A DNA stretch of 64,000 nucleotides, from positions 310,001-374,000 of the forward strand of contig NZ_CP113797.1 in NCBI RefSeq assembly GCF_026802175.1, given 5' to 3'. Below the pieces are notes generated by a model. The model ran no database searches, was not told where the DNA came from, and was given only the letters and a program-made list of their open reading frames with translations. Position numbers and translations under genes: made by a program. This DNA comes from Thermocoleostomius sinensis A174 (lineage in GTDB: Bacteria > Cyanobacteriota > Cyanobacteriia > Elainellales > Elainellaceae). The first letter of the stretch is position 1; each line of letters starts with the position of its first letter. Positions 1 through 64,000 of this stretch are shown one piece after another.

Positions 1-1
1 A

Positions 2-460
2 CTAGAAGCTGAAACCAACCAAATTTTGGGACGCCTCAGCGCAAATCAGTTACACGTACAGTTTGTGACGCAACGAGCCAAGCGCAGCGGTTCGGCTCGC
101 AGTTCAGACAAATTAATCGACACCCTTGACATCTTGATTAGCGACATGCAAGGCACTCGGCCTTATGAAACCTATTCAGGCGGGGAAGCCTTTCGCGTCA
201 ATTTTGCGATTCGTTTGGCTTTGGCTCGACTATTGGCCCAACGATCGGGCATGGCCTTGCAACTATTGATTGTAGATGAAGGATTTGGCACCCAAGATGA
301 AGCAGGTTGCGATCGGCTAATTGGGGCACTGAATGCGATTGCCCCCGATTTTGCCTGTATTCTAGCGGTGACTCATATGCCCCATTTGAAAGAAGCGTTT
401 CAAACCCGCATTGAAGTCTACAAAACCGATCGCGGATCGCAGTTGCGGTTGGTTAGTTAG
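2..460 (+). CDS. sbcC: SbcC-like exonuclease ATPase subunit, C-terminal part (5' truncated by window edge)
   Basis: The frame is open from base 2, so the gene starts upstream of the window and only about 150 C-terminal residues are seen. They hold the C-terminal half of an SMC/Rad50-type ABC ATPase: the signature SGGEAFRVNFAIRLALARLL, a Walker B LLIVDEGFGTQD and an H-loop region ILAVTHMPH. Within the family this arrangement fits SbcC, the large subunit of the SbcCD nuclease that opens hairpin and blocked DNA ends; RecN is less likely because of the SGGEAF/DEGFGTQD wording. The coiled coil and P-loop are outside the window, and no sbcD is visible downstream. The identification as this ATPase class is firm, as SbcC itself good. 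Confidence 0.85.
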   Translation, partial: LEAETNQILGRLSANQLHVQFVTQRAKRSGSARSSDKLIDTLDILISDMQGTRPYETYSGGEAFRVNFAIRLALARLLAQRSGMALQLLIVDEGFGTQDEAGCDRLIGALNAIAPDFACILAVTHMPHLKEAFQTRIEVYKTDRGSQLRLVS

Positions 461-613
461 CTATTTACCCCAAGCCTAAGGCTTTCTCTCGCTTCGCCCC
501 CTACGGTATACTCAGACCATCAACAAATCTGGGTTTTACGGGTGTGAAAAGGGTTTAGCTAGGTCTTTAAGCTGATGATACAGCACCCCCTACCTCATTA
601 GGTAATGCTGTTA

Positions 614-649
614 CTTGTGTTCAACCTTGTGTTCAACTTCGTGTTCAGC
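614..649 (+). repeat. Three tandem copies of a 12-bp unit upstream of the 704 gene
   Basis: Units at 614-625 and 626-637 are identical (CTTGTGTTCAAC); the third at 638-649 differs at a few positions. They lie about 55 bp before the GTG start at 704, followed by two partial copies of TTGTTTATATT (668-691). The position suggests a promoter or operator region, but no known operator is recognised. Confidence 0.7.
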
Positions 650-703
650 GAAAACAAAGAACACGTTGTTTATATTAGGTTTGTTTATATTTAAGGTGCG
701 ATT

Positions 704-1333
704 GTGATCAGAACCAAACTTGTTGAATTATCCACTATTGAAGCCGTCGCCTATCGCCAAAAACTGCGAGACGGCAAAGCAGGAATCGTGATTTTGCGCT
801 ATGACTCTGACCAACCTGGCTTAGCATCGGTGAATCGGCGAGCAGGCACGCCTGAACCCGCTGCCAATACTAATCTTGAGGTCTTTCCATTAGAAGCCTT
901 TCAAGAAGCAATTGAACTGACGTCTGGAATGCCCTACTCCCGTCGGGGCGCTGTGAAGCTGAGTGGTCGTCAAGCTGAAGAGAAACCAGAGGACGCATCG
1001 CCAGAGGAAGTGGCAACGGTTGATAGCGCTGAATATGAAGCGATCGTCAAAGCTTACACCAACAAAAAAGGAGAATTGTCCTACGATCTGTTAAACAAGG
1101 ATTTTATCCAGTTTGCGAAGTCCAGCAAAATTGTTGCTGATATGGTGGCAAACCGGGCATCGGTAGACGAAATCCGAGAGCACGTTCTCAAGGTGAAACT
1201 AGAGTCGCTAACAGGCAACCGCGATTTAACCGCGGCGCAAACGAACCGAATTGTGGAAATGCTGGATGAAGTCAGCCCTCGCTATGTGTTTCGCGAACTA
1301 AACGACGAGATTATTAGAATGCTCAGTCGTTAG
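704..1333 (+). CDS. Conserved hypothetical protein, 209 aa
   Basis: Not recognised as a named family. GTG start at 704; no ATG alternative lies nearby upstream. The protein is soluble, without signal peptide or membrane segment. Residues 1-75 look like a compact beta-rich domain (IVILRYDSD); residues 80-105 are an acidic low-complexity linker rich in E, A and P; residues 110-209 are predicted helical with many charged residues (a segment around SYDLLNKDFIQFAKSSKIV). It stands alone between the sbcC end and a glycosyltransferase on the other strand, with tandem repeats in its upstream region. Codon use resembles its neighbours, so it is probably a real gene. No function is proposed. Confidence 0.7.
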   Translation: MIRTKLVELSTIEAVAYRQKLRDGKAGIVILRYDSDQPGLASVNRRAGTPEPAANTNLEVFPLEAFQEAIELTSGMPYSRRGAVKLSGRQAEEKPEDASPEEVATVDSAEYEAIVKAYTNKKGELSYDLLNKDFIQFAKSSKIVADMVANRASVDEIREHVLKVKLESLTGNRDLTAAQTNRIVEMLDEVSPRYVFRELNDEIIRMLSR

Positions 1334-1386
1334 AGGCTGCTCGGCCAATATTGGGAAACGATCTAAGCGAGCCTGGTCACGTTTGT

Positions 1387-1482
1387 CGCCCTCACCTAAA
1401 ATCCCTCGCCCTCACAGGGTCAGGGACTTCGCTCCGGCTCCCGGCTCCTCGCTTAGGAGCCGAGGGTGAGGATGAGGGTGAG
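1387..1482. repeat. Imperfect palindromic dispersed intergenic repeat, copy A
   Basis: This intergenic stretch starts with CCCTCACCTAAAATCCCTCG-like sequence and ends with GAGGGTGAGGATGAGGGTGA-like sequence. Its core is a perfect 8-bp hairpin, CGGCTCCT (1442-1449) and AGGAGCCG (1455-1462), with a 5-nt loop. Related copies are at 11117-11213 and 34846-34928. This is the familiar 'CCCTAAATCCCTCTCCC...GGGAGAGGG' type of cyanobacterial intergenic repeat. The short open frame 1351-1536 running through it is not taken as a gene. Confidence 0.7.
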
Positions 1483-1532
1483 ACTGGCAACCGTGATGTG
1501 CCTCAACGAGCGATGCGTCTAGCCAAATGGGT

Positions 1533-2501
1533 TTAGCTATACAGAGAACGAAGCTGAATAGAATAGTAAAAAATCATTAGTCTTGCTTCAATCTGTTCTA
1601 GAAAAGGCAGGGTCATCAGATACTTGCTCATCATGGTCTCGCAATCAGCGTCAGCGCTATCAAGCTTGAGATGCCGACTGTTCAAGTAGGCACCATAGCC
1701 CTTGGTGATTAGCTTTTTACTCAGCTTTTTAAACGCTGGAAAATTGATTTTCATCCAATAGCCAGCCGTCATATAGATTTCTGCATAAATCCTACGCCTT
1801 CTCGCCAATGTGAGTGATTTGTGTTTCATGTGTACTCTATAAATACCCAGTTTTTGCTCCGTTTTATAGCCCGTTGCCAGCCCGACTGCAATAGAAGTGA
1901 CATAGAGATCAGTGAGGGCCATCCCTGTGAATCCTTTAATTTCCGGCAATGGAAATAGCTGCTCTAGAAGCGATCGCGAAAAGCAAAGATTAGAACTAGA
2001 GGGAGTGAAGTTTGGTAATTCGGCGCGTTTGATATTTTCTCTGAAATCAATTTTCCTGAATGTCTTTTCTACATTTTTACAGCGAATATCACTAAAAATA
2101 GCCTCAGCCCCGGATGATTGAAAATCGACTGTTGTGACGGCGGCTGATTCTGTAAAAACCCAACCAACCTCAGATGAACTGTTAAAAAACTCAACGACCT
2201 TAGTGATTCGTTCAGGAAAGTACAAATCATCCGAATCAAGCAGACAGATGATATCTCCGGAGCTTGCGGCAACTCCTGCATTGACAGCGGAAGCCTCTCC
2301 GCCATTCTTCTTCAGAACTTTAATAATTTGATCACCATAGCTATTAATAATCGTTGGAGAGCTATCAGTTGAGCCGTCATCTACTACAATTACTTCAATT
2401 TTTTTGTAGGTTTGATTTAAAGCACTATCGATAGCATCTCTCAAGAATTGTTCATAATTATAGCTAACAATAATAATGCTAACTAATGGCATCGGTTCCA
2501 T
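1533..2501 (-). CDS. Family 2 glycosyltransferase, 322 aa
   Basis: The N-terminus MEPMPLVSIIIVSYNYEQFL is the usual first strand and turn of GT-A family 2 enzymes. It is followed by the nucleotide-sugar binding DDGSTD (about residue 42) and the metal-binding DSDD (about residue 90). The enzyme should transfer a sugar from an NDP-sugar to a glycan or lipid acceptor at the cytoplasmic face; the acceptor cannot be told from sequence. No membrane segment is seen, and the length (322 aa) is normal for the family. Two Met codons (1 and 4) are possible starts. It is a lone gene with no polysaccharide cluster around it and a lower GC content than its neighbours, which may indicate transfer. Confidence 0.88.
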   Translation of the reverse strand: MEPMPLVSIIIVSYNYEQFLRDAIDSALNQTYKKIEVIVVDDGSTDSSPTIINSYGDQIIKVLKKNGGEASAVNAGVAASSGDIICLLDSDDLYFPERITKVVEFFNSSSEVGWVFTESAAVTTVDFQSSGAEAIFSDIRCKNVEKTFRKIDFRENIKRAELPNFTPSSSNLCFSRSLLEQLFPLPEIKGFTGMALTDLYVTSIAVGLATGYKTEQKLGIYRVHMKHKSLTLARRRRIYAEIYMTAGYWMKINFPAFKKLSKKLITKGYGAYLNSRHLKLDSADADCETMMSKYLMTLPFLEQIEARLMIFYYSIQLRSLYS

Positions 2502-2994
2502 ATTTAAATCCTCTTAAACACACGACGATCTCTAGCCCAATGGAACGTAAACTCACACTAATACAGCCGGTATCTTGCCAAGCGGATGTCAAATACATCA
2601 TCAACCGCAACTTGCAACGATACACATCAAGCCGTGATAGACGATCGCATTCAAATAACCAGAAAAAGCAAATCTAAAACATGACAAATGAAACATTGCA
2701 GATGCTAAAGTTCTGCAAAACTTGCGGAAAAATGCTTAGCTCTTCAACGTAGAGTCTATATCTATGTTGAGGGATGTGAAAAAACTTAAATTTTTAATAC
2801 TTTTAAGGTAGACAGCTAAGGTAGACAGCACCACTCTACAACTTGAGGGGATCGGGAATCTAAAGACCCTGGCTCGGATTAAATTTGTCTTACTAAGCTG
2901 ATTTTGTACTATATGAGACGTTTTTTTCATAAAGACTAGATAAATGTACGAAAAAGATATGAAAAGCCAATAAATCTGCAACAAACTGGTTAGG
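2502..2994. other. AT-rich non-coding gap
   Basis: About 490 bp between two minus-strand genes. It is notably AT-rich, especially 2690-2990. A minus-strand open frame of 82 codons (2736-2984) has no convincing ribosome site and a composition unlike a real protein, so it is not called. A near-repeat AAGGTAGACAGC occurs twice around 2805-2830. It probably holds the promoter of the glycosyltransferase and the 3' region of that gene's upstream neighbour. Confidence 0.5.
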
Positions 2995-5133
2995 CTATAA
3001 TTCCCAGCCGATTGCTTCTACTGTCTTAATTTCCGCTTCATTAAGCCGATACAAGGCATACACTAACCGATCGATTGCGTGGTCTAGTGGCCCAAACTGG
3101 CTAGTTGTGGTAGCGCTTAACCGTTGTTCGACAAGAGCAATCAAGCGGATGTATTGCTGACGATCGGTGGCGTCATCCCAATTTGGCATGTAAATGGGCA
3201 GCGATCGTAACTGGGGTGGACCGACGCGATAATAGCCACCTTGCAGCCGATTGCCGCCGAACGAATGGCGGAAGTAAGCGTTCAGCAATTGGCTATTGAG
3301 CAACCCCAGCAAGTAGCGCAGATCCAGTGTTTCTGTGTCCTGCCAAATAATAGAAGTCGATTTGGCCGCTAACACCGAACCATGGCGATCGATCGCACAT
3401 TCCAACTGCTGTGAGAGTCCTGCCACAATGATTTTTGGTTTCGTGGCTTGTTGATAGCGCTTTGTTGGCAGTTTGGTGCTGTGTACCGCCGCAACGCAGG
3501 GATAATGATACACCTGTCCCAGATAGCGCAATGGCTTGTGTCCCCACCGCAACTGATAGCGATCGATTGTGCCGCTGTTGATCACAGGTAAATCGCCTGT
3601 AGTCGGCAGCGAATTGTCCTGAATTAAGGATTGAATTTCGTAAGCTTCTGCGACAGTCGCGGCTCCTTGCACGCGGGCAATGTCACCCAAGGCTGGCAGG
3701 GTTTGTTGCAGGCGACTCAGAAGGGACTGGCTTACCGGAGTGGTGAAGCGCCACATGTCCCCAGAGGCAAATAGGTTGATCGATCGGCTAGAGTGCACCT
3801 GCTGCAAATCTTGCATTGCTTCATACAAGAGAGAAGAGTTGGAAGTTCCACCCTTCTTTGCCACAAACACCAGTGGATAGACCGACGCGGCAAACACAGG
3901 CACAGCCGCGTAATCACGCAGGTGAAGAAGCTGGGTCGTTTGAGTCAGTAATTGCCGCACTGGATGAGCATAAGCAGCCGACGCTAGTTTGTTAGGCACA
4001 ACCAGGCTGATGAATCCACCCGATCGACACAGATCGATCGCCTTTTCAATAAACACACAAAACAAATCCCAATTGCCTACCGCCGATCGATATTGTTGGG
4101 TGCAGGCCTGCCGCCAGTTGGGCAAGTGTGTGGTCATTCCCTCCGAGTCGAGGTAGGGGGGATTGCCAATTACCACCTCAAAGCCACCATTCGCCAAAAT
4201 GGTAGGAAAGGCTTGCTGCCAAGTAAAGTCATGACAATCGGCATCGATCAAGGCATTACCACAACGCAGTTGGTTGCTGAGATCGGGCAACGGTCGATCG
4301 AGAGTATCCGGCGAGGTCAGGGTCATGAGCCACAGCGATAGCCGTGTCACCCCGATTGCCGCTGGATCAATATCTACTCCGTAGAGGTAATTTAACAACC
4401 GCAGGTGTTCAGCGATTGACAACTGCCATTGCCCGTGTGAATCTGGCACAAGTACTGATGACTTGCCCACTGTCAAATATCGTTGCAATTGCCAATTCAA
4501 TAAATATTGATAGGCACCCAGCAAAAACGCGCCGCTGCCACAGGCCGGATCAAGGATTTGGAAGGACGGCAAATTACTCGATGGTTCTGCTGCCAGAACT
4601 CGCCCGATCGTTTGCTTCACGATATAATCCACCACAATCGCGGGTGTATAGTAAATTCCCCGATTTTTTTTGGTGATACGTGGAGAGGGGATGGCGATCG
4701 ATTGATTGGCCAGATGATCTGATTCAGCCTGCCAAGACAAACTGTGTTCATAGAGTTGCCCTAACTGTTCGCCGATTCTCTCTAGCGTAGATTGCCTGTT
4801 TGCTTTGCCCAGCGCATTCAGCAATCGCCGCAACAGCTCGTCAGGAATGGCAACAGTCGGTAAGGCAAAGGGAAAAGAAATGCCTAAGCGATTGTCTGTG
4901 CGATGCAACAACTCCAACAGTCGAGGATATAAGTCTGATTGGTGTTGCCACTGTTCGATTGTTCCCGTTGACAGTATTCTACCGTGCTCACAACCGCACA
5001 GCCACAGCAGCGCTAACCCCAGATGTTGGGCAATGCGGTTACTTTCACTGGTAGAAGCCTGACTCTGCTGAACTAACTGAGTGACGATCGCCTGTCGCCA
5101 AGCCTCGATCGGTCTCAGCCAAGAGGAATTCAT
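2995..5133 (-). CDS. Type IIG-like N6-adenine DNA methyltransferase lacking a nuclease domain (paralogue 1), 712 aa
   Basis: The protein shows the Eco57I/TaqI-type amino-methyltransferase order: GIYYTP (motif X, about 159-164), ILDPACGSGAF (SAM-binding motif I, about 193-203), GVDIDP (motif II, about 252), VIGNPPYLD (catalytic motif IV, about 321-329), then a long C-terminal part with TaqI-like specificity-domain features. It should methylate adenine N6 in a specific DNA site. The N-terminal 150 residues correspond only to the helical linker that in type IIG enzymes follows the PD-(D/E)XK nuclease; the nuclease is absent here and no fragment of it lies upstream, where the SRAP gene is. The ATG overlaps the stop of the SRAP gene by 4 bp (ATGA), indicating translational coupling. 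A paralogue is at 51160-53334. Confidence 0.9.
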   Translation of the reverse strand: MNSSWLRPIEAWRQAIVTQLVQQSQASTSESNRIAQHLGLALLWLCGCEHGRILSTGTIEQWQHQSDLYPRLLELLHRTDNRLGISFPFALPTVAIPDELLRRLLNALGKANRQSTLERIGEQLGQLYEHSLSWQAESDHLANQSIAIPSPRITKKNRGIYYTPAIVVDYIVKQTIGRVLAAEPSSNLPSFQILDPACGSGAFLLGAYQYLLNWQLQRYLTVGKSSVLVPDSHGQWQLSIAEHLRLLNYLYGVDIDPAAIGVTRLSLWLMTLTSPDTLDRPLPDLSNQLRCGNALIDADCHDFTWQQAFPTILANGGFEVVIGNPPYLDSEGMTTHLPNWRQACTQQYRSAVGNWDLFCVFIEKAIDLCRSGGFISLVVPNKLASAAYAHPVRQLLTQTTQLLHLRDYAAVPVFAASVYPLVFVAKKGGTSNSSLLYEAMQDLQQVHSSRSINLFASGDMWRFTTPVSQSLLSRLQQTLPALGDIARVQGAATVAEAYEIQSLIQDNSLPTTGDLPVINSGTIDRYQLRWGHKPLRYLGQVYHYPCVAAVHSTKLPTKRYQQATKPKIIVAGLSQQLECAIDRHGSVLAAKSTSIIWQDTETLDLRYLLGLLNSQLLNAYFRHSFGGNRLQGGYYRVGPPQLRSLPIYMPNWDDATDRQQYIRLIALVEQRLSATTTSQFGPLDHAIDRLVYALYRLNEAEIKTVEAIGWEL

Positions 5134-5846
5134 CGAGAGTTCTCTGGTGTGTTGACAGGTTCCGTCTCAGCCTCTGTGGACTGGTCTAAGGGCTGGATAC
5201 ACTCAGCCGTGTCATTTTTGGGACTATTGACCTTGAGGCTAACCGGGTAGCTCTGCATGGCTTCAGCCGGATACGGGCGCAACAGTGGCAACAGTCGATC
5301 GGGCTGTTGTATCTGTGGATCAAGCCACAGATCATAGGTGTCCGGAGGCAGCACTACGGGCATTCGATCGTGCACTGGCTCCAACACCGCATTCGCTACG
5401 GTTGTCAGAATTGTGCAAGAGTCAATCACATCGCCGTTGCCGGTTTCCCAATGCTCCCACAGTCCAGCCAAGGCGAAGGGTTGACGATCGACTAGTTGAA
5501 AGTAATAGGGTTGTTTCCTCTTGGGCAACCGCTGCCACTCGTAAAAGCCATCCGCCACAATTAGACAGCGCCGCCGCTTGAACGCCGCCCGAAACGACGG
5601 CTTTTCTGTCACTGTCTCCGATCGGGCATTAATTAACCGTGCACCAATGCTGGGATCTTTTGACCAGGACGGAATTAAGCCCCAGTACAAATAGGTGAAT
5701 TCGCGATCGGCTTCTCCAGCCCGCACTACCGCTGCTGGTTGCGTTGGGGCAATATTGTAGCGAGGAGACACCGTAGGAACGTCTGCCAAATCAAACGCGG
5801 CTGCGATCGCCTCCCCAGATTGCGTTAGGGTATATCGTCCACACAT
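5130..5846 (-). CDS. SRAP (HMCES/YedK) abasic-site DNA-protein crosslink protein, 238 aa
   Basis: The protein starts MCGRYTL, so after Met removal the catalytic Cys2 becomes N-terminal, as required for thiazolidine crosslinking to abasic sites. Other family residues are present: the NARSET motif (about 73-78), FYEW with Glu (about 101-104) and VHDRMPV with the active-site His (about 159). Known members shield abasic sites in single-stranded DNA. The length is slightly above E. coli YedK (222 aa), with an acidic tail of about 20 residues. It sits in the middle of an overlapping three-gene set: its start lies 22 bp inside the SRPBCC gene and its stop overlaps the methyltransferase start. This links abasic-site handling to DNA methylation, by context only. 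Confidence 0.93.
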   Translation of the reverse strand: MCGRYTLTQSGEAIAAAFDLADVPTVSPRYNIAPTQPAAVVRAGEADREFTYLYWGLIPSWSKDPSIGARLINARSETVTEKPSFRAAFKRRRCLIVADGFYEWQRLPKRKQPYYFQLVDRQPFALAGLWEHWETGNGDVIDSCTILTTVANAVLEPVHDRMPVVLPPDTYDLWLDPQIQQPDRLLPLLRPYPAEAMQSYPVSLKVNSPKNDTAECIQPLDQSTEAETEPVNTPENSR

Positions 5847-6328
5847 AAGCTCCGCCGTTCTGCTTCTTGTTGAATGGCTCTCAAATTATCGCTCAAACTT
5901 CCGGCAAATACTTGATGAAACATGCCTTCTAATAAGCCAGCGTTGGCTTCGGCTTCCACGGTTTGCGTTACCAAAACTTGAGGCAACTGATCTTGAGAAT
6001 TGCCCGTCTCAATGGCAATCGGATACAGCTTCCAATAGCCTTGCAGCGTTTTCAGATCACCATCGACCAGTTGAAAATAAATGCGATCGGGTGCTTGTTC
6101 AATATTCTCCGTTCGCACCGTCGATTCAACCTCCATCATCAACACCCGGCGGCTATCTACCTGTTCAACCACTTTGCGAGACGCATCCGCTTCGATCACC
6201 GAACTCGACGCCACAGTAGGCAAAAATTGCTCAAAATTCTCGTAATCCGTCAGCACCGACCAAGCCACCTCTGGCGATGCTGCCACCAATACCCAACCGA
6301 TATAGTTTCCACCTGCTCCGGTAATCAC
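5825..6328 (-). CDS. SRPBCC/START-like cyclase-fold protein, 167 aa
   Basis: The sequence VLVAASPEVAWSVLTDYENF, together with a C-terminal segment ending in SLSDNLRAIQQEAERRS, is typical of the polyketide-cyclase/Coq10 (SRPBCC) ligand-binding fold that is common in cyanobacteria. Such proteins bind hydrophobic ligands; the ligand here is unknown. The GTG at 6328 is the only plausible start before an in-frame stop about 45 bp upstream; no ATG is available, so the N-terminus is uncertain by up to 14 residues. It is the first gene of an overlapping minus-strand set with the SRAP protein and methyltransferase (22-bp overlap with the former). Confidence 0.82.
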   Translation of the reverse strand: MITGAGGNYIGWVLVAASPEVAWSVLTDYENFEQFLPTVASSSVIEADASRKVVEQVDSRRVLMMEVESTVRTENIEQAPDRIYFQLVDGDLKTLQGYWKLYPIAIETGNSQDQLPQVLVTQTVEAEANAGLLEGMFHQVFAGSLSDNLRAIQQEAERRSLCVDDIP

Positions 6329-6707
6329 TGGCTTGCCACTACGAAGGGTTTCGCGATCGGCCCGAAACGATCACTATCCGCATCCTAAACAATCTGCTTC
6401 GAGGTGCGATCGGTCTTCAGTTGTAAACCTTTATAGCGATCGCCCAGTAAATAGACCTCTTTCAAATTAGGTTTTGAACGGGCGTTGTCCGCGCAAAATC
6501 TAATTAAAAACTCTAATATGCAAGAGTCCTAATGAGGACATTGGGTTGAAAGAGAGGGATGTGGCGGCACTGCCACCACAGGGGTGAAACCCCCTGCACC
6601 GCGTCCTAAACCGACTGGCTATAGCGATAACATGAGCAATGACATGCGGTTAAGTAGATAGTTGTTGCAATTGATAGCTCGCCTTCAGGTTGTGGGAAGA
6701 TCAGGGT
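6329..6707. other. Divergent intergenic region with hairpins
   Basis: This 380-bp region separates the minus-strand SRPBCC operon from the plus-strand BTAD regulator and should contain both promoters. It includes a HIP1 site near 6436, an imperfect GTGGC/GCCAC hairpin (6561-6576) and, directly after it, CAGGGG (6579-6584) paired with CCCCTG (6591-6596). No gene is seen. Confidence 0.5.
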
Positions 6708-8540
6708 ATGACTCTGATCATCGAGTTACTTGGACACCCACGGCTAGTGCGCGATGCTGTAAATTGGCGGCCAAAGGGACGCAAGAGTTGGTGTCTGCTT
6801 GCTTACTTGTTGCTAGCGAACCAGCCAGTTTCGCGTGAGCGTTTAGCGGAGTTGCTCTTTCCAGCAGCGGATGATCCGCTTGGTGCATTGCGCTGGAGCT
6901 TGTCAGATCTGCGCCGTGTGCTTGGTCCAGACTGCAAACTCTTTGGTAATCCGCTTGTGATTACGCTGCCGTCCACCGCTTTTGTTGATGTCAACCTGGT
7001 GCGTCGAGGGCGCTGGGAGGAGTCCCTCGATCTGCCTGGTTTGGGTCAGGATCTCCTGACGGGTATCAACGTTTCGGGTAGTGCTGAATTCGAGCTATGG
7101 CTGTTCAGCGAAAGACATCGCCTTGACGGTGCTACCGAGGCCATTCTGCATGAAGCTACCTTAGCCTGTTTAGCAGAAGGACGCCTCAACGATGCACTCA
7201 AATGGGCCTCGCGGTTAGTGGATCTCAACCCGCTCGATGAGGCTCATCACGTTCTGCTGGTGCAGTGTCTTAGAACGGTGGGTGACGATGATGGAGCCGT
7301 TAAGCATGTGAAGTACTGTACTGACCTTTTCCGGCAGGAGTTCGGGGTCGAGCCAAGCCCAGTACTACAGGAGGCAAGTTGCCAACCCACAATCAATCTA
7401 TCTAAAACGCGCCCCTATTCTGTGCAGGCAATGCTTGAGGCTGGGGAAGCGGCGATCGGAGCGGGGGCTATTAGTCAAGGCTTGCAAACCTTACGGGAGG
7501 CAGTCGCTCTAGCCCGCCAAGGACAGAATCATCAACTCTTAGCTCGGGTGCTGGTGGCACTGGGTCACGCGCTTGTCCATGTGGGTAGAGGCAGTGACGA
7601 GGAAGGGGGGGCAGCCCTGCATGAAGCAGTCGTTCGCGCTCTTGAAGTGGGCGATGAGTGTACCGCTGCCATTGCTTATCGAGAACTAGCCTTCGCTGAC
7701 CTGGAGCGTGGGCGCTATGCCCGTGCCCTTGACCTAGTGGATGAGGCGAAACGTTTCGCCGCAGGAGACGACGCTGAAATGGCATGGATCGAATGTATCG
7801 AAGGGGCCTGTCTGAGCGATCAGGCCCGTTATTCTCAATCACTGAAAATACTGAGTTCCGCTGTGCAACGGGCTGAGCGCACCGAGTCTCCAGAGGCTTT
7901 AGTGTTTGCCCGCTGTTGGGTAGGCCGGTTGCACTTGTTGCGGGGTGAATTGGCTGAGGCAACGCCAGTGCTTGAACAGGCACTAGAGGAGGCACGTGCT
8001 TGCTGGATGGCGCTTGCCCCACTTCCCGAGTCTCTTCTGGCTGAGGTACACCTGCTAACTGGCGATCTTGACACAGCCGAGAGCCGACTCGAACGTGCTT
8101 TTGTCATGGGACGACAACTCGACGATCCGTGTTTAGAGAGCATCGCCATGCGTGGACTGGGGCTAGTAGCCGTCGCCCAGGGGCAAGATAGCCGGGGCTA
8201 TCAGATGCTCATTGATGCACCACGAATTTCTCGACGGCTACCCGATAGCTATCGATGGATTGAGGCTTATGGGCTTGATGCATTGTGTCGGGTGGCGATC
8301 GACCAAGAACAAGCGGCAGCACCCCACTGGATTGCTGACCTCGAATCACTGGCCGCACGATGTGGAATGCGCGAGCTTTTTGTTCGGGTACTGTTGCATA
8401 AGGCTATGCTGGGTGAGCCAGGTGCGTTCGAGCTAGCGTGTGATTTAGCGACTGCGATCGATAACCCTTTCCTCCATAAAACCATTGCTCAAATTAAGCT
8501 CCGGAAGGTTTCACACGCTGGTTCACACGGACATCATTGA
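6708..8540 (+). CDS. BTAD-domain (SARP/AfsR-like) transcriptional regulator with TPR-like C-terminus, 610 aa
   Basis: Residues 1-95 form an OmpR-type winged helix (IELLGHPRLV, RKSWCLLAYLLL, LSDLRRVLG). Residues 100-230 form a bacterial transcriptional activator domain (LACLAEGRLNDALKWASRL, LVDLNPLDEAHHVLLVQCL, FGVEPSP). The rest, to about 600, is made of TPR-like helical repeats rich in EALxxAR and GDxDTAExxLExA patterns. The family activates nearby biosynthetic genes, mainly in actinobacteria. I chose ATG 6708, preceded by AGGG, over the in-frame TTG at 6690. The FAD oxidoreductase gene starts 43 bp downstream, so the two are probably co-transcribed and the regulator may control it. There is no HIP1 site in the gene, suggesting transfer. 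Confidence 0.85.
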   Translation: MTLIIELLGHPRLVRDAVNWRPKGRKSWCLLAYLLLANQPVSRERLAELLFPAADDPLGALRWSLSDLRRVLGPDCKLFGNPLVITLPSTAFVDVNLVRRGRWEESLDLPGLGQDLLTGINVSGSAEFELWLFSERHRLDGATEAILHEATLACLAEGRLNDALKWASRLVDLNPLDEAHHVLLVQCLRTVGDDDGAVKHVKYCTDLFRQEFGVEPSPVLQEASCQPTINLSKTRPYSVQAMLEAGEAAIGAGAISQGLQTLREAVALARQGQNHQLLARVLVALGHALVHVGRGSDEEGGAALHEAVVRALEVGDECTAAIAYRELAFADLERGRYARALDLVDEAKRFAAGDDAEMAWIECIEGACLSDQARYSQSLKILSSAVQRAERTESPEALVFARCWVGRLHLLRGELAEATPVLEQALEEARACWMALAPLPESLLAEVHLLTGDLDTAESRLERAFVMGRQLDDPCLESIAMRGLGLVAVAQGQDSRGYQMLIDAPRISRRLPDSYRWIEAYGLDALCRVAIDQEQAAAPHWIADLESLAARCGMRELFVRVLLHKAMLGEPGAFELACDLATAIDNPFLHKTIAQIKLRKVSHAGSHGHH

Positions 8541-8567
8541 TCATAGTGAGATTGGTTAGCAGCCTCA

Positions 8568-8577
8568 TGAGGAGGAA
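8568..8577 (+). promoter_or_regulatory. Strong ribosome binding site of the FAD oxidoreductase
   Basis: A purine run GAGGAGGAAA ends about 6 bp before the ATG at 8584. It is stronger than the sites of most genes in this window and confirms the ATG as start. Confidence 0.8.
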
Positions 8578-8583
8578 AGTACC

Positions 8584-9966
8584 ATGTCATCTCACACCTT
8601 CAATGAAGTCGCTCTAAAGGAACTGCGCGACGGCTTTACTGGCAACCTGATCACACCCGACAATTCAACCTATGATGAGGCTCGAAAAATCTTCAATGCG
8701 ATGATCGATCGCCGTCCCAGCCTTATTGCTCAATGTGCTTGTGTAGAAGATGTTGTCCGCAGTATTCAGGTTGCCCGTCATTATGGTCTTGAGATTGCAG
8801 TGCGTGGTGGCGGGCACGGTGTTGCGGGTAAGGCGCTTACCGAAGGTGGACTCGTCATCGACCTGCGGCAAATGCATTCCGTCTCAGTTGATCCGATTGA
8901 GCGCACGGCGACGGTTGGGGGTGGAGCTACGATGAGTCACCTCGATCGAGCGACAGAACCCTATGGACTGGCGACAACAGGGGGACGAGCCTCTACAACA
9001 GGCGTGGGTGGATACATCCTGGGAGGTGGCAGTGGTTGGCTTGACCGCAAGTTTGGTCTCGCCTGTGACAACCTCCTCTCCGTCGAACTCGTGACAGCCA
9101 GTGGTGCTGTGATTCATGCCAGCGAAAACGAACACTCAGAACTCTTTTGGGCACTTCATGGTGGGGGTGGTAACTTCGGAGTTGCAACTTCATTTACATT
9201 GCGTTTGTACGAATTATCGTCAGTCAGCGTGATGTTGTTAATATGGTTGCCTGAAGCCGGGGTAAACGTGCTTCGTACCTACCGAGATTTTATGGAATCA
9301 GCCCCTGATGACATCGGCGGTGGTGCGCTTTTTCTGACTGCCCCTGATGAGGAATTCGTGCCCGCATCGTTAGTTGGGAAGATGGCTTTCGTCGTTCTCA
9401 TTACCTATGCTGGCTCATTATCTGAAGCCTATCAGGTCGCAGCCCCAATGCTAGAACTAGGACATGAGGGAGAGTTTATTTCAGAAATGTCCTATGCCGA
9501 TCTCCAATGTATGCTCGACGATCCTCCCGGACATCGCAACTATTGTTCTGTGGAGTATCTTGATGCTTTCCCGAATGAAGCCATCGATCGGTTCTGTGCC
9601 CATGCAAAGAACATGATTGTACCTTCAGCGTCTCAGCATATTCTTCTACCGCAGGGAGGTGCACTAGGACGGGGGCGCTCTGACTATCCGTTGCCGTGGC
9701 GACAGGCTCCCTGGCTGATTCATCCCTACGGTTTATATCAAGATTCGGCTGATGATCAGCGGGTTCGGCAGTGGACTCACGATACTCGATCTGCCCTCAA
9801 ACCGTGGGAGAGCGGGGCCGTCTATCTCAACTTCATTGGTGACGAGGGGCAGGATCGGGTGGTTGCTGGACTTGGACAGGAGAACTATGCAAGGCTGGCA
9901 AACGTTAAAGCTCAATATGATCCAGAAAACGTCTTTCACTTGAACCACAATATCAAGCCGACTTAA
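8584..9966 (+). CDS. Berberine-bridge-type FAD-linked oxidoreductase, 460 aa
   Basis: The N-terminal PCMH-type FAD domain has VRGGGHGVAGKAL with the His (residue 78) that carries the 8-alpha-histidyl FAD bond, and TTGVGGYILGGGSGWLDRKF for pyrophosphate binding. The C-terminal BBE motif is YARLANVKAQYDPENVFHLN. The position that is Cys in doubly linked enzymes is Ala136 here (GGRASTTGVGG), so FAD should be linked through His only, as in many bacterial members. These enzymes oxidise alcohols, sugars or secondary-metabolite precursors with O2, making H2O2; the substrate is unknown. There is no signal peptide. The gene follows the BTAD regulator by 43 bp and, like it, lacks HIP1 sites. Confidence 0.9.
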   Translation: MSSHTFNEVALKELRDGFTGNLITPDNSTYDEARKIFNAMIDRRPSLIAQCACVEDVVRSIQVARHYGLEIAVRGGGHGVAGKALTEGGLVIDLRQMHSVSVDPIERTATVGGGATMSHLDRATEPYGLATTGGRASTTGVGGYILGGGSGWLDRKFGLACDNLLSVELVTASGAVIHASENEHSELFWALHGGGGNFGVATSFTLRLYELSSVSVMLLIWLPEAGVNVLRTYRDFMESAPDDIGGGALFLTAPDEEFVPASLVGKMAFVVLITYAGSLSEAYQVAAPMLELGHEGEFISEMSYADLQCMLDDPPGHRNYCSVEYLDAFPNEAIDRFCAHAKNMIVPSASQHILLPQGGALGRGRSDYPLPWRQAPWLIHPYGLYQDSADDQRVRQWTHDTRSALKPWESGAVYLNFIGDEGQDRVVAGLGQENYARLANVKAQYDPENVFHLNHNIKPT

Positions 9967-9982
9967 TCGGCTCGGTTTGCCG

Positions 9983-10777
9983 CTACAGGCTTAACACTAA
10001 TTGTAATCCCGGTTCTGGGCGAGCATCGTCTGGTAATGGATCGGGGTCGGGTCGCATGGCGGGACAATACCGCGCATAGGCACATCGATCGCACTGTGCC
10101 CCTGGAAAGGGTTGCCACCGTCGATCGCGCCGCAACTCAACGGCCAAATCGCTGACAACAGACTCAACTTGCTCACGATGGGCGGGTGTGGCTTCAAAGC
10201 TAATTTTTTCGCCAGTACGCAGATAGAGCAGACTGAGGCGCTTGAGGGAGCGTTGATAGCGTTGTTCCAAGGCTAGATAGTAAAGCCCAATCTGCAAATC
10301 AATCTCGTCGGGTTCGGATGGCTCAATTTCTTTGGCAGACTTATAGTCAATTAGTTCAAGCCCGTCATCTAGGTAATCTAGCCGATCGTAGCGTCCAGAT
10401 AGAGTGAATTCTAGATTGTCTACCCGCAAACAGCCCTGAATTCTACCTTCCACCGCCACTGGGCGTCGCATCGCCGATTGAGTGGTAATGAAGGTGTGAT
10501 AGTAGCGCCGGAGAATCGATCGTCCTTCTGTAATTTGGCTAGACGTCAGATCGCCGACCTGCTGATTCCAACAATATTCAAACCAATCCCAACGTGGAAT
10601 CGGATCTTGATAGTGCCAGTCTTGATAAATTTGCGCCAACGCTTGATGCAGTGAAGTTCCCAAGGCAGCCGAGCCAAAAAAGGCAGCGCTTTCCAGCCGC
10701 CGTTCATAGCGAAAATAGTAAGCACGAGGGCAACGATAGTAGGACTGTAACTTGGCAGCAGAGAGGAGGTAGGACAT
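9983..10777 (-). CDS. Stand-alone RecB/Cas4-like PD-(D/E)XK nuclease with four-Cys Fe-S motif, 264 aa
   Basis: The start is placed at the internal ATG 10777 (MSYLLSAAKLQSYYRCP), where similarity to the family begins; the longer frame adds 34 poor residues. The nuclease core reads SGRYDRLD followed by LELIDYKSAK (PD-(D/E)XK acidic and Lys residues) and QIGLYYLAL (QxxxY motif). One Cys near the N-terminus (YRCPRAY) plus CDRCAYARYC near the C-terminus give the 4-Cys pattern of the [4Fe-4S]-stabilised AddB/Cas4/RecB class. Family members are DNA exonucleases or nickases. No helicase, CRISPR or cas gene is near, so it acts alone or with remote partners. AGGAGG (on the minus strand the complement lies outside the gene) does not decide the start. 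Confidence 0.87.
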   Translation of the reverse strand: MSYLLSAAKLQSYYRCPRAYYFRYERRLESAAFFGSAALGTSLHQALAQIYQDWHYQDPIPRWDWFEYCWNQQVGDLTSSQITEGRSILRRYYHTFITTQSAMRRPVAVEGRIQGCLRVDNLEFTLSGRYDRLDYLDDGLELIDYKSAKEIEPSEPDEIDLQIGLYYLALEQRYQRSLKRLSLLYLRTGEKISFEATPAHREQVESVVSDLAVELRRDRRWQPFPGAQCDRCAYARYCPAMRPDPDPLPDDARPEPGLQLVLSL

Positions 10778-11524
10778 GCTTTTAACACCGATCGTCTGAA
10801 ACAAATCACCTGAACCAAAACAAATCGCCCGCCTAAAATGGTTGCAATGCTTCCTATTTGGCAACTCCTTATGGCCCATCGAAGCAGCTATACAGGCTTG
10901 TGGCTACTATGATGACACTAGATATAGGATTTGGACAGGTTTTTTGCATTAATTATTTCTACATGTAGAGTTGAGCGCGTTGAATCAGATTTTTAGCTTC
11001 AGAGATCTGCTTAAAAGTTTGTTGCTACCCTCGTTTCCACCACTCATAGAGTGCAGCGTCAGTGAAGCAACCCTCTCGGAAGCACGCAGCTAGCTAATTG
11101 ACGGACCAAAGGTTTCCGCCCTTGCCCTAAATCCTCTCCCCAAGAACGCGGAACTTCAATCCGGTTTCCCTGCTCCTAAGCGGAAAGAAGGGAGTCGGGA
11201 GTCGGGAATGAGGTTAAACTGGCACACGTGACATGCTCCCTTCCTCTCGCCCCGTTCCGTCGGTAAGCGCTCACCAAATTCCGGATCAATTCAAAAAAAT
11301 TTTAAACAGTCTATCGGAGCGTTTCGTCCTTGTCCTCTGGGCATTATGTTGCGATCGGCTAATTGGATTTCCTACATCTTTGGTCGTAACAAATCATCAA
11401 TGATCTTGATCATTTTGAATGATTGGTTATGATGAAAAAAAGTAAAGTCAATAACAAGATTGTCAATTTAGGCGATCGGATTTTGACGTATCTCTAGGCT
11501 GAGACTGAAGGAGCTATCCGATTA
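10778..11524. other. Long intergenic region
   Basis: About 750 bp. It contains a copy of the dispersed palindromic repeat (11117-11213) and ends with the promoter/RBS region of the 45-aa gene. AT-rich blocks occur at 10915-10980 and 11380-11470. No other coding sequence is supported. Confidence 0.5.
11117..11213. repeat. Imperfect palindromic dispersed intergenic repeat, copy B
   Basis: It shares with copies A and C the frame CCCTAAATCCTCTCCCC ... CGGAACTTCAATCCGGTTTC ... GAAGGGAGTCGGGAGTC...GAATGAGG. The palindrome is more decayed than in the other copies. Confidence 0.6.
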
Positions 11525-11662
11525 ATGGATTACATTCAGAAGTTGCTTGAAAAAGTGAAGGAGTGGGCCGGCAAAATTATTGAGGCGCTCCTGGGGCCAG
11601 AAGCGCAGCCGGAGCCAGAGCTAATCCCGGTGCCTGTAAGAGACAGTAACCGCAGACGCTGA
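11525..11662 (+). CDS. 45-aa basic/proline-tailed small protein
   Basis: The ATG at 11525 opens a 45-codon frame: an amphipathic helix (MDYIQKLLEKVKEWAGKIIE), then ALLGPEAQPEPELIPVPV and an Arg-rich end (RDSNRRR). AAGGAG at 11508-11513 lies 11 bp before the start, and a terminator-like hairpin follows at 11712-11736, so this is a complete small transcription unit. I recall similar short proteins with the GPEA-P-E-P-(I/V)PV-R-R pattern in other cyanobacteria but know no function. The amphipathic N-terminus suggests membrane-surface or protein binding; this is inference. Confidence 0.7.
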   Translation: MDYIQKLLEKVKEWAGKIIEALLGPEAQPEPELIPVPVRDSNRRR

Positions 11663-11711
11663 ATGGTCTTCTGATTTGCCTCGCCCAAGTTAAGATATCG
11701 CATTTTTCTAC

Positions 11712-11736
11712 AGCCTGATCAATTCAGGCTTATTTT
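11712..11736 (+). terminator. Rho-independent terminator-like hairpin after the 45-aa gene
   Basis: AGCCTGA (11712-11718) pairs perfectly with TCAGGCT (11724-11730) across a 5-nt loop and is followed by TATTTT. It lies 50 bp after the small gene and before purB. Confidence 0.65.
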
Positions 11737-11962
11737 ATGAATCTATTCAGCCAGATAGCTGGCTATTCCGCCACAATTGTGTAAATTCGCTCTGAGTTCA
11801 GCGAGATGGCTGAAAAAGATTTTGTAAGGATTTTGTAAGGTTCTAGGTCGCATGGCGCGACTCACAACAGTGCCTAGAACTATAAGCCAACCTGAGTCAT
11901 CCAAGCACAACTGCCTGAAAGGAGTTGTACAATGTTTGGGTTGTAAGCTAAGGACACGAGCC

Positions 11963-13258
11963 TTGATTGAGCGCTATACTTTGCCCGAAATGGGCAATCT
12001 GTGGACGGAAACCTACAAATTCAAAACGTGGTTACAGGTCGAAATTGCGGTTTGCGAAGCACAAGCCGAACTGGGCCACATTCCCGCAGAAGCTGTAGAA
12101 ACTATCAAGGCAAAGGCAAATTTTGATCCGCAGCGGATTTTAGAAATTGAGGCAGAAGTCAAACATGATGTGATTGCCTTTCTCACTAACGTCAATGAAT
12201 ACGTCGGAGATGCTGGGCGTTATATTCACCTGGGCATGACCAGTTCTGATGTGCTAGACACAGCGTTAGCCTTGCAACTGGTGGCTAGTTTGGATGTGAT
12301 TATGTCACAACTGGAGCATCTGATTCACGCGATTCGCTTCAAAGCTCAACAGCATCGCGATACGGTGATGATTGGCCGATCGCATGGTATTCATGCTGAA
12401 CCGATTACCTTTGGCTTTAAGCTGGCAGGTTGGTTGGCCGAAGTGTTACGCCATCGCGATCGCCTCTGTGCCGTACATCAACGCATTGCCGTTGGCAAAA
12501 TTTCTGGTGCGGTTGGAACCTATGCCAATATTGATCCACGCATTGAAGCAATCGCCTGTCAAAAACTAGGACTAGAACCGGATACTGCCTCCACGCAGGT
12601 TGTTTCTCGCGATCGCCATGCCGAATTTGTGCAGGCAATTGCCTTGCTGGCCGCCTCAATTGAGCGGTTTGCGGTAGAAATTCGCAACTTGCAACGCACC
12701 GATGTTTTAGAAGTAGAAGAATTCTTTTCTAAGGGACAGAAAGGTTCCTCTGCTATGCCCCACAAGCGTAATCCGATTCGATCGGAACGGCTGACCGGTC
12801 TCGCACGTATGATTCGCGGCTATGCGGTGCCTGCGTTGGAGAACGTCGCGCTGTGGCACGAACGCGATATTTCCCACAGTTCCGTCGAGCGTATGATGTT
12901 TCCCGATTGCTGCACATTGATGCACTTCATGCTGGTAGAAGCCACAGACTTAGTGAAGAATTTATTGGTTTACCCCGAAAACATGCAGCGCAATCTAAAC
13001 CTCTATGGTGGCGTCGTGTTCAGCCAGCGAGTTCTTCTAGCGCTGGTGGAAAAAGGCATGAAACGCGAAGAGGCTTATGCGATCGTCCAATCCTGTGCAC
13101 ATACCGCTTGGAATCAACCCAATGGAGATTTTCATGCCTTGGTTGCTCACCATCCCCAAGTGACCGCCTTGCTTTCACCTGCCGAGATTGAGTCCTGCTT
13201 TGATCCACAACACCATTTGACTCACCTGGATACCGTGTATCAACGGCTCAATATTTAG
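11963..13258 (+). CDS. purB: Adenylosuccinate lyase
   Basis: The enzyme cleaves SAICAR and adenylosuccinate, releasing fumarate, in purine synthesis. From TTG 11963 the protein is 431 aa, the usual length, and begins with the conserved start IERYTLPEMGNLW; AAGGA about 9 bp upstream supports TTG. The longer frame adds 37 unconserved residues. The fumarase/aspartase superfamily signature GSSAMPHKRNP lies near residue 260, with GRSHGIHAEP (catalytic His region) near 140 and TSSDVLDTA near 90. It is a single gene, convergent with the GGDEF gene 47 bp downstream. Confidence 0.97.
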   Translation: MIERYTLPEMGNLWTETYKFKTWLQVEIAVCEAQAELGHIPAEAVETIKAKANFDPQRILEIEAEVKHDVIAFLTNVNEYVGDAGRYIHLGMTSSDVLDTALALQLVASLDVIMSQLEHLIHAIRFKAQQHRDTVMIGRSHGIHAEPITFGFKLAGWLAEVLRHRDRLCAVHQRIAVGKISGAVGTYANIDPRIEAIACQKLGLEPDTASTQVVSRDRHAEFVQAIALLAASIERFAVEIRNLQRTDVLEVEEFFSKGQKGSSAMPHKRNPIRSERLTGLARMIRGYAVPALENVALWHERDISHSSVERMMFPDCCTLMHFMLVEATDLVKNLLVYPENMQRNLNLYGGVVFSQRVLLALVEKGMKREEAYAIVQSCAHTAWNQPNGDFHALVAHHPQVTALLSPAEIESCFDPQHHLTHLDTVYQRLNI

Positions 13259-13305
13259 CAAAAAGCCAAAGGATGAAAAGCCTTAACCCATGACCCCAAT
13301 CCCCA

Positions 13306-14277
13306 TTATGCCCACACATTGGGACAGCCAACGACGCAATTACGTCCTTGGGCTTTAGCTTGCAATAACCGTTGATCGGCACGTTGCAATAAACTTGTTC
13401 CTCTCGCATCATCGGTGATTTCCAAAGTGGCAACCCCGGCACTGATAGTAACGCTGAGATCTAGGGTTTCGTTGATGACAAACGGTTGATAATTGATCAA
13501 CTGGCAGAGGCGATGGGCAATGCGCTGAGCTTCTTGACACGCAGTGTCACTGAGGATAACGACAAATTCTTCTCCACCATAGCGAAACGGCGTGTCATAA
13601 AACCTTAAGTTGTGGCGAAGGCGAGCAGACAGCAGTTTAAGCACTGCATCTCCTACCAAATGGCCATGGGTATCATTGATAACTTTGAAATAGTCTACGT
13701 CCATCATAATGAGGCTGATCGGCACATTCCGACTCCGAGCGTTTTGAATTTGGCGCGGCAGTTCCCATTCAAAGGCACGGCGGTTGTTAAGTTCAGTCAG
13801 CGGATCAGACAGCGCGATCGCCGATAACACATCATTCGCCCGAATCAGTTCTCGATGGTTTTGCACTCGCCTCAACCCCGCTTGTACTTGTACTTGCAAT
13901 CGCCGGTCATAGAACTCCCTTTCTGCGTCAGAACTGATCATTTCAGCATCAGGCATCCAAACATACGCATCGGCTCCAGCCTCTAGCAATTTCACTTCTC
14001 TGTTTAATTGGTCTGATCGATTCAGAGGTTGATCATCAATCACAATGCAGTAGATCCACGCTAGACGGTTTTGCAACTTGATTTGTTGACAAAGCTCGAT
14101 GCCGTGGGGTTGCTCCGCTTGAATCAACACAAGATCGGGCTGTTGAGCTTGAATCAACGGCATGGCTTCAGACGAATTGTCTGCCACCTCGACCGTAAAA
14201 GTTGCCAGGTCACGAATTCGATCTAACGAGAAAGATCGGAAGCGATCGCTTCCAATCACAAGAATTGAAGCGTCCAT
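13306..14277 (-). CDS. Diguanylate cyclase (GGDEF) with degenerate receiver domain, 323 aa
   Basis: Residues 1-125 have a receiver-like fold, but the position of the phospho-acceptor Asp is Gln53 (PDLVLIQAEQP), so phosphorylation there is not expected. Residues 150-320 are a GGDEF domain with the active motif GGEEF (234-238), the metal-binding MMDVDYFK (about 191-198) and an intact inhibitory I-site RFYD (225-228) five residues before it. It should make c-di-GMP with product inhibition. The insertion between residues 75 and 110 of the receiver also departs from the canonical fold. It is a lone gene, convergent with purB. Activation must come from something other than Asp phosphorylation. Confidence 0.92.
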   Translation of the reverse strand: MDASILVIGSDRFRSFSLDRIRDLATFTVEVADNSSEAMPLIQAQQPDLVLIQAEQPHGIELCQQIKLQNRLAWIYCIVIDDQPLNRSDQLNREVKLLEAGADAYVWMPDAEMISSDAEREFYDRRLQVQVQAGLRRVQNHRELIRANDVLSAIALSDPLTELNNRRAFEWELPRQIQNARSRNVPISLIMMDVDYFKVINDTHGHLVGDAVLKLLSARLRHNLRFYDTPFRYGGEEFVVILSDTACQEAQRIAHRLCQLINYQPFVINETLDLSVTISAGVATLEITDDARGTSLLQRADQRLLQAKAQGRNCVVGCPNVWA

Positions 14278-15242
14278 TTAACGTTATTTGCAAGACTCAA
14301 CGAATGGGTCAGACTTCCACAACCACGGAAACCTAGTCGAAATAGCAAATTGAAATAGCACTTGGGTGTCAAGAAGCTATAAGTCTGTGTATTACCAAGT
14401 ATTACCAAGTATTGCTAAGTATTATTTAATGTAGCATTAGCAACTACCTTAACTGCTCCCTATCTTTTTCATTACTCTCTCCAGATCGGGAAGTTACCGC
14501 CGAACTTAAATTGGTAATCAGAAGTTGCCCTCCAGATCAACAGCATTTCATCGGTTGAAGTTAGCGTCGATCTAAGGTTGCTGATAATGCTTGTATGGGT
14601 TCAAGAAGTGACAGCTCCGGTCAGGATACACATCCTGGTATGGCCAATTGGGCACTGATGCCTAAAAGTCTAAACCAACAAGGGAACAACTGTAGCTGCT
14701 TTCAACAATTAACTATGATGAAATAGCCAAAGCGAGAAAAATAGCGCATTTGCAAGTTTTTGGCTTAGCTGCGCTTTAAACTACTTACAACTGGATCAAA
14801 GAAAATTTCGCATTCTTCTTATCTACGAATAACGCCATGCGCCGTTTTTCCGACCTCTCCTTCGTTCTGATCCCTCTCCTAGATTAGGTAAGAGGCGCTT
14901 TAATTGCGCTTGTTCTCATGCTAAGAATAGACAGACGGGAATCAGGGCTAACGGTAGAGTATAGATTCGGATACGTGGTCATTAGAAACAGCTATTCGCC
15001 TAAAATTATAGCCTCGAGATTCTACTGATTCAATTAATTTTTAGTATAATTTTATACCTAAAATTAGCAAGTTTCTATCTGCTATTTCTCTGCTAAGAGT
15101 GTCGTTCTGGTTATTGCCAGTGCCGTCATGAAAATTCAACGAATCAATGCTTGTCTGATTCGCGGCCTGTACAATTGACCTTCAAAGTTCTTTATGCTAG
15201 AGATAGCTTCACCCTCTACATTACTCCTGATAGTTTCTTCCC
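14278..15242. other. Long divergent intergenic region
   Basis: About 965 bp between the GGDEF gene (minus) and alaS (plus). It holds a 10-bp tandem repeat at 14389-14428 and an AT-rich block at 14990-15075 (TTTTTAGTATAATTTTATAC), a plausible promoter region. The frame 15151-15336 overlaps the alaS start out of frame and is not called. Nothing else is recognised. Confidence 0.5.
14389..14428. repeat. Four tandem copies of a 10-bp unit
   Basis: GTATTACCAA occurs at 14389-14398 and 14399-14408, followed by the variants GTATTGCTAA and GTATTATTTA. It lies about 110 bp upstream of the GGDEF gene start, one helical turn per unit. Confidence 0.75.
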
Positions 15243-17873
15243 ATGCCTACTCCTCTTAGCGGCGATCGCATTCGACAAACCTTTCTTGATTTCTATGCAG
15301 CTAGGGGGCATCAAGTTCTGCCAAGTGCCTCATTAGTACCCGAAGATCCAACGGTGTTGCTAACGATCGCAGGAATGCTACCTTTCAAGCCAATTTTTCT
15401 GGGTCAGCGTCCGGCAGAGTTTCCTCGTGCCACCACGTCACAAAAATGTATTCGCACCAATGATATTGAAAACGTGGGACGCACCGCCCGCCACCATACT
15501 TTCTTCGAGATGTTGGGAAACTTTAGTTTCGGCGACTATTTCAAGGAAAAGGCGATCGCGTGGGCATGGGAGTTGTCTACCGAGGTGTATGGACTGCCGG
15601 CGGATCGCTTAGTGGTCAGTGTCTTTCGCGAGGACGATGAAGCCTTCGCCATTTGGAGAGATCAAATTGGCATACCGCCCCATCGCATTATTCGCATGGG
15701 TGAGGCAGATAACTTCTGGAACTCTGGTCCAACTGGCCCATGTGGCCCCTGCTCTGAGATTTATTACGATTTTCACCCAGAGCGAGGGGATGATTCTATT
15801 GACCTCGAAGATGACACCCGTTTCATCGAGTTCTATAACCTGGTGTTTATGCAGTACAACCAGGATCTGGAAGGCAATCTAACCCCGCTGCAAGCCCAAA
15901 ACATCGATACAGGTATGGGGCTAGAGCGCATGGCGCAGATTCTCCAGCAGAAGCCCAATAACTACGAAACCGATCTAATTTTTCCGATTATTGAAACCGC
16001 CGCTAAGATTGCGGGCATTCGATATACCAAGGCAGATGAGGCGACCAAAGTATCGCTAAAGGTGATTGGGGATCATATTCGAGCCGTTGTTCACATGATT
16101 GCGGATGGTATCACAGCGTCCAATTTAGGGCGGGGCTATGTGTTGCGTCGCTTAATTCGACGAGTGGTGCGGCACGGACGGCTGATTGGCATTGAGCAAG
16201 CCTTTACCACAGACGTGGCAGAGTCTGCCATTGCCCTGATGGAAAAAGTCTATCCAAATCTGCGCAGTCGAGAGCCAGCCATTAAGGCCGAGTTGCAGGT
16301 CGAGGAATCACGCTTTCGAGAAACGCTCGATCGCGGCGAAAAGTTGTTAGCTGACATTATGTCTGGGCTACCTAAAGGGGGGGAAATTTGCGGCATAGAT
16401 GTGTTTGAACTATACGACACCTACGGGTTCCCGGCTGAGCTAACCCAAGAAATTGCTGAAGAACAAGGTTTGACCGTAGACATGGCGGGCTTCGAGTCCG
16501 AAATGGCAAAACAACGCGATCGCTCGCGTGCGGCTCACGAAACGATTGATCTGACGGTACAAGGAACATTAGACAAACTGGGCGGGCAACTGCACGAAAC
16601 CGAGTTTTTGGGCTATACCGAAGTGTCGAGTTCGGCTCGCGTCACGGTGCTGCTAGTAGATGGCAAAACAGTGGAAACCGCAACGGCTGGTACCGACGTG
16701 CAGATTGTGCTTGATCGCACCCCTTTCTACGCAGAATCCGGGGGGCAAATTGGCGATCGAGGGTATCTATCGGGTGATGAAGTCGTGGTACGGGTTGAGG
16801 ATGTTAAGAAAGAAGGCAGCCTATTTGTTCACTTTGGGCGGATCGAACGGGGCACTCTAGCAGTGGGCGATCGGGTAACAGCACAGATTGATCTGGCTTG
16901 TCGGCGACGGGCCCAAGCTAACCACACCGCTACTCATTTGCTGCAAGCAGCGCTGAAGAAATTGGTTAACCCCAATATTGCCCAAGCAGGGTCGCTGGTG
17001 GCGTTCGATCGGCTGCGGTTTGATTTCAATTTGGCACGCCCGGTGACGCCAGCCGAACTTCAGCAGATCGAAGACCAAATCAATACCTGGATTGCCGAAG
17101 CTCATGGGGCCCAAGTTGCTGTCATGCCTCTAGTAGACGCCAAGGCCAAAGGTGCAATCGCCATGTTTGGCGAAAAGTATGCCGATGAAGTGCGAGTGAT
17201 TGACTTCCCAGGGGTATCAATGGAACTGTGCGGTGGTACGCACGTCAGCAATACCGCAGAAATTGGTCTGTTCAAGATCATTTCGGAGTCGGGTGTGGCA
17301 GCTGGGGTGCGACGAATTGAGGCCGTGGCTGGGTTGGCAGCGTTGGAATACTTAAGCCTGCGCGATCAAATTGTCCGTGACTTGAGCGATCGATTTAAGG
17401 CAAAACCGGAGGAATTACCCGATCGAATCACGGCACTGCAAACTGAATTAAAAACTACACAAAAGCAACTAGAGTCGCTGAAAGCCGAACTGGCACTCAC
17501 TAAGTCTGAGCAACTGTTGGGGAAAGCTGAAGCGATCGGTAATGTCAAACTACTGGTGGCTGAGTTAGGCAATGTCGATGCTGAATCTCTCAAAACAGCG
17601 GCAGAACGATTGCTGCAAAAGCTGGGTGAAGGTGCGGTAGTGTTAGGATCAGTTCCTGACCCCGAAAAAGTTAGCCTTGTGGCCGCCTTTAGTCCTAGCC
17701 TCAACAAGCAAGGGTTGCAAGCGGGCAAATTTATCGGGGCGATCGCCAAACTCTGTGGCGGCGGTGGCGGTGGGCGACCGAACTTAGCACAGGCGGGTGG
17801 ACGTGATGCCAGCAAACTTCCCGAAGCCTTGAACACGGCACGGCAGCAGTTAGAAGCCGAACTGGCAAAGTAA
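15243..17873 (+). CDS. alaS: Alanyl-tRNA synthetase, 876 aa
   Basis: It charges tRNA-Ala and edits Ser/Gly mischarging. The ATG 15243 begins with the usual [20 protein letters not shown]. The class II catalytic domain (about 1-440) includes [17 protein letters not shown]-type motifs and [15 protein letters not shown]. The editing domain has the zinc-binding [12 protein letters not shown] and MELCGGTHV (about residues 560-670). The C-terminal C-Ala domain ends with the glycine-rich [18 protein letters not shown]. The length is normal. The truncated frame 17878-18069 follows 4 bp after the stop. Confidence 0.98.
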
Positions 17874-17877
17874 ACCA

Positions 17878-18069
17878 ATGGCTTACAGCGACTTTACTCT
17901 AGCCAGCGTTAAGACGACGCTTGACCTGAATGTTGATGAAAGCCAAAGTCTGTTTCAATCCGTTGAACGGGTGCAGCCGTCTGAATTTTTAACGGTGGCA
18001 TTACAGGACTATCTACCACTGGCAACAGCTATCAATACAATTCTAGGAATTCTCTTGCAACCGTTCTAA
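17878..18069 (+). pseudogene. N-terminal remnant of a cyanobacterial DUF protein, 63 codons
   Basis: The frame starts MAYSDFTLASVKTTLDLNVD and continues LFQSVERVQPSEFLTVALQD, YLPLATAINT. This matches my memory of the N-terminus of a family of roughly 200-aa cyanobacterial proteins (MAYSDFTL..VK..F.L...E...LF......PS..L...L....PLA.AINTEKARSE). Right where the family continues with EKARSE, this copy changes to ILGILLQPF and stops. I find no continuation in the other frames to about 18200. It lies 4 bp after alaS, so it is probably read through with it. It is either a decayed gene or a short retained peptide. The family assignment is from memory and not checked. Confidence 0.6.
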
Positions 18070-18212
18070 ACGGCTCCCTTGATCAGTACTTCATAAATCC
18101 TCACAAATTGATGGTCAACTTCCACGAGTTGGATGCAACACTCCCTGGCGATCCCAATTAACGTTACAATCTGTGACCGAAGACTCGATATACACTCAAG
18201 GAAACAGAATTT

Positions 18213-18650
18213 ATGCCTTTATCGGTTGGTGATCCCGCTCCGAACTTTACCGTCAAGGATACCAATGGCAATACGGTGTCTTTGTCGGATTACGCTGGCA
18301 AAACCGTCGTGCTGTACTTTTATCCTAAAGACGACACGCCCGGCTGCACCAAAGAAGCCTGCGGCTTTCGCGATAACTATGCTCAATATCAGGGCAAAGA
18401 TGTTGTGCTGTTTGGCGTCAGCACCGATGACGAAGCTTCCCACAAAGCATTCACGGATAAATACAATCTGCCCTTCCCGCTGCTAGCCGACACCGATAAA
18501 ACGATCGTCCAAGCCTATGATGTAGATGGCGGTGGCTATGCCAAGCGCGTTACCTATGTCATTGGACCCGATGGCACGATTGCCAAAGTCTATACCACGG
18601 TCAACACCGAAACCCATGCCAATGATATCTTGGCGGAGATTGGACTCTAA
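18213..18650 (+). CDS. bcp: PrxQ/Bcp-type thioredoxin-dependent peroxiredoxin, 145 aa
   Basis: The protein reduces H2O2 and organic peroxides with thioredoxin as electron donor. Peroxidatic Cys45 lies in DDTPGCTKEAC and the resolving Cys50 five residues later, the 2-Cys atypical PrxQ layout. FYPKDDTPGCTKEACGFRD and the C-terminal ITYVI-like strand (VTYVIGPDGTI) are standard, as is the length of 145 aa. There is no signal peptide. The ATG at 18213 has CAAGGA upstream. It is a single gene, followed at once by the nested inverted-repeat element. Confidence 0.96.
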   Translation: MPLSVGDPAPNFTVKDTNGNTVSLSDYAGKTVVLYFYPKDDTPGCTKEACGFRDNYAQYQGKDVVLFGVSTDDEASHKAFTDKYNLPFPLLADTDKTIVQAYDVDGGGYAKRVTYVIGPDGTIAKVYTTVNTETHANDILAEIGL

Positions 18651-18661
18651 CCAAGAATGAA

Positions 18662-18831
18662 GGATAAAGACTAAACGAAGGATAAAGAGGAACTGAAGCC
18701 CTATTGGAAGCAAATGGTGTACTAGTCCTGCTTCCACATAGTTGTTGCAGAAAGGATTCAGGTTAGTTCCACGGCTTCAGATGGAGGGCAGGAATTTCTT
18801 GTTAGTCTCTATCCTTCTTCAGACTTTATCC
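18662..18831. repeat. Nested inverted-repeat element (MITE-like), about 170 bp
   Basis: The left end (18662-18687) and the reverse complement of the right end (18807-18831) agree at about 22 of 26 positions: GGATAAAG-A/T-CT-A/G-AA...GAAGGATA-A/G-AG. Inside are CTGAAGCC (18694-18701) with GGCTTCAG (18772-18779), and a perfect 8-bp hairpin TGGAAGCA (18705-18712) with TGCTTCCA (18729-18736). The whole sits between bcp and the 18988 gene. It contains no gene and could fold as a long RNA or DNA hairpin. Confidence 0.6.
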
Positions 18832-18987
18832 TTTCTAAACTTTTCCAAGGTGTCAGATGGTCAAGAGCGGGGCACATTATATTTGCTTTTTTGCTTTGAA
18901 TGTTGGATTTGGAAGCAAAATTCAACGTAGCTCAGATTCAGCATTTGCCTTAAAATTGAGGCGGATTTGCTTCATGGAGAGGAAATT

Positions 18988-19548
18988 ATGCCTCGAACCC
19001 CCGGATGGTTTAACCGCGCTATAGACTTTGAACTCACTCCCCGAACCCGAGAGCTTGAAATTCAACTAACTTGCAATCGACGACGAATTGCTGAGATTGA
19101 CCGCGAGTATCTTGCCATTGCGGCGGCCAAACCGCGCTTTCGTTTTGGCAAAAACACGATCGTTCCCTTCACGAATCCGCAAACTGGCGAGGAAGAGGTT
19201 CTGCTGCTGGAAGCTGAAAAAGCTGCCGAATTGATGCAGCTTCAAGAAGAAAGAGCGTGTCTTCAAAAACATGTTGACGCAATGGAACAGGAATTAGCCC
19301 GTCTCTCCTCGACTGTGTCGCCTCAAGATAGACCAGACCATCGTCCCCAATTACCGACTCATCACTCTGATAGCGCCAAACTTCCTTGGGATAGTTCCGA
19401 TGTACCCCTGCCCGCTCAGTCGCCCGATTCTGTGGCTCACAACACGGTCCCAAGTCAGACTGAGCTAACTAGCCCCATCGCTGGCTCTGGTTTCGGTACG
19501 TTCCTAGCGTTTCTGACGGCGATCGGGCTAACGCTACTGATCTTGTGA
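18988..19548 (+). CDS. Tail-anchored coiled-coil membrane protein, unknown, 186 aa
   Basis: The ATG at 18988 is preceded by GAGAGGA, so it is preferred to the upstream TTG. Residues 1-30 resemble MPRTPGWFNRAIDFELTPRT; about 35-105 form charged helices with coiled-coil character (LLEAEKAAELMQLQEERACL); about 105-160 are a proline/serine-rich linker; the last 20 residues (FGTFLAFLTAIGLTLLIL) are a membrane anchor at the extreme C-terminus. That topology leaves the bulk in the cytoplasm. The family is not recognised. It stands between the inverted-repeat element and a small minus-strand gene. Confidence 0.7.
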   Translation: MPRTPGWFNRAIDFELTPRTRELEIQLTCNRRRIAEIDREYLAIAAAKPRFRFGKNTIVPFTNPQTGEEEVLLLEAEKAAELMQLQEERACLQKHVDAMEQELARLSSTVSPQDRPDHRPQLPTHHSDSAKLPWDSSDVPLPAQSPDSVAHNTVPSQTELTSPIAGSGFGTFLAFLTAIGLTLLIL

Positions 19549-19602
19549 TGTTTCTCAAGACGCGGCATCTGGTTATGACGCTCCCATAGAGCCATTCTCA
19601 TC

Positions 19603-19839
19603 TTATAAATCCATAAGGTCAGTGCTTTTCAAATTGTGAGCAGACATGCCTTGATGGGTTTCCACAAATTCGCTAGCTGCGTGTAATCTGAGATAGTCGG
19701 TTAGAGATTCCAGATACTCGGCTGTGTCTTCATCCTCTGGGCGATCGTTGCGGAACTCTTGAATGGTAAACTCCAACCACTCGACCACGGCTAATGCATG
19801 TTCTTTACCGAGTTTGTCCACTAATTCTTGCGTATTCAT
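19603..19839 (-). CDS. Small conserved acidic protein, 78 aa
   Basis: I start at ATG 19839 (MNTQELVDKLGKEHALAVVE), because the 20 upstream residues are of poor quality. The protein is acidic and helical, with EWLEFTIQEFRNDRPEDEDT in the middle, no Cys and no membrane segment. Function unknown. It is divergent from cruP (150 bp apart) and convergent with the tail-anchored protein. Confidence 0.62.
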   Translation of the reverse strand: MNTQELVDKLGKEHALAVVEWLEFTIQEFRNDRPEDEDTAEYLESLTDYLRLHAASEFVETHQGMSAHNLKSTDLMDL

Positions 19840-19988
19840 GACCGTCTTCTGTGTAGAGCAATTGCTTTTACTTTGCGCGATCGAACTCGCTTTTCTCAAC
19901 TATCGATTGGAGGAAGTCGGGAGGAGGGAATAGGGAGTGGGGAATAGATTACGATCGAGAAAGATGAAACTATTGGTAGTTGGTTGAT

Positions 19989-21551
19989 ATGAGCTTAACC
20001 AAGCAGTTGCTTTCACAGATTCCTGGTAATCCTTGGATAGGCTTACAGCGAGCCGATGCTCTGTGGAAGCAATATCGTGAGGGCGAAATTCCTTGTTCAA
20101 GGGTGGTGCACGAGCACGCAGAGACACTAGAGGCGATCGATTGGGATGTGGTGATCTGTGGTGGCACGCTAGGAGTGTTGATGGGGGCAGCGTTAGCTCA
20201 AAAAGGCTGGCGGGTAGCTTTGCTTGAGCGGGGGAGGTTGCGCGGTCGCGATCAAGAATGGAATATTTCTCGTCGTGAGCTACAGAGCTTGGTTGAACTG
20301 GAATTGCTGACGCTGGCTGAGTTGGAGACCACGATCGCGACAGAATACAACCCCGGTCGCATTCGCTTTCACAAGGGCATAGAGGTTTGGGTAGAGGATG
20401 TGCTGAATGTGGGAGTCAATCCAGTATTTCTGCTCGATACCTTGAAAGCCAAGTTTCTGGCAGCCGGGGGGCAATTGTTTGAACAGACTGCTTTTAAGGC
20501 AGCGATGGTTCACCCCAATGGCATTCACATCACTGTCAACCGATCTCAAGAAACTCATCCCTCATCCTTTAAGTCCCGCCTGTTGCTCGACGCGATGGGG
20601 CATTTTTCCCCAATTGCCCAGCAAGCCCGACAAGGACAGCCCCCCGATGCCGTCTGTATGGTGGTGGGAACTTGTGCTCAAGGCTTTCCCAACAATGATA
20701 CTGGCGATCTGTTTGCCTCTATCACGCCTACCCGAAACCAGTGTCAGTACTTTTGGGAAGCTTTTCCTGCCCGCGATGGACGCACCACTTATCTTTTCAC
20801 CTATCTAGATGCCCATCCCGATCGTCCCAGTCTAGAAGCCCTGTTTGAAGACTATTGGCGACTGCTGCCAGACTACCAAGCGGTTGAGTTATCACAGTTA
20901 CAGATTCAACGTGCCCTATTTGGCTTTTTTCCGTGTTATCGTCAGAGTCCTCTTCAGCCGCAGTGGGATCGGTTGTTGCCGATCGGAGACAGCAGTGGCA
21001 GTCAATCGCCGCTAAGCTTTGGTGGATTTGGAGCCATGATTCGCCATCTCGATCGCCTTGTGACAGGAGTTGATGCCGCACTGGAAACCAACATCCTGCA
21101 TCGGCAGGGGTTGTCCTTACTGCAACCCTATCAGCCCAATCTTGCGGTTACGTGGCTGTTTCAGCAGGCAATGAGTGTGAAGGTCAATCAGTCGATCGAT
21201 CCCGATCGCATCAATCGGCTACTGTCGGGGGTGTTTCAAGCTATGGAACAATTAGGAGAACCGGTACTGAAGCCGTTTTTGCAAGATGTGGTGCAATTTC
21301 CTGCCTTGCTGAGAACGTTGCTGCAAGTCTCTGTCACTCAACCGTTGTTGGGTCTGAAGGTGATTCCTCAAGTCGGGGTGGGGGCGTTATCAATGTGGCT
21401 ATTACATTTTGCCATGCTGGGGCTTTATGCAGGGCTATATCCCCTGGCAAAATTGTTTCATCCGTGGTGGCAAGGCTTGCCACCAGTGCCTCGCTACTAC
21501 GCCGATCGCTGGCTTGATGCTTGGCAATATGGCAGTGGCAATGATTGGTAA
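19989..21551 (+). CDS. cruP: CruP-type lycopene-cyclase-family FAD protein, 520 aa
   Basis: Residues 53-82 form the FAD Rossmann motif (DVVICGGTLGVLMGAAL, then WRVALLERG). They are followed by the family signature LRGRDQEWNISRREL and later RLLLDAMGHFSPIAQQ and LLPIGDSSGSQSPLSFGGFG. This combination fits the CruA/CruP family, and the wording matches CruP as kept in cyanobacteria and plants. CruP has weak or no lycopene cyclase activity and has been linked to limiting carotenoid (epoxide) accumulation. The C-terminal hydrophobic stretch (LSMWLLHFAMLGLYAGLYPL) suggests membrane association. ATG 19989 is preferred to TTG 19980. It is 120 bp upstream of the sirB1-like gene. Confidence 0.87.
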   Translation: MSLTKQLLSQIPGNPWIGLQRADALWKQYREGEIPCSRVVHEHAETLEAIDWDVVICGGTLGVLMGAALAQKGWRVALLERGRLRGRDQEWNISRRELQSLVELELLTLAELETTIATEYNPGRIRFHKGIEVWVEDVLNVGVNPVFLLDTLKAKFLAAGGQLFEQTAFKAAMVHPNGIHITVNRSQETHPSSFKSRLLLDAMGHFSPIAQQARQGQPPDAVCMVVGTCAQGFPNNDTGDLFASITPTRNQCQYFWEAFPARDGRTTYLFTYLDAHPDRPSLEALFEDYWRLLPDYQAVELSQLQIQRALFGFFPCYRQSPLQPQWDRLLPIGDSSGSQSPLSFGGFGAMIRHLDRLVTGVDAALETNILHRQGLSLLQPYQPNLAVTWLFQQAMSVKVNQSIDPDRINRLLSGVFQAMEQLGEPVLKPFLQDVVQFPALLRTLLQVSVTQPLLGLKVIPQVGVGALSMWLLHFAMLGLYAGLYPLAKLFHPWWQGLPPVPRYYADRWLDAWQYGSGNDW

Positions 21552-21670
21552 GTCCTTGTGCCGTTACTCAAGTCTGGCACGTTGGGGAAGTACGTTAGCC
21601 CACACAAAAGTTAGACTAGATGGGTTGCTAATCCTTTCAAGGAAGACCCTTCGTCTTCCCGTTTTTGCTT

Positions 21671-22495
21671 ATGGATTTTCCCTTAGCACGGCAACGGTTT
21701 TATCAAGAAATCCGCCAACCTCAGGAGCAGATTGACTTGGCAAAAGCCGCCCTATTTTTGGCGCAAGAAGAGTATCCAACGCTGGAGCCAGAGGATTACC
21801 TTGCTTTGTTAGATCAAATGGCACTTGACATCAAAGAGCGACTGCCGTCGAACCACTATCCCTTGCGCATCATCCAGACCATCAATCATTACCTATTTGA
21901 AGAATTGCAGTTTTATGGCAATGCCGAGGACTATTATGACCCGCGCAACAGCTATTTGAACCAAGTGCTCGATCGGCATACAGGGATTCCAATCACACTG
22001 TCGTTGATCTACCTAGAGGTTGCCAAACGCATTGACTTCCCAATGGTTGGCATTGGCATGCCAGGACATTTTCTCATTCGTCCGGCAATTGGAGACATGC
22101 AAATTTTTGTTGATCCGTTTAACCGAGGCGAAGTGCTATTTGCAGAAGACTGCCAAGAACGACTGAAGCAACTATTTGGAGAACCGATCGCCCTACGTCC
22201 AGAATTTCTAGAAGCGGTCGATGCGCGGTACTTTTTACTACGCATGTTAACGAATTTGAAAGCGATTTATCTTCAGCAAAGGGATTTAACGCGCCTATTA
22301 GCGGTGATTGAGCGCATGTTGCTGATTCATCCCAATGCACCTTTGGCGCAACGCGAACGCGGGTTGCTCTACTATCAACTGGGGCGTTGGACAGAAGCGG
22401 CTCAAGATTTAGAGAGCTATTTGTCGCAAATTCCAATGGCTGAAGACGCCTCACTGATGCAGGAATTGCTAAGACGAATGGGGCGAACCAATTAG
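21671..22495 (+). CDS. SirB1-family transglutaminase-like/TPR protein, 274 aa
   Basis: Residues 60-170 match the SirB1/transglutaminase-like core: DYYDPRNSYLNQVLDRHTGI, PITLSLIYLEVAKRI, VGIGMPGHFLIR and IFVDPFNRGEVLF. The C-terminal part (about 185-265) is a TPR-like helical repeat (RLLAVIERMLLIHPNAPLA, RERGLLYYQLGRWTEAAQDL). No conserved Cys is seen at the transglutaminase nucleophile position, so enzymatic activity is doubtful. The function is unknown in the family. ATG 21671 is used rather than TTG 21665. It lies downstream of cruP and may share its transcript. Confidence 0.88.
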   Translation: MDFPLARQRFYQEIRQPQEQIDLAKAALFLAQEEYPTLEPEDYLALLDQMALDIKERLPSNHYPLRIIQTINHYLFEELQFYGNAEDYYDPRNSYLNQVLDRHTGIPITLSLIYLEVAKRIDFPMVGIGMPGHFLIRPAIGDMQIFVDPFNRGEVLFAEDCQERLKQLFGEPIALRPEFLEAVDARYFLLRMLTNLKAIYLQQRDLTRLLAVIERMLLIHPNAPLAQRERGLLYYQLGRWTEAAQDLESYLSQIPMAEDASLMQELLRRMGRTN

Positions 22496-22590
22496 CTTTT
22501 TCAATCGGTCGATCGAATCGCGCCTGTCACTATTTGAACGATCAACGATATAAATGGGAAGCCTCCCAGTAAGCGCTATCCCTAGAATCA

Positions 22591-24318
22591 ATGACGGCAA
22601 ATTTTCTTCAAAAACCGCTTGATGTAGCAGTTAAGCCGAGTGGTGCCACTCCCTACCCAATCGATGCGGCGATCGAGCTAACCAGTGCGGCAAATCGAGC
22701 GACTCAACCTACCATGCGCATGGTTCAGTTAGCTATGCAGCGGCTCGTTCAGCGAATTATGAACCTGCAACGGAGTGGGCGCATAGGAACTAGAATTCGA
22801 TCGGCTGTTCTGTTGCCCTATGTGCAAACGGAGACGCAGGAACTCATCAATGCTCTACATCGTAGCCTTGCAGCCCCCCCCTTTCCATCACGCTCAACTC
22901 CAAGCACGGCTGAACGATTCCCCAGTGCGGTCGAGTCTCCTCCGCTTGCTAAAAAAACAAATAGTACAGATAGTATCGGGTTAAAATCCTTGAGATCTTG
23001 GTTGCTTTGGAGCACAAGCCGCAGTAGTCCTGATGTGATGCGATTATTAAAGGGTCAGATAGCGCGGGTGTCCTCACCAGATCGACCTTGGCAACTGGGA
23101 ACCTTACGCTTGGTGCCGTTTTTGAGGGTATGCTGTCTCGATCGCACAGGTTCATGTACGGATGATGCATCAACGGCTGATCTAATCCTTGATCTGACGG
23201 CTGACAGAATGCCAATGCCTGTGCCACCATCGGTGCTTTCTCAGATGCTTTCTCAAGATACGCGCATCTACGTTGACTCTACCATTTGTCAGCAACCTGC
23301 CACTGTTTCGGTTTTACTGAAAAATCTGCACGCACAAATTCAACAAATTACCCCGGCAATTGCCCCCTATTTTGGGGGGATCACGGCGCAAGTACGACTT
23401 CCCCAGCGATCGTGGTGCTCTAGCACAGTTCAACTTCAGTATCGGCTGGAATTTGTTCCCCTACTGCCACCTCCCAAGCCCTTATCGCCCCTCGTTAAAT
23501 TTGCCGATGCTCGCTGGCTCCAGCAGTATGATGCGGTCATTCATCACCAACAAGTGTCTTGTACTACTGATCAAATCGCTCAACAATCCCTCACTCACAA
23601 GCGCTTACCCTCTGCAATGAGAGTGGTTGCCGCGGCCCATGCCCTGTCAGATCAATTGCAAAATAACCCAGCGATTGTCAGTCGCCTTTTCACCCTTCAA
23701 GAGGTTGAACTGGATGAACTGGTATGGCGGCTAGGCTGGGGATTTCTGCACAGTAGCTACGAAGGAATGCAGCTTTTAAGTGGCATTCCGGTTACATTGT
23801 TTTCTCCTGCATCGGCTCAACGGCGATCGATTGATGACCAATTGATTGACAAGCAGACAGTTGATAAGCAAACAACTGGACAACTGCGGTTTGTGATATC
23901 CCTACATGTGCAAACGGGCTGTCAAAGCTGGACGTTGGATTTGATATCGGGAGATTTGATATCGCAGCAACTACTATCTGGGCAATCAACTACATTGCAG
24001 CAGCGCCGTCAGTCTTCCTTGCACCCAGCAAATCACAGATCTAGCCATTTACTGCCTACGGCGATCGTCCAATCGCCTGCTTGTGCTTGGTGTCAATTAC
24101 CGCGATCGCTGCACCAACTACAAACCCGGCTGTGGCAACAGATTGATGTTCATACTCCAGAACTGAAACTCCTACTGCAACCAATCTTGATTGAGCTATA
24201 CCCACAACAGCCTGGCTCCAATTTTCTACCCAACAGGCGATCGGGCAGGATGCAGCTAACAGGGCAGTTTGAGTTGACCGCTATGCCTGTTTCATTAGCT
24301 ACCCAAACTGGGAATTGA
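22591..24318 (+). CDS. Unrecognised 575-aa protein
   Basis: No known domain is recognised. The N-terminal 90 residues are helical (RMVQLAMQRLVQRIMNLQRS); residues 100-130 are a Ser/Pro-rich spacer; residues 150-340 contain several beta-like stretches (TLRLVPFLRVCCLD, ISRTIYVDST-like); residues 350-400 are helical (AHALSDQLQNNPAIVSRLFT). Residue 415 onward has a short repeat built on DDQLIDKQTVDKQTTG. Its codon use, length and lack of membrane segments suggest a real soluble protein. It stands alone between the sirB1-like gene and the DUF3082-like gene, and may be lineage-specific. Confidence 0.65.
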   Translation: MTANFLQKPLDVAVKPSGATPYPIDAAIELTSAANRATQPTMRMVQLAMQRLVQRIMNLQRSGRIGTRIRSAVLLPYVQTETQELINALHRSLAAPPFPSRSTPSTAERFPSAVESPPLAKKTNSTDSIGLKSLRSWLLWSTSRSSPDVMRLLKGQIARVSSPDRPWQLGTLRLVPFLRVCCLDRTGSCTDDASTADLILDLTADRMPMPVPPSVLSQMLSQDTRIYVDSTICQQPATVSVLLKNLHAQIQQITPAIAPYFGGITAQVRLPQRSWCSSTVQLQYRLEFVPLLPPPKPLSPLVKFADARWLQQYDAVIHHQQVSCTTDQIAQQSLTHKRLPSAMRVVAAAHALSDQLQNNPAIVSRLFTLQEVELDELVWRLGWGFLHSSYEGMQLLSGIPVTLFSPASAQRRSIDDQLIDKQTVDKQTTGQLRFVISLHVQTGCQSWTLDLISGDLISQQLLSGQSTTLQQRRQSSLHPANHRSSHLLPTAIVQSPACAWCQLPRSLHQLQTRLWQQIDVHTPELKLLLQPILIELYPQQPGSNFLPNRRSGRMQLTGQFELTAMPVSLATQTGN

Positions 24319-24526
24319 TAAAGAAGGAAAGCTGTTCATTCTCTCGATCGAGAGATAGTTGCACACGATAGAGTGACAATAGAAATGGTGCAGATTGGTG
24401 AATTCTATTGCAACGTTGGCTAGGGTGAGTTAGGGCAAAACTGGTACAAGTTTGCAATTTGTAATTTCCTTTTCTGATTCACGCTCTGATTTCAGCGCTA
24501 TAACTACCGACAACAGGTGATGTGCT

Positions 24527-24952
24527 ATGTCAAACCCAACACCAACCCCAGATTCATCCACGCCATCTACCCCTTCTGGTGCGATCGATCCATCGGCACA
24601 ATCCGCAGATCAATCCCTATCAGAGCCAGCAAGTGCTACGGCCACTCGAGGAGCGGATAACCCGTCAACTAAACCGTCTGCTCCGACCCCGCTGCGGTGT
24701 TTCACAGGAGCCATGATTGCAGGCGGAATTGCAGCCGTGCTTTATCAGCTAACGTTGTCTATTATAGAAACGTTTGCCAACAAGCCGCTGCCCTCTGGAA
24801 ACTACATTGCGGTCAACATTGCAGTAGCCGTGCGCACCCTGGTTATGGGCATGAGTGCAATGGCAACGGGAATTTTTGCTATTGCGGCTTTAGGGTTATT
24901 GGCTTTGGGAGTTCAACTATTGGTGCAACAACTACGACAGCCTTCCACCTGA
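24527..24952 (+). CDS. DUF3082-like small membrane protein, 141 aa
   Basis: Residues 1-55 are a Ser/Thr/Pro/Ala-rich, disordered N-terminal extension. Residues 60-135 hold two membrane helices, one from CFTGAMIAGGIAAVLYQLTL and one from GMSAMATGIFAIAALGLLAL, separated by a loop (FANKPLPSGNYIAVNIAVAV). This matches the cyanobacterial DUF3082 pattern as I remember it; no function is known. ATG 24527. The secreted protein gene follows 22 bp downstream, so they are probably one transcript. Confidence 0.78.
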   Translation: MSNPTPTPDSSTPSTPSGAIDPSAQSADQSLSEPASATATRGADNPSTKPSAPTPLRCFTGAMIAGGIAAVLYQLTLSIIETFANKPLPSGNYIAVNIAVAVRTLVMGMSAMATGIFAIAALGLLALGVQLLVQQLRQPST

Positions 24953-24974
24953 ACCCTTCCTTGGTTTGGACTGT

Positions 24975-25466
24975 ATGTTTAAGGCTGTTTGTCTCCTCAC
25001 CGGCTTGTTACCTTTACTGACTCTTGTTCCCTATGCAGACGCTCAGACTCCAGAGGCGCAGATTGCCACAGGAATCTGCGGACTTTATAATCATTCGGGC
25101 TATTTAGTTGTCGATGAAGCAGGCAATTTGGTAGACATCGTAGAGTACTGCCAACGACAAGCCGATCGCCAACCGCACACCAATCCTCCAAACGACCCTC
25201 AACTAGCCGCTGTTGCCTCCGAATTTTGGCGCACCTTTGAAATGACAGCCAATGCTGAAGCCCAACAGATGGCGGCTGAATTGGGTCGGGATGAAGTCCT
25301 AGCCTACGGCGCAACAATCTGTCCATTTTTGCAACAGGGCGGAACCCTACGAGAATTGAGACAAATTCAGACCGATGGCAACTTGCCGTCTAGCTTTGAA
25401 ACGGCTGTAACCGTGGCGGCTATCTATAGCCAGTGCCCGGCTCATCGAGCGGAGTTAGGGCGGTAA
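24975..25466 (+). CDS. Exported Cys-containing protein, unknown, 163 aa
   Basis: From ATG 24975, residues 1-24 (MFKAVCLLTGLLPLLTLVPYADA) form a Sec signal peptide with cleavage after ADA. The mature part has Cys residues spaced as GICGLYN, VEYCQRQ, TICPFLQ and QCPA, enough for two disulfides, and a helical centre (VASEFWRTFEMTANAEAQQM). It should act in the periplasm or lumen. The family is not recognised. It follows the DUF3082-like gene by 22 bp and is convergent with the Crp-family regulator. Confidence 0.72.
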   Translation: MFKAVCLLTGLLPLLTLVPYADAQTPEAQIATGICGLYNHSGYLVVDEAGNLVDIVEYCQRQADRQPHTNPPNDPQLAAVASEFWRTFEMTANAEAQQMAAELGRDEVLAYGATICPFLQQGGTLRELRQIQTDGNLPSSFETAVTVAAIYSQCPAHRAELGR

Positions 25467-25484
25467 GGTCTTCTACGCCTGTTT

Positions 25485-26186
25485 TTAAACCAGCATTCGC
25501 TCTAGGGCATCTACATCGGGAATGCACAAACTGTCGCGATCGCGTTGAATCAAGCCTTTTTTCTCCAACTTGCTTAGCACCCGCGTCACCGTTTCACGGG
25601 CCAATCCGCTTAAGCTGCTGAGTTCACGATGAGGCAAATTGGGAATTTCGATGCCCTGATCGGCTTGTTTCCCTTGTCCATCAGCCAGAAATAGCAGAAT
25701 ATCTGCTACTCGAGAAACGCTGTCCGACTCCCGCAATCGCAACCGGCGATTCACTTGGCGCAACCGGCGGGCCATTAATTGAGCTAAGCGGATGCCTGCT
25801 TGCGGTTCTGTATTCAACAGTTGCACAAAATCTTGGGCTGGCATGTTGCCAATCACGGTGGGAACCAAGGTAATCACATCAGTCGATCGAGGAACTTCGT
25901 CTAACGGAGCCATTTCACCGAACAACTCCCCTTTGCCCAAAATGTTTAGGGTAACTTCCTTGCCATCAATGTTGTAAGTTCGAATTTTGACCCATCCTTC
26001 TAAAATAAAATACACCGAGGTGCCCCAGTCATTTTCCAGTAAAATCACCTGATTGGCCGGATGATTCCGAATCACGACATGGGCAGTGGCTTGTTCAATG
26101 ACGTCTTCAGTCAGCCCTTTGAAAAAAGGAGCAGATTGAATCAGAGAGGTTTCACGAGGGTCACGGGGTGTATAGCGATCGTGCAT
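25485..26186 (-). CDS. Crp/Fnr-family transcriptional regulator with cyclic-nucleotide-type pocket, 233 aa
   Basis: Residues 15-130 form the cNMP-binding beta barrel with GKGELFGEMAPLDEVPRSTD, which keeps the Glu and Arg-Ser contacts typical of cyclic-nucleotide binders. Residues 160-225 form the Crp-type helix-turn-helix (LSSLSGLARETVTRVLSKLE). This is closer to the SyCRP/cyanobacterial Crp group than to NtcA. It should bind palindromic DNA as a dimer. ATG 26184-26186 with a long 454-bp upstream gap suggests its own regulated promoter. Which ligand it binds is not decided by sequence. Confidence 0.92.
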   Translation of the reverse strand: MHDRYTPRDPRETSLIQSAPFFKGLTEDVIEQATAHVVIRNHPANQVILLENDWGTSVYFILEGWVKIRTYNIDGKEVTLNILGKGELFGEMAPLDEVPRSTDVITLVPTVIGNMPAQDFVQLLNTEPQAGIRLAQLMARRLRQVNRRLRLRESDSVSRVADILLFLADGQGKQADQGIEIPNLPHRELSSLSGLARETVTRVLSKLEKKGLIQRDRDSLCIPDVDALERMLV

Positions 26187-26640
26187 GGAGCAACGCCACT
26201 CCAGATATTAAGGTAAAAGAAGATCTAGAGGTCACAGGCTGACCAAAGCCACACCTAGACAGTTTACTTTGCTGTGCCAAACGGCGGTGGAGTAAGCTGC
26301 ATAATCGCTTGGAGCAGAGCTTAGAACGCATACCTTGTTTAGAGAACTAGGCTGCTCACTAGGCTCAACCTTACCACTAACTAGCAATTCTACTGTAGGT
26401 AGATGAATTTTCTTGCCTTCAAGAGCAAAATCCGGATTTAGTTTTCCTGTAGAAAATATTACCGGCTAAAATTGCTTTTTAAGCAGAATTTTTAGCAGAT
26501 GCCTGACGGTTAAACTCTGCGATCGATGATAAGAAACACACCCTGGCAAACACTGCTGCTTTACATTGGCAGCACCCATGCAAAAGCGCAGGATTCCATT
26601 GTTACTATCCTAACCACCCGTGATGTTATTTGCCACCGTT
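26187..26640. other. Intergenic region upstream of the Crp-family gene
   Basis: About 450 bp between two minus-strand genes. It holds no supported gene; the part near 26190-26215 should contain the Crp-family promoter. No clear Crp-type palindrome (TGTGA-N6-TCACA) was found by eye. Confidence 0.45.
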
Positions 26641-27081
26641 TTATTCTCCACCCACGCTAATACCTGTGCCGTATACCTCTGCATCGGTTAGCGTAATGTT
26701 GTTCATAGAAGCCCCTTGAACCTGTGCATGGTACATGCGAGCACGGGTCAGATCAATGCCATTTAGATTTGCCTCATTCAAAACGGCATTGGTCAGGAAA
26801 GCTTCTGTTAAATTGGCTCCTTGCAAATTTGCACCAGTCAAGTCGGCTCCTTCAAGATTAGTAGCTATTAAGTTAGCTCCACTCAAGTTGGCGCCCCTTA
26901 AGTCCACCCCAATCAAATGCTCGCCGCTTAAATCTGCACCCGCTAAATCGCAATTGACACAAACACGCGTTTCTAATAGTTGCTGCACATGGGCTGGATT
27001 TTCTGCTTGCACGGCATCACCAAGTACAGTCGGCAGCAAAGTTAGGGTTGCTGATAAAATCATTAATGCTTGAAATCTCAT
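26641..27081 (-). CDS. Exported pentapeptide-repeat protein, 146 aa
   Basis: Residues 1-26 are a Sec signal peptide ending VQA. After a short helical segment with CVNC, there are about 14 pentapeptide repeats of the A(D/N)LxX type (ADLSG, VDLRG, ANLSG, ANLIA, TNLEG, ADLTG and so on), giving a right-handed quadrilateral beta helix, with a capping end (TGISVGGE). Location is periplasm or thylakoid lumen; such lumenal proteins are common in cyanobacteria with unknown roles. A strong site, GGGAGGT on the minus strand, sits 7-8 bp before the ATG and fixes the start. Confidence 0.93.
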   Translation of the reverse strand: MRFQALMILSATLTLLPTVLGDAVQAENPAHVQQLLETRVCVNCDLAGADLSGEHLIGVDLRGANLSGANLIATNLEGADLTGANLQGANLTEAFLTNAVLNEANLNGIDLTRARMYHAQVQGASMNNITLTDAEVYGTGISVGGE

Positions 27082-27534
27082 ATACTAACCTCCCTTGAAC
27101 TTCTGCAATGCCGCTGTCATCAACCGTTACGGTGAACAAACACTGCTTTAGGGATACACTACGATCGCTACTATTTCCGCAACTTGCAGGGCAATTGCAT
27201 GGCTCGCTGCTTTCAATTCATTGGGTTTCTAAACCCCTACATTCGTTGAATCACTAACCAGTCAATCGGCTAACATTTTGTGCTCTATTGCGTTGAACTT
27301 GACTGGAATTTACTCGTTGCAACACAGTGTGGCGCGGTTAGAAAACCAGCTTGAACGGGAACCATACTTTTAATTTATGGTAGAAAACCGAATGACGCTT
27401 CACCTTTTAGGTTGATTTAAGCCCTGGAGAAAGCACCCCCTTGGGTTTGAGTATAAGCGGCTGGAATTTGACATTTGGATTGGTTGCAAATCTGGAAACA
27501 ATCGACGATCGGCACATCCGATCAGCCACACCAA
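27082..27534. other. Intergenic region between two minus-strand genes
   Basis: About 450 bp. The right end is the 3' flank of trhO and the left end holds the promoter of the pentapeptide protein. Nothing else is recognised. Confidence 0.45.
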
Positions 27535-28377
27535 TTATGCAGATTGGGTAGTAGCAGTATGGCGATTGAAGCAATGAGGGCAGCAAATGCCTGCTTGATA
27601 CTGAGGGGATTGTTGATCAGATTCTGAAATGGGATGACCACAGCCATAGCACATGTCATAATGCCCTGGCTCTAGCCCATGTTGAACCGCAACCCGTTGA
27701 TCGAAGACAAAACACTCACCTTGCCAAAGACTATCCGCAGCCGGAATTTCTTCGAGATACTTCAGGATACCGCCCTTGAGGTGATATACCTCTTGAAATC
27801 CTTGGGATAACAGAAACGAAGAGGCTTTTTCGCAGCGAATGCCACCTGTGCAAAACATGGCAATTTTTTTGTGCTGAGTTGGATCTAGATGCGCTTGCAC
27901 ATAGGCAGGAAACTCTCGAAAAGAGGCTGTTTGAGGATTTTCTGCGCCTTGGAATGTGCCAATGCTGATTTCATACCGGTTGCGAGTATCGATCACAACG
28001 ACATCGGGATCAGAGATCAGCCGATTCCAGTCTTGAGGATCAACATAGGTTCCAACTCGTTCGGTGGGATCAACATGAGGCTGCCCCAAGGTGACGATTT
28101 CTTGCTTCAGCCGCACCTTCATGCGATCGAACGGCATGGTTTCGGCAGTGGATTCTTTATGATCTAAATCTGCCAAGCGCGGATCAGTCCGCAGGTAGGT
28201 CAACACTGCATCAACTCCATTTCGCGCTCCGGCGATTGTGCCATTGATGCCTTCGTTCGCTAGCAAAATGGTGCCTCGAATTTCCTGCTGTTGACACTGT
28301 AATAATAATGGCTGCCGTTTTTCAGCACAGTCTAGCAGCTTAACGAATTTGTAAAAGGTTGCAACGATAATCGCCAT
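27535..28377 (-). CDS. trhO: tRNA uridine-34 hydroxylase TrhO (YceA), rhodanese-fold, 280 aa
   Basis: TrhO oxygenates U34 of tRNAs to ho5U on the way to cmo5U/mo5U. The N-terminal domain starts [12 protein letters not shown] and has [13 protein letters not shown]. The rhodanese domain has [14 protein letters not shown] and the catalytic-loop Cys in [14 protein letters not shown]-terminal Cys-rich segment (CYGCGHPI and CCPHC) could bind zinc and is also seen in other bacterial members. I place the start at ATG 28377, since homology begins there; the longer frame adds 32 unconserved residues. It is divergent from the 28564 gene. Confidence 0.93.
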
Positions 28378-28563
28378 AGATCTATTCTGCCACATCTCCC
28401 CTTTGCCTAGTTTTGAATGATAAGGTGCCATTCCTTTCTGCTGAATTGTTTGCTTGAGTTGCAGCAACTTCATGCAGGATTTAACTTCACACGAGAGTTA
28501 TCTGAAGATGACGCTGGAAAGGCATAATGGGCTAGACGTTCTTAAAGTAGCGTAGAAAGTTCT

Positions 28564-28884
28564 GTGAAGTACTTTTTTCTGTCAGATGGATGGACGGTTG
28601 GTCGCGTTTGGGAGTTTGGAGGTCTTTGGAACGAAGCCGCTTGGCGACGCAAACCGCAAATTGAGCAGACCAACCTGTGCATTTTTGAAAACAACGAAAA
28701 ATTGTGGCTATATCGGGTTGAAGATGCCGTGTTGATGGTGGAAGTAAAGCCGATCGCACCGGAACTAGCTAGTCCACAGACGCGCAGCATTGGACAAGTG
28801 GTTTTAAAACGATTGATCAGTGCTGAACAGGCGATCGATCTATTGTGCAAAGCCGATTTGTTCCTCGATCGATCGGAACATTGA
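28564..28884 (+). CDS. Conserved cyanobacterial hypothetical protein, 106 aa
   Basis: GTG start; the sequence begins KYFFLSDGWTVGRVWEFGGL and continues NLCIFENNEKLWLYRVEDAV, VLMVEVKP, IGQVVLKRLI. The wording is like a small conserved cyanobacterial protein I have seen before, without a known function. It is soluble, with no Cys cluster or membrane segment. It is convergent with the TolC-type gene. Confidence 0.75.
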   Translation: MKYFFLSDGWTVGRVWEFGGLWNEAAWRRKPQIEQTNLCIFENNEKLWLYRVEDAVLMVEVKPIAPELASPQTRSIGQVVLKRLISAEQAIDLLCKADLFLDRSEH

Positions 28885-28963
28885 GGTCGGTGAAGTCGGC
28901 GCAGATGAATCTAGGAATCCAGCATTTCACCCGTTAGCCTTCAGTCTTTATCCCTGCTTCCTC

Positions 28964-31183
28964 CTACGGTACTTCATTCAACTCTCCGTCAGGGAAGTTG
29001 CTCACTTGACGGCGTAGAGTGGCGAGGGCGCGGTTGTAATTGAGAATTGCCTGCAAATTGTTGAACCGAGCTTGGGTTAACGCCGTCTGAGCTTGCAACA
29101 CATCGGTCTGAGTTCCTACCCCTGCTTGGAACCGCAATCGGGCCAGCCGCAGGGCTTCGATCGCCTGTTGTACGGCTAAGTCTGTGGTTTGAATATTCTC
29201 AAAGTTAGAATTTAGCTGTGAATAGGCTTGCTCGACCTGAAAGCGAATTTGGTCACGTTGGTTAGCAAAATTGGTTTCAGCAATAGCAATAGCAGCTTCG
29301 GCTTGTCTAGCTCGCGATCGAGCAGCCCCGCCATCATAGAGGGGTACACTGACCCCAAGCGTAGCCGTGAAATTAGAGAGAAATCCAGCATCTTCCTGAG
29401 GCGAGTCAGGGTCAGTTGCCAGCGTATTGGTTAAGGCATAACGAGTAGACACTGTGACTTGGGGTCCAAGTGCGGCTAAAGCCTCTCGGCGGTTGCGTTC
29501 CCCAATTTCTCGCTGCACCAGTAGCTGTTCTAGTTCGGCTCGGTTACGATAGGCCGCTACGATCGTTTCTTCTAAGTCTAGTTCCCACTCACCTGCAATT
29601 TCGATCGGATCGGCAGCGGCGAGGGTGATGGTTTGATTCAGGTTTAACCGTTCGGCCAACTGACGACGGGCAATTTCTTGATCACTTTCCTGATTGCGCA
29701 GGTTTTGCAGAGCATTGGCCACATCTACTTGCGCTTGCAGCACATCAAAGCGAGTTCCAACTCCGGCTCGTTCTAGCGCTTCGGCATCTCGAAGGCTACG
29801 CTCGGCCTCTTCTAGAGACGCTCGGAAGATTTGCACTTCTTCGTCGGCTTCTTGCAGATCGTAATAATCTCGGGTGATCTGAAGGATCAAATCTTCTGTT
29901 TCGCTCTCGATCTGTAGTTCTTGTAGCCGTACCCGACGCTCTGCGGCTTGAATCGCTGCCGATCGGCGTCCAGAGGTGTAGAGGGAGTACTCAACCGTCA
30001 GAGCACCTCCTAAAACTAGGGAGCGAGATACAGGAGTTTCAACACGTGTATCTGAATTTGGGTCTAAAGGATTTTCTCGAACTGGATTAACAGATTCGCT
30101 GGCTCCGTATTCAGACTCAACGCCAGCAGACACAGTAGGATAGTTGGCGGCTTCTGCTTCTCGGAGGGCCGCTCGTTGCTGTTCTAGCTCCAACCGCACA
30201 GCTTGCAAATCAGCACTATTGCGAATGCCCAATTCGATCGCCTGCTCTAGAGTGAGGGGTTGAGTCCCCACCAGTTCCACTTCTTCGGGGGTGGTGGGGA
30301 AGGAAAGCGGGTTGGCATCGGGATTGAGATAGTCAGGTGTTGCCCCGCGTGGATCGCTCGGTTGTATCAGATTGTCATCTTCGATCGCTTCAATCTCCTC
30401 GGTTTCCAAATCTTCTGATTCTTCCTCCACTGCCTCATCTAGGTCTGTAGGAGCGGGAGCAGAAGGTTCCAACTCTGGGGTCTCTGGAAAAGGTTCAGGG
30501 TCTGGCAGAGGGGCAGGGTCCTCCCGATCTTCTAAACGATCTGCTGGCTGATCGAGACTGGGATCGGGAGAATCAACCGAATCAGTCGAATCTATTGGAG
30601 CGACGGGGGCGACTGGCGGTTCCACTTCCGGTTCGCTGGGAGTGTCTCTGGGCAGTGTTTCTGGAGTTGGTGTTTCTGGAGTTAGTGTTTCTGGTTGTCC
30701 AGGTGGATCGATCGTATTAGACGGATCAACCCTTGGCAAAGCGGGCGGTTCGGATTCTTCCGTCGGCTCTTCCAAGGGGGCAGCAGGGGCTTCGCCATCC
30801 GATTCTTGCAACTCATCTTCGGAGGTGACTTGAGCCGTTAGAGGAACTGCCGTCCCTGATTCAGAGGTCCCGATGAAGAGTTTAATCAAAGGAGTTGCAA
30901 CGGCTTGCCGAGGCTTAGCTACTGGCTCTTCGGAGGGTTCAGTGGGGGGGGTATGAGTCCAATTCACCTCACGGATGGTTTCTGCGGAAGCGGATTGATT
31001 GGTCGATCGAAGCGATGAGGGTTGCCGGTGATGCGATCGGGGCGAAGATGCTTTCTCTACAGCATTATTCGATGTTTGATTTGCGGCATCTGCCTCAGCT
31101 TGATAAGACTGAGCCGGAACGGCTGTTCCCAAGAAGACAATTGTAGTAATGCCGACAGCAACCAGAGGACTTGAGGATGACAT
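28964..31183 (-). CDS. TolC-family outer-membrane efflux protein with long acidic/proline-rich N-terminal region, 739 aa
   Basis: The signal peptide covers residues 1-27 (ITTIVFLGTAVPAQS). Residues 30-295 are unusual: rich in Pro, Glu and Asp, with a repeated PET motif (about 165-185). From residue 310 come two OEP repeats with LTLEQAIELGIRNSADLQAV and a long helical hairpin, ending LARLRFQAGVGTQTDVLQAQ. It forms the outer-membrane channel of tripartite exporters in the TolC/HgdD group. No membrane-fusion protein or ABC/RND pump lies nearby, so it is likely a general channel. The start ATG is at 31183. Confidence 0.93.
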   Translation of the reverse strand: MSSSSPLVAVGITTIVFLGTAVPAQSYQAEADAANQTSNNAVEKASSPRSHHRQPSSLRSTNQSASAETIREVNWTHTPPTEPSEEPVAKPRQAVATPLIKLFIGTSESGTAVPLTAQVTSEDELQESDGEAPAAPLEEPTEESEPPALPRVDPSNTIDPPGQPETLTPETPTPETLPRDTPSEPEVEPPVAPVAPIDSTDSVDSPDPSLDQPADRLEDREDPAPLPDPEPFPETPELEPSAPAPTDLDEAVEEESEDLETEEIEAIEDDNLIQPSDPRGATPDYLNPDANPLSFPTTPEEVELVGTQPLTLEQAIELGIRNSADLQAVRLELEQQRAALREAEAANYPTVSAGVESEYGASESVNPVRENPLDPNSDTRVETPVSRSLVLGGALTVEYSLYTSGRRSAAIQAAERRVRLQELQIESETEDLILQITRDYYDLQEADEEVQIFRASLEEAERSLRDAEALERAGVGTRFDVLQAQVDVANALQNLRNQESDQEIARRQLAERLNLNQTITLAAADPIEIAGEWELDLEETIVAAYRNRAELEQLLVQREIGERNRREALAALGPQVTVSTRYALTNTLATDPDSPQEDAGFLSNFTATLGVSVPLYDGGAARSRARQAEAAIAIAETNFANQRDQIRFQVEQAYSQLNSNFENIQTTDLAVQQAIEALRLARLRFQAGVGTQTDVLQAQTALTQARFNNLQAILNYNRALATLRRQVSNFPDGELNEVP

Positions 31184-31644
31184 AGCGTTAATCTCTCACA
31201 CCAAAAAAGCTCACCGAAAATCTAACCCTTTAGCAGGATACTGATTGAATAGCAACGTTGGCAAACGATCGAGCGGCATTTAGCTCAGGCTTTCACAATG
31301 ACAACGTCGTTATTTTGTAAGTTGTGCACCAACTTTAGCGAGTTTTGAGAACAATGCTGCATTCGGTATCAATAAACCGTTGAATCTTAAACAATACGTC
31401 AACAAAAATGTACCTTAAGAGGTTTCTATTAAAATCAAAGATTAATTAATAACCTGCTGCAATCGACTGGCTGGGTGATTTTTCTAGTCGCGCAAAAATA
31501 CAAGGGCTGGCAAAAGCCAAAATCTTTCCAACATAGAGGTTTGTGGCTGCACCTTTGCAGTAGAATGACCTGTTGTGGAAAACCCTGCTAAAACCAGTTT
31601 GAAGGCCAGGGCGTCTGTTCTTTCACTGAGACCACCCGCGAATC
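31184..31644. other. Divergent promoter region of the TolC-family gene and serA
   Basis: About 460 bp. AT-rich tracts at 31370-31450 fit promoters for both directions. No gene and no riboswitch was recognised. Confidence 0.45.
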
Positions 31645-33237
31645 ATGCCAAAGGTTCTTGTTTCCGATCCGATCGACCAAGTTGGAATTGATATCCTCTC
31701 TCAAGTTGCCCAGGTCGATGTTAAAACAAATCTACCTCCTGAAGAATTATTGCAAATTATTTCAGATTACGATGCGCTGATGATTCGTTCCGGAACCCGC
31801 GTCACTAAAGAGGTGATTGAGGCCGGTAATCAGCTTAAAATTATTGGGCGAGCCGGGGTTGGAGTCGATAATGTAGATGTGCCAACGGCTACACGACGCG
31901 GCGTTTTGGTTGTCAATTCTCCAGAGGGGAACACTGTGGCAGCGGCTGAACATGCTGTGGCCATGATGTTGTCGCTTTCGCGCTATATTCCAGATGCCAA
32001 TCAGTCAGTTAAGGGTGGACAGTGGGATCGCAAGAGCTTTACAGGGGTGGAAGTTTACAAAAAAACGCTGGGAATTGTGGGCCTCGGCAAAATTGGCTCG
32101 CATGTAGCCAGCATTGCCCGCGCAATGGGAATGCGGTTGTTGGCTTATGATCCCTATCTGTCGATGGAACGAGCCGAGCAGTTGGGCTGTCAGCTTGTGG
32201 AACTTGATTTTTTGTTTCAAGAAGCCGATTACATAACCCTGCACATGCCCAAAACGCCAGAAACCTATCACTTGATCAATGCGGAGGCGTTGAACAAGAT
32301 GAAACCCACCACTCGCATTATTAACTGTGCGAGAGGCGGCATCATTGATGAAGAAGCGCTGGTTGAGGCGCTCAAGCAGGGTAAGATTGCTGGAGCCGCT
32401 CTGGATGTCTATGAACAAGAACCGTTGCAGGCAGAGTCCTCACTTCGATCGCTGGGCAAGCAGTTGATTCTTACTCCCCACTTGGGAGCCTCTACCGAAG
32501 AAGCTCAGGTGAATGTGGCGATCGATGTGGCCGAACAAATTCGTGATGTGCTGTTGGGGCTGCCGGCCCGATCGGCTGTTAACATTCCTGGATTACGCCC
32601 CGACTTGATGGAAAAACTGCGTCCGTATCTGCTGCTCGCAGAAACCTTGGGAAATTTTGTCAGTCAGTTGGCAGGAGGACGCATTGAATCGTTCCATATC
32701 AAACTGCAAGGAGATTTGGCTACTAATGAGAGTCAGCCGATCGTCATTGCCGCCTTGAAAGGATTGCTCTCCCATGCCTTGCAAGAACGTGTTAACTATG
32801 TCAATGCCAATATTGAAGCCAAAGAACGAGGCATACACGTTGTAGAAACCCGCGATGCCACCGTGAAAGACTATACTGGCTCGCTGTTACTGTCAGCGAC
32901 CGGCCCCTTAGGAACTCACTCTGTTACTGGTGCATTGCTGGGCGATAATGAAATTCGCATCACCAGCATCGATGAGTTTCCCATCAACGTGCCCCCCAGC
33001 CGCTACATGTTGTTTACCTTGCACCGAGACATGCCCGGCATCATCGGAAAGATTGGCTCGCTTTTGGGCAGCTTCAACGTCAACATCGCCAGTATGCAAG
33101 TCGGTCGTAAGCTGGTGCGGGGTGATGCAGTCATGGTGCTGAGCCTTGATGATCCCATTCCTGATGGCATTTTGTCGGAAATTACCAAAGTCAATGGTAT
33201 TCGCGACGCCTATACCGTGACGTTGCCAGAGAATTAG
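31645..33237 (+). CDS. serA: D-3-phosphoglycerate dehydrogenase, 530 aa
   Basis: It oxidises 3-phosphoglycerate to 3-phosphohydroxypyruvate, the first step of serine synthesis. The NAD-binding motif is GIVGLGKIGSHVA (about residues 145-157), with catalytic Arg/Glu/His-type segments NCARGGIIDEEAL and LTPHLGASTEEA. An intervening ASB domain and a C-terminal ACT domain (YMLFTLHRDMPGIIGKIGSL) make it the long, ACT-containing form of about 525-530 aa. The ATG is at 31645. prmA follows 113 bp downstream on the same strand. Confidence 0.97.
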   Translation: MPKVLVSDPIDQVGIDILSQVAQVDVKTNLPPEELLQIISDYDALMIRSGTRVTKEVIEAGNQLKIIGRAGVGVDNVDVPTATRRGVLVVNSPEGNTVAAAEHAVAMMLSLSRYIPDANQSVKGGQWDRKSFTGVEVYKKTLGIVGLGKIGSHVASIARAMGMRLLAYDPYLSMERAEQLGCQLVELDFLFQEADYITLHMPKTPETYHLINAEALNKMKPTTRIINCARGGIIDEEALVEALKQGKIAGAALDVYEQEPLQAESSLRSLGKQLILTPHLGASTEEAQVNVAIDVAEQIRDVLLGLPARSAVNIPGLRPDLMEKLRPYLLLAETLGNFVSQLAGGRIESFHIKLQGDLATNESQPIVIAALKGLLSHALQERVNYVNANIEAKERGIHVVETRDATVKDYTGSLLLSATGPLGTHSVTGALLGDNEIRITSIDEFPINVPPSRYMLFTLHRDMPGIIGKIGSLLGSFNVNIASMQVGRKLVRGDAVMVLSLDDPIPDGILSEITKVNGIRDAYTVTLPEN

Positions 33238-33350
33238 CAAGGCAGAAAGCAGAGGGACGAAGGATGGACTATCAAGGTAACCGGAAAAAGGAAAAAATTT
33301 ACTCACCTTTTGCCTGAATTTCCTAACCCCTAACCCCAACCCTTAAACTA

Positions 33351-34250
33351 ATGACCAATAGCTGGTGGGAAATTCAAGTTGTCTGCGAGCCAATCATGGA
33401 AGAGTTAGTCTTCTGGCGATTGGATGATTTTGGTTGCCGAGGGTCGGCTAGCGAGACCACGCCCGATCGGTACTGGATCAAGTCTTACTTACCGCAGATG
33501 AGGACCCAACCGCAAGACTTGACGGCGCTAGCATCATTACTACGACAGGATGCAATTAGTACTGGCTTTTCTGCGCCGATCGTGACCTGGAGCTTAATTG
33601 AGGAAGAGGACTGGGCCAGCAGTTGGAAAGATCACTGGCACCCCCAGGAAATTGGCGATCGCTTCTTGATTAATCCGGCTTGGCTCCCTCCACCGCAAAC
33701 CGATCGTCTCCTCCTCAAGCTTGATCCTGGGGTTGCCTTCGGCACCGGGGCCCACGCCACTACCCAGCTTTGTCTAGAAGCGTTAGAGATGCGTTTAGAT
33801 AACTCTAATGCTGAGGCAGGTTCTGAGGTCGTGATTGCCGATATTGGCTGCGGCTCTGGGATTCTCTCGATTGGGGCCCTGCTGCTGGGAGCTAAACGTG
33901 TCTATGCCGTTGATGTTGATCCACTAGCCGTGCTCTCTACAACTCGCAATCGCGAGATGAATCAAGTTGAACGCGAGCGGTTGATAGTGGCAGAAGGGAG
34001 TCTGGATTGGCTAATTCAGACTCTATCTACCCCGGTAGATGGCATCGTTTGCAACATCTTGGCCGATGTCATCCTGCAATTGATTCCCAAAATGGGCGAA
34101 ATTGCTAAACCAACAACGTGGGGTGTCCTCAGCGGTATTTTAGTCGATCAAGTTAGTCCGATTGTTCAAACTCTAGAGCAGCACGGTTGGACAATGGCTA
34201 CCCTCTGGCGCAAACAGGACTGGTGCTGTCTAAATATTCGCCGCTCCTAA
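33351..34250 (+). CDS. prmA: Ribosomal protein L11 methyltransferase, 299 aa
   Basis: PrmA trimethylates L11. The N-terminal substrate-binding domain ([19 protein letters not shown]) is followed by a Rossmann SAM domain with [45 protein letters not shown] and NILADVI. The length of 299 is normal. It is the second gene after serA, as in many cyanobacteria, and convergent with the YjbQ-type gene. Confidence 0.96.
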
Positions 34251-34281
34251 TCTTAATTTGTTCGTTACAACCTGGATGCTG

Positions 34282-34698
34282 CTAGTCGCCCATGACATGG
34301 ACCACAAGCTCCCGGACATGGCGATGTTGGCGATGCTCCCAAATATAGATACCTTGCCACGTCCCCAACGCTAGCCGACCTTGAACAATCGGAATCTGTT
34401 CGGAGGTGTGCGTCAAAACCGTGCGAATATGGGCCGGCATATCATCGGGCCCTTCAGTGCTGTGAATATAACGATCGCCTTCTGGTACCAGCTTAGACAA
34501 GAAGTTGGACAAATCAGTTAACACATCCGGATCGGCGTTTTCTTGAATGATTAAACTGGCAGAGGTATGGCGTAGAAACAGCGTACATAAGCCCGTTTGA
34601 ATGCCAGAATCCGCAACAACGGCTGTCACCTTCGATGTGATTTTGTGGAGGGACTTGCCGCTAGTTTGAACTTTGATGATTTGTTGATGGTGAACCAT
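34282..34698 (-). CDS. YjbQ-family (UPF0047) protein, 138 aa
   Basis: The sequence has the family's beta-rich fold with LCTLFLRHTSASLIIQENAD (metal/ligand-binding His region), HIRTVLTHTSEQIPI and LGTWQGIYIWEHRQHRH at the C-terminus. Some members have thiamine-phosphate synthase activity, but the usual cellular role is not settled. The length of 138 aa is typical. The start ATG is at 34698. Confidence 0.92.
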   Translation of the reverse strand: MVHHQQIIKVQTSGKSLHKITSKVTAVVADSGIQTGLCTLFLRHTSASLIIQENADPDVLTDLSNFLSKLVPEGDRYIHSTEGPDDMPAHIRTVLTHTSEQIPIVQGRLALGTWQGIYIWEHRQHRHVRELVVHVMGD

Positions 34699-34999
34699 AA
34701 GTCAGCGGTACAAAGTTCTGTTGAGAACTTCATGTTTTTCTTCGTCTTTTCATTCAAGTTACAGGCAGAGCGTCAGCTATGCAATGACATCTAAATCGGG
34801 CGTTGCTGAACCGAAGTATGATTCTCGGGCTGGAGATGCTTGCAGTCCTCACCCTAGCCCTCTCCCAAAGCAGAGGAAACAAGAGTCCTAGCTCCCTTCT
34901 CCTAGGGAGAAGAGTTTGGGATGCGGGCAATTCCTATCTGCGCTCAGCAATGCTCTAAATCGGTCTGCCTCTATCACACCAATTTGAGCGCTGCTTTTA
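34699..34999. other. Intergenic region with dispersed repeat
   Basis: About 300 bp between the YjbQ-type gene and tRNA-Gly. It contains palindromic repeat copy C at 34846-34928. No gene is seen. Confidence 0.5.
34846..34928. repeat. Imperfect palindromic dispersed intergenic repeat, copy C
   Basis: It contains CCTCACCCTAGCCCTCTCCC and, further on, the perfect hairpin CTTCTCC (34896-34902) with GGAGAAG (34906-34912), loop 3 nt. It is the closest of the three copies to the familiar cyanobacterial form. Confidence 0.7.
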
Positions 35000-35070
35000 A
35001 GCGGGTGAAGGGAATCGAACCCTCGCTGACAGGATGGGAACCTGTCGTTCTACCACTAAACTACACCCGC
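35000..35070 (-). tRNA. tRNA-Gly (anticodon CCC)
   Basis: On the minus strand, a 7-bp acceptor stem GCGGGTG/CACCCGC, a D-arm, an anticodon stem ACAGG/CCTGT with loop TTCCCAT (anticodon CCC), and a T-arm GAGGG-TTCGATT-CCCTT with one G-T pair. The discriminator base is T, usual for bacterial tRNA-Gly. CCA is not encoded. Confidence 0.96.
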
Positions 35071-35417
35071 GTGCATTTAAACATAGCGCATTGTTGAACG
35101 GGTGAGACAGTCATTGGCGCCAAGGGACTTCACATCATGTTAAACGGGGGGGCATCTCCCTACTTCCCAAATAAACAGGGTTCCACCGTCTACCTTCCCA
35201 AATAAACAGGTTCACAACGTCACAGATACTCAAAAGACGCGCTACAGTCAATAGAGTAACTGTCAGAGTAACTGTTAAACCTTGTGACAAAACTGTGCCC
35301 TTCTGTTGCCTTACCTCACAAATTAAAGATTGATGGTGAGATAGGGTGACTAACGGATGGGCATTCTTGATTAAAAATGGGCACGAATGCGCCATTCTTT
35401 CAACACGGGGACCCAGG
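35071..35417. other. Intergenic region with direct repeats
   Basis: About 350 bp upstream of the HD-domain gene. A 17-bp direct repeat CTTCCCAAATAAACAGG occurs at 35163-35179 and 35194-35210, and AGAGTAACTGT occurs twice around 35250-35275. No gene is seen in it. Confidence 0.55.
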
Positions 35418-36314
35418 ATGTTTAATGCGACGGAACTACTCATTGATGACTTCGTTAAAAAGTTGAAGGAAGGCTACCATCGCACCTATGGCGGTTGGAA
35501 GCACGACTATGAAGATATCATTGGCTGGGTCGGCTCCATGGCATTGGAGAACATTGCCAACAGCGATGCACTGTACCATAATGTTGAACACACAATTTTG
35601 GTCACGTTAGTCGGTCAGGAAATTCTACGTGGCAAGCACATTCGTGAAGGCGGCGTTTCCTGTGAAGATTGGCTACATTTCATCATTTCATTGGTTTGCC
35701 ATGATATTGGCTATGTAAAGGGTGTTTGTCGTCGCGATCGCAATGGTTGGTATGACAAGGGGAATGGCGAAATGATTCATCTGCCACCCGGAGCCTCAGA
35801 TGCCAGCCTGACGCCGTTTCATGTCGATCGGGCTAAGCTTTTTGTAGAAGAACGGTTTGGCGGACACAATCTCATTGATGCGGAACGGATTAAGCGTAAC
35901 ATCGAGCTAACGCGGTTCCCGGTTCCCAATGCGGAAGATCACCAAGATACGATGAATTTTCCCGGCTTAATTCGAGCCTCTGACCTAATTGGGCAACTGA
36001 GTGATCCACGCTACTTGAAAAAAATTGGAGCACTCTATTACGAGTTTGAAGAGACAGGCGTCAACAAAGCGCTGGGCTATCGCCACCCAGGCGATTTGCG
36101 CAAGAACTATCCCAAGTTTTATTGGAATGGAGTCTATCCCTACGTGAAAGACGGGCTGCGCTACTTGGAACTGACGCAGCAGGGCAAGTTGGTAGTTGCC
36201 AATCTCTACTCTAACGTGTTTGTGGTAGAGCACGAACCGCTGAATCCTGAGGTGATGCCCGACAGCCATATTCAAAGCTGTGCAAATCATCATGAAATCA
36301 ACTCTTTAGCTTAG
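35418..36314 (+). CDS. HD-domain metal-dependent phosphohydrolase-like protein, 298 aa
   Basis: I start at ATG 35418 (MFNATELLIDDFVKKL) because the 24 residues before it look non-coding. HD-type metal ligands are seen as ALYHNVEHTILV, ISLVCHDIGYVKG and FHVDRAKLFV. It matches the pattern of an HD-domain metalloprotein conserved in cyanobacteria; the substrate (possibly a nucleotide or cyclic nucleotide) is unknown. The length is close to 300 aa. It is a single gene, upstream of the receiver gene. Confidence 0.88.
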   Translation: MFNATELLIDDFVKKLKEGYHRTYGGWKHDYEDIIGWVGSMALENIANSDALYHNVEHTILVTLVGQEILRGKHIREGGVSCEDWLHFIISLVCHDIGYVKGVCRRDRNGWYDKGNGEMIHLPPGASDASLTPFHVDRAKLFVEERFGGHNLIDAERIKRNIELTRFPVPNAEDHQDTMNFPGLIRASDLIGQLSDPRYLKKIGALYYEFEETGVNKALGYRHPGDLRKNYPKFYWNGVYPYVKDGLRYLELTQQGKLVVANLYSNVFVVEHEPLNPEVMPDSHIQSCANHHEINSLA

Positions 36315-36449
36315 TTTCTGGTTGAGTTAACGCTTGGCGTGTACCCTGGAACGGTTTTTCTTTGCATAAAACATGCTTTCCGAGAGAGCCTAAATTTTTC
36401 CTGATATGTGGAAACTAGATAGACTTCCCTCCAAAGCAGAGACGATTCT

Positions 36450-36953
36450 ATGAGCAGCAATGAGCACTCGTTTCAGAGCAACCAAACCAAGCAAATTACT
36501 GAGCCGTGTACGAACGCCAGCTTGGCTGAATCTGCTATGTTCCACGATCAATCCACCTTGAAGGGGGTTCACGTTCTATTGGTTGAGGATGAACTCGATA
36601 TCGCAGAACTGCTGATTGTGATGCTGGAAGGGGTTGGGGCACATATTATGTGGGCAGCGTTGGCAGAAGAAGCCTTGGACGCACTTGAGCATTTTCAACC
36701 CGATATTTTAATTTGCAATGTCAAATTGCCCGATCGCAATGGCGATTGGTTAATTCAACAGATTCGTGCTAGAGAATTAGGGCTGCCTTACCATTTGCCC
36801 GCTATTGCCGTAACGTCGTACTCCAGAGATTTCACTGCTAAACCACTGTTGTTAGCAGGGTTTGATTGCTTTCTATCAAAGCTACAAGACCCACATGAAT
36901 TGATCTCAACGGTTGCTCGTTTGCTTCAGCAGGGCAGCAATTGCTTCTACTAA
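36450..36953 (+). CDS. Pseudo-receiver protein (phospho-acceptor Asp replaced by Asn), 167 aa
   Basis: Residues 1-35 are an unstructured N-terminal tail. Residues 38-160 have the receiver fold: acidic pocket VEDE (about 45-48), Thr122 in AVTSYSRDF and Lys144 in FLSKLQD. The acceptor position, in FQPDILICNVKLPDRNG, is Asn90 instead of Asp, so normal phosphorylation is not possible. There is no output domain. The last 48 bp overlap, convergently, the 3' end of the large hybrid kinase gene, whose own C-terminal receiver is of the same type. It may be a signalling mimic or a binding partner. Confidence 0.88.
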   Translation: MSSNEHSFQSNQTKQITEPCTNASLAESAMFHDQSTLKGVHVLLVEDELDIAELLIVMLEGVGAHIMWAALAEEALDALEHFQPDILICNVKLPDRNGDWLIQQIRARELGLPYHLPAIAVTSYSRDFTAKPLLLAGFDCFLSKLQDPHELISTVARLLQQGSNCFY

Positions 36954-39900
36954 ATCCTGAGGCGCTATGGGCTTGGCAATGTGCTGTTGAAACCCAGCTT
37001 GTCGGGCTTGCTGATAGTCATAGTCGCTGGCATAGGCTGTTAAGGCAATAGCAGGGATGACCTGACCCGATTGATGTGATCGGTCTTGCACTTGCCGCAT
37101 TAGGCCATACCCATCCACATCAGGCATGCCAATATCACTGATCAGAATGCTGGGTTGAAATGTCTCTAGGATTGACAATGCCACAGACGCAGACGGTGCA
37201 GATTGTACGATCGCGCCGCTTTGCTCCAAAATAAACGTTGCTAATTCTCGCATATCTGCTTCATCATCCACGACCAGCACCCGTACCCCCGCTAACGGAC
37301 GCAAGTGATCTGCTTGATGCTCGGCGGCTCGAATCAACTCGATCTCTGCCTCGTCAGGGGGCATGGCGCTTTCCTCTCTGACCAAGGGAAATCGCACGGT
37401 AAACGTGGCTCCTTTCCCTTCGCCAGCGCTTTCTACCTGAACTGTGCCACCGTGCAGTTCGGTGATATGTCGCACGATCGCCAGTCCCAGTCCCAGTCCT
37501 CCAAACTTGCGCGTGATTTTGCCATCTTCTTGACGAAAATAATCAAATACATAGGGCAAAAAATCGGAAGAAATGCCTTTGCCCGTGTCAGAGACTGTGA
37601 TCTGAGTATAGTGGGGGTTGGGGAGGAAGTCATCAGACGCCGTATCCCTACCCAATTCGCCATCACCTATGATCGTTTCCAGTTTTACTTCGACCCGTCC
37701 CCGTGCAGGCGTGAACTTAATTGCATTGGAGAGTAAATTCCAGACAACCTGTTGTAAGCGTCCTGCATCTCCAGAAATGGGGGTGACATTCGGCGCAACA
37801 TAGGTTTGAATCTGAATTTGCTTAGCTTCAGCAGACAGGCGCACAGTTTCGATCGCTGCCTCAATTACGGTTGCTAGATCGACAGCAGTGACGGTCAATG
37901 CCATTTTGCCGCGCAGAATTCGAGACACGTCCAGCAAGTCTTCAATCAGTTGAGTTTGCAGTTTGGCATTGCGCTCAATGATTTCGAGTCCCCGCTGGGT
38001 TGCTTGCGGATCGAGATTACCAGCTTGTAGTAGTTTCGCCCAACCTAAGATGGGGTTAAGGGGCGATCGAAGTTCATGGGACAGGACAGCTAAAAATTCA
38101 TCCTTGATGCGGTTAGCCGCTTCGGCTTCTTCACGGGCCGCTTGTTCTTGCTGTAAACTGCGATCGCGTTCTTGTTGCAGTTGTTTTTGTTCCTCGATAT
38201 CAGTCGCTGTTCCAAACCATTTCACCACCTGTCCACGATCGTCTTTTTGAGGTACAGCCTGATGCAAATGCCAACGATAACCACCATCGGCTTGACGCAT
38301 TCGCCCTTCGGCTTGATAGTAGCTGCCATTGTGCTGTGCAACTGCCCAATTTTGACTAAGGACGGGCACATCGTCTGGATGAATAATGGCTTCCCACCCA
38401 GCCTGTCGAGCTTGTTCCAACGTTAGTCCTGTAAAATCTAACCAGCGTTGATTGACATCCAACAAGATCCCGTCTGCATCAGCCGTCCACACCAGTTGAG
38501 GAATTAATTCAGCAAGATATCGGTAGCGTTCTTCGCTTTGTCGCAAGGCATTTTCTGCTTGTTTGCGTTCTGTCAAATCCAGAATAAAAGCGACTGATTC
38601 TTCTCGTTTTTCCCCAACCAGTCCATAGCCCAGCAATACAGGAACACGGCTTCCGTCCTTGCGGATGTATTCTTTTTCATACGGTGTACAGGCTCCTCGG
38701 GCCCGCGCTTCGGAAACCCGTTCCTCATCTAATGGCAAATATTCAGGAGGGGTAATTTCCATCCATCGCAATTGACCAGCCTCTAGATCTTCCCGTGAAT
38801 AGCCGACAATCCTTAAAAATTCATCATTAGCCTCATGAATTCCGCCATAAACGTCGCCGTATAGAATACCAATAACATTCGCGACAACAAAGCTATGCAA
38901 TCGCTCTTCACTTTCGCGCAATGCCATTTCTGTGCGTTTATAGTTAGTGATATCGATGGCAGCACAAGTAACACCGACAACTTCGCATTTATCATTCTTT
39001 AACGGTTCAATCGTTAGATCATAGAAGTAGTCTCCATCTGGTTGAGACACTTTCACTTCTTCTCGAGTTCCAAGTCCCGTTTGCAAGACTTGACGTTTCA
39101 ATTCAGTGACAAAGATTGCATCATTACTGGGTAATAAATCTATATCCTGCTTACCGATAACATCTGATATTTGAAAATTAAAGGTTGGATTATAAATCCA
39201 GGTATAACGTAAGTCTCGATCTTGGTTGAACACCGTGAGCGGTGAATTCTTTAGAGCGACTCGTAATCGTTCTTCACTTTGATATAGTGCGGCTTCAGTA
39301 CGTTTGCGATCGGTGATATCGCGAAAATAGAGGGCAACGCCATCTGTAGAAGGATAGGCATGGACTTCAAGCCAGCGCTGAATCGGTTGTCCCCACTCTT
39401 CCCAAGAGACAGGAACCTGATTGGCAACTGCTTGATGAAGTGTAGTATAAGCTAGCCCTCCTACTTCACTCGGAAATACCTCTTGCCAAACATTTTTGCC
39501 GATTAATTCATCGGGCGATCGTCCTAAAAGCCGAGTAGCGGCTTGATTGACATAGGTATAGCGCCAGTCGCGATCGAAAGCAACAAAGGCATCGCTAATA
39601 CTTTCTAAAATATTCTGAACTTGACTCCGTGCTGCTTCTGCTTCGGTTCGCAATAGCTGTTCGCGTTGAGCAGCCTGTTTGCGCAACTGTGCCATCTTGA
39701 GCGTTGATGCCACTCGTGCTAATAATTCTTTGGCACTAAACGGTTTAACTAAATAATCATCTGCCCCTGCTTCCAACCCCTCGATTTGTGCTTCTTCCCC
39801 TGCTCGTGCCGATAGCAGAATGATGGGCAAGGCTTGGGTGCGATCATCACTTCGTAACGCTTTTAGTAAGCCAAATCCATCCAAGCGCGGCATCATCACA

Positions 39901-42206
39901 TCGGTGAGCACCAAATCCGGAAGTTCAGTTTGCATGGCTTCCAATGCAGCCATCCCATCTGTAACCGCTTCTACCTGATAATGGCTACTCAGCAACCGCT
40001 TGACATAGTTCCGCATATCGGAATTGTCATCCACCAAGAGAATGCGCGCTGGAGGCGATTGAGAACTGGAAGTGAGTGATTGAATAGTCGATGGTTGGGT
40101 GAATAGCTCAGGACTTAATTGAGGATGCAATTCAGCCCTTAAATCCGAAGCTGCTTGATTCTCTTCTGGAAGCCATCGCAGAGCTTCTTCCAAATAAGGG
40201 ACTGCTCCCAAGGCGGTTGAGGTCAGAGTGCGAGCAGCTTGGATGCGATCGGACGGTAAATGACTTGTACCCGTGGGGATGATAACCGTAAACGTTGAGC
40301 CATGCCCCTCGCGACTGCAAACCTGCACCGTGCCCCCGTGTAAGCGAACTAATTCTTGGACAAGCGCTAGCCCAATGCCAGATCCTTCATACGTTCGAGC
40401 GCGTGCGCCCTGCACTCGATGAAATCGCTCGAAGAGATGCGGTAGTTCTGCGGCAGGAATCCCTGTTCCCGTATCTTCGACTTCAAGAATGGCGTAGGAG
40501 GAGGACGGCAAGTCTGCGAGTTCCCTCTCCTCTTGGTCTCTCCTATTATTCCCATCCTCCCATCGCAGGCTAACCCGAATTTCCCCATCAAATGTGAACT
40601 TGAAGGCATTCGAGAGCAGATTAAAGACAATCTTCTCCCACATTTCACGATCGACATACACGGGTTCCGGCAGCGGGTCACAGCGTAGCATCAAGCGCAG
40701 CCCGGCTCGCTCGATTGTGGATTGAAACGCACTAGTCAATTCTGTTGTCAAGACAGCTAAATCAGTGGGTTCATAAACCGCTTGAATTCGACCCGCTTCA
40801 ATCCGTGAAAAGTCTAACAGGGTATTTACCAGCTTTAATAGGCGGAGGCTATTGCGATGGGCTAGTTGAAGTTGTTCCTTTAAAGAAGATGAAGAGATGG
40901 AAAGTGAAACATTCATTGCTTGATCGCTTCCCTCTTCCCCGTCTGGCAAACTGGCTAGGGCATCCTGTAGCGGCGCCAGAATCAATGTGAGTGGGGTGCG
41001 AAATTCGTGGGAAACATTACTGAAAAAAGTAGTTTTCGCTCGATCGAGTTCGGCCAACGCCTCGGCCCGGAAGCGTTCTTCCTCATAGGCTCGGGCATTG
41101 GCAATGGCAGTGGCAATTTGTCCAGCTACTAGATCGAAGAAGTTGCGGTAGTCTTCGTCTAAGACCCGCCCGGCACTTACACCCATGATCACGATGCCCA
41201 CGATCGTCTCTTGTCCAGCGGCTCGCAGCGGTAATACCAGTGCTTGTTGGGGAGGAATGGCCCAATCACCCACTGGTAACGCTCCAAAGCGCTGCATCAC
41301 ATCTTCGATTTGTAGCCCGTTGCCAGTTTGCAGCACCGTTGTCAGCGACCAACTTGGCTCAGCTTCTGTGGTTAAATCTACGCAATGGGGACTGGCCAAT
41401 GTCCCTGCAATCGAGGCTGAGCAACCGCGCAGTTGAGCTTGGGTTACTGCCGCTTCGATACTGTAAAGCACCGCAAATGGGATGTCTTTGGGATTATCAG
41501 ATAGGATTTGAATTGCAGTGCTGTAGGCTTCTTCTACAGTTTTAGCTTGTCCAGCTTGGGCGGCTAAATGTTGTAATGTGGCAAGTCGCCGCTCTCCTAA
41601 TACCCGTTCCGTTGTTTCCGTAACGGCTGTAAAGGCTCCGCCTACCGTTCCATCTTCTAAAAAAATCGGGCTATAGGAATAGGTAAAGTAAGCTTCTTCT
41701 TGATAACCGTGGCGATCGACCGGCAGCAAAAGGTCATTTGACCAAGTCGCTTGCCCTGTTGCCAAAACACTCGTCAGTTGTGCTCCAATAATGTCCCAAA
41801 TTTCTGTCCAAACGGTTTGCCCTGGTTTTCCCAAGGCGTGAGGGTGTTTTGAGCCAAGGATGGGTTGCCAAGCATCATTGTAGAGTAATACTAGCTCTTG
41901 CCCCCACCAAATGACCATTGGAAAGCGCGAATTTAGGCAAACATTGACCACGGTTTGCAGGCTTTGTGACCACGTTTCGATCGCCCCTAGGGGGGTAACA
42001 GACCAATCAAACGCACGAATGGCAGCCCCCATTTCTCCACCGCCGACAATGACGCTGTCAAGGGTATTTGAGTTGTGGCGATCGGAGGCACAAGCATTCT
42101 GGTTACCATTCAACTCATCATTGCCTGGTTTGACATTGCCCAATTGCGTTCCTTCTGGCTGAGAATTGTTTGGCTCGATCGCCCGCTCGTTCTGACTCAC
42201 TACCAC
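36906..42206 (-). CDS. Hybrid sensor protein with two complete histidine kinase cores, 1766 aa
   Basis: From the N-terminus: PAS-like (about 75-200), GAF (about 215-375), HisKA with FSNVSHEFRTPL (His400), HATPase (about 515-645), receiver 1 (721-840, Asp769 in LVLTDVMMP), four PAS domains (about 862-970, 980-1090, 1101-1215, 1225-1340), a second HisKA with FLAVLSHELRSPL (His1377), HATPase (about 1475-1608, GLGLGLAIV) and receiver 2 (1642-1765, Asp1691 in ILISDIGMP). No membrane helix is seen, so it should be cytoplasmic. The start is GTG 42206; no ATG lies upstream. Both phosphotransfer chains look intact. It overlaps the pseudo-receiver gene by 48 bp at the 3' end. Confidence 0.95.
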   Translation of the reverse strand: MVVSQNERAIEPNNSQPEGTQLGNVKPGNDELNGNQNACASDRHNSNTLDSVIVGGGEMGAAIRAFDWSVTPLGAIETWSQSLQTVVNVCLNSRFPMVIWWGQELVLLYNDAWQPILGSKHPHALGKPGQTVWTEIWDIIGAQLTSVLATGQATWSNDLLLPVDRHGYQEEAYFTYSYSPIFLEDGTVGGAFTAVTETTERVLGERRLATLQHLAAQAGQAKTVEEAYSTAIQILSDNPKDIPFAVLYSIEAAVTQAQLRGCSASIAGTLASPHCVDLTTEAEPSWSLTTVLQTGNGLQIEDVMQRFGALPVGDWAIPPQQALVLPLRAAGQETIVGIVIMGVSAGRVLDEDYRNFFDLVAGQIATAIANARAYEEERFRAEALAELDRAKTTFFSNVSHEFRTPLTLILAPLQDALASLPDGEEGSDQAMNVSLSISSSSLKEQLQLAHRNSLRLLKLVNTLLDFSRIEAGRIQAVYEPTDLAVLTTELTSAFQSTIERAGLRLMLRCDPLPEPVYVDREMWEKIVFNLLSNAFKFTFDGEIRVSLRWEDGNNRRDQEERELADLPSSSYAILEVEDTGTGIPAAELPHLFERFHRVQGARARTYEGSGIGLALVQELVRLHGGTVQVCSREGHGSTFTVIIPTGTSHLPSDRIQAARTLTSTALGAVPYLEEALRWLPEENQAASDLRAELHPQLSPELFTQPSTIQSLTSSSQSPPARILLVDDNSDMRNYVKRLLSSHYQVEAVTDGMAALEAMQTELPDLVLTDVMMPRLDGFGLLKALRSDDRTQALPIILLSARAGEEAQIEGLEAGADDYLVKPFSAKELLARVASTLKMAQLRKQAAQREQLLRTEAEAARSQVQNILESISDAFVAFDRDWRYTYVNQAATRLLGRSPDELIGKNVWQEVFPSEVGGLAYTTLHQAVANQVPVSWEEWGQPIQRWLEVHAYPSTDGVALYFRDITDRKRTEAALYQSEERLRVALKNSPLTVFNQDRDLRYTWIYNPTFNFQISDVIGKQDIDLLPSNDAIFVTELKRQVLQTGLGTREEVKVSQPDGDYFYDLTIEPLKNDKCEVVGVTCAAIDITNYKRTEMALRESEERLHSFVVANVIGILYGDVYGGIHEANDEFLRIVGYSREDLEAGQLRWMEITPPEYLPLDEERVSEARARGACTPYEKEYIRKDGSRVPVLLGYGLVGEKREESVAFILDLTERKQAENALRQSEERYRYLAELIPQLVWTADADGILLDVNQRWLDFTGLTLEQARQAGWEAIIHPDDVPVLSQNWAVAQHNGSYYQAEGRMRQADGGYRWHLHQAVPQKDDRGQVVKWFGTATDIEEQKQLQQERDRSLQQEQAAREEAEAANRIKDEFLAVLSHELRSPLNPILGWAKLLQAGNLDPQATQRGLEIIERNAKLQTQLIEDLLDVSRILRGKMALTVTAVDLATVIEAAIETVRLSAEAKQIQIQTYVAPNVTPISGDAGRLQQVVWNLLSNAIKFTPARGRVEVKLETIIGDGELGRDTASDDFLPNPHYTQITVSDTGKGISSDFLPYVFDYFRQEDGKITRKFGGLGLGLAIVRHITELHGGTVQVESAGEGKGATFTVRFPLVREESAMPPDEAEIELIRAAEHQADHLRPLAGVRVLVVDDEADMRELATFILEQSGAIVQSAPSASVALSILETFQPSILISDIGMPDVDGYGLMRQVQDRSHQSGQVIPAIALTAYASDYDYQQARQAGFQQHIAKPIAPQDLVEAIAALLKQTSNR

Positions 42207-42742
42207 CGCCTTCGTTCCAGCACTTAAAAAACGAACAAACAGTACGTTGTTTTCATGGGCAATGTTAACCCGGAATCATTTGATTTGAGCGGCAATCCTT
42301 GAAACTCATCACTATGAACATCGTTACCTGACTTATCTAAGCATTTTTAAAGAGATCATCCATAAGAAGCTAGAAATTCTCATCCACCCTTGGAGAGACT
42401 TTGCTAGCTACTACTAGTAAGCTTGTCTTAAGAGAATCCAAAGAGAATCCGAGCCGACTTGACGCAATGAGTACTGATTTATTTACAAAACCGTTCAACT
42501 GTATAGAACTTAAGCTTAACTTTGATTGATATCAATTAATGAGTGAGTATAGTACATGTCAAAGAACGCTATAGCCTGCCTCATTCGACCCAAGAGGCGG
42601 TGATCGATTTGAATGTGAGGGTCATCCTGCATTTCCACCCTCCAACGTTGGGGGATTCAGGGGGCAGTTCCGGTTGCAACTGGCACTTTTAAAGCAGCCT
42701 CTTAGTCCTAAAATAGGCTTCATTACCGATCTCTTCTTCTCT
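42207..42742. other. Divergent intergenic region
   Basis: About 540 bp between the hybrid kinase gene and the ABC gene. An AT-rich segment near 42520-42565 (TTAACTTTGATTGATATCAA) is a possible promoter. No gene is seen. Confidence 0.45.
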
Positions 42743-44563
42743 ATGACCTCTCCCATTCTTGATATTCGCAATCTGTCAGTTCATTTCAAAGCAGATGATC
42801 GCTTGGTTCATGCGGTTCGGGATGTTTCGTTTCACCTCATGCCCAGCGAAACGCTGTGTGTCGTGGGAGAATCTGGGTCGGGGAAGTCGGTGACATCACT
42901 GGCGGTGATGGGACTGTTGGCACGATCGGCCCAAGTGACTGGCGAGATTTTGTTTTGCGACCCGCGCACCAACCAAACCATTAATCTCCTGGAGCTTTCT
43001 CCAGAGGAGCAACGAGCCTATCGGGGTGGGTTAATTTCCATGATTTTTCAGGAGCCGATGACATCACTCAATCCTGTGTACACCTGTGGTGATCAGGTAG
43101 TGGAAGCGATTTTGCTCCATAGCGATCTGTCTCGCGAAGCGGCCTATGGGCAAGCAGTGGATTTGTTTCGTGAGGTGAAGCTGCCAGACCCCGAAGGCAT
43201 GATGAGTCGCTATCCGCATCAATTATCGGGCGGACAAATTCAGCGCGTGATGATTGCGATGGCTCTCAGCGGTAATCCAGCCGTGTTGATTGCCGATGAA
43301 CCAACAACCGCCTTAGACGTCACGATTCAAGCCACGATTCTGGAACTGATGCGAGAAATTCGCGATCGTCGCGGTATGGCCATTTTGTTCATTACTCACG
43401 ATATGGGCGTTGTGTCGGAAATTGCCGATCGCGTTGTGGTGCTGTATCGTGGCAAGGTGATGGAAGTGGCGAACGTGTATGATCTGTTTGCCAATCCGCA
43501 GCACCCCTACACCAAAGGTTTACTTAACTGTCGTCCCCGTCCTGAACAATTGCTGAAGCGCTTGCCCACCGTTTCAGATTTTATGCAAGTCAGCATCGGT
43601 CCTGACGGAGAGCCTACAATCGTACCCCGATCGACCCACCTTGTGGCAGCCGATCCTCGCTTTGTGCCTGTTTCCGCCGAGGAGCGCGATCGTCGCCATC
43701 AGGAATTAGCCCAGCGCCCACCGCTGTTGTCAGTGCGGAACCTAACGAAAAGTTATCCAGTTCGCACTGGCTTGTTCGGTCGCAAATCCGTCTTCAATGC
43801 GGTTGACCATGTTAGTTTTGATGTATTTCCTGGAGAAACACTGGGATTGGTAGGTGAGTCGGGCTGTGGCAAATCAACCCTCAGTCGAGTCTTGCTGCGC
43901 TTAGTCGAGCCGACATCGGGCGAGGTGATGTTTGATGGTAAATCGGTGTTTAAGTTGAATGATGCTGAACTACGCCGCCTGCGACAAGACATGCAAATTG
44001 TCTTTCAAAATCCCTATGGGTCAATGGACCCGCGCCAAAGTATTGGGGCAGCTTTAATGGAACCGATGCTGATTCACAATATCGGCAACTCGTTCCAGGA
44101 ACGCTATCAACGGGCCGTTGCGCTTTTGGAACGGGTGGGATTAGATGCCAGCGCCATGAACCGAATGCCCCACGAGTTTTCCGGTGGACAGCAGCAGCGC
44201 ATTTGTATTGCCCGCACTCTTACCTGCAATCCTCGGTTTATTATTTGCGATGAGTCGGTGTCAGCGCTGGATGTATCGGTGCAGGCACAGGTGTTGAACT
44301 TGCTGAAAGACTTACAGCAGGATTTTGGCTTAACTTATATTTTCATCTCGCACGATTTAAGCGTTGTCAAGTTTGTCAGCGATCGCATCATGGTCATGAA
44401 CCAAGGCAAGATCGAGGAAATTGGCCCTGCCGAAACCGTTTACACCCATCCCACTCGCGATTATACGCGGCAACTGATTCATGCCATTCCCGATGCCACG
44501 CTTGATGAAATTCAAGAGCGGCAACGGCAGCGTCTACTCTCTTCGACACCCCCCAACCCCTAA
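42743..44563 (+). CDS. Fused double-ATPase subunit of a peptide-type (Dpp/Opp/YejF-like) ABC transporter, 607 aa
   Basis: Two ABC domains lie in one chain. The first has Walker A GESGSGKS (42-49), LSGGQ (161-165), Walker B VLIADEPTTALD and H-loop FITHD. The second has GESGCGKS (371-378), FSGGQQQR and IICDESVSALD with ISHD. An oligopeptide-type linker (NPQHPYTKGLLNC) follows the first domain. The whole resembles YejF/GsiA-type fused ATPases that energise uptake of peptides or glutathione. Neither permease nor binding protein lies next to it. I start at ATG 42743 (MTSPILDIRNLSVHF); the frame upstream is unconserved. Confidence 0.95.
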   Translation: MTSPILDIRNLSVHFKADDRLVHAVRDVSFHLMPSETLCVVGESGSGKSVTSLAVMGLLARSAQVTGEILFCDPRTNQTINLLELSPEEQRAYRGGLISMIFQEPMTSLNPVYTCGDQVVEAILLHSDLSREAAYGQAVDLFREVKLPDPEGMMSRYPHQLSGGQIQRVMIAMALSGNPAVLIADEPTTALDVTIQATILELMREIRDRRGMAILFITHDMGVVSEIADRVVVLYRGKVMEVANVYDLFANPQHPYTKGLLNCRPRPEQLLKRLPTVSDFMQVSIGPDGEPTIVPRSTHLVAADPRFVPVSAEERDRRHQELAQRPPLLSVRNLTKSYPVRTGLFGRKSVFNAVDHVSFDVFPGETLGLVGESGCGKSTLSRVLLRLVEPTSGEVMFDGKSVFKLNDAELRRLRQDMQIVFQNPYGSMDPRQSIGAALMEPMLIHNIGNSFQERYQRAVALLERVGLDASAMNRMPHEFSGGQQQRICIARTLTCNPRFIICDESVSALDVSVQAQVLNLLKDLQQDFGLTYIFISHDLSVVKFVSDRIMVMNQGKIEEIGPAETVYTHPTRDYTRQLIHAIPDATLDEIQERQRQRLLSSTPPNP

Positions 44564-44858
44564 CTCCACTCCTCCCCCCACTTCCTGTCAAGATTGCCCA
44601 AGGTAAGGTAGCCTAGAGAACAAACCTGACAGTAGCAATTGCAAAAACAATTGCGAAATTCGTCGGTTGCAACTTGTTGTATTACCTAATCGTCTTCTTG
44701 GATTGAGAGATCATCACCGGAAGCATCTGCTAGCTGGCGCTTTTTCATCGACTGTTGGGTTCATCGATCGAATACTCAGATAGGCGTTAGGGCACTTTGA
44801 TACAAATACTCATCAGCTTTACGGCATCTCGAAAATCGTCACTAGGGGAACACAGCAC
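44564..44858. other. Intergenic region upstream of the STAND ATPase
   Basis: About 295 bp. CAATTGCAAAAACAATTG (44635-44653) is an inverted repeat in front of the gene, possibly an operator. Nothing else is seen. Confidence 0.5.
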
Positions 44859-47537
44859 ATGGGGTTCAGTCTGCGTAACGTATTTCAAGCGTTCCAATTT
44901 GTTGAGACTCAAAATTCAACCAATCCATCATCGAGACAGTCGATAAAACAATCTATGCCGCATGGCAGTTGGGGATATCAGAACCGTCAGGCAATTGTTC
45001 AGCAAACAATTCAACCCAATCAACGAGGACGAGTTCGCTATTGGGGTTCTGACTGGTTTGCTCGGTGTCATCAAGATATTTTTATTTCGCCTGGCGAAGT
45101 GGTCGATATTGTCGGTGTAGAAAACATCACACTATTAGTAGAACCTGCATTCCTATTATCTTGCTCAAACCTTGGCTTAGCTAAGGTAAAACAAGCGTGG
45201 CAGCAACGTGGTTGGGCAGCGACCCCCATCCGACGAGAGTCTGAATCCGTTAAGCTACTGATGTCCTCAAGCCAAGATTTGAACGAAGAAGCGGCGATCG
45301 AAACCTGGAAGCGCTTTATTCAGGGGAAGCCTATCTATATCACCAAATTCAAAGCCTGTTGCGAGTTGCTGGGCCTAAACTGGCAAGAAATTGTGGGATA
45401 TGGTCATACCCGTCCCGATCGTCTCTCAAATTTCTCTAATCCAGAACCAGCACCGGAGAATAGCACTGAAAACAACTCAGAATCAGAACCATCGGACTTG
45501 AACTCGGCTCCCTTCGTGGGGCGATCGGACGCCATGATTGATTTGGCTCGGTTGGCGCGATCGGGAGCAACAGCAATTTTGATTTTAGGAGAAGGGGGGA
45601 TTGGCAAAACGACCTTGGCTCAACAGTATTTTGCTCAGCAGGGGTTTGATTTGGTATTGGAAGGCTGGATGGCCAAACAAACGCAAAACATTACCTCCGC
45701 CGAAGGAATGGTGCAAGATTGGCTGCGGCGGTACTTTGGCGAAGAACCCGCTCGTGACTTTCAGGCTGCCTTGAAACAGCTAAAGCGACGGTTGCAAGAG
45801 CGTCCCTCCGACCAGTCTCCCAAAATTGGAGTGCTGATTGATAACTTGGAACCAGCCCTCGATCGCGAGGGTCACATCATCGCTGCTCACCGAGACTATG
45901 CAATGCTGCTAGAGGTTCTTTCAGATCGATCGGTGCATTCTTTAACTTTAATTACCAGCCGCGAACCGCTGCGGGAAAGCAATGTCAACGCCCAACCGTA
46001 TATTCTGCCAGGTTTAAGTGTTACGGCATGGCAACAGTTCTTTCAGAATCAGCAAATTGACGCCCAGTCTTCTGCCTTGACCCAAATCCACAAAGCCTAT
46101 AGCGGCAACGCCAAGGCCATGACAATTCTGAGCAGCACCATTAGCCTAGACTATGCTGGCAATCTAGAGACGTTCTGGCAAGAAAACCAAGCGAACCTCC
46201 TGCAACAAACCGACTTAGAAGATCTCGTTGCCAGCCAATTTGAGCGACTTCAGCGCATTTATCCAGAGGCCTATCAATTGCTACTGCGTTTAGGTTGTTA
46301 TCGTTATCAAAGTATTTCGGCAGTGCCAGCCGATGCGCTGTATTGCTTACTGTGGGATGTGCCACAACAACAGCGGCATAGCGTTATTCGGTTTTTGGAA
46401 GACTCGTTTCTTGTGGAAGTGAAAAGCGATCGCGGTCACGACAAATACTATCTGCATCCTCTCATTCAAGCAAAAGCCATCGCTTTACTCAAGGCAAGCC
46501 CTGACTGGCAATCGACTAATCAACGCGCTGCTGAGTTTTGGACGACCTATGTAAAGACAATCGAAACCATTGAGGATGCACTCACAGCTTATCAAGGCTA
46601 CTATCATTACTTTTACATTGGCGAGTACGAAGCCGCTGCTAGTGTGTTGCTCTACGAGCGAGACAGCCAATGGTCAAAACAAGAACCACTAGGCGTTTCG
46701 TTCTATCGATTTGGACTGCTGCGACGGATGATTTCTGCTATCAATCGCCTGCTCGATCGCATTCCACCCGGCCCTGTGCTTGGAAAACTACTTAGTATTT
46801 TAGGAGACCTCTATTGGCTGAATGGCAATATTCACCGTTCGATCGCGTGCAATGAAAAGGCGAAAGAGATTGCCGTCCAATTTGGGTTGCAGGACTTAGA
46901 AATTTCGTCGTTGTTTAACATAGGGCTGTGCAAAATTCAGCTTTGGGAACTGACCGATGCGCTAGCATTATTTCAAACGCTGATCACATTAGCTGAAAAT
47001 GCCAAACCGAATCGCCATACGGTGAGTACCTGGTTTTGTTTAGCTTATTTATACTCGTGCTTGGGACAAAAGCAAGAAGCCGCCAATTTGGCAAAAAAGG
47101 TATCTGAGGAATATGCTCAACTGAGTTCTGATGCCTGGAGTCGAGGCTACAGTCTGCTGTTTTTGGGACTAACGATGAAGAATTTGGGCAACGATCGAGA
47201 AGCTGAACGAATGTATCGCCTTGCTAGAGATTATGCCGAGCAAAGCCACTATACGCAAGTGAAAGCCAGTGCGCTGAACGGATTGGCTACCATCGATCGC
47301 GATCGGTTGAACTTCCGAGATGCCATCGCCAATCATCTTGCAGCCCAACGATTACTTGAGCGAATTGAAGCCAGAGGTGAATTAGCCGAAGTACACTATC
47401 AGCTTGGTTTGACGTATCTCAAAATGAATGAAATAGCTGAAGGAAAATCCAGCTTACAACAAGCGATCGAACTGTTTCAGAAAATGGGTGCACCCAAGCA
47501 AGTGGAACGAGTACAGCAAACATTAGAGATGATATAG
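44859..47537 (+). CDS. STAND (NB-ARC-type) ATPase with NfeD-like N-terminal domain and TPR-like C-terminus, 892 aa
   Basis: Residues 55-97 (GRVRYWGSDWFARCHQDI, ISPGEVVDIVGVENITLLVE) resemble the small beta-barrel domain at the C-terminus of NfeD proteins. Residues 105-180 are a helical domain of the type found in front of cyanobacterial STAND ATPases (VKQAWQQRGWA, LGLNWQEIVG). Residues 190-215 are a linker. Residues 218-560 are the ATPase: PFVGRSDAMIDL, P-loop GEGGIGKT (244-251), Walker B IGVLIDNLE (323-331), LITSREPL sensor. Residues 600-890 are TPR-like (FNIGLCKIQLWELTDALALF). STAND proteins act as switches in regulation, cell death or phage defence. It stands alone. Confidence 0.9.
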   Translation: MGFSLRNVFQAFQFVETQNSTNPSSRQSIKQSMPHGSWGYQNRQAIVQQTIQPNQRGRVRYWGSDWFARCHQDIFISPGEVVDIVGVENITLLVEPAFLLSCSNLGLAKVKQAWQQRGWAATPIRRESESVKLLMSSSQDLNEEAAIETWKRFIQGKPIYITKFKACCELLGLNWQEIVGYGHTRPDRLSNFSNPEPAPENSTENNSESEPSDLNSAPFVGRSDAMIDLARLARSGATAILILGEGGIGKTTLAQQYFAQQGFDLVLEGWMAKQTQNITSAEGMVQDWLRRYFGEEPARDFQAALKQLKRRLQERPSDQSPKIGVLIDNLEPALDREGHIIAAHRDYAMLLEVLSDRSVHSLTLITSREPLRESNVNAQPYILPGLSVTAWQQFFQNQQIDAQSSALTQIHKAYSGNAKAMTILSSTISLDYAGNLETFWQENQANLLQQTDLEDLVASQFERLQRIYPEAYQLLLRLGCYRYQSISAVPADALYCLLWDVPQQQRHSVIRFLEDSFLVEVKSDRGHDKYYLHPLIQAKAIALLKASPDWQSTNQRAAEFWTTYVKTIETIEDALTAYQGYYHYFYIGEYEAAASVLLYERDSQWSKQEPLGVSFYRFGLLRRMISAINRLLDRIPPGPVLGKLLSILGDLYWLNGNIHRSIACNEKAKEIAVQFGLQDLEISSLFNIGLCKIQLWELTDALALFQTLITLAENAKPNRHTVSTWFCLAYLYSCLGQKQEAANLAKKVSEEYAQLSSDAWSRGYSLLFLGLTMKNLGNDREAERMYRLARDYAEQSHYTQVKASALNGLATIDRDRLNFRDAIANHLAAQRLLERIEARGELAEVHYQLGLTYLKMNEIAEGKSSLQQAIELFQKMGAPKQVERVQQTLEMI

Positions 47538-47615
47538 AAGACGATATAGGTAGGAAGGCAAGAGAGAGGAACAACAATAGATACAACAATAGATGACAGT
47601 AAAGATAGAAGAGGC

Positions 47616-48413
47616 TTATTGGCTGAGTAACCACTCAGCCAAGGCTACGTCAAAATAAGTAAAATCACCAGCGTTACCTGCAATCACCTCAAATGGGCAA
47701 TCTGGTTCCCCTAAGTGGTCTAGGACTAGGGCTGCTCCAGAGAAATCATGATGACGGGTGTAGTTATTGACAGTGACAACAGTTTTTAGTCCCGCTTTCA
47801 AGGCTGCTTGTAGTCCTTGCGGTGAATCTTCAATAACTAAACAGTGCTGTGGTTCTAAATTCAACGCTTGCAGGACATAGTAGTAGATGTCGGGGGCCGG
47901 TTTTTTAGCAGGCACAATATCGCCAGCCGCAATCACTTCAAACCAACTCGGAGCATTAGGAGCAAATGCCGTTTCTAGTAGGGCAATCGCGTTATCTGGC
48001 GCACTGGTGGTTGCAATGGCCAACTGTACGCCCTGACTTCGAGCCTGTTGCAGCAATCGTTGCACGCCCGGTCGTGGCGGAATAATCCCTTCTCGTAGCA
48101 ACTGCTTGTAGTGCGAAATTTTAGCCGTGTGAAGTGCTGTAATCCAGCGAATGCGATCGCCACCCGAACGAGGTAGCACCACATTTGATTGAGTTGGAGA
48201 TTGAATTGGAGCAGCAGAAACACAATCGAGGTAAAACTGAATTCGTTCCTTGCCACCCGCAACTTCCAACAGATCGCCGTATAACTCGATCGACCATTCC
48301 CAGGGTAAGCCCGCTTCGGCAAAGGCACGATTGAAAGCCACTCGATGCCCATCCCGCTCTGTTTCTGCTAGTGTGCCGTCTACATCAAAAATTAGGGCTT
48401 GCAAGTGAGGCAT
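47616..48413 (-). CDS. cbbY: HAD-superfamily phosphatase, CbbY-like, 265 aa
   Basis: HAD motif I is FDVDGTLAETE (Asp10/12 from ATG 48413), motif II is IATTSAPD, motif III Lys is in VPAKKPAPDIYYY and motif IV is VIEDSPQGLQAALKAG. The closest pattern is CbbY, a phosphatase acting on xylulose-1,5-bisphosphate, a misfire product of Rubisco, though other sugar phosphates are possible. I use the ATG at 48413 (MPHLQALIFDVDGT) since the 14 upstream residues are hydrophobic filler. A perfect 10-bp hairpin overlaps its stop codon (47619-47642). Confidence 0.9.
   Translation of the reverse strand: MPHLQALIFDVDGTLAETERDGHRVAFNRAFAEAGLPWEWSIELYGDLLEVAGGKERIQFYLDCVSAAPIQSPTQSNVVLPRSGGDRIRWITALHTAKISHYKQLLREGIIPPRPGVQRLLQQARSQGVQLAIATTSAPDNAIALLETAFAPNAPSWFEVIAAGDIVPAKKPAPDIYYYVLQALNLEPQHCLVIEDSPQGLQAALKAGLKTVVTVNNYTRHHDFSGAALVLDHLGEPDCPFEVIAGNAGDFTYFDVALAEWLLSQ
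47619..47642 (-). terminator. Perfect 10-bp hairpin across the CbbY-like stop codon
   Basis: TTGGCTGAGT (47619-47628) pairs with ACTCAGCCAA (47633-47642) over a 4-nt loop. On the minus strand the stem is followed by the TAA stop and a T-rich but not continuous tract. It could end transcription or protect the mRNA 3' end, and lies between two convergent genes. Confidence 0.5.
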
Positions 48414-48529
48414 TGGGGTTGAAGAAAAGGAGACTAGTGCTAGAAGTAAGCCCAACCAAAACTAGATGATCTTACCAGTCTGTTGACTTCAAAACCCGCT
48501 CTCACAGTCAGTTCGCTAAAAAATTTGGG

Positions 48530-49201
48530 CTAGTACGGAATCGGAGTAGCCGAGTGACCAAGCACACTATGAAGGGCTGCTATTGTTTGGGGGCCAGCAA
48601 TGCCATCGACAAACAAACCGCAATGGTACTGAAACGCTTTGACAGCTTCTTTTGTAGCTGGGCCAAAATAACCCGTCGAGGTCCCATCAAAATACCCTGC
48701 TTGACGCAGCAAATCCTGAAGACATTGAACCGCCGGCCCACTATCTCCATACTTGAGAGTTGTACAGTGCGAAGGAGGAGCCACAGGCGGACTAGCAATT
48801 GGAGGCGTGGGTACAGGAGGGTGTGGTGGGTTTGGCACGGCCAGTGCCAGCCTATCTCTAATAAAATCTTGCAGAATGTAGAAGTAACCACCTCCAGCGT
48901 AACTTTTAGCATATTCATCGGTCAGAATCACTTTGGTAAATTCACCGCCGATCAATTCATGACCGCTGGTGAACTCACCACTCGTAAACCCAGTGCTAGT
49001 CGAGCCACCTGTAGCTAAGGCTGAGTTAGAAGGGGCAAGCACCAGAACAGACGATAACACACCAATGAGACCAGCCACCTTACCCGAGCGATGACGAACT
49101 GCAAGAGACGTGGAAAGACTTAAGCTCATCGGAGCCGTCCATTGATTATCTTCAAAATCTTCTTGGTCTTGAACGAGATAAAGATATGCCAAAGGTTCCA
49201 T
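48530..49201 (-). CDS. Peptidoglycan-binding-domain exported protein, 223 aa
   Basis: The N-terminus MEPLAYLYLVQDQEDFEDNQ is a stretch often seen at the start of cyanobacterial peptidoglycan-binding proteins. It is followed by a hydrophobic segment (VAGLIGVLSSVLVLAPSNSA, about 42-62) that could be an internal signal or anchor. A Pro-rich linker (about 125-143) precedes a PG_binding_1 domain (LKYGDSGPAVQCLQDLLRQA, YFGPATKEAVKAFQ). It probably binds cell-wall peptidoglycan; there is no catalytic domain. It is a single gene. About 360 bp upstream (49202-49562) is AT-rich. Confidence 0.85.
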   Translation of the reverse strand: MEPLAYLYLVQDQEDFEDNQWTAPMSLSLSTSLAVRHRSGKVAGLIGVLSSVLVLAPSNSALATGGSTSTGFTSGEFTSGHELIGGEFTKVILTDEYAKSYAGGGYFYILQDFIRDRLALAVPNPPHPPVPTPPIASPPVAPPSHCTTLKYGDSGPAVQCLQDLLRQAGYFDGTSTGYFGPATKEAVKAFQYHCGLFVDGIAGPQTIAALHSVLGHSATPIPY

Positions 49202-49562
49202 GTATCGCCACCTTCAACCCAGACTAGATTTTTATTGACTTATGACACCGATCGCGTTTCAGGTGTAGCTGAACTAGCCTCTCGCAAGATGCGATCGAAA
49301 CTTGCTAATTCAAATCGACAAATCAACTTAATTCAATGCAAAGCTAACAATCACAACAGCATGGCAATACTCAATCGCTAGCTTGGTGAATTATAGACTG
49401 AACGTCTCTACACAAACTAATAAATAGAGCTAAGAGAAATGTTTTCTTGCTTCGTTTTTTGTTCTAATGTTCTCCGAGCATTCTAATTATAAAACTATTA
49501 TTCTACGAATAACATAATTTAAGTATAATGGCAATGCTTTAGAATATAACGGAGGCACTTCT
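49202..49562. other. AT-rich intergenic region
   Basis: About 360 bp between the PG-binding gene and the sensor kinase (3' end). The block 49410-49555 is strongly AT-rich. No gene is seen; it probably carries the PG-binding gene's promoter. Confidence 0.45.
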
Positions 49563-51011
49563 TTAAGTCTCAGTTGTCAGAAGCGGGAGCCACACACAAA
49601 ACGTTGTGCCTTGCTCAGGAACGCTTGTGACCGAAATTTGCCCTTGGTGATTGTCTACAATTACTTTGGCGATCGCTAGTCCCAAACCTGAACCCGTGCT
49701 GGTTGGCGGCTTTGTGGAATGGGTTGGTAGTGTTGTGCGGGCTGGATCGACCCGATAAAACCGATCGAAAATATGGGGCAATGATTCCATCGGAATCCCA
49801 ATGCCTGTGTCTTTCACTTGAATTTGAATCTGAGTATGTCCTGACTGCTTAACCCGCTGTAAACTCACTTCAATTTGACCGGCAGCAGGCGTATATTGCA
49901 CTGCATTACTAATGAGATTAGTAAACAAACGGGTTAATTGATCGCGATCGCCTTGTACGGTATACGACTGATGAGCTTCAATGGTTTTATTAAAAACAGT
50001 TTTAGTCGAAATAGATTCAGGAGGTTTTAATACAAGCGTTAGGCTTTTATCTGTTGCAACACTTTGCTGTTCTTCAATTACTTCTTGGATTAATTCTTCT
50101 AGATCAACCGCATCCAGTTTGAGTGGTGTCATGCCGCTATCTTGTCGTGCCAGAAATAGTAAATCATCTACCAATCGCCCTAGTCGTCGAGTTAATCGCT
50201 CCACGACTCTTAGTTGGTCTTGCTGCAAATGAGGATCGGGATCAGCCAGCGCTACTTGTACATTGGTCTGGATCACAGCAATCGGATTACGCAATTCGTG
50301 AGAGGCATCGGCAGTAAATTGCTTTAGCCGTTGGTAAGAATCGCGCACCGGGGCAATGGCTAATCCAGAAAGAAACCACCCAATGGCAGCAACCGCCACA
50401 ATCGTTAGGGTAGTGCCAACGCTGAGGTCGCGAATCAATTGGCGGCTGGGGGTGGTCACTTCAAACCAGGGATGGCTGACTCGCAAATAGCCCAAATCTT
50501 GCGGGCCAATTTTAACGCGATGGGTGATTTGCCGCAGTGCAAAGGAAGAGGGATACCGCTTGAATGAGGTTTCGCTCGTTGCAGCGCTGGTGCTAGCGGT
50601 TGGGTCGGTTTCACTAAATCTGCCATAGACAGTTTCGCCGTCGTTGGGATGAAGCGGAATATTGAGTGGAGCCGAAAATGTAGACCACAACAACTCACCA
50701 CTGGGGCTGAACCACTCTAGATCAATGTGATCATCTTCAACCGCTTCGGCAGGACTGGGGAAACTGGCTTCGATGTTGACCTGAAATCGCCCTCGATCGC
50801 CACCGTTTGCCGCATCGATGGGGTAAGAGTCCACCGCTTCTACAATCAGCGATCGTTGCACTACCTCTGCCACATGATTCAAGGTATCGTCAATACGTTC
50901 CACTAGAGTATGCCGTACATACAAATAGAAGCCGCTGGCAAATAACAACAGCAGGATGGCTGTGACGGTGGTATACCAAAGGGCAAGACGACGACGAGTG
51001 GCTTGAAACAT
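49563..51011 (-). CDS. Membrane sensor histidine kinase, 482 aa
   Basis: Two membrane helices (about 8-31 and 199-220) flank an extracytoplasmic sensor domain of about 165 residues. Then follow HisKA with FTADASHELRNPIAVI (His238) and HATPase with NLISNAVQYTP, DTGIGIPMESLPHIFDRFYR and TGSGLGLAI. It should sense an external signal and phosphorylate a response regulator; none is adjacent, so the partner is encoded elsewhere. The layout is that of RppB/NrsS-type cyanobacterial kinases. The ATG is at 51011. Confidence 0.94.
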   Translation of the reverse strand: MFQATRRRLALWYTTVTAILLLLFASGFYLYVRHTLVERIDDTLNHVAEVVQRSLIVEAVDSYPIDAANGGDRGRFQVNIEASFPSPAEAVEDDHIDLEWFSPSGELLWSTFSAPLNIPLHPNDGETVYGRFSETDPTASTSAATSETSFKRYPSSFALRQITHRVKIGPQDLGYLRVSHPWFEVTTPSRQLIRDLSVGTTLTIVAVAAIGWFLSGLAIAPVRDSYQRLKQFTADASHELRNPIAVIQTNVQVALADPDPHLQQDQLRVVERLTRRLGRLVDDLLFLARQDSGMTPLKLDAVDLEELIQEVIEEQQSVATDKSLTLVLKPPESISTKTVFNKTIEAHQSYTVQGDRDQLTRLFTNLISNAVQYTPAAGQIEVSLQRVKQSGHTQIQIQVKDTGIGIPMESLPHIFDRFYRVDPARTTLPTHSTKPPTSTGSGLGLAIAKVIVDNHQGQISVTSVPEQGTTFCVWLPLLTTET

Positions 51012-51159
51012 TGAAGAAAATTGAAATGTATTCCACTATTGGGACAGTTCTAATTAAATTTTAAGTATTGCACCAAACCTTCTCCGAACTGTTTCAGTAC
51101 ACCCTACATCCTATCCCCTGGAAGAAGGGTCGGGATGAAGGCGGCACGAGGTTGGTCAA

Positions 51160-53334
51160 TCAACAAGCGGCAGGTGTTTTTAGTCGCTGAATCTCAGTTT
51201 CAGTCAGTTCATATAAGTCATAAACCCATCGATCGATTTGCTGATCAATTGTGTCAATTTGCTGTTGTAGCCTGTGCTGTTCATCGGGTGAAGCGGCTAA
51301 TTTGAATTGGCAGTGCAACGATTGCATGTGATCCACCGCTTGCACCAGTCGATCGTGTTTTTGTTTATCAGTTGAGCAATTCAAATTCAGCGATCGAATT
51401 GGCAGTTGTTCTAGAAAGGTTTTAGCGATGTTTACGGTTAATCGCGATTGATTAGTAAATTTTTGAATATAAAAGTCATTTAACAACTGAGAGTTCAACA
51501 ACGCCAACACATAGCGAATATCATAGGGGCAATCTGCTTTAAGCAAAATATTGTTAGTTGAGGCAAAGGTATAATAATACTCTGTATCTAATACACCCGT
51601 TAATGCTCTGGTTCCACCACCAATTCGTCGTAGAATAATTTTTTCATGGCTGTCCCAAACATAATTTGGACGTGGACGATGTAGCTGTGAACGATCGAAC
51701 AACAGATACTTGTTACGAAACGCAATGGCATAGCGCGAAACATCTTTACCTTCTAAAAGGCGCTGATGGCGATCAGTGAAAGGATGCGTACTAATTTGGT
51801 CTTTACGACAAACAATTCCTTCGATGATCTCTTGGGTCAGAGTACTTAAACGAGCAGAGGTGCTCATAATTTTTTCAAATATTTGATATTGCTGACTTGA
51901 ACTCAGGCTAAAAACATAGCTTGTATTATTTAGAAATAGATGTTTGTTGAGAATACGAATGGGTGCATTAGGTGCAATCGATTGAGCAACCATTAGCGTA
52001 GAGCAAGTTGCATTTTTTCCCAAAATTAACAGTGTTACGGATGCTGTAATAGCGCTAATCGAGTCGTGTCCCAACTCAACAATTTGTTCTATGTGGCACT
52101 GATCTAAAATATATTTTCGAGCCTGTTCATAAACAGTTGTTCTCAACAAAGTATTGGGTACAACAATACCAATGCGTCCGTTTGGATGCAAAAGTTCAAT
52201 AAACTTAAACAAAAACACAGTAAATAAATTAATTTTTCCAGTCTGCTTGGCTCTACTTGTTTCAGTTAGGCTCGATCGCGCGAAATAATGACGTTGATAA
52301 TAATGTTTCAGTCGATCGTCAAACTTTGCAGTGCGTGTAAATAACCAAGGCGGGTTGCCAATGACTACATCAAAACCACCGGATTTCATAGCATTTGGAA
52401 AAGCTTGTTCCCAATCGAGGGGTTTAATCCGATCATCAGCGTTAAAATCAACTGGTTCTTGTGCATAAAAATCAGAACCAACAAGCGCATCTCCACAGCA
52501 AATTTGTTTGTCTAGCCTAGTTACATCAAGCCGTAATGAATTCACTGTCCAGTTTGCTTGAGCGAGATGGATTGTTGCCTCCTCAGCACTACCTTCCAAT
52601 AGTTGCAGCAGCAACGATCGCTGAGTTAGCTTCACCGCAGTTGGATCACAATCAACACCATAAATGTGATTAAGCAAAATAGATTGTTTCGCCGCTAAGG
52701 TTAAGCGCCATTCGCCTCCATAGGTCTGATAAAACTGCGATCGATGCATGTCAGGATTATCGTTACCCTGCGTCTGATACCAATCAAGTAAATACTGATA
52801 GGCCCGCAGCAGAAACGCGCCGCCGCCGCAAGCTGGATCAAGAATGCGTAGCGCTTGAGACAGATCGAAGTCTAAACAAGTTACCCGTTGTTTTGCTAGG
52901 CAAGGTACAAGTGTATGCTTGATCAGGTAGTCAACCACATCCGGAGGCGTATAATAAGCCCCTTGAGCTTTGCGGTTGCTCGTTTGGTTCATGCTTAGGA
53001 ACTGTTCATAACTGTATCCCAATAGGGCGATCGGCAGGGCGTTGATCTCACATGTCTGCATGAAGCTCTCTAGCCGTTGCAGTGTTGCCTGCACCCAGCG
53101 ATCGAGAATCATTGTTGGCGACCCGTGAATAGGTTGAAGAATCAAACAATGCCAGCAAGCAGCTATTTTGCAGCTAGCGCAAAGATGCAAACAAATGGCG
53201 CGATCGATGATGTCCTGAACGGTGCGATCGAGTTGCGTTGCATCAAGCCCAACCTCAGACTCAGCTAGCCAGTTCCGCAAGAATTTGCGCCAACGAGCAA
53301 GGTCTTTCAGGAATGCCGTTAGCAATTCTCTCAT
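51160..53334 (-). CDS. Type IIG-like N6-adenine DNA methyltransferase lacking a nuclease domain (paralogue 2), 724 aa
   Basis: It has the same architecture as the enzyme at 2995-5133: YYTPPDVVDY (motif X, 127 onward), ILDPACGGGAF (motif I, about 164-174), GVDCDP (about 226), VIGNPPW (motif IV, about 324-330) and a TaqI-like C-terminal specificity region. The N-terminal 50 residues match the WRxxL...VQDIIDRAI linker that follows the nuclease in type IIG enzymes; the nuclease is missing, and the 155 bp to psaD hold no coding fragment. A Cys cluster (C48, C52, C55, C60, C63) near the N-terminus could bind metal. The catalytic motif is NPPW, against NPPY in paralogue 1. The two may recognise different sites. 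Confidence 0.9.
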   Translation of the reverse strand: MRELLTAFLKDLARWRKFLRNWLAESEVGLDATQLDRTVQDIIDRAICLHLCASCKIAACWHCLILQPIHGSPTMILDRWVQATLQRLESFMQTCEINALPIALLGYSYEQFLSMNQTSNRKAQGAYYTPPDVVDYLIKHTLVPCLAKQRVTCLDFDLSQALRILDPACGGGAFLLRAYQYLLDWYQTQGNDNPDMHRSQFYQTYGGEWRLTLAAKQSILLNHIYGVDCDPTAVKLTQRSLLLQLLEGSAEEATIHLAQANWTVNSLRLDVTRLDKQICCGDALVGSDFYAQEPVDFNADDRIKPLDWEQAFPNAMKSGGFDVVIGNPPWLFTRTAKFDDRLKHYYQRHYFARSSLTETSRAKQTGKINLFTVFLFKFIELLHPNGRIGIVVPNTLLRTTVYEQARKYILDQCHIEQIVELGHDSISAITASVTLLILGKNATCSTLMVAQSIAPNAPIRILNKHLFLNNTSYVFSLSSSQQYQIFEKIMSTSARLSTLTQEIIEGIVCRKDQISTHPFTDRHQRLLEGKDVSRYAIAFRNKYLLFDRSQLHRPRPNYVWDSHEKIILRRIGGGTRALTGVLDTEYYYTFASTNNILLKADCPYDIRYVLALLNSQLLNDFYIQKFTNQSRLTVNIAKTFLEQLPIRSLNLNCSTDKQKHDRLVQAVDHMQSLHCQFKLAASPDEQHRLQQQIDTIDQQIDRWVYDLYELTETEIQRLKTPAAC

Positions 53335-53420
53335 ACCCTATCAAATACTCATACAGACAGATCAAACCACTGAGGCAGGGTGGGGGATGAGGGCAACTCC
53401 GAGGGGAGTTCAGCACGCCC

Positions 53421-53449
53421 AAATAAAAAGGAGCAGCGTTATCTGCCCC
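53421..53449 (-). terminator. Rho-independent terminator of psaD
   Basis: On the minus strand, GGGGCAG (complement of 53443-53449) pairs with CTGCTCC (complement of 53430-53436), with one G-T pair and a 6-nt loop, followed by TTTTTATTT. It lies 43 bp after the psaD stop. Confidence 0.85.
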
Positions 53450-53491
53450 TAATTCATGTAGAAATGAAAATAAAAGACGTTAGACTGTCAA

Positions 53492-53920
53492 CTACGCTTC
53501 GTAAGTCTTCTTGCCCGTGAATTTCACAGCGGCTGGTTCGGGGTTGCTGCCAATGTTGTGAGAAATTGTATTCACTTGACCGCGACCTTGGTTCACCTTT
53601 TCAGGGAACACACCATCTGCCGGATGGAGATACTGGATCTCACCGTTAGGATAAACGCGGTAGATCTTATAGTCCTCCATTTTGGGCTTGAACTTGGTTC
53701 GCAGTTGCGCCCCTAAAGCAATGCACTGTTCTTTGCGAGCCAGATACAGCAGGTTTTCGCCTTGCCGCATGATGGCTGCACCACCCGTCGGCATTTCAAA
53801 AACCTGTTCTTTAGGGCTAGTCCAAGTAATCGCGTATTTTTCCTCTTCTTCAGCTTTGGTTAGTAGCCCGCCGGTGCTGCCACCAAACAAAGGGGTTTGT
53901 CCAGTAAGAGCTTCTGTCAT
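53492..53920 (-). CDS. psaD: Photosystem I reaction-centre subunit II
   Basis: PsaD is a stromal/cytoplasmic-side peripheral subunit of photosystem I that docks ferredoxin. The 142-aa sequence is close to canonical: [73 protein letters not shown] and [11 protein letters not shown]. It is a monocistronic gene with its own terminator. Presence of psaD is the strongest single sign that the host is an oxygenic phototroph. Confidence 0.99.
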
Positions 53921-54098
53921 GCAAGTTTTCTCTGAACATATTTTTCACGCATCCTATCATCGCGCCATTACACAATCACAACTTTGTCAGGATCTGTAAC
54001 AGTTCTTAGTAGGGAGAAAAAGCCGTTCATTAACAAGGATTCAAGGTGGGTAGGACCCACCCTACGGAAGGGTTTTCTGGCCAAACCCTATCAGTTCG

Positions 54099-55010
54099 TT
54101 AGCGGCGTCTGGCTCTCATGCCTCCCGATCGCGAACCAAAGCTGCGGCTGGGTTGACGACGGATTGTCGAGGAGGAAGGACTGCGACGTAGCGTAGAAGA
54201 ACCATATCCCGAACCCGATGGACGATTTGTCGCCTTTGGCGTTTGGGGTTTCGCAGTGGTAGTGGTATTGCTCGGTGTTTTGGTCGCTCTGCGAGTGTTG
54301 GTCGCCGATGAGCCAAACCCAGATGATCCACCTGGTGAGCGTAAGCGGCCAGTGGTGCGGAACTGACGATTACGCACTTCGGCAGGTGGGGCATTGTAGC
54401 GGCTCTGGTATTGCTGTACGGCTTGTCCGTAGGTACGACCATAGCTGCCATAGCCTGTGAGCGGAACTCCTGGTTGATAAACAGGTGGAAAGTAATAGTG
54501 TGGTCTAAACAATAAGTTGCCGATCGCTTGTCCAGCTAAGGCACCCGCAAACGGTGTCCAAAAGCTTGGCTCTTGCCGCACCACCACTACTTCACGCTCA
54601 CCCGTCTGCGGATTCACTTGCGTTTCGGTGACATTGTGGATGTATTCAATCCGGAAGTCTTCGCTGAGATGGAGGGACGGTTGCCCCTTTTCAATTTTGA
54701 GATAGCTCTTTTGCCCGGCTGCTATTTCTTCATCTGTTAAACGAGCCATTGGCAAACTTGTAGTGCGAAACACCGAAGGCTCCCCTGGGGCCGTATCCAA
54801 GAGCATCAGCGTATAGCTACCGTCTCCATCGTCATAACTGGCTTGCTGAAGCAAATACTGCCCGTCTGATAAACGAGCTTGAGGGGTAGCCTGAGCCACC
54901 TGTAGAGTGTCTGAAGGGCTAAGCGGCGCACTTAAGGCTGGATGGCTGTATGCCACCGTAGACAGGAACAGCAGGAACGCTGTTAGAACCAAAAACAGTT
55001 TACGAAACAT
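54099..55010 (-). CDS. Exported Arg/Ser-rich protein (tandem paralogue A), 303 aa
   Basis: A Sec signal peptide (residues 1-28, ALSA) precedes the mature part. A conserved core is shared with the next gene: SDGQYLLQQASYDDGDGSYT, LPMARLTDEEI, HNVTETQVNPQTGE, SFWTPFAGALAGQAIGNLLF, YYFPPVY, LTGYGSYGRTY. The last 80 residues are Ser/Thr/Arg/Gly-rich and strongly basic (RRSPSSSTIRRQPSR). No known domain. The hydrophobic glycine-rich centre resembles a membrane-dipping or amyloid-like segment. It lies 200 bp downstream of its paralogue. Confidence 0.78.
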   Translation of the reverse strand: MFRKLFLVLTAFLLFLSTVAYSHPALSAPLSPSDTLQVAQATPQARLSDGQYLLQQASYDDGDGSYTLMLLDTAPGEPSVFRTTSLPMARLTDEEIAAGQKSYLKIEKGQPSLHLSEDFRIEYIHNVTETQVNPQTGEREVVVVRQEPSFWTPFAGALAGQAIGNLLFRPHYYFPPVYQPGVPLTGYGSYGRTYGQAVQQYQSRYNAPPAEVRNRQFRTTGRLRSPGGSSGFGSSATNTRRATKTPSNTTTTAKPQTPKATNRPSGSGYGSSTLRRSPSSSTIRRQPSRSFGSRSGGMRARRR

Positions 55011-55214
55011 AGCCGTAGAAGTCAGTAAACAAAATGATTAACTAAAGGGACTTACAAATAACCATAGCGGGTTAGATGCGGTTGAATGTAGCCAAGATGT
55101 ATAGACTACTCCTCAAACTGACCAAATTTCTCCACGAAACGCTTCGTCGTTACGATGTTTTGAAAGGAAATGTGGCAGTCCGATTCAGATCTCGATTCAG
55201 CTATGCTGGAAACG

Positions 55215-56087
55215 TTAACGGCGTCTGCTGCGGCGACGAACCCCAGAGCTACCAAACCCACTGCCTGGTTGCCGTCGTCGCACATTGCTTGGATTATTGC
55301 GGCGTAAGTCCGTTGAACCATAGCCTGAACCGGACGGACGGTTGGTTTGGGTTCTTTGCGGATTGCGAGGACTGACTTGAGTGGCAGTAGGCGATCGTCG
55401 CAGTCGTCCAGTTGAGCGGAATTGGCGATTGCGGACTTCTGTGGGTGGCGCATTATAACGGGTTTGATATTGCCGTGCCGCCTGATCATAGGTTCTACCG
55501 TAGCTGCCGTAGCCCGTCAGCACCACACCAGGTCGATACACGGGCGGAAAGTAATATTGCGGCGTGAACAGCAGATTGCCGATCGCTTGTCCGGCTAATG
55601 CACCCGCAAATGGTGTCCAAAAGCTGCGCTCTTGCTGCACCACTACAATCTCTGGTTCACCAGTCTGTGGGTTAACTTGTTCTTCAGTGACATTATGGAC
55701 ATAATCAATCCGAAAATCTTCAGTTAGATGCAGCGAAGGTTGTCCTTGCTGCATTTGAAGATAGCTTGTTTCGCCCGCTTGTATTTCCTCTTCTGTCAAA
55801 CGCGCCATCGGCAGATTGGTTGTTTGAAAAATAGAAGACTCGCCTGCTGCCGTATTCAGCAGTATCACCGTATAGGTACCATCGATGTCATCGTAGGTAG
55901 CCTGCTGAATCGGATATTTGCCATCCGACAGTCGAGTCGGTTCAACAGACTGGTTAACCGATGGTTGATTTGCCGATGGTTGATCAGGCGCAGATGAATT
56001 TTCTACAACCAAACCACCACACCCTACAATCGGCATTACCAGCACAGACACCATCAACACAGAAATCACGTTACGCGTTACAGCCAT
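55215..56087 (-). CDS. Exported Arg/Ser-rich lipoprotein (tandem paralogue B), 290 aa
   Basis: The N-terminus has a lipobox-like IVGCGG (about residues 20-25), so this copy is probably a lipoprotein, unlike its neighbour, which has an ordinary signal peptide. The core matches paralogue A closely (SFWTPFAGALAGQAIGNLLF, LTGYGSYGRTYDQA, RYNAPPTEVRNRQFRSTGRL) and the C-terminus is again Arg/Gly/Ser-rich. Between 55011 and 55214 there is no coding sequence. Gene duplication with different membrane targeting is clear; the role is unknown. Confidence 0.78.
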   Translation of the reverse strand: MAVTRNVISVLMVSVLVMPIVGCGGLVVENSSAPDQPSANQPSVNQSVEPTRLSDGKYPIQQATYDDIDGTYTVILLNTAAGESSIFQTTNLPMARLTEEEIQAGETSYLQMQQGQPSLHLTEDFRIDYVHNVTEEQVNPQTGEPEIVVVQQERSFWTPFAGALAGQAIGNLLFTPQYYFPPVYRPGVVLTGYGSYGRTYDQAARQYQTRYNAPPTEVRNRQFRSTGRLRRSPTATQVSPRNPQRTQTNRPSGSGYGSTDLRRNNPSNVRRRQPGSGFGSSGVRRRSRRR

Positions 56088-56238
56088 AAGCAGAGCGAAA
56101 AGACGATCACTCTAAAACTGTAGCGTTCAAATCTGGGGATTGGGGTACGGGAATTAGGTGATTGGAAGTTGGGGTTGAAAAAATGTTGAAAGAACGTTGA
56201 AAAAATACCGTATTACTCCCCACTCCCTATTCCCCAAC

Positions 56239-56847
56239 TTACAGTGGAATCAATTCAGGATAATGCTGCAACAGTTGATCATCGGTCAATCGATCGCCAA
56301 TCTGAGCGGGTGAGAAATGCACCTGAATTGCTCGCAAGCGATCGTCATAGTGCAAATTCATCAGGGCCTTTAAGCCAATTTTGAGGGCAGTCATGTTAGC
56401 CAGATCGGTTTCCAGCGCAGGGACTTCGCCTTCATAGGCCACTGTCAGCATCAGGACTAAGTTTTGTGTAATCGGCAAGGTTAAGGTTGCATCTAGATCG
56501 GCTTGGTCATCTGTCTCTAGCTCCAGTCCGCTGCCATAGCGTTGGGCCGAGTCGGTAAATAGCTCGGTAACATAATCACCTGCTTCGCCTTCGTCCCAAA
56601 ACACTTCGCCTTCATTAGCCGCCGATCGCCAGTAGGTTTCATACTCCAGCAGGGCTTGGCAAATTTCGACGAGTCCTTCGCCCAGGGTGTGCAAATCTCC
56701 TTCATCGGCAACAGCCTGTCGAGCCGATTGGTTTAGCACCCCCAGCAATGGAGCCACTTCATTGCCTGCCAGATGAACAAACAGCCGACACACCACAATT
56801 CGGGTTTTGCCACTCATACGATTGAGGCGATCGCGCCAAGAAGTCAT
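56239..56847 (-). CDS. DUF1517-family protein, 202 aa
   Basis: The pattern RIVVCRLFVHLAGNEVAPLL, NLVLMLTVAYEGEVPALETD and HFSPAQIGDRLTDDQLLQHY (with PELIPL at the end) matches the C-terminal part of the DUF1517 family, found in cyanobacteria and plants; function unknown. Here the family's N-terminal membrane part is missing, leaving a soluble form. AAAGGAG on the minus strand supports ATG 56847. It lies 99 bp downstream of the DUF6930-like gene and may share its transcript; a tandem AACTACATA repeat (56863-56909) lies in the gap. Confidence 0.82.
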   Translation of the reverse strand: MTSWRDRLNRMSGKTRIVVCRLFVHLAGNEVAPLLGVLNQSARQAVADEGDLHTLGEGLVEICQALLEYETYWRSAANEGEVFWDEGEAGDYVTELFTDSAQRYGSGLELETDDQADLDATLTLPITQNLVLMLTVAYEGEVPALETDLANMTALKIGLKALMNLHYDDRLRAIQVHFSPAQIGDRLTDDQLLQHYPELIPL

Positions 56848-56862
56848 CGCCTACTCCTTTAG

Positions 56863-56909
56863 ATAACTACATAATATACATAACTACATACAACTACATA
56901 CATAACTAC
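56863..56909. repeat. Tandem ATAACTACATACA-type repeat
   Basis: Four to five imperfect copies of AACTACATA(CA) lie between the DUF6930-like and DUF1517 genes. Confidence 0.65.
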
Positions 56910-56946
56910 CCAATAGGTTGACTGGGCGTTTATCTGAGCTTTTTAT

Positions 56947-58587
56947 CTAGTCTAAAAGCGATACGAGTTGAAGAGAACCCAACCCCAATTCCTTCGAGGA
57001 AATGGCTCTCACCTCAAACAAAGCCAGCATATCGTCAAGTTTTGGATTGCCCTTCGATTCGCCCCGAAATCCTTTAGCGATCACTAACCCACAGTGACCT
57101 TTTGTTTTCTTACAGCGTTGATCCCACTTTTTGCGAGCTTGAATGTGCACCGGATCAGCCTCCATGAATTCGCCAAACAGATGCAAATCGCCATTATTGA
57201 GTTGCAGAACTCCTAAATCATAGCGATCGTCCGAAAAAGGATCTTCGCCCGGACTGAAACAAATCGCCTTGAGACCACCCGCTGCCTTGAATTCTTTAAT
57301 CAGAGCATTGGCCTTGGTTTGCGAAGTTTGAATCAAAATGACTGGAAAGCCATCGGCTGTTTGAGGAAAGGTCGCGTCGGCCTCTTGGTGAAACTTCACT
57401 TCCGATCGCAGCATCTTGAGAATCTCCCAAGACATCGCCCCCAAGCTGTAGAAAGCATTGTCTGGAATCAAATCACTGCGCAACACTGGCAAACTCTGCC
57501 CGAATAACTCGCTGTCCTCCTCGCCTGCCGACATTTCTGCTAATTCATGGGCTAGGTCTGGCATCGTTGCCACTTTCACGGTAACCCGCTTGCTGCTCTC
57601 CAAAGGCTCAGGAATCCGATAACGACCTGTGACGGGCGGAAACTCATCTATGCTCAACCGTCGAAGGTTTTGGTGGAAAAAGCGATGCAACGCTTGTAGA
57701 GCCACTAAAACCACGCTGGCTTCCTCAGTATAAAGCGAGGGGCGCATCCCTTCGAGGGGGTGCAAATTGCCAAACGAGGGGTAGACGCCATGTTGCTCAT
57801 AGAACGCTTGGAAGGCAGCACCTTCTTCATCAAGCTCCGCCTCTGGTGCAATGTCGTCTTGCTCAAATGTGACAAACAAACAATCTTGTTCTAGAAACGC
57901 TCCTTCCAACTCATCTGGGCTGTCGCCTGCTGCCAACACTCGCCGTCGAAATTGCTTCAGTGAATCGAGCGATCGATACATTAACAGACCATACTCCATT
58001 CCCAACATGCCCAAGACTGAGACATAGAGCGTATCCACGTCTTCGTGATTTAACTCGACTGCTAACACCTTTTCTTCGTCAAGTCGTTCCCAGGGCGCAT
58101 CCTGCCAAATGTCTTGGATGGCTGTCAGCATTGGCTCTACAAATTCAGGCGGCAGTTGAGGGGGACGACTGCGAGCAATGCCTTGAAGTCCGTCAAAGAT
58201 TTCGTCAATCAGCGGTAGTTCAGAGACATACTCCACCACAATATCGAGATCTTGCAGCACCCCACGTAAGAAAAACTGAACTTCGCGATCGCGTACCACA
58301 ATCTTCTGCGGTCGTCCGGGTGGAGAAGGGCTGTGCGGATATTCCATCGCTTGCAGCAGCGTTCGCACAATTGCCTCGTGCCCAGCCTCGCAGGGAACCA
58401 TATCCATCGCGCGTACTACGCCTTCGGTGCCATCCACCCACAAGATGCACTCGCCTTGTGTTCGTCCTCCTGTTTCAGTTCTCATAGCCAAATTGGACGA
58501 CAGAAAACGACGATCGCCTTCCCACACGCAGGGAACTTGGCGCAAACTTTGGAGGCGACGACGGGTAGAGCGATTCAAAGCAGTCAT
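56947..58587 (-). CDS. DUF6930-like protein, 546 aa
   Basis: I start at ATG 58587 (MTALNRSTRRRLQSLRQVPC). The first 190 residues have GECILWVDGTEGVVRAMDMV and PQKIVVRDREVQFFLRGVLQ, a pattern that fits the DUF6930 and related plasmid-pRiA4b-like domain group as I remember it; the rest is unassigned but contains GYLLMYRSLDS-like and VLIQTSQTKANALIKEFKAA segments. It is soluble and acidic. It is probably in one operon with the DUF1517 gene. The function is unknown. Confidence 0.75.
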   Translation of the reverse strand: MTALNRSTRRRLQSLRQVPCVWEGDRRFLSSNLAMRTETGGRTQGECILWVDGTEGVVRAMDMVPCEAGHEAIVRTLLQAMEYPHSPSPPGRPQKIVVRDREVQFFLRGVLQDLDIVVEYVSELPLIDEIFDGLQGIARSRPPQLPPEFVEPMLTAIQDIWQDAPWERLDEEKVLAVELNHEDVDTLYVSVLGMLGMEYGLLMYRSLDSLKQFRRRVLAAGDSPDELEGAFLEQDCLFVTFEQDDIAPEAELDEEGAAFQAFYEQHGVYPSFGNLHPLEGMRPSLYTEEASVVLVALQALHRFFHQNLRRLSIDEFPPVTGRYRIPEPLESSKRVTVKVATMPDLAHELAEMSAGEEDSELFGQSLPVLRSDLIPDNAFYSLGAMSWEILKMLRSEVKFHQEADATFPQTADGFPVILIQTSQTKANALIKEFKAAGGLKAICFSPGEDPFSDDRYDLGVLQLNNGDLHLFGEFMEADPVHIQARKKWDQRCKKTKGHCGLVIAKGFRGESKGNPKLDDMLALFEVRAISSKELGLGSLQLVSLLD

Positions 58588-59020
58588 ACAACACAACCAG
58601 CTAAATAGCAGTTAGAGAAATAGGCTTATTAGGACAAGACACAGTGGATGCAGGGGGTAAGTACGATCGGGATCAAAATGGTAAAGAGCACACTTATTCG
58701 GTTCGATGAACTACGAACCTGATGCAGCTTGACTAGACTCACGCCAAGGCGATAGTTCAACACAATCTAAATCGTAGATGAATATTGATGCAGACATTCT
58801 AACGATGCTAGAGACTTCCTGGCCGCTCTTAGACAAAAAGCTTGAGACAATCGGCTTGAGACTGTTTAAGTTAAATAAGAACTAACTTAACCGTTCGGGT
58901 ACAAGGCTCAAAACTCTCTATCGATAGAGTTGGCAATTACTTTGCCACAGGTTTCATCCATCCGTTACCATCATGGTATAGCGTCTCATTAGCGGATTTC
59001 TGAGGGAGCCTCAACTAGAA
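58588..59020. other. Divergent intergenic region
   Basis: About 430 bp between the DUF6930-like gene and the Fe-S assembly gene. The stretch 58850-58950 contains TAAGTTAAATAAGAACTAAC and other AT-rich tracts, a plausible promoter area. GAGGGAG at 59002-59008 is the ribosome site of the downstream gene. No other feature is seen. Confidence 0.5.
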
Positions 59021-59374
59021 ATGACACAAGCAACTCAATCTCAACAGCCTGGCATTTTGATGTCTGACGCCGCCCTTCGTCACGTGCTGGCCCTGCGAGA
59101 TAAAATGGGCAAAGATTTGTGCTTGCGAGTAGGAGTGCGCCAGGGCGGGTGTTCTGGCATGTCCTATATGATGGACTTTGAAGAGCCAAGCAACATTCGA
59201 GAAAATGATGAAGTGTATGATTATGACGGCTTCAAAGTTGTGTGCGATCCCAAAAGCATTCTGTATCTCTATGGTCTAACGCTGGACTATAGCGATGCTT
59301 TGATCGGAGGCGGCTTCCAATTTACTAATCCCAATGCGAATCAAACCTGTGGCTGCGGCAAGTCATTTTCGTAG
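59021..59374 (+). CDS. A-type Fe-S cluster assembly/carrier protein (SufA/IscA-like), 117 aa
   Basis: It carries the three conserved Cys residues of A-type carriers: Cys44 in [11 protein letters not shown], and Cys110 and Cys112 in [18 protein letters not shown] before the last pair is also typical. It takes up and passes on Fe-S clusters to targets such as photosystem I. The [15 protein letters not shown] wording is closer to SufA/plastid IscA-like proteins than to bacterial IscA. No other suf/isc gene is close by. The ATG at 59021 has GAGGGAG upstream. Confidence 0.95.
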
Positions 59375-59702
59375 AGCGACTTCTTATAGCAGGTTTTGTC
59401 AGAACGACGTTACACGTTCTGGGTGAATATCTCGGTGAATAGCATTCCAGCGCAGTCGCATGGAGCTGTGTTGGCTTTGCAAGAATGCCAAACTACAACA
59501 GACAAAGCGAGATACCCGTTGACGCAAGCAGTTATCGATTAATGTGCTTGTAATATGCCTGTCAGTGATTGGGGTAGATGACGAGCCATTAATCTGATAC
59601 TCAACCAATAAATAGCTCAACACTCAAATAAATAACTCAACACTCAATAGGAGAGTGCCCTGCTCACGGTAGAATCATGCCGGAAGTCTTGTCCGATCAT
59701 TC
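59375..59702. other. Intergenic region with hairpin and tandem 20-mers
   Basis: About 330 bp. It includes the perfect inverted repeat CAGAACG (59400-59406) / CGTTCTG (59415-59421), without a T-tract, which may end transcription of the Fe-S gene, and the tandem 20-bp repeat at 59607-59646. No gene is seen. Confidence 0.55.
59607..59646. repeat. Two tandem copies of a 20-bp unit upstream of hpt
   Basis: AATAAATAGCTCAACACTCA (59607-59626) is followed directly by a copy (59627-59646) differing at one base (G to A). It ends 56 bp before the phytyltransferase start, so it lies in or next to the promoter. Confidence 0.8.
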
Positions 59703-60719
59703 ATGAGCCAGCTTCACTCGGAAGAATCATCTATTTTAGACCCTCAGTCTGCTCAAGTTCACTTCACCCAACGCCCCATTGCCTGGCTATCTGCTTTTTG
59801 GAAGTTTGCCCGTCCTCATACGATCGTTGGAACTAGCCTGAGTGTCTTGGCTCTATTTTTAATTGCACTGGCAGAAACTCACGCTATTTCTTTTACTTCT
59901 GATTTAGTTTCTGATTCCTTGCTGCTGGTCCCTGCTCTGGTTGCCTGTTTGTGTGGCAATGTCTATATTGTGGGTTTGAATCAATTAGAAGATGTTGAAA
60001 TCGATCGCATTAACAAACCCCACTTGCCTTTGGCATCCGGTGAGTTTTCCCGCCGCCAAGCTCAGGCCATTGTCGCGACCGCTGGTAGCTTAGCGCTGCT
60101 GATCTCGGCGTGGCAGGGCATTTTCTTAATGGCAACGGTTTGGTTAAGTGTCGCCATTGGCACCGCCTATTCGTTGCCGCCTATTCGCCTCAAGCGCTTT
60201 CCCATCTGGGCATCATTATGTATTTTTTCGGTACGGGGGGCGATCGTCAACTTGGGGTTATATCTGCATTTCAATCAAAAAATGACTCCGCTTGACCAAA
60301 ATTTGCCCACAAGCCTGCTCACAATTCCAGCAACGGTATGGGCTTTAACGCTGTTTATTTTGGTATTCACGTTTGCCATTGCCATCTTCAAAGATATTCC
60401 TGATTTGGAAGGCGATCGGCGCTATCACATTACCACCTTCACCGTCCAACTCGGACAGCAAACTGTTTTCAGTGTTGCTCGTTGGGTTTTAACGGTTTGC
60501 TATCTCGGGATGATCATTGGCGCAGCGTTGATTACACAAATTCATGCACCGTTCTTAATAGCGACCCATCTTGCTGCATTGGTTGTCCTTTGGGGGTTAA
60601 GTTGGCGCGTTGATTTGCAAGAGAAGGTTTCAATTGCGCAATTTTACCAATTCATTTGGAAGCTGTTTTTTTTAGAGTATTTGCTGTTTCCAATCGCCTG
60701 TCTGCTAGCACAGCCGTAG
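59703..60719 (+). CDS. hpt: Homogentisate phytyltransferase, 338 aa
   Basis: This UbiA-type membrane prenyltransferase joins homogentisate and phytyl diphosphate, the committed step of tocopherol (vitamin E) synthesis. The first Asp-rich motif is NQLEDVEIDRINKP (about 98-111), the second is KDIPDLEGDRRY (about 229-240), and eight to nine hydrophobic helices follow the usual pattern. The N-terminus, about 25 residues (MSQLHSEESSILDPQ), is cytoplasmic. The length of 338 aa is close to Synechocystis Slr1736. It has tandem repeats upstream and is convergent with the protease gene 86 bp away. Confidence 0.96.
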   Translation: MSQLHSEESSILDPQSAQVHFTQRPIAWLSAFWKFARPHTIVGTSLSVLALFLIALAETHAISFTSDLVSDSLLLVPALVACLCGNVYIVGLNQLEDVEIDRINKPHLPLASGEFSRRQAQAIVATAGSLALLISAWQGIFLMATVWLSVAIGTAYSLPPIRLKRFPIWASLCIFSVRGAIVNLGLYLHFNQKMTPLDQNLPTSLLTIPATVWALTLFILVFTFAIAIFKDIPDLEGDRRYHITTFTVQLGQQTVFSVARWVLTVCYLGMIIGAALITQIHAPFLIATHLAALVVLWGLSWRVDLQEKVSIAQFYQFIWKLFFLEYLLFPIACLLAQP

Positions 60720-60736
60720 CATGCAGCCAAACACAG

Positions 60737-60763
60737 CCCTGCTCTTAGTAAAAACGGGCAGGG
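60737..60763. terminator. Weak hairpin between convergent hpt and protease genes
   Basis: CCCTGC (60737-60742) pairs with GCAGGG (60758-60763) over a loop of about 15 nt. No clear T-tract follows, so it may be only a partial bidirectional terminator. Confidence 0.35.
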
Positions 60764-60804
60764 TGATTTAAAGAACTGGTTGAAGGTCTTTTAAAGTCTC
60801 GGCA

Positions 60805-61767
60805 TTATCGCCACCAACCAGGCGGCGGTGGTGCCCCAAACGGCGGCGGAACCAATCGTCGAGGTGGCGGACCCGATGGTCTGGGCGGATACCCTGGCTC
60901 AAACTGTGGAGGGACAGGGCTAAGTGGTATTTCGCCCGCTAGAAACTGCCGAACTTGCTCGACTGGAATCGCAATTTCTTCGGTTGTTTCCCCTTGGGTG
61001 ATGCCGATGACCTTGCCATTTGCCTCTAAAGGGCCACCTGAATTGCCGTGAGTAATGGTTCCTTGCTTGATAGCCAAACAAGGCGCAATCGCCAAGCAGT
61101 TTTGGGTAAAGCCTAACAATGTAGAGTCCTTCGTCGTCAATGGACGATTTTGAGGGAACCCAATCGCCCGCACTGGCGTACCTCCGGCGGGAGAGGCGTC
61201 TGCCAAGTCCGCGGCTGGAAAGCTTACACCTCGCACGAACAGCAAAGCCAAATCCATTTCTGGAGATTGGCTAATTACCTCGGCGTCGTACTGTTCTCCT
61301 TCACCACCCAATTTCACGGATGGTTGGCTGCCCGTATTCGCTATAACGTGGTAATTCGTTATCACCACAGAGCCTTCTGCTGCGGCAATTCCAGCTAAGG
61401 CTGGATCGATTGAGACACCAGAGGCACAAACTTCACCACCCCGGGGAACGAACCCAACCACGCAAATGGTAGCGCTGCGAACATCGGCGGAATTTGTTAT
61501 CCGCCGGGCTGCACTGCGTTCGATTGCCGAAGTGTCCCGTTCCGCTGGGGTTTGAGAAACGGTGCGATCGCGCTCTACCTGAGCCGGGGGTAACGGAGAA
61601 TTGTAGGACAATTCAGGACGAGGTCGGGTCCACTCGAGGCCGATAGCCGTAATACCCGCACCAAATAGCAAAACGCCTAAATAGCTAAGCCAGGTCGCCG
61701 CTCGATTGGACGGAGGGACTGTATAAACCGATCGACGACGAGGTGGGCGTGAGGAAGAATATCTCAT
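60805..61767 (-). CDS. Membrane-anchored trypsin-like serine protease, 320 aa
   Basis: An N-terminal membrane helix (about 27-44, WLSYLGVLLFGAGITAIG) precedes the protease. The catalytic triad is His140 (VITNYHVIA), Asp172 (EMDLALLF) and Ser243 (THGNSGGPL). Two Cys pairs (Cys102 and Cys114; Cys224 and Cys230) suggest disulfides and so an extracytoplasmic or lumenal location. The C-terminal 40 residues are very Pro-rich. There is no PDZ domain, so it is not a standard HtrA/HhoA. The substrate is unknown. Confidence 0.9.
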   Translation of the reverse strand: MRYSSSRPPRRRSVYTVPPSNRAATWLSYLGVLLFGAGITAIGLEWTRPRPELSYNSPLPPAQVERDRTVSQTPAERDTSAIERSAARRITNSADVRSATICVVGFVPRGGEVCASGVSIDPALAGIAAAEGSVVITNYHVIANTGSQPSVKLGGEGEQYDAEVISQSPEMDLALLFVRGVSFPAADLADASPAGGTPVRAIGFPQNRPLTTKDSTLLGFTQNCLAIAPCLAIKQGTITHGNSGGPLEANGKVIGITQGETTEEIAIPVEQVRQFLAGEIPLSPVPPQFEPGYPPRPSGPPPRRLVPPPFGAPPPPGWWR

Positions 61768-62660
61768 GAGAAATGTCCTAGAGTGGCTGGGTCATGAGGT
61801 AGCAACCTAAGTACAGTCGTAAGAAAATGCTGTGCTGGGGCTGCTTAGCTAGGCAACAAATGCTGTCACTCAGTCAAAAAACAAGAATCTGTTAGGGGAC
61901 GATCGAATGAACCGTTAGTCTTGAATAAATCAGAAGTGAATCAAACTAAGCTGTCAAGATTTAGCCGATAGGAAAGAGACAATGTGTGATTTTAATCGGT
62001 AATTAACTGGAGAATTTAAACTAGAACACGGTCAAGTTGAGAGAAGAGCCGTACAGAAACGCCAGGTGAACGACAACAATAGAGACAAAGAGCAAGATAA
62101 AGAGTAGATAAATACTATTCAGATGCAATGACTGCAAATCCTGATGAAATTGCTAATTAAGTTGATCCATTAACCAATTTGTAAGATAGATCTGCCTATG
62201 CACTAAGTGACTCTATACAATCTGTCTTTAATACTCTCCATAGTCTCTCGAGGTTCAACAACACAGATTACCCTGCTGGAAAGACGGCGTGCTAGACCAG
62301 CGATCTCAATGATTAAAATCGTCTCCCATAACGAAAAATAACATTGATCGGCAAACGATGAAAAGGTGAATGACAAAAGTTTCCCCACCTGTTACTGGTT
62401 TTAGTTTGTTTGTACCATACTTTCTACGCTAGCGCTAGTGTCTAAGCAGGCAAAAGATAGCCCGTCTGTCTAGAGCTAAAGTAACCCCGCTTTGAAGCTA
62501 AAGTTGTCATCACAACATGGGCGATTCTCCATAAAACTTGACAACCAGCCTGATGAATCACCCCTGATGCTTGCCTTGACGGAATTGAGTTGCTCGACGA
62601 TAGTGTGGGGCCGCTGCTGTGGCTGCCCCCCGCACTTGCCTCACTTATCTCACTATCTTT
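61768..62660. other. Long intergenic region
   Basis: About 890 bp between two minus-strand genes (protease and opcA). It is AT-rich at 61910-62190. Open frames of 61-63 codons at 62203-62388 (minus) and 62492-62683 (plus) have no ribosome site and no familiar sequence. CTAGCGCTAG near 62431 is a short perfect palindrome. No gene or RNA is supported. Confidence 0.5.
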
Positions 62661-64000
62661 TTAACGACCTTGCATCAGCTTGAGGATTTTAGCCACCACA
62701 TCCATGCTTTCCTCGTACAGCGGATCACGTCCCCATCGCTGAAGTTGCTGGCTTAGCAAAAACTCAGCTTTTTGATCGTTCGTCGCGGTTACTTGCTCGG
62801 TGCGACAAGACTGAGCGCTGCCCCCTGCTTCCATACGCATACAGCCCGTCGTTTCTGAGCAAAGAATTGTGCAACAATTGGCATTTAAATTAGTGGAATC
62901 CAATCGTAACCCAATCAAATCCCCAATAATTTCACCTGCGTCCGCGGTAGGAATAGCTGCTAGTTCCGCTTGAATGGTGATACCGTTTGAGCCTTTGAAC
63001 TGAATGTGCTTGAGGTCATAGTCTCCGCCTTCTTCCTGGTAAGACACGGGTTCCCAATCCAAGCGGCTGGCAAACCATCCCAAAAACATCAGGGCTTGGG
63101 CTGCATTGCCCTTCTCATAGTCGATGCTAATGCGATCGACATCCCCCAAGGCGCTACGACGTTCCGGTGGATCAAACGCTGACGCTGTCAGTTCCTGCCA
63201 AGCCGAGAGCCGGTGCCAGTTCAAGTCGGCAACCGACGTTTCTGCTTCGATCAGTTCTTGAATTTTGAGGAATTCTGATTCTGGGTCGCTGAAATACGAC
63301 GAATCCAAAATAATGCAGTTACAGCTTTCCTTCAGCTTCTTGAACAAATCTTGTTCAGGGTTTGGAGTAGCTTTCCACCATACAAATTTAGGCAAACCCG
63401 GAATCAGTAACGCCGCAACCGTACTGCCAACACGGTTGAGGGCGGCTTTTGTACCGCGTAAGGTGATGTATTCACAGCAGATTAAGCTGCCCCCAGAGGT
63501 GGTCTTTTGAATGGGACAATAGGCCGAAACTTGAGCCGTCACGCCCTCATCGTCATGACCAAGGGTAGGAGAGAGGGTAATAATCCGACAGGGATTTTGT
63601 ACCGAGATGGCCTCGCTGAGCGTGTAGCCGCGTTGATCGGAATTTGCAAACGTCAGTTTTTCAGGCGGCAATTTTGCCACTTCTTCGCGCAACCGAGCCA
63701 ATGTTTCAGTATCAACACGCCCTGTCATCCGCAATCCATAGGCTTTCTGAGCTTTCAGCACGGCATCTTTGGTATCACCACCGTGAAAGCCATCGATCGG
63801 CCCATCATAGAAGCCCAGAATGGCCAAAAGTTGTTGAAATTCTTCTGGTTCATACACCACCATACTAAAGGTCGAGGCGCGGATGGCGGCAGGAGCTCCT
63901 TTCTCGACATTCTGGCTATGCCAAATTTGGCTCAGTTCCGCTTCGATCTCACTCGGCGAAATATCTTTGGGTTTTTGTAAGGTAACAAGAGGTGTGGTAG
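62661..64000 (-). CDS. opcA: OpcA, glucose-6-phosphate dehydrogenase assembly protein (5' end cut by window)
   Basis: The frame stays open to the window end. Read upstream of ATG 63863 it gives TPLVTLQKPKDISPSEIEAE, then SQIW and later RASTFSMVVYEPEEFQQLL, so the real start is only a few codons beyond 64000, and the internal ATG is not the start. The N-terminal part includes a peptidoglycan-binding-like fold (VYEPEEFQQLLAILGFYDGP, DAVLKAQKAYGLRMTG). The rest is the OpcA domain (ALLIPGLPKFVWWKATP, LNWHRLSAWQELTASAF). OpcA activates Zwf, so it controls the oxidative pentose phosphate pathway in the dark. zwf usually lies next to it, which would be outside the window. Confidence 0.94.
   Translation of the reverse strand, partial: TTPLVTLQKPKDISPSEIEAELSQIWHSQNVEKGAPAAIRASTFSMVVYEPEEFQQLLAILGFYDGPIDGFHGGDTKDAVLKAQKAYGLRMTGRVDTETLARLREEVAKLPPEKLTFANSDQRGYTLSEAISVQNPCRIITLSPTLGHDDEGVTAQVSAYCPIQKTTSGGSLICCEYITLRGTKAALNRVGSTVAALLIPGLPKFVWWKATPNPEQDLFKKLKESCNCIILDSSYFSDPESEFLKIQELIEAETSVADLNWHRLSAWQELTASAFDPPERRSALGDVDRISIDYEKGNAAQALMFLGWFASRLDWEPVSYQEEGGDYDLKHIQFKGSNGITIQAELAAIPTADAGEIIGDLIGLRLDSTNLNANCCTILCSETTGCMRMEAGGSAQSCRTEQVTATNDQKAEFLLSQQLQRWGRDPLYEESMDVVAKILKLMQGR

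Follow-up and report, generated by a model that had tools for sequence, protein, structure and literature searches.

An NfeD-like barrel fused to a cyanobacterial HTH-STAND-TPR protein, and its separate counterparts in head-to-head gene pairs

A protein of Thermocoleostomius sinensis A174 carries an NfeD-like beta barrel at the N-terminus of an HTH-STAND-TPR switch protein, and in related cyanobacteria these two parts recur as separate genes arranged head to head. The gene lies in the window, a stretch of 64,000 nucleotides (NZ_CP113797.1, positions 310,001 to 374,000). To our knowledge, NfeD barrels have been known only as stomatin or flotillin partners, and the fusion together with the widespread head-to-head pairing offers a second, testable partner class for them. 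A large group of cyanobacterial STAND proteins has had no known output, and the fusion and pairing now point to candidates for it; because the fusion fixes the association at the protein level, interaction tests should be straightforward. The NfeD-STAND partnership is apparently undescribed and probably acts at a membrane.

The earlier note on this DNA had proposed the order NfeD-like barrel, helical adaptor, NB-ARC-type ATPase and TPR repeats, and had called this order unusual. Both statements stand. The ORF is real and conserved (Table 1), NfeD is described elsewhere as a partner of SPFH/stomatin proteins (PMC2636767), and a literature search covering papers outside subscription found nothing that joins NfeD with a STAND ATPase. 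Two segments are redefined: the barrel is present but occupies aa 43-96 rather than 55-97, and the domain taken for a helical adaptor (aa 97-185) is an XRE-derived helix-turn-helix.

Table 1. Coordinates of the fusion gene, its parts and related genes. Positions are those of the window unless a locus number (L) is given.
Feature	Coordinates	Strand	Basis and remarks
NfeD-HTH-STAND-TPR gene	44859..47537	+	ORF, ATG start, 892 aa; full-length orthologues 44-60% identical
N-terminal leader, aa 1-42	44859..44984	+	Alignments; low pLDDT, predicted disordered
NfeD-like beta barrel, aa 43-96	44985..45146	+	PF01957; PDB profile matches 2k5h, 3wwv, 3cp0; Foldseek
XRE-derived helix-turn-helix domain, aa 97-185	45147..45413	+	Own HMM; hhalign; HTH_3 in L197 at the same place
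STAND (NB-ARC-like) NTPase, aa 218-470	45510..46268	+	AAA_16, AAA_22 and NB-ARC matches; invariant motifs
Walker A GEGGIGKT, aa 244-251	45588..45611	+	G244, G247, G249, K250, T251 invariant
Walker B-like VLIDNLEP, aa 324-331	45828..45851	+	D328, N329, E331 invariant
Post-NTPase region, aa 471-560	46269..46538	+	LHP (aa 532-534) replaces MHD; L532, H533 nearly invariant
TPR-containing sensor region, aa 561-892	46539..47534	+	TPR_12, TPR_2, TPR_MalT; PDB matches including archaeal TPR sensor PH0952
Eco57I-like DNA methyltransferase	51160-53334	-	724 aa; TaqI_C specificity domain
Head-to-head NfeD/STAND loci outside the family	L197 (f14); L230, L232 (f10); L241 (f4); L242 (f2)		
Small NfeD genes in tandem, at least three per array	L230:8465-10470; L231:6920-8029; L246:5297-6403		Some copies near-identical
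Conserved small 2-TM protein	L184:3052-3312; L179:3084-3419; L235:5430-5714; L117:288-572		
Zinc-ribbon + TM small protein	L100:9397-9690; L176:3079-3390; L117:568-876		Same divergent operons
Companion protein, about 430 aa	L235:8850-10121; L098:5679-6980; L100:5796-7091; L165:99-1442		
Methyltransferase-YbaK protein	L050:2-1720; L052:6103-8037; L055:6821-8635; L062:10311-12152; L063:5149-7002; others		

The assignment of the barrel is carried by both profile and structure comparisons. Pfam places NfeD (PF01957) at aa 43-96 with 39.1 bits (cut-off 29.1; E = 8.4e-10), and a profile of 17 barrels, drawn from the window protein and standalone proteins, finds 2k5h, 3wwv and 3cp0, all solved NfeD structures, with E values of 7e-8 to 1e-6. 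An AlphaFold2 model of aa 1-225, computed from the window sequence and sequences from related loci, predicts an OB-like five-stranded barrel at aa 44-96, with pLDDT values mostly of 74-89 per 10-residue block in the barrel and low values elsewhere. Structural comparison with NfeD had been set beforehand as the test able to refute this assignment, and in Foldseek the predicted barrel superposes on solved NfeD domains, at 1.0 Å over 53 columns for PH1510-C (3wwv), 1.1 Å for 3cp0, 1.4 Å for YuaF (2k14) and 2.0 Å for YbbJ (8z5g).

The barrel therefore shares its five-stranded fold with PH1510-C, YuaF and YbbJ, but it is fused N-terminally to an HTH-STAND-TPR protein that has no SPFH gene alongside and no TM segment or ClpP domain of its own. 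A stomatin-type or protease partner was not borne out: neither an SPFH gene nor a protease gene lies near the fusion gene, and none of the six Band_7 genes of this genome falls inside the window. Two of the six adjoin TM-type NfeD genes at other sites in this genome. The leader preceding the barrel holds a short hydrophobic motif, FxLxNVFQAFQ, that resembles one in standalone small NfeD proteins. An N-terminal amphipathic helix was considered as a membrane anchor and rejected; the hydrophobic moment of the window protein does not exceed that of shuffled sequences, which leaves direct membrane binding unsupported.

An HMM built on this segment of the fused proteins (aa 97-185) matches the extreme N-termini of many cyanobacterial STAND proteins (E values of 1e-12 to 1e-20), indicating that the NfeD barrel is an addition ahead of a standard cyanobacterial HTH-STAND N-terminus. 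By hhalign this segment scores 99.6% to that STAND N-terminal domain and 97% to XRE-type N-termini. One XRE-type relative (L197) has HTH_3 (PF01381) at the corresponding position, and the N-terminus of another relative (L241) matches GerE/Sigma70_r4. Pfam HTH models give no match in the window protein itself, for which the relation to XRE helix-turn-helix domains comes from profile comparison only.

The features that mark STAND/NB-ARC proteins are present, namely a P-loop, an acidic Walker B, TSRE-like and MHD-like motifs, and C-terminal repeats. AAA_16, AAA_22 and NB-ARC match aa 218-334 below their respective cut-offs (15.5 bits against 23.5 for NB-ARC), and the relative L065 clears the NB-ARC cut-off at 24.9 bits. 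TPR_12 and TPR_2 score above cut-off at aa 757-882. Since 16 homologues show little or no variation at the P-loop (244-251), D328-N329, T366-S367-R368-E369, N417-A418-K419-A420 and L532-H533, the ATPase looks intact from its sequence. By analogy with the NB-ARC family fold, aa 471-560 probably form a winged helix.

Of 36 genomes sampled from the order, 16 carry a full-length orthologue, all of them in one family (Elainellaceae), and the named relatives that carry the fusion include Elainella saxicola and Drouetiella hepatica. When the best six candidates per genome were scored across a phylum sample of 386 genomes, the window genome gave the only full-length match and the 385 others gave none. 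The fused STAND cores form one clade in a tree (support 99/100), as do the fused NfeD barrels (97/89), which fits a single fusion event. The window fusion is sister to that of one and the same genome in both trees. Two fusion copies are split into two ORFs (L056:9972-12661 and L059:9892-12599), reflecting a frameshift, a pseudogene or a draft-assembly error.

Standalone genes for small soluble NfeD proteins of about 60-150 aa are common. Within the family, 14 of 43 have a STAND gene as the closest neighbour that encodes 120 aa or more, and in all 14 cases the two genes are head to head. None of the 43 has a STAND gene as co-directional neighbour, and none of 239 background genes at control loci is a STAND gene. 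With relatedness ignored, this pairing has a binomial probability below 1e-10 even at 2% STAND genes per flank, and the orientation a p of 6e-7; the counts were made with a STAND HMM built from the family of the window protein, on mutually related loci and mechanically called ORFs. One such pair within the family (L065) consists of an unfused 801-aa STAND core (7066-9468) and a 96-aa NfeD protein (9726-10013). The window genome also has a WD40 STAND gene that faces a separate NfeD gene in head-to-head orientation (G000:C1, about 2,345,000; L095).

Four other families likewise have a small NfeD gene facing, head to head, the STAND-TPR core of the window protein (HMM E at most 1e-78). Among out-of-family small NfeD loci, taken from the best NfeD matches, 7 of 18 have a STAND gene nearby, in head-to-head orientation in six of them and tail to tail in L233, whereas no STAND gene was found near TM-type NfeD genes serving as out-of-family controls with shorter flanks. 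The proteins of L065 and of the tabulated out-of-family loci share the NTPase-TPR core with the window protein (HMM E values of 1e-78 to 1e-122), but their NfeD is a separate, head-to-head gene. On the basis of these pairs the window gene is read as a Rosetta-stone fusion, and the barrel as a dedicated partner of its STAND switch.

Two small membrane proteins recur in the divergent NfeD/STAND operons: a 2-TM protein with the motif KYxLLxxFGFTIACLI...FESLR, and a zinc-ribbon TM protein. A search for the former returned 21 loci; in 9 of the 17 non-seed loci it faces a STAND gene head to head, and several such loci hold an NfeD gene between the two. In family f6 both proteins face the STAND-TPR core head to head, and no small NfeD gene was seen in that family. 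The 2-TM protein faces several classes of HTH-STAND genes in this orientation, and its copy in L184 has no Pfam match. The occurrence of small TM proteins in the divergent operons of unfused NfeD genes makes a membrane-linked output plausible; of the membrane- or protease-linked effector suggested earlier, the first half thus survives, and the second is not supported, no protease partner being found near the gene.

These data lead us to propose that separate genes for a small NfeD protein and an HTH-STAND-TPR switch were fused, and that a trigger causes the product to oligomerise and its barrels to dock on a membrane protein, an explanation to which we give a little less than an even chance. 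Its observed footing consists of the domain identities, the single fusion, the head-to-head linkage and the recurring small TM proteins. The TPR region would bind the trigger, upon which the STAND ATPase would exchange ADP for ATP and oligomerise, presenting an array of clustered NfeD barrels. These barrels may dock on a membrane protein, for which the 2-TM and zinc-ribbon TM proteins are possible candidates in other species, and the result would be a membrane-located stress response, either protective or lethal. Against this explanation, the 2-TM protein is absent from the window genome, about two thirds of the family's small NfeD genes have no adjacent STAND gene, and the retained HTH domain also fits a DNA-bound role. 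More broadly, and only tentatively, small NfeD barrels, 2-TM proteins and zinc-ribbon TM proteins might constitute undescribed membrane output modules for cyanobacterial HTH-STAND proteins, with the window protein a covalently fused sensor and membrane-docking switch that can be likened to resistosome-type receptors.

The HTH domain is central to the chief alternative, possible but rather doubtful, in which the protein is a transcription regulator of the MalT/GutR/AfsR type whose HTH binds DNA upon activation of the TPR-STAND portion. Among relatives, the HTH would then control the divergent operon of small membrane proteins, and the fused NfeD would be a tethered co-regulator or anti-activator. 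All relatives do have an N-terminal HTH of one kind or another, the head-to-head layout of the unfused genes is typical of a regulator beside its target, and there are weak matches to AfsR (E = 5.7e-8) and the MalT TPR. However, the upstream neighbour of the window gene is on the same strand, leaving it with no divergent neighbour; the window HTH escapes every Pfam HTH model; and a simple regulator-target relation needs no NfeD fusion at the protein level. MalT, GutR and AfsR share the HTH, NB-ARC-like NTPase and TPR sensor with the window protein, which differs from them in its extra NfeD barrel, its degenerate XRE-type HTH and its lack of a known target gene.

An anti-phage or abortive-infection STAND protein, with the barrel as effector or EAD-like effector adaptor, is improbable. 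Prokaryotic conflict systems, including those of multicellular bacteria (PMC7159879, PMC8195603), do employ STAND proteins that combine a TPR sensor with an odd N-terminal domain, and they resemble the present case in having a small N-terminal domain on a STAND protein and standalone copies of it elsewhere; small NfeD genes are likewise multi-copy and sometimes in tandem arrays, as described for EADs. Most EADs are alpha-helical, however, those papers do not mention NfeD, and the window locus has neither an effector nor a defence context. The defence role raised by the earlier note is not supported, as a PADLOC scan of the neighbours of 15 orthologues found no defence system or defence island, and PADLOC models matched the window protein only through a generic TPR model. 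Moreover, no effector domain fused to NfeD appears among the matches listed, and the fusion gene occurs at one copy per genome within a family clade rather than patchily. Neutral accretion, a chance fusion adding little function, would accord with confinement to one family and with the two copies that appear frameshifted in draft genomes. We regard it as very unlikely, given that barrel residues are invariant in 13 fused proteins whose N-terminal parts are 38-53% identical to that of the window protein, and that NfeD genes of the partner class accompany STAND genes in several further families.

Genes near the orthologues include rpsF- and SbcC-like genes among the neighbours of the 15 examined, with an SbcC-like gene often following. 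A protein of roughly 610 aa that combines a methyltransferase with a YbaK/tRNA_edit domain is encoded in 10 of the 16 fusion genomes and missing from all 20 others (p = 3e-5 by Fisher's test with relatedness ignored), directly downstream of the fusion in 9 of the 10. It was found in none of the 386 phylum genomes, and its absence from the window genome rules it out as a constant partner. Its YbaK part is a YbaK/ProX-like tRNA-editing domain, and it also bears a novel N-terminal domain, for the placing of which its AlphaFold2 model is too poor.

An Eco57I-like DNA methyltransferase resembling type IIG enzymes lies 3.6 kb downstream of the fusion gene, and no homologue of it was found in the orthologous loci. 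The companion protein listed in Table 1, whose copy in L235 has no Pfam match, is encoded beside HTH-STAND genes of 450-470 aa that face NfeD genes.
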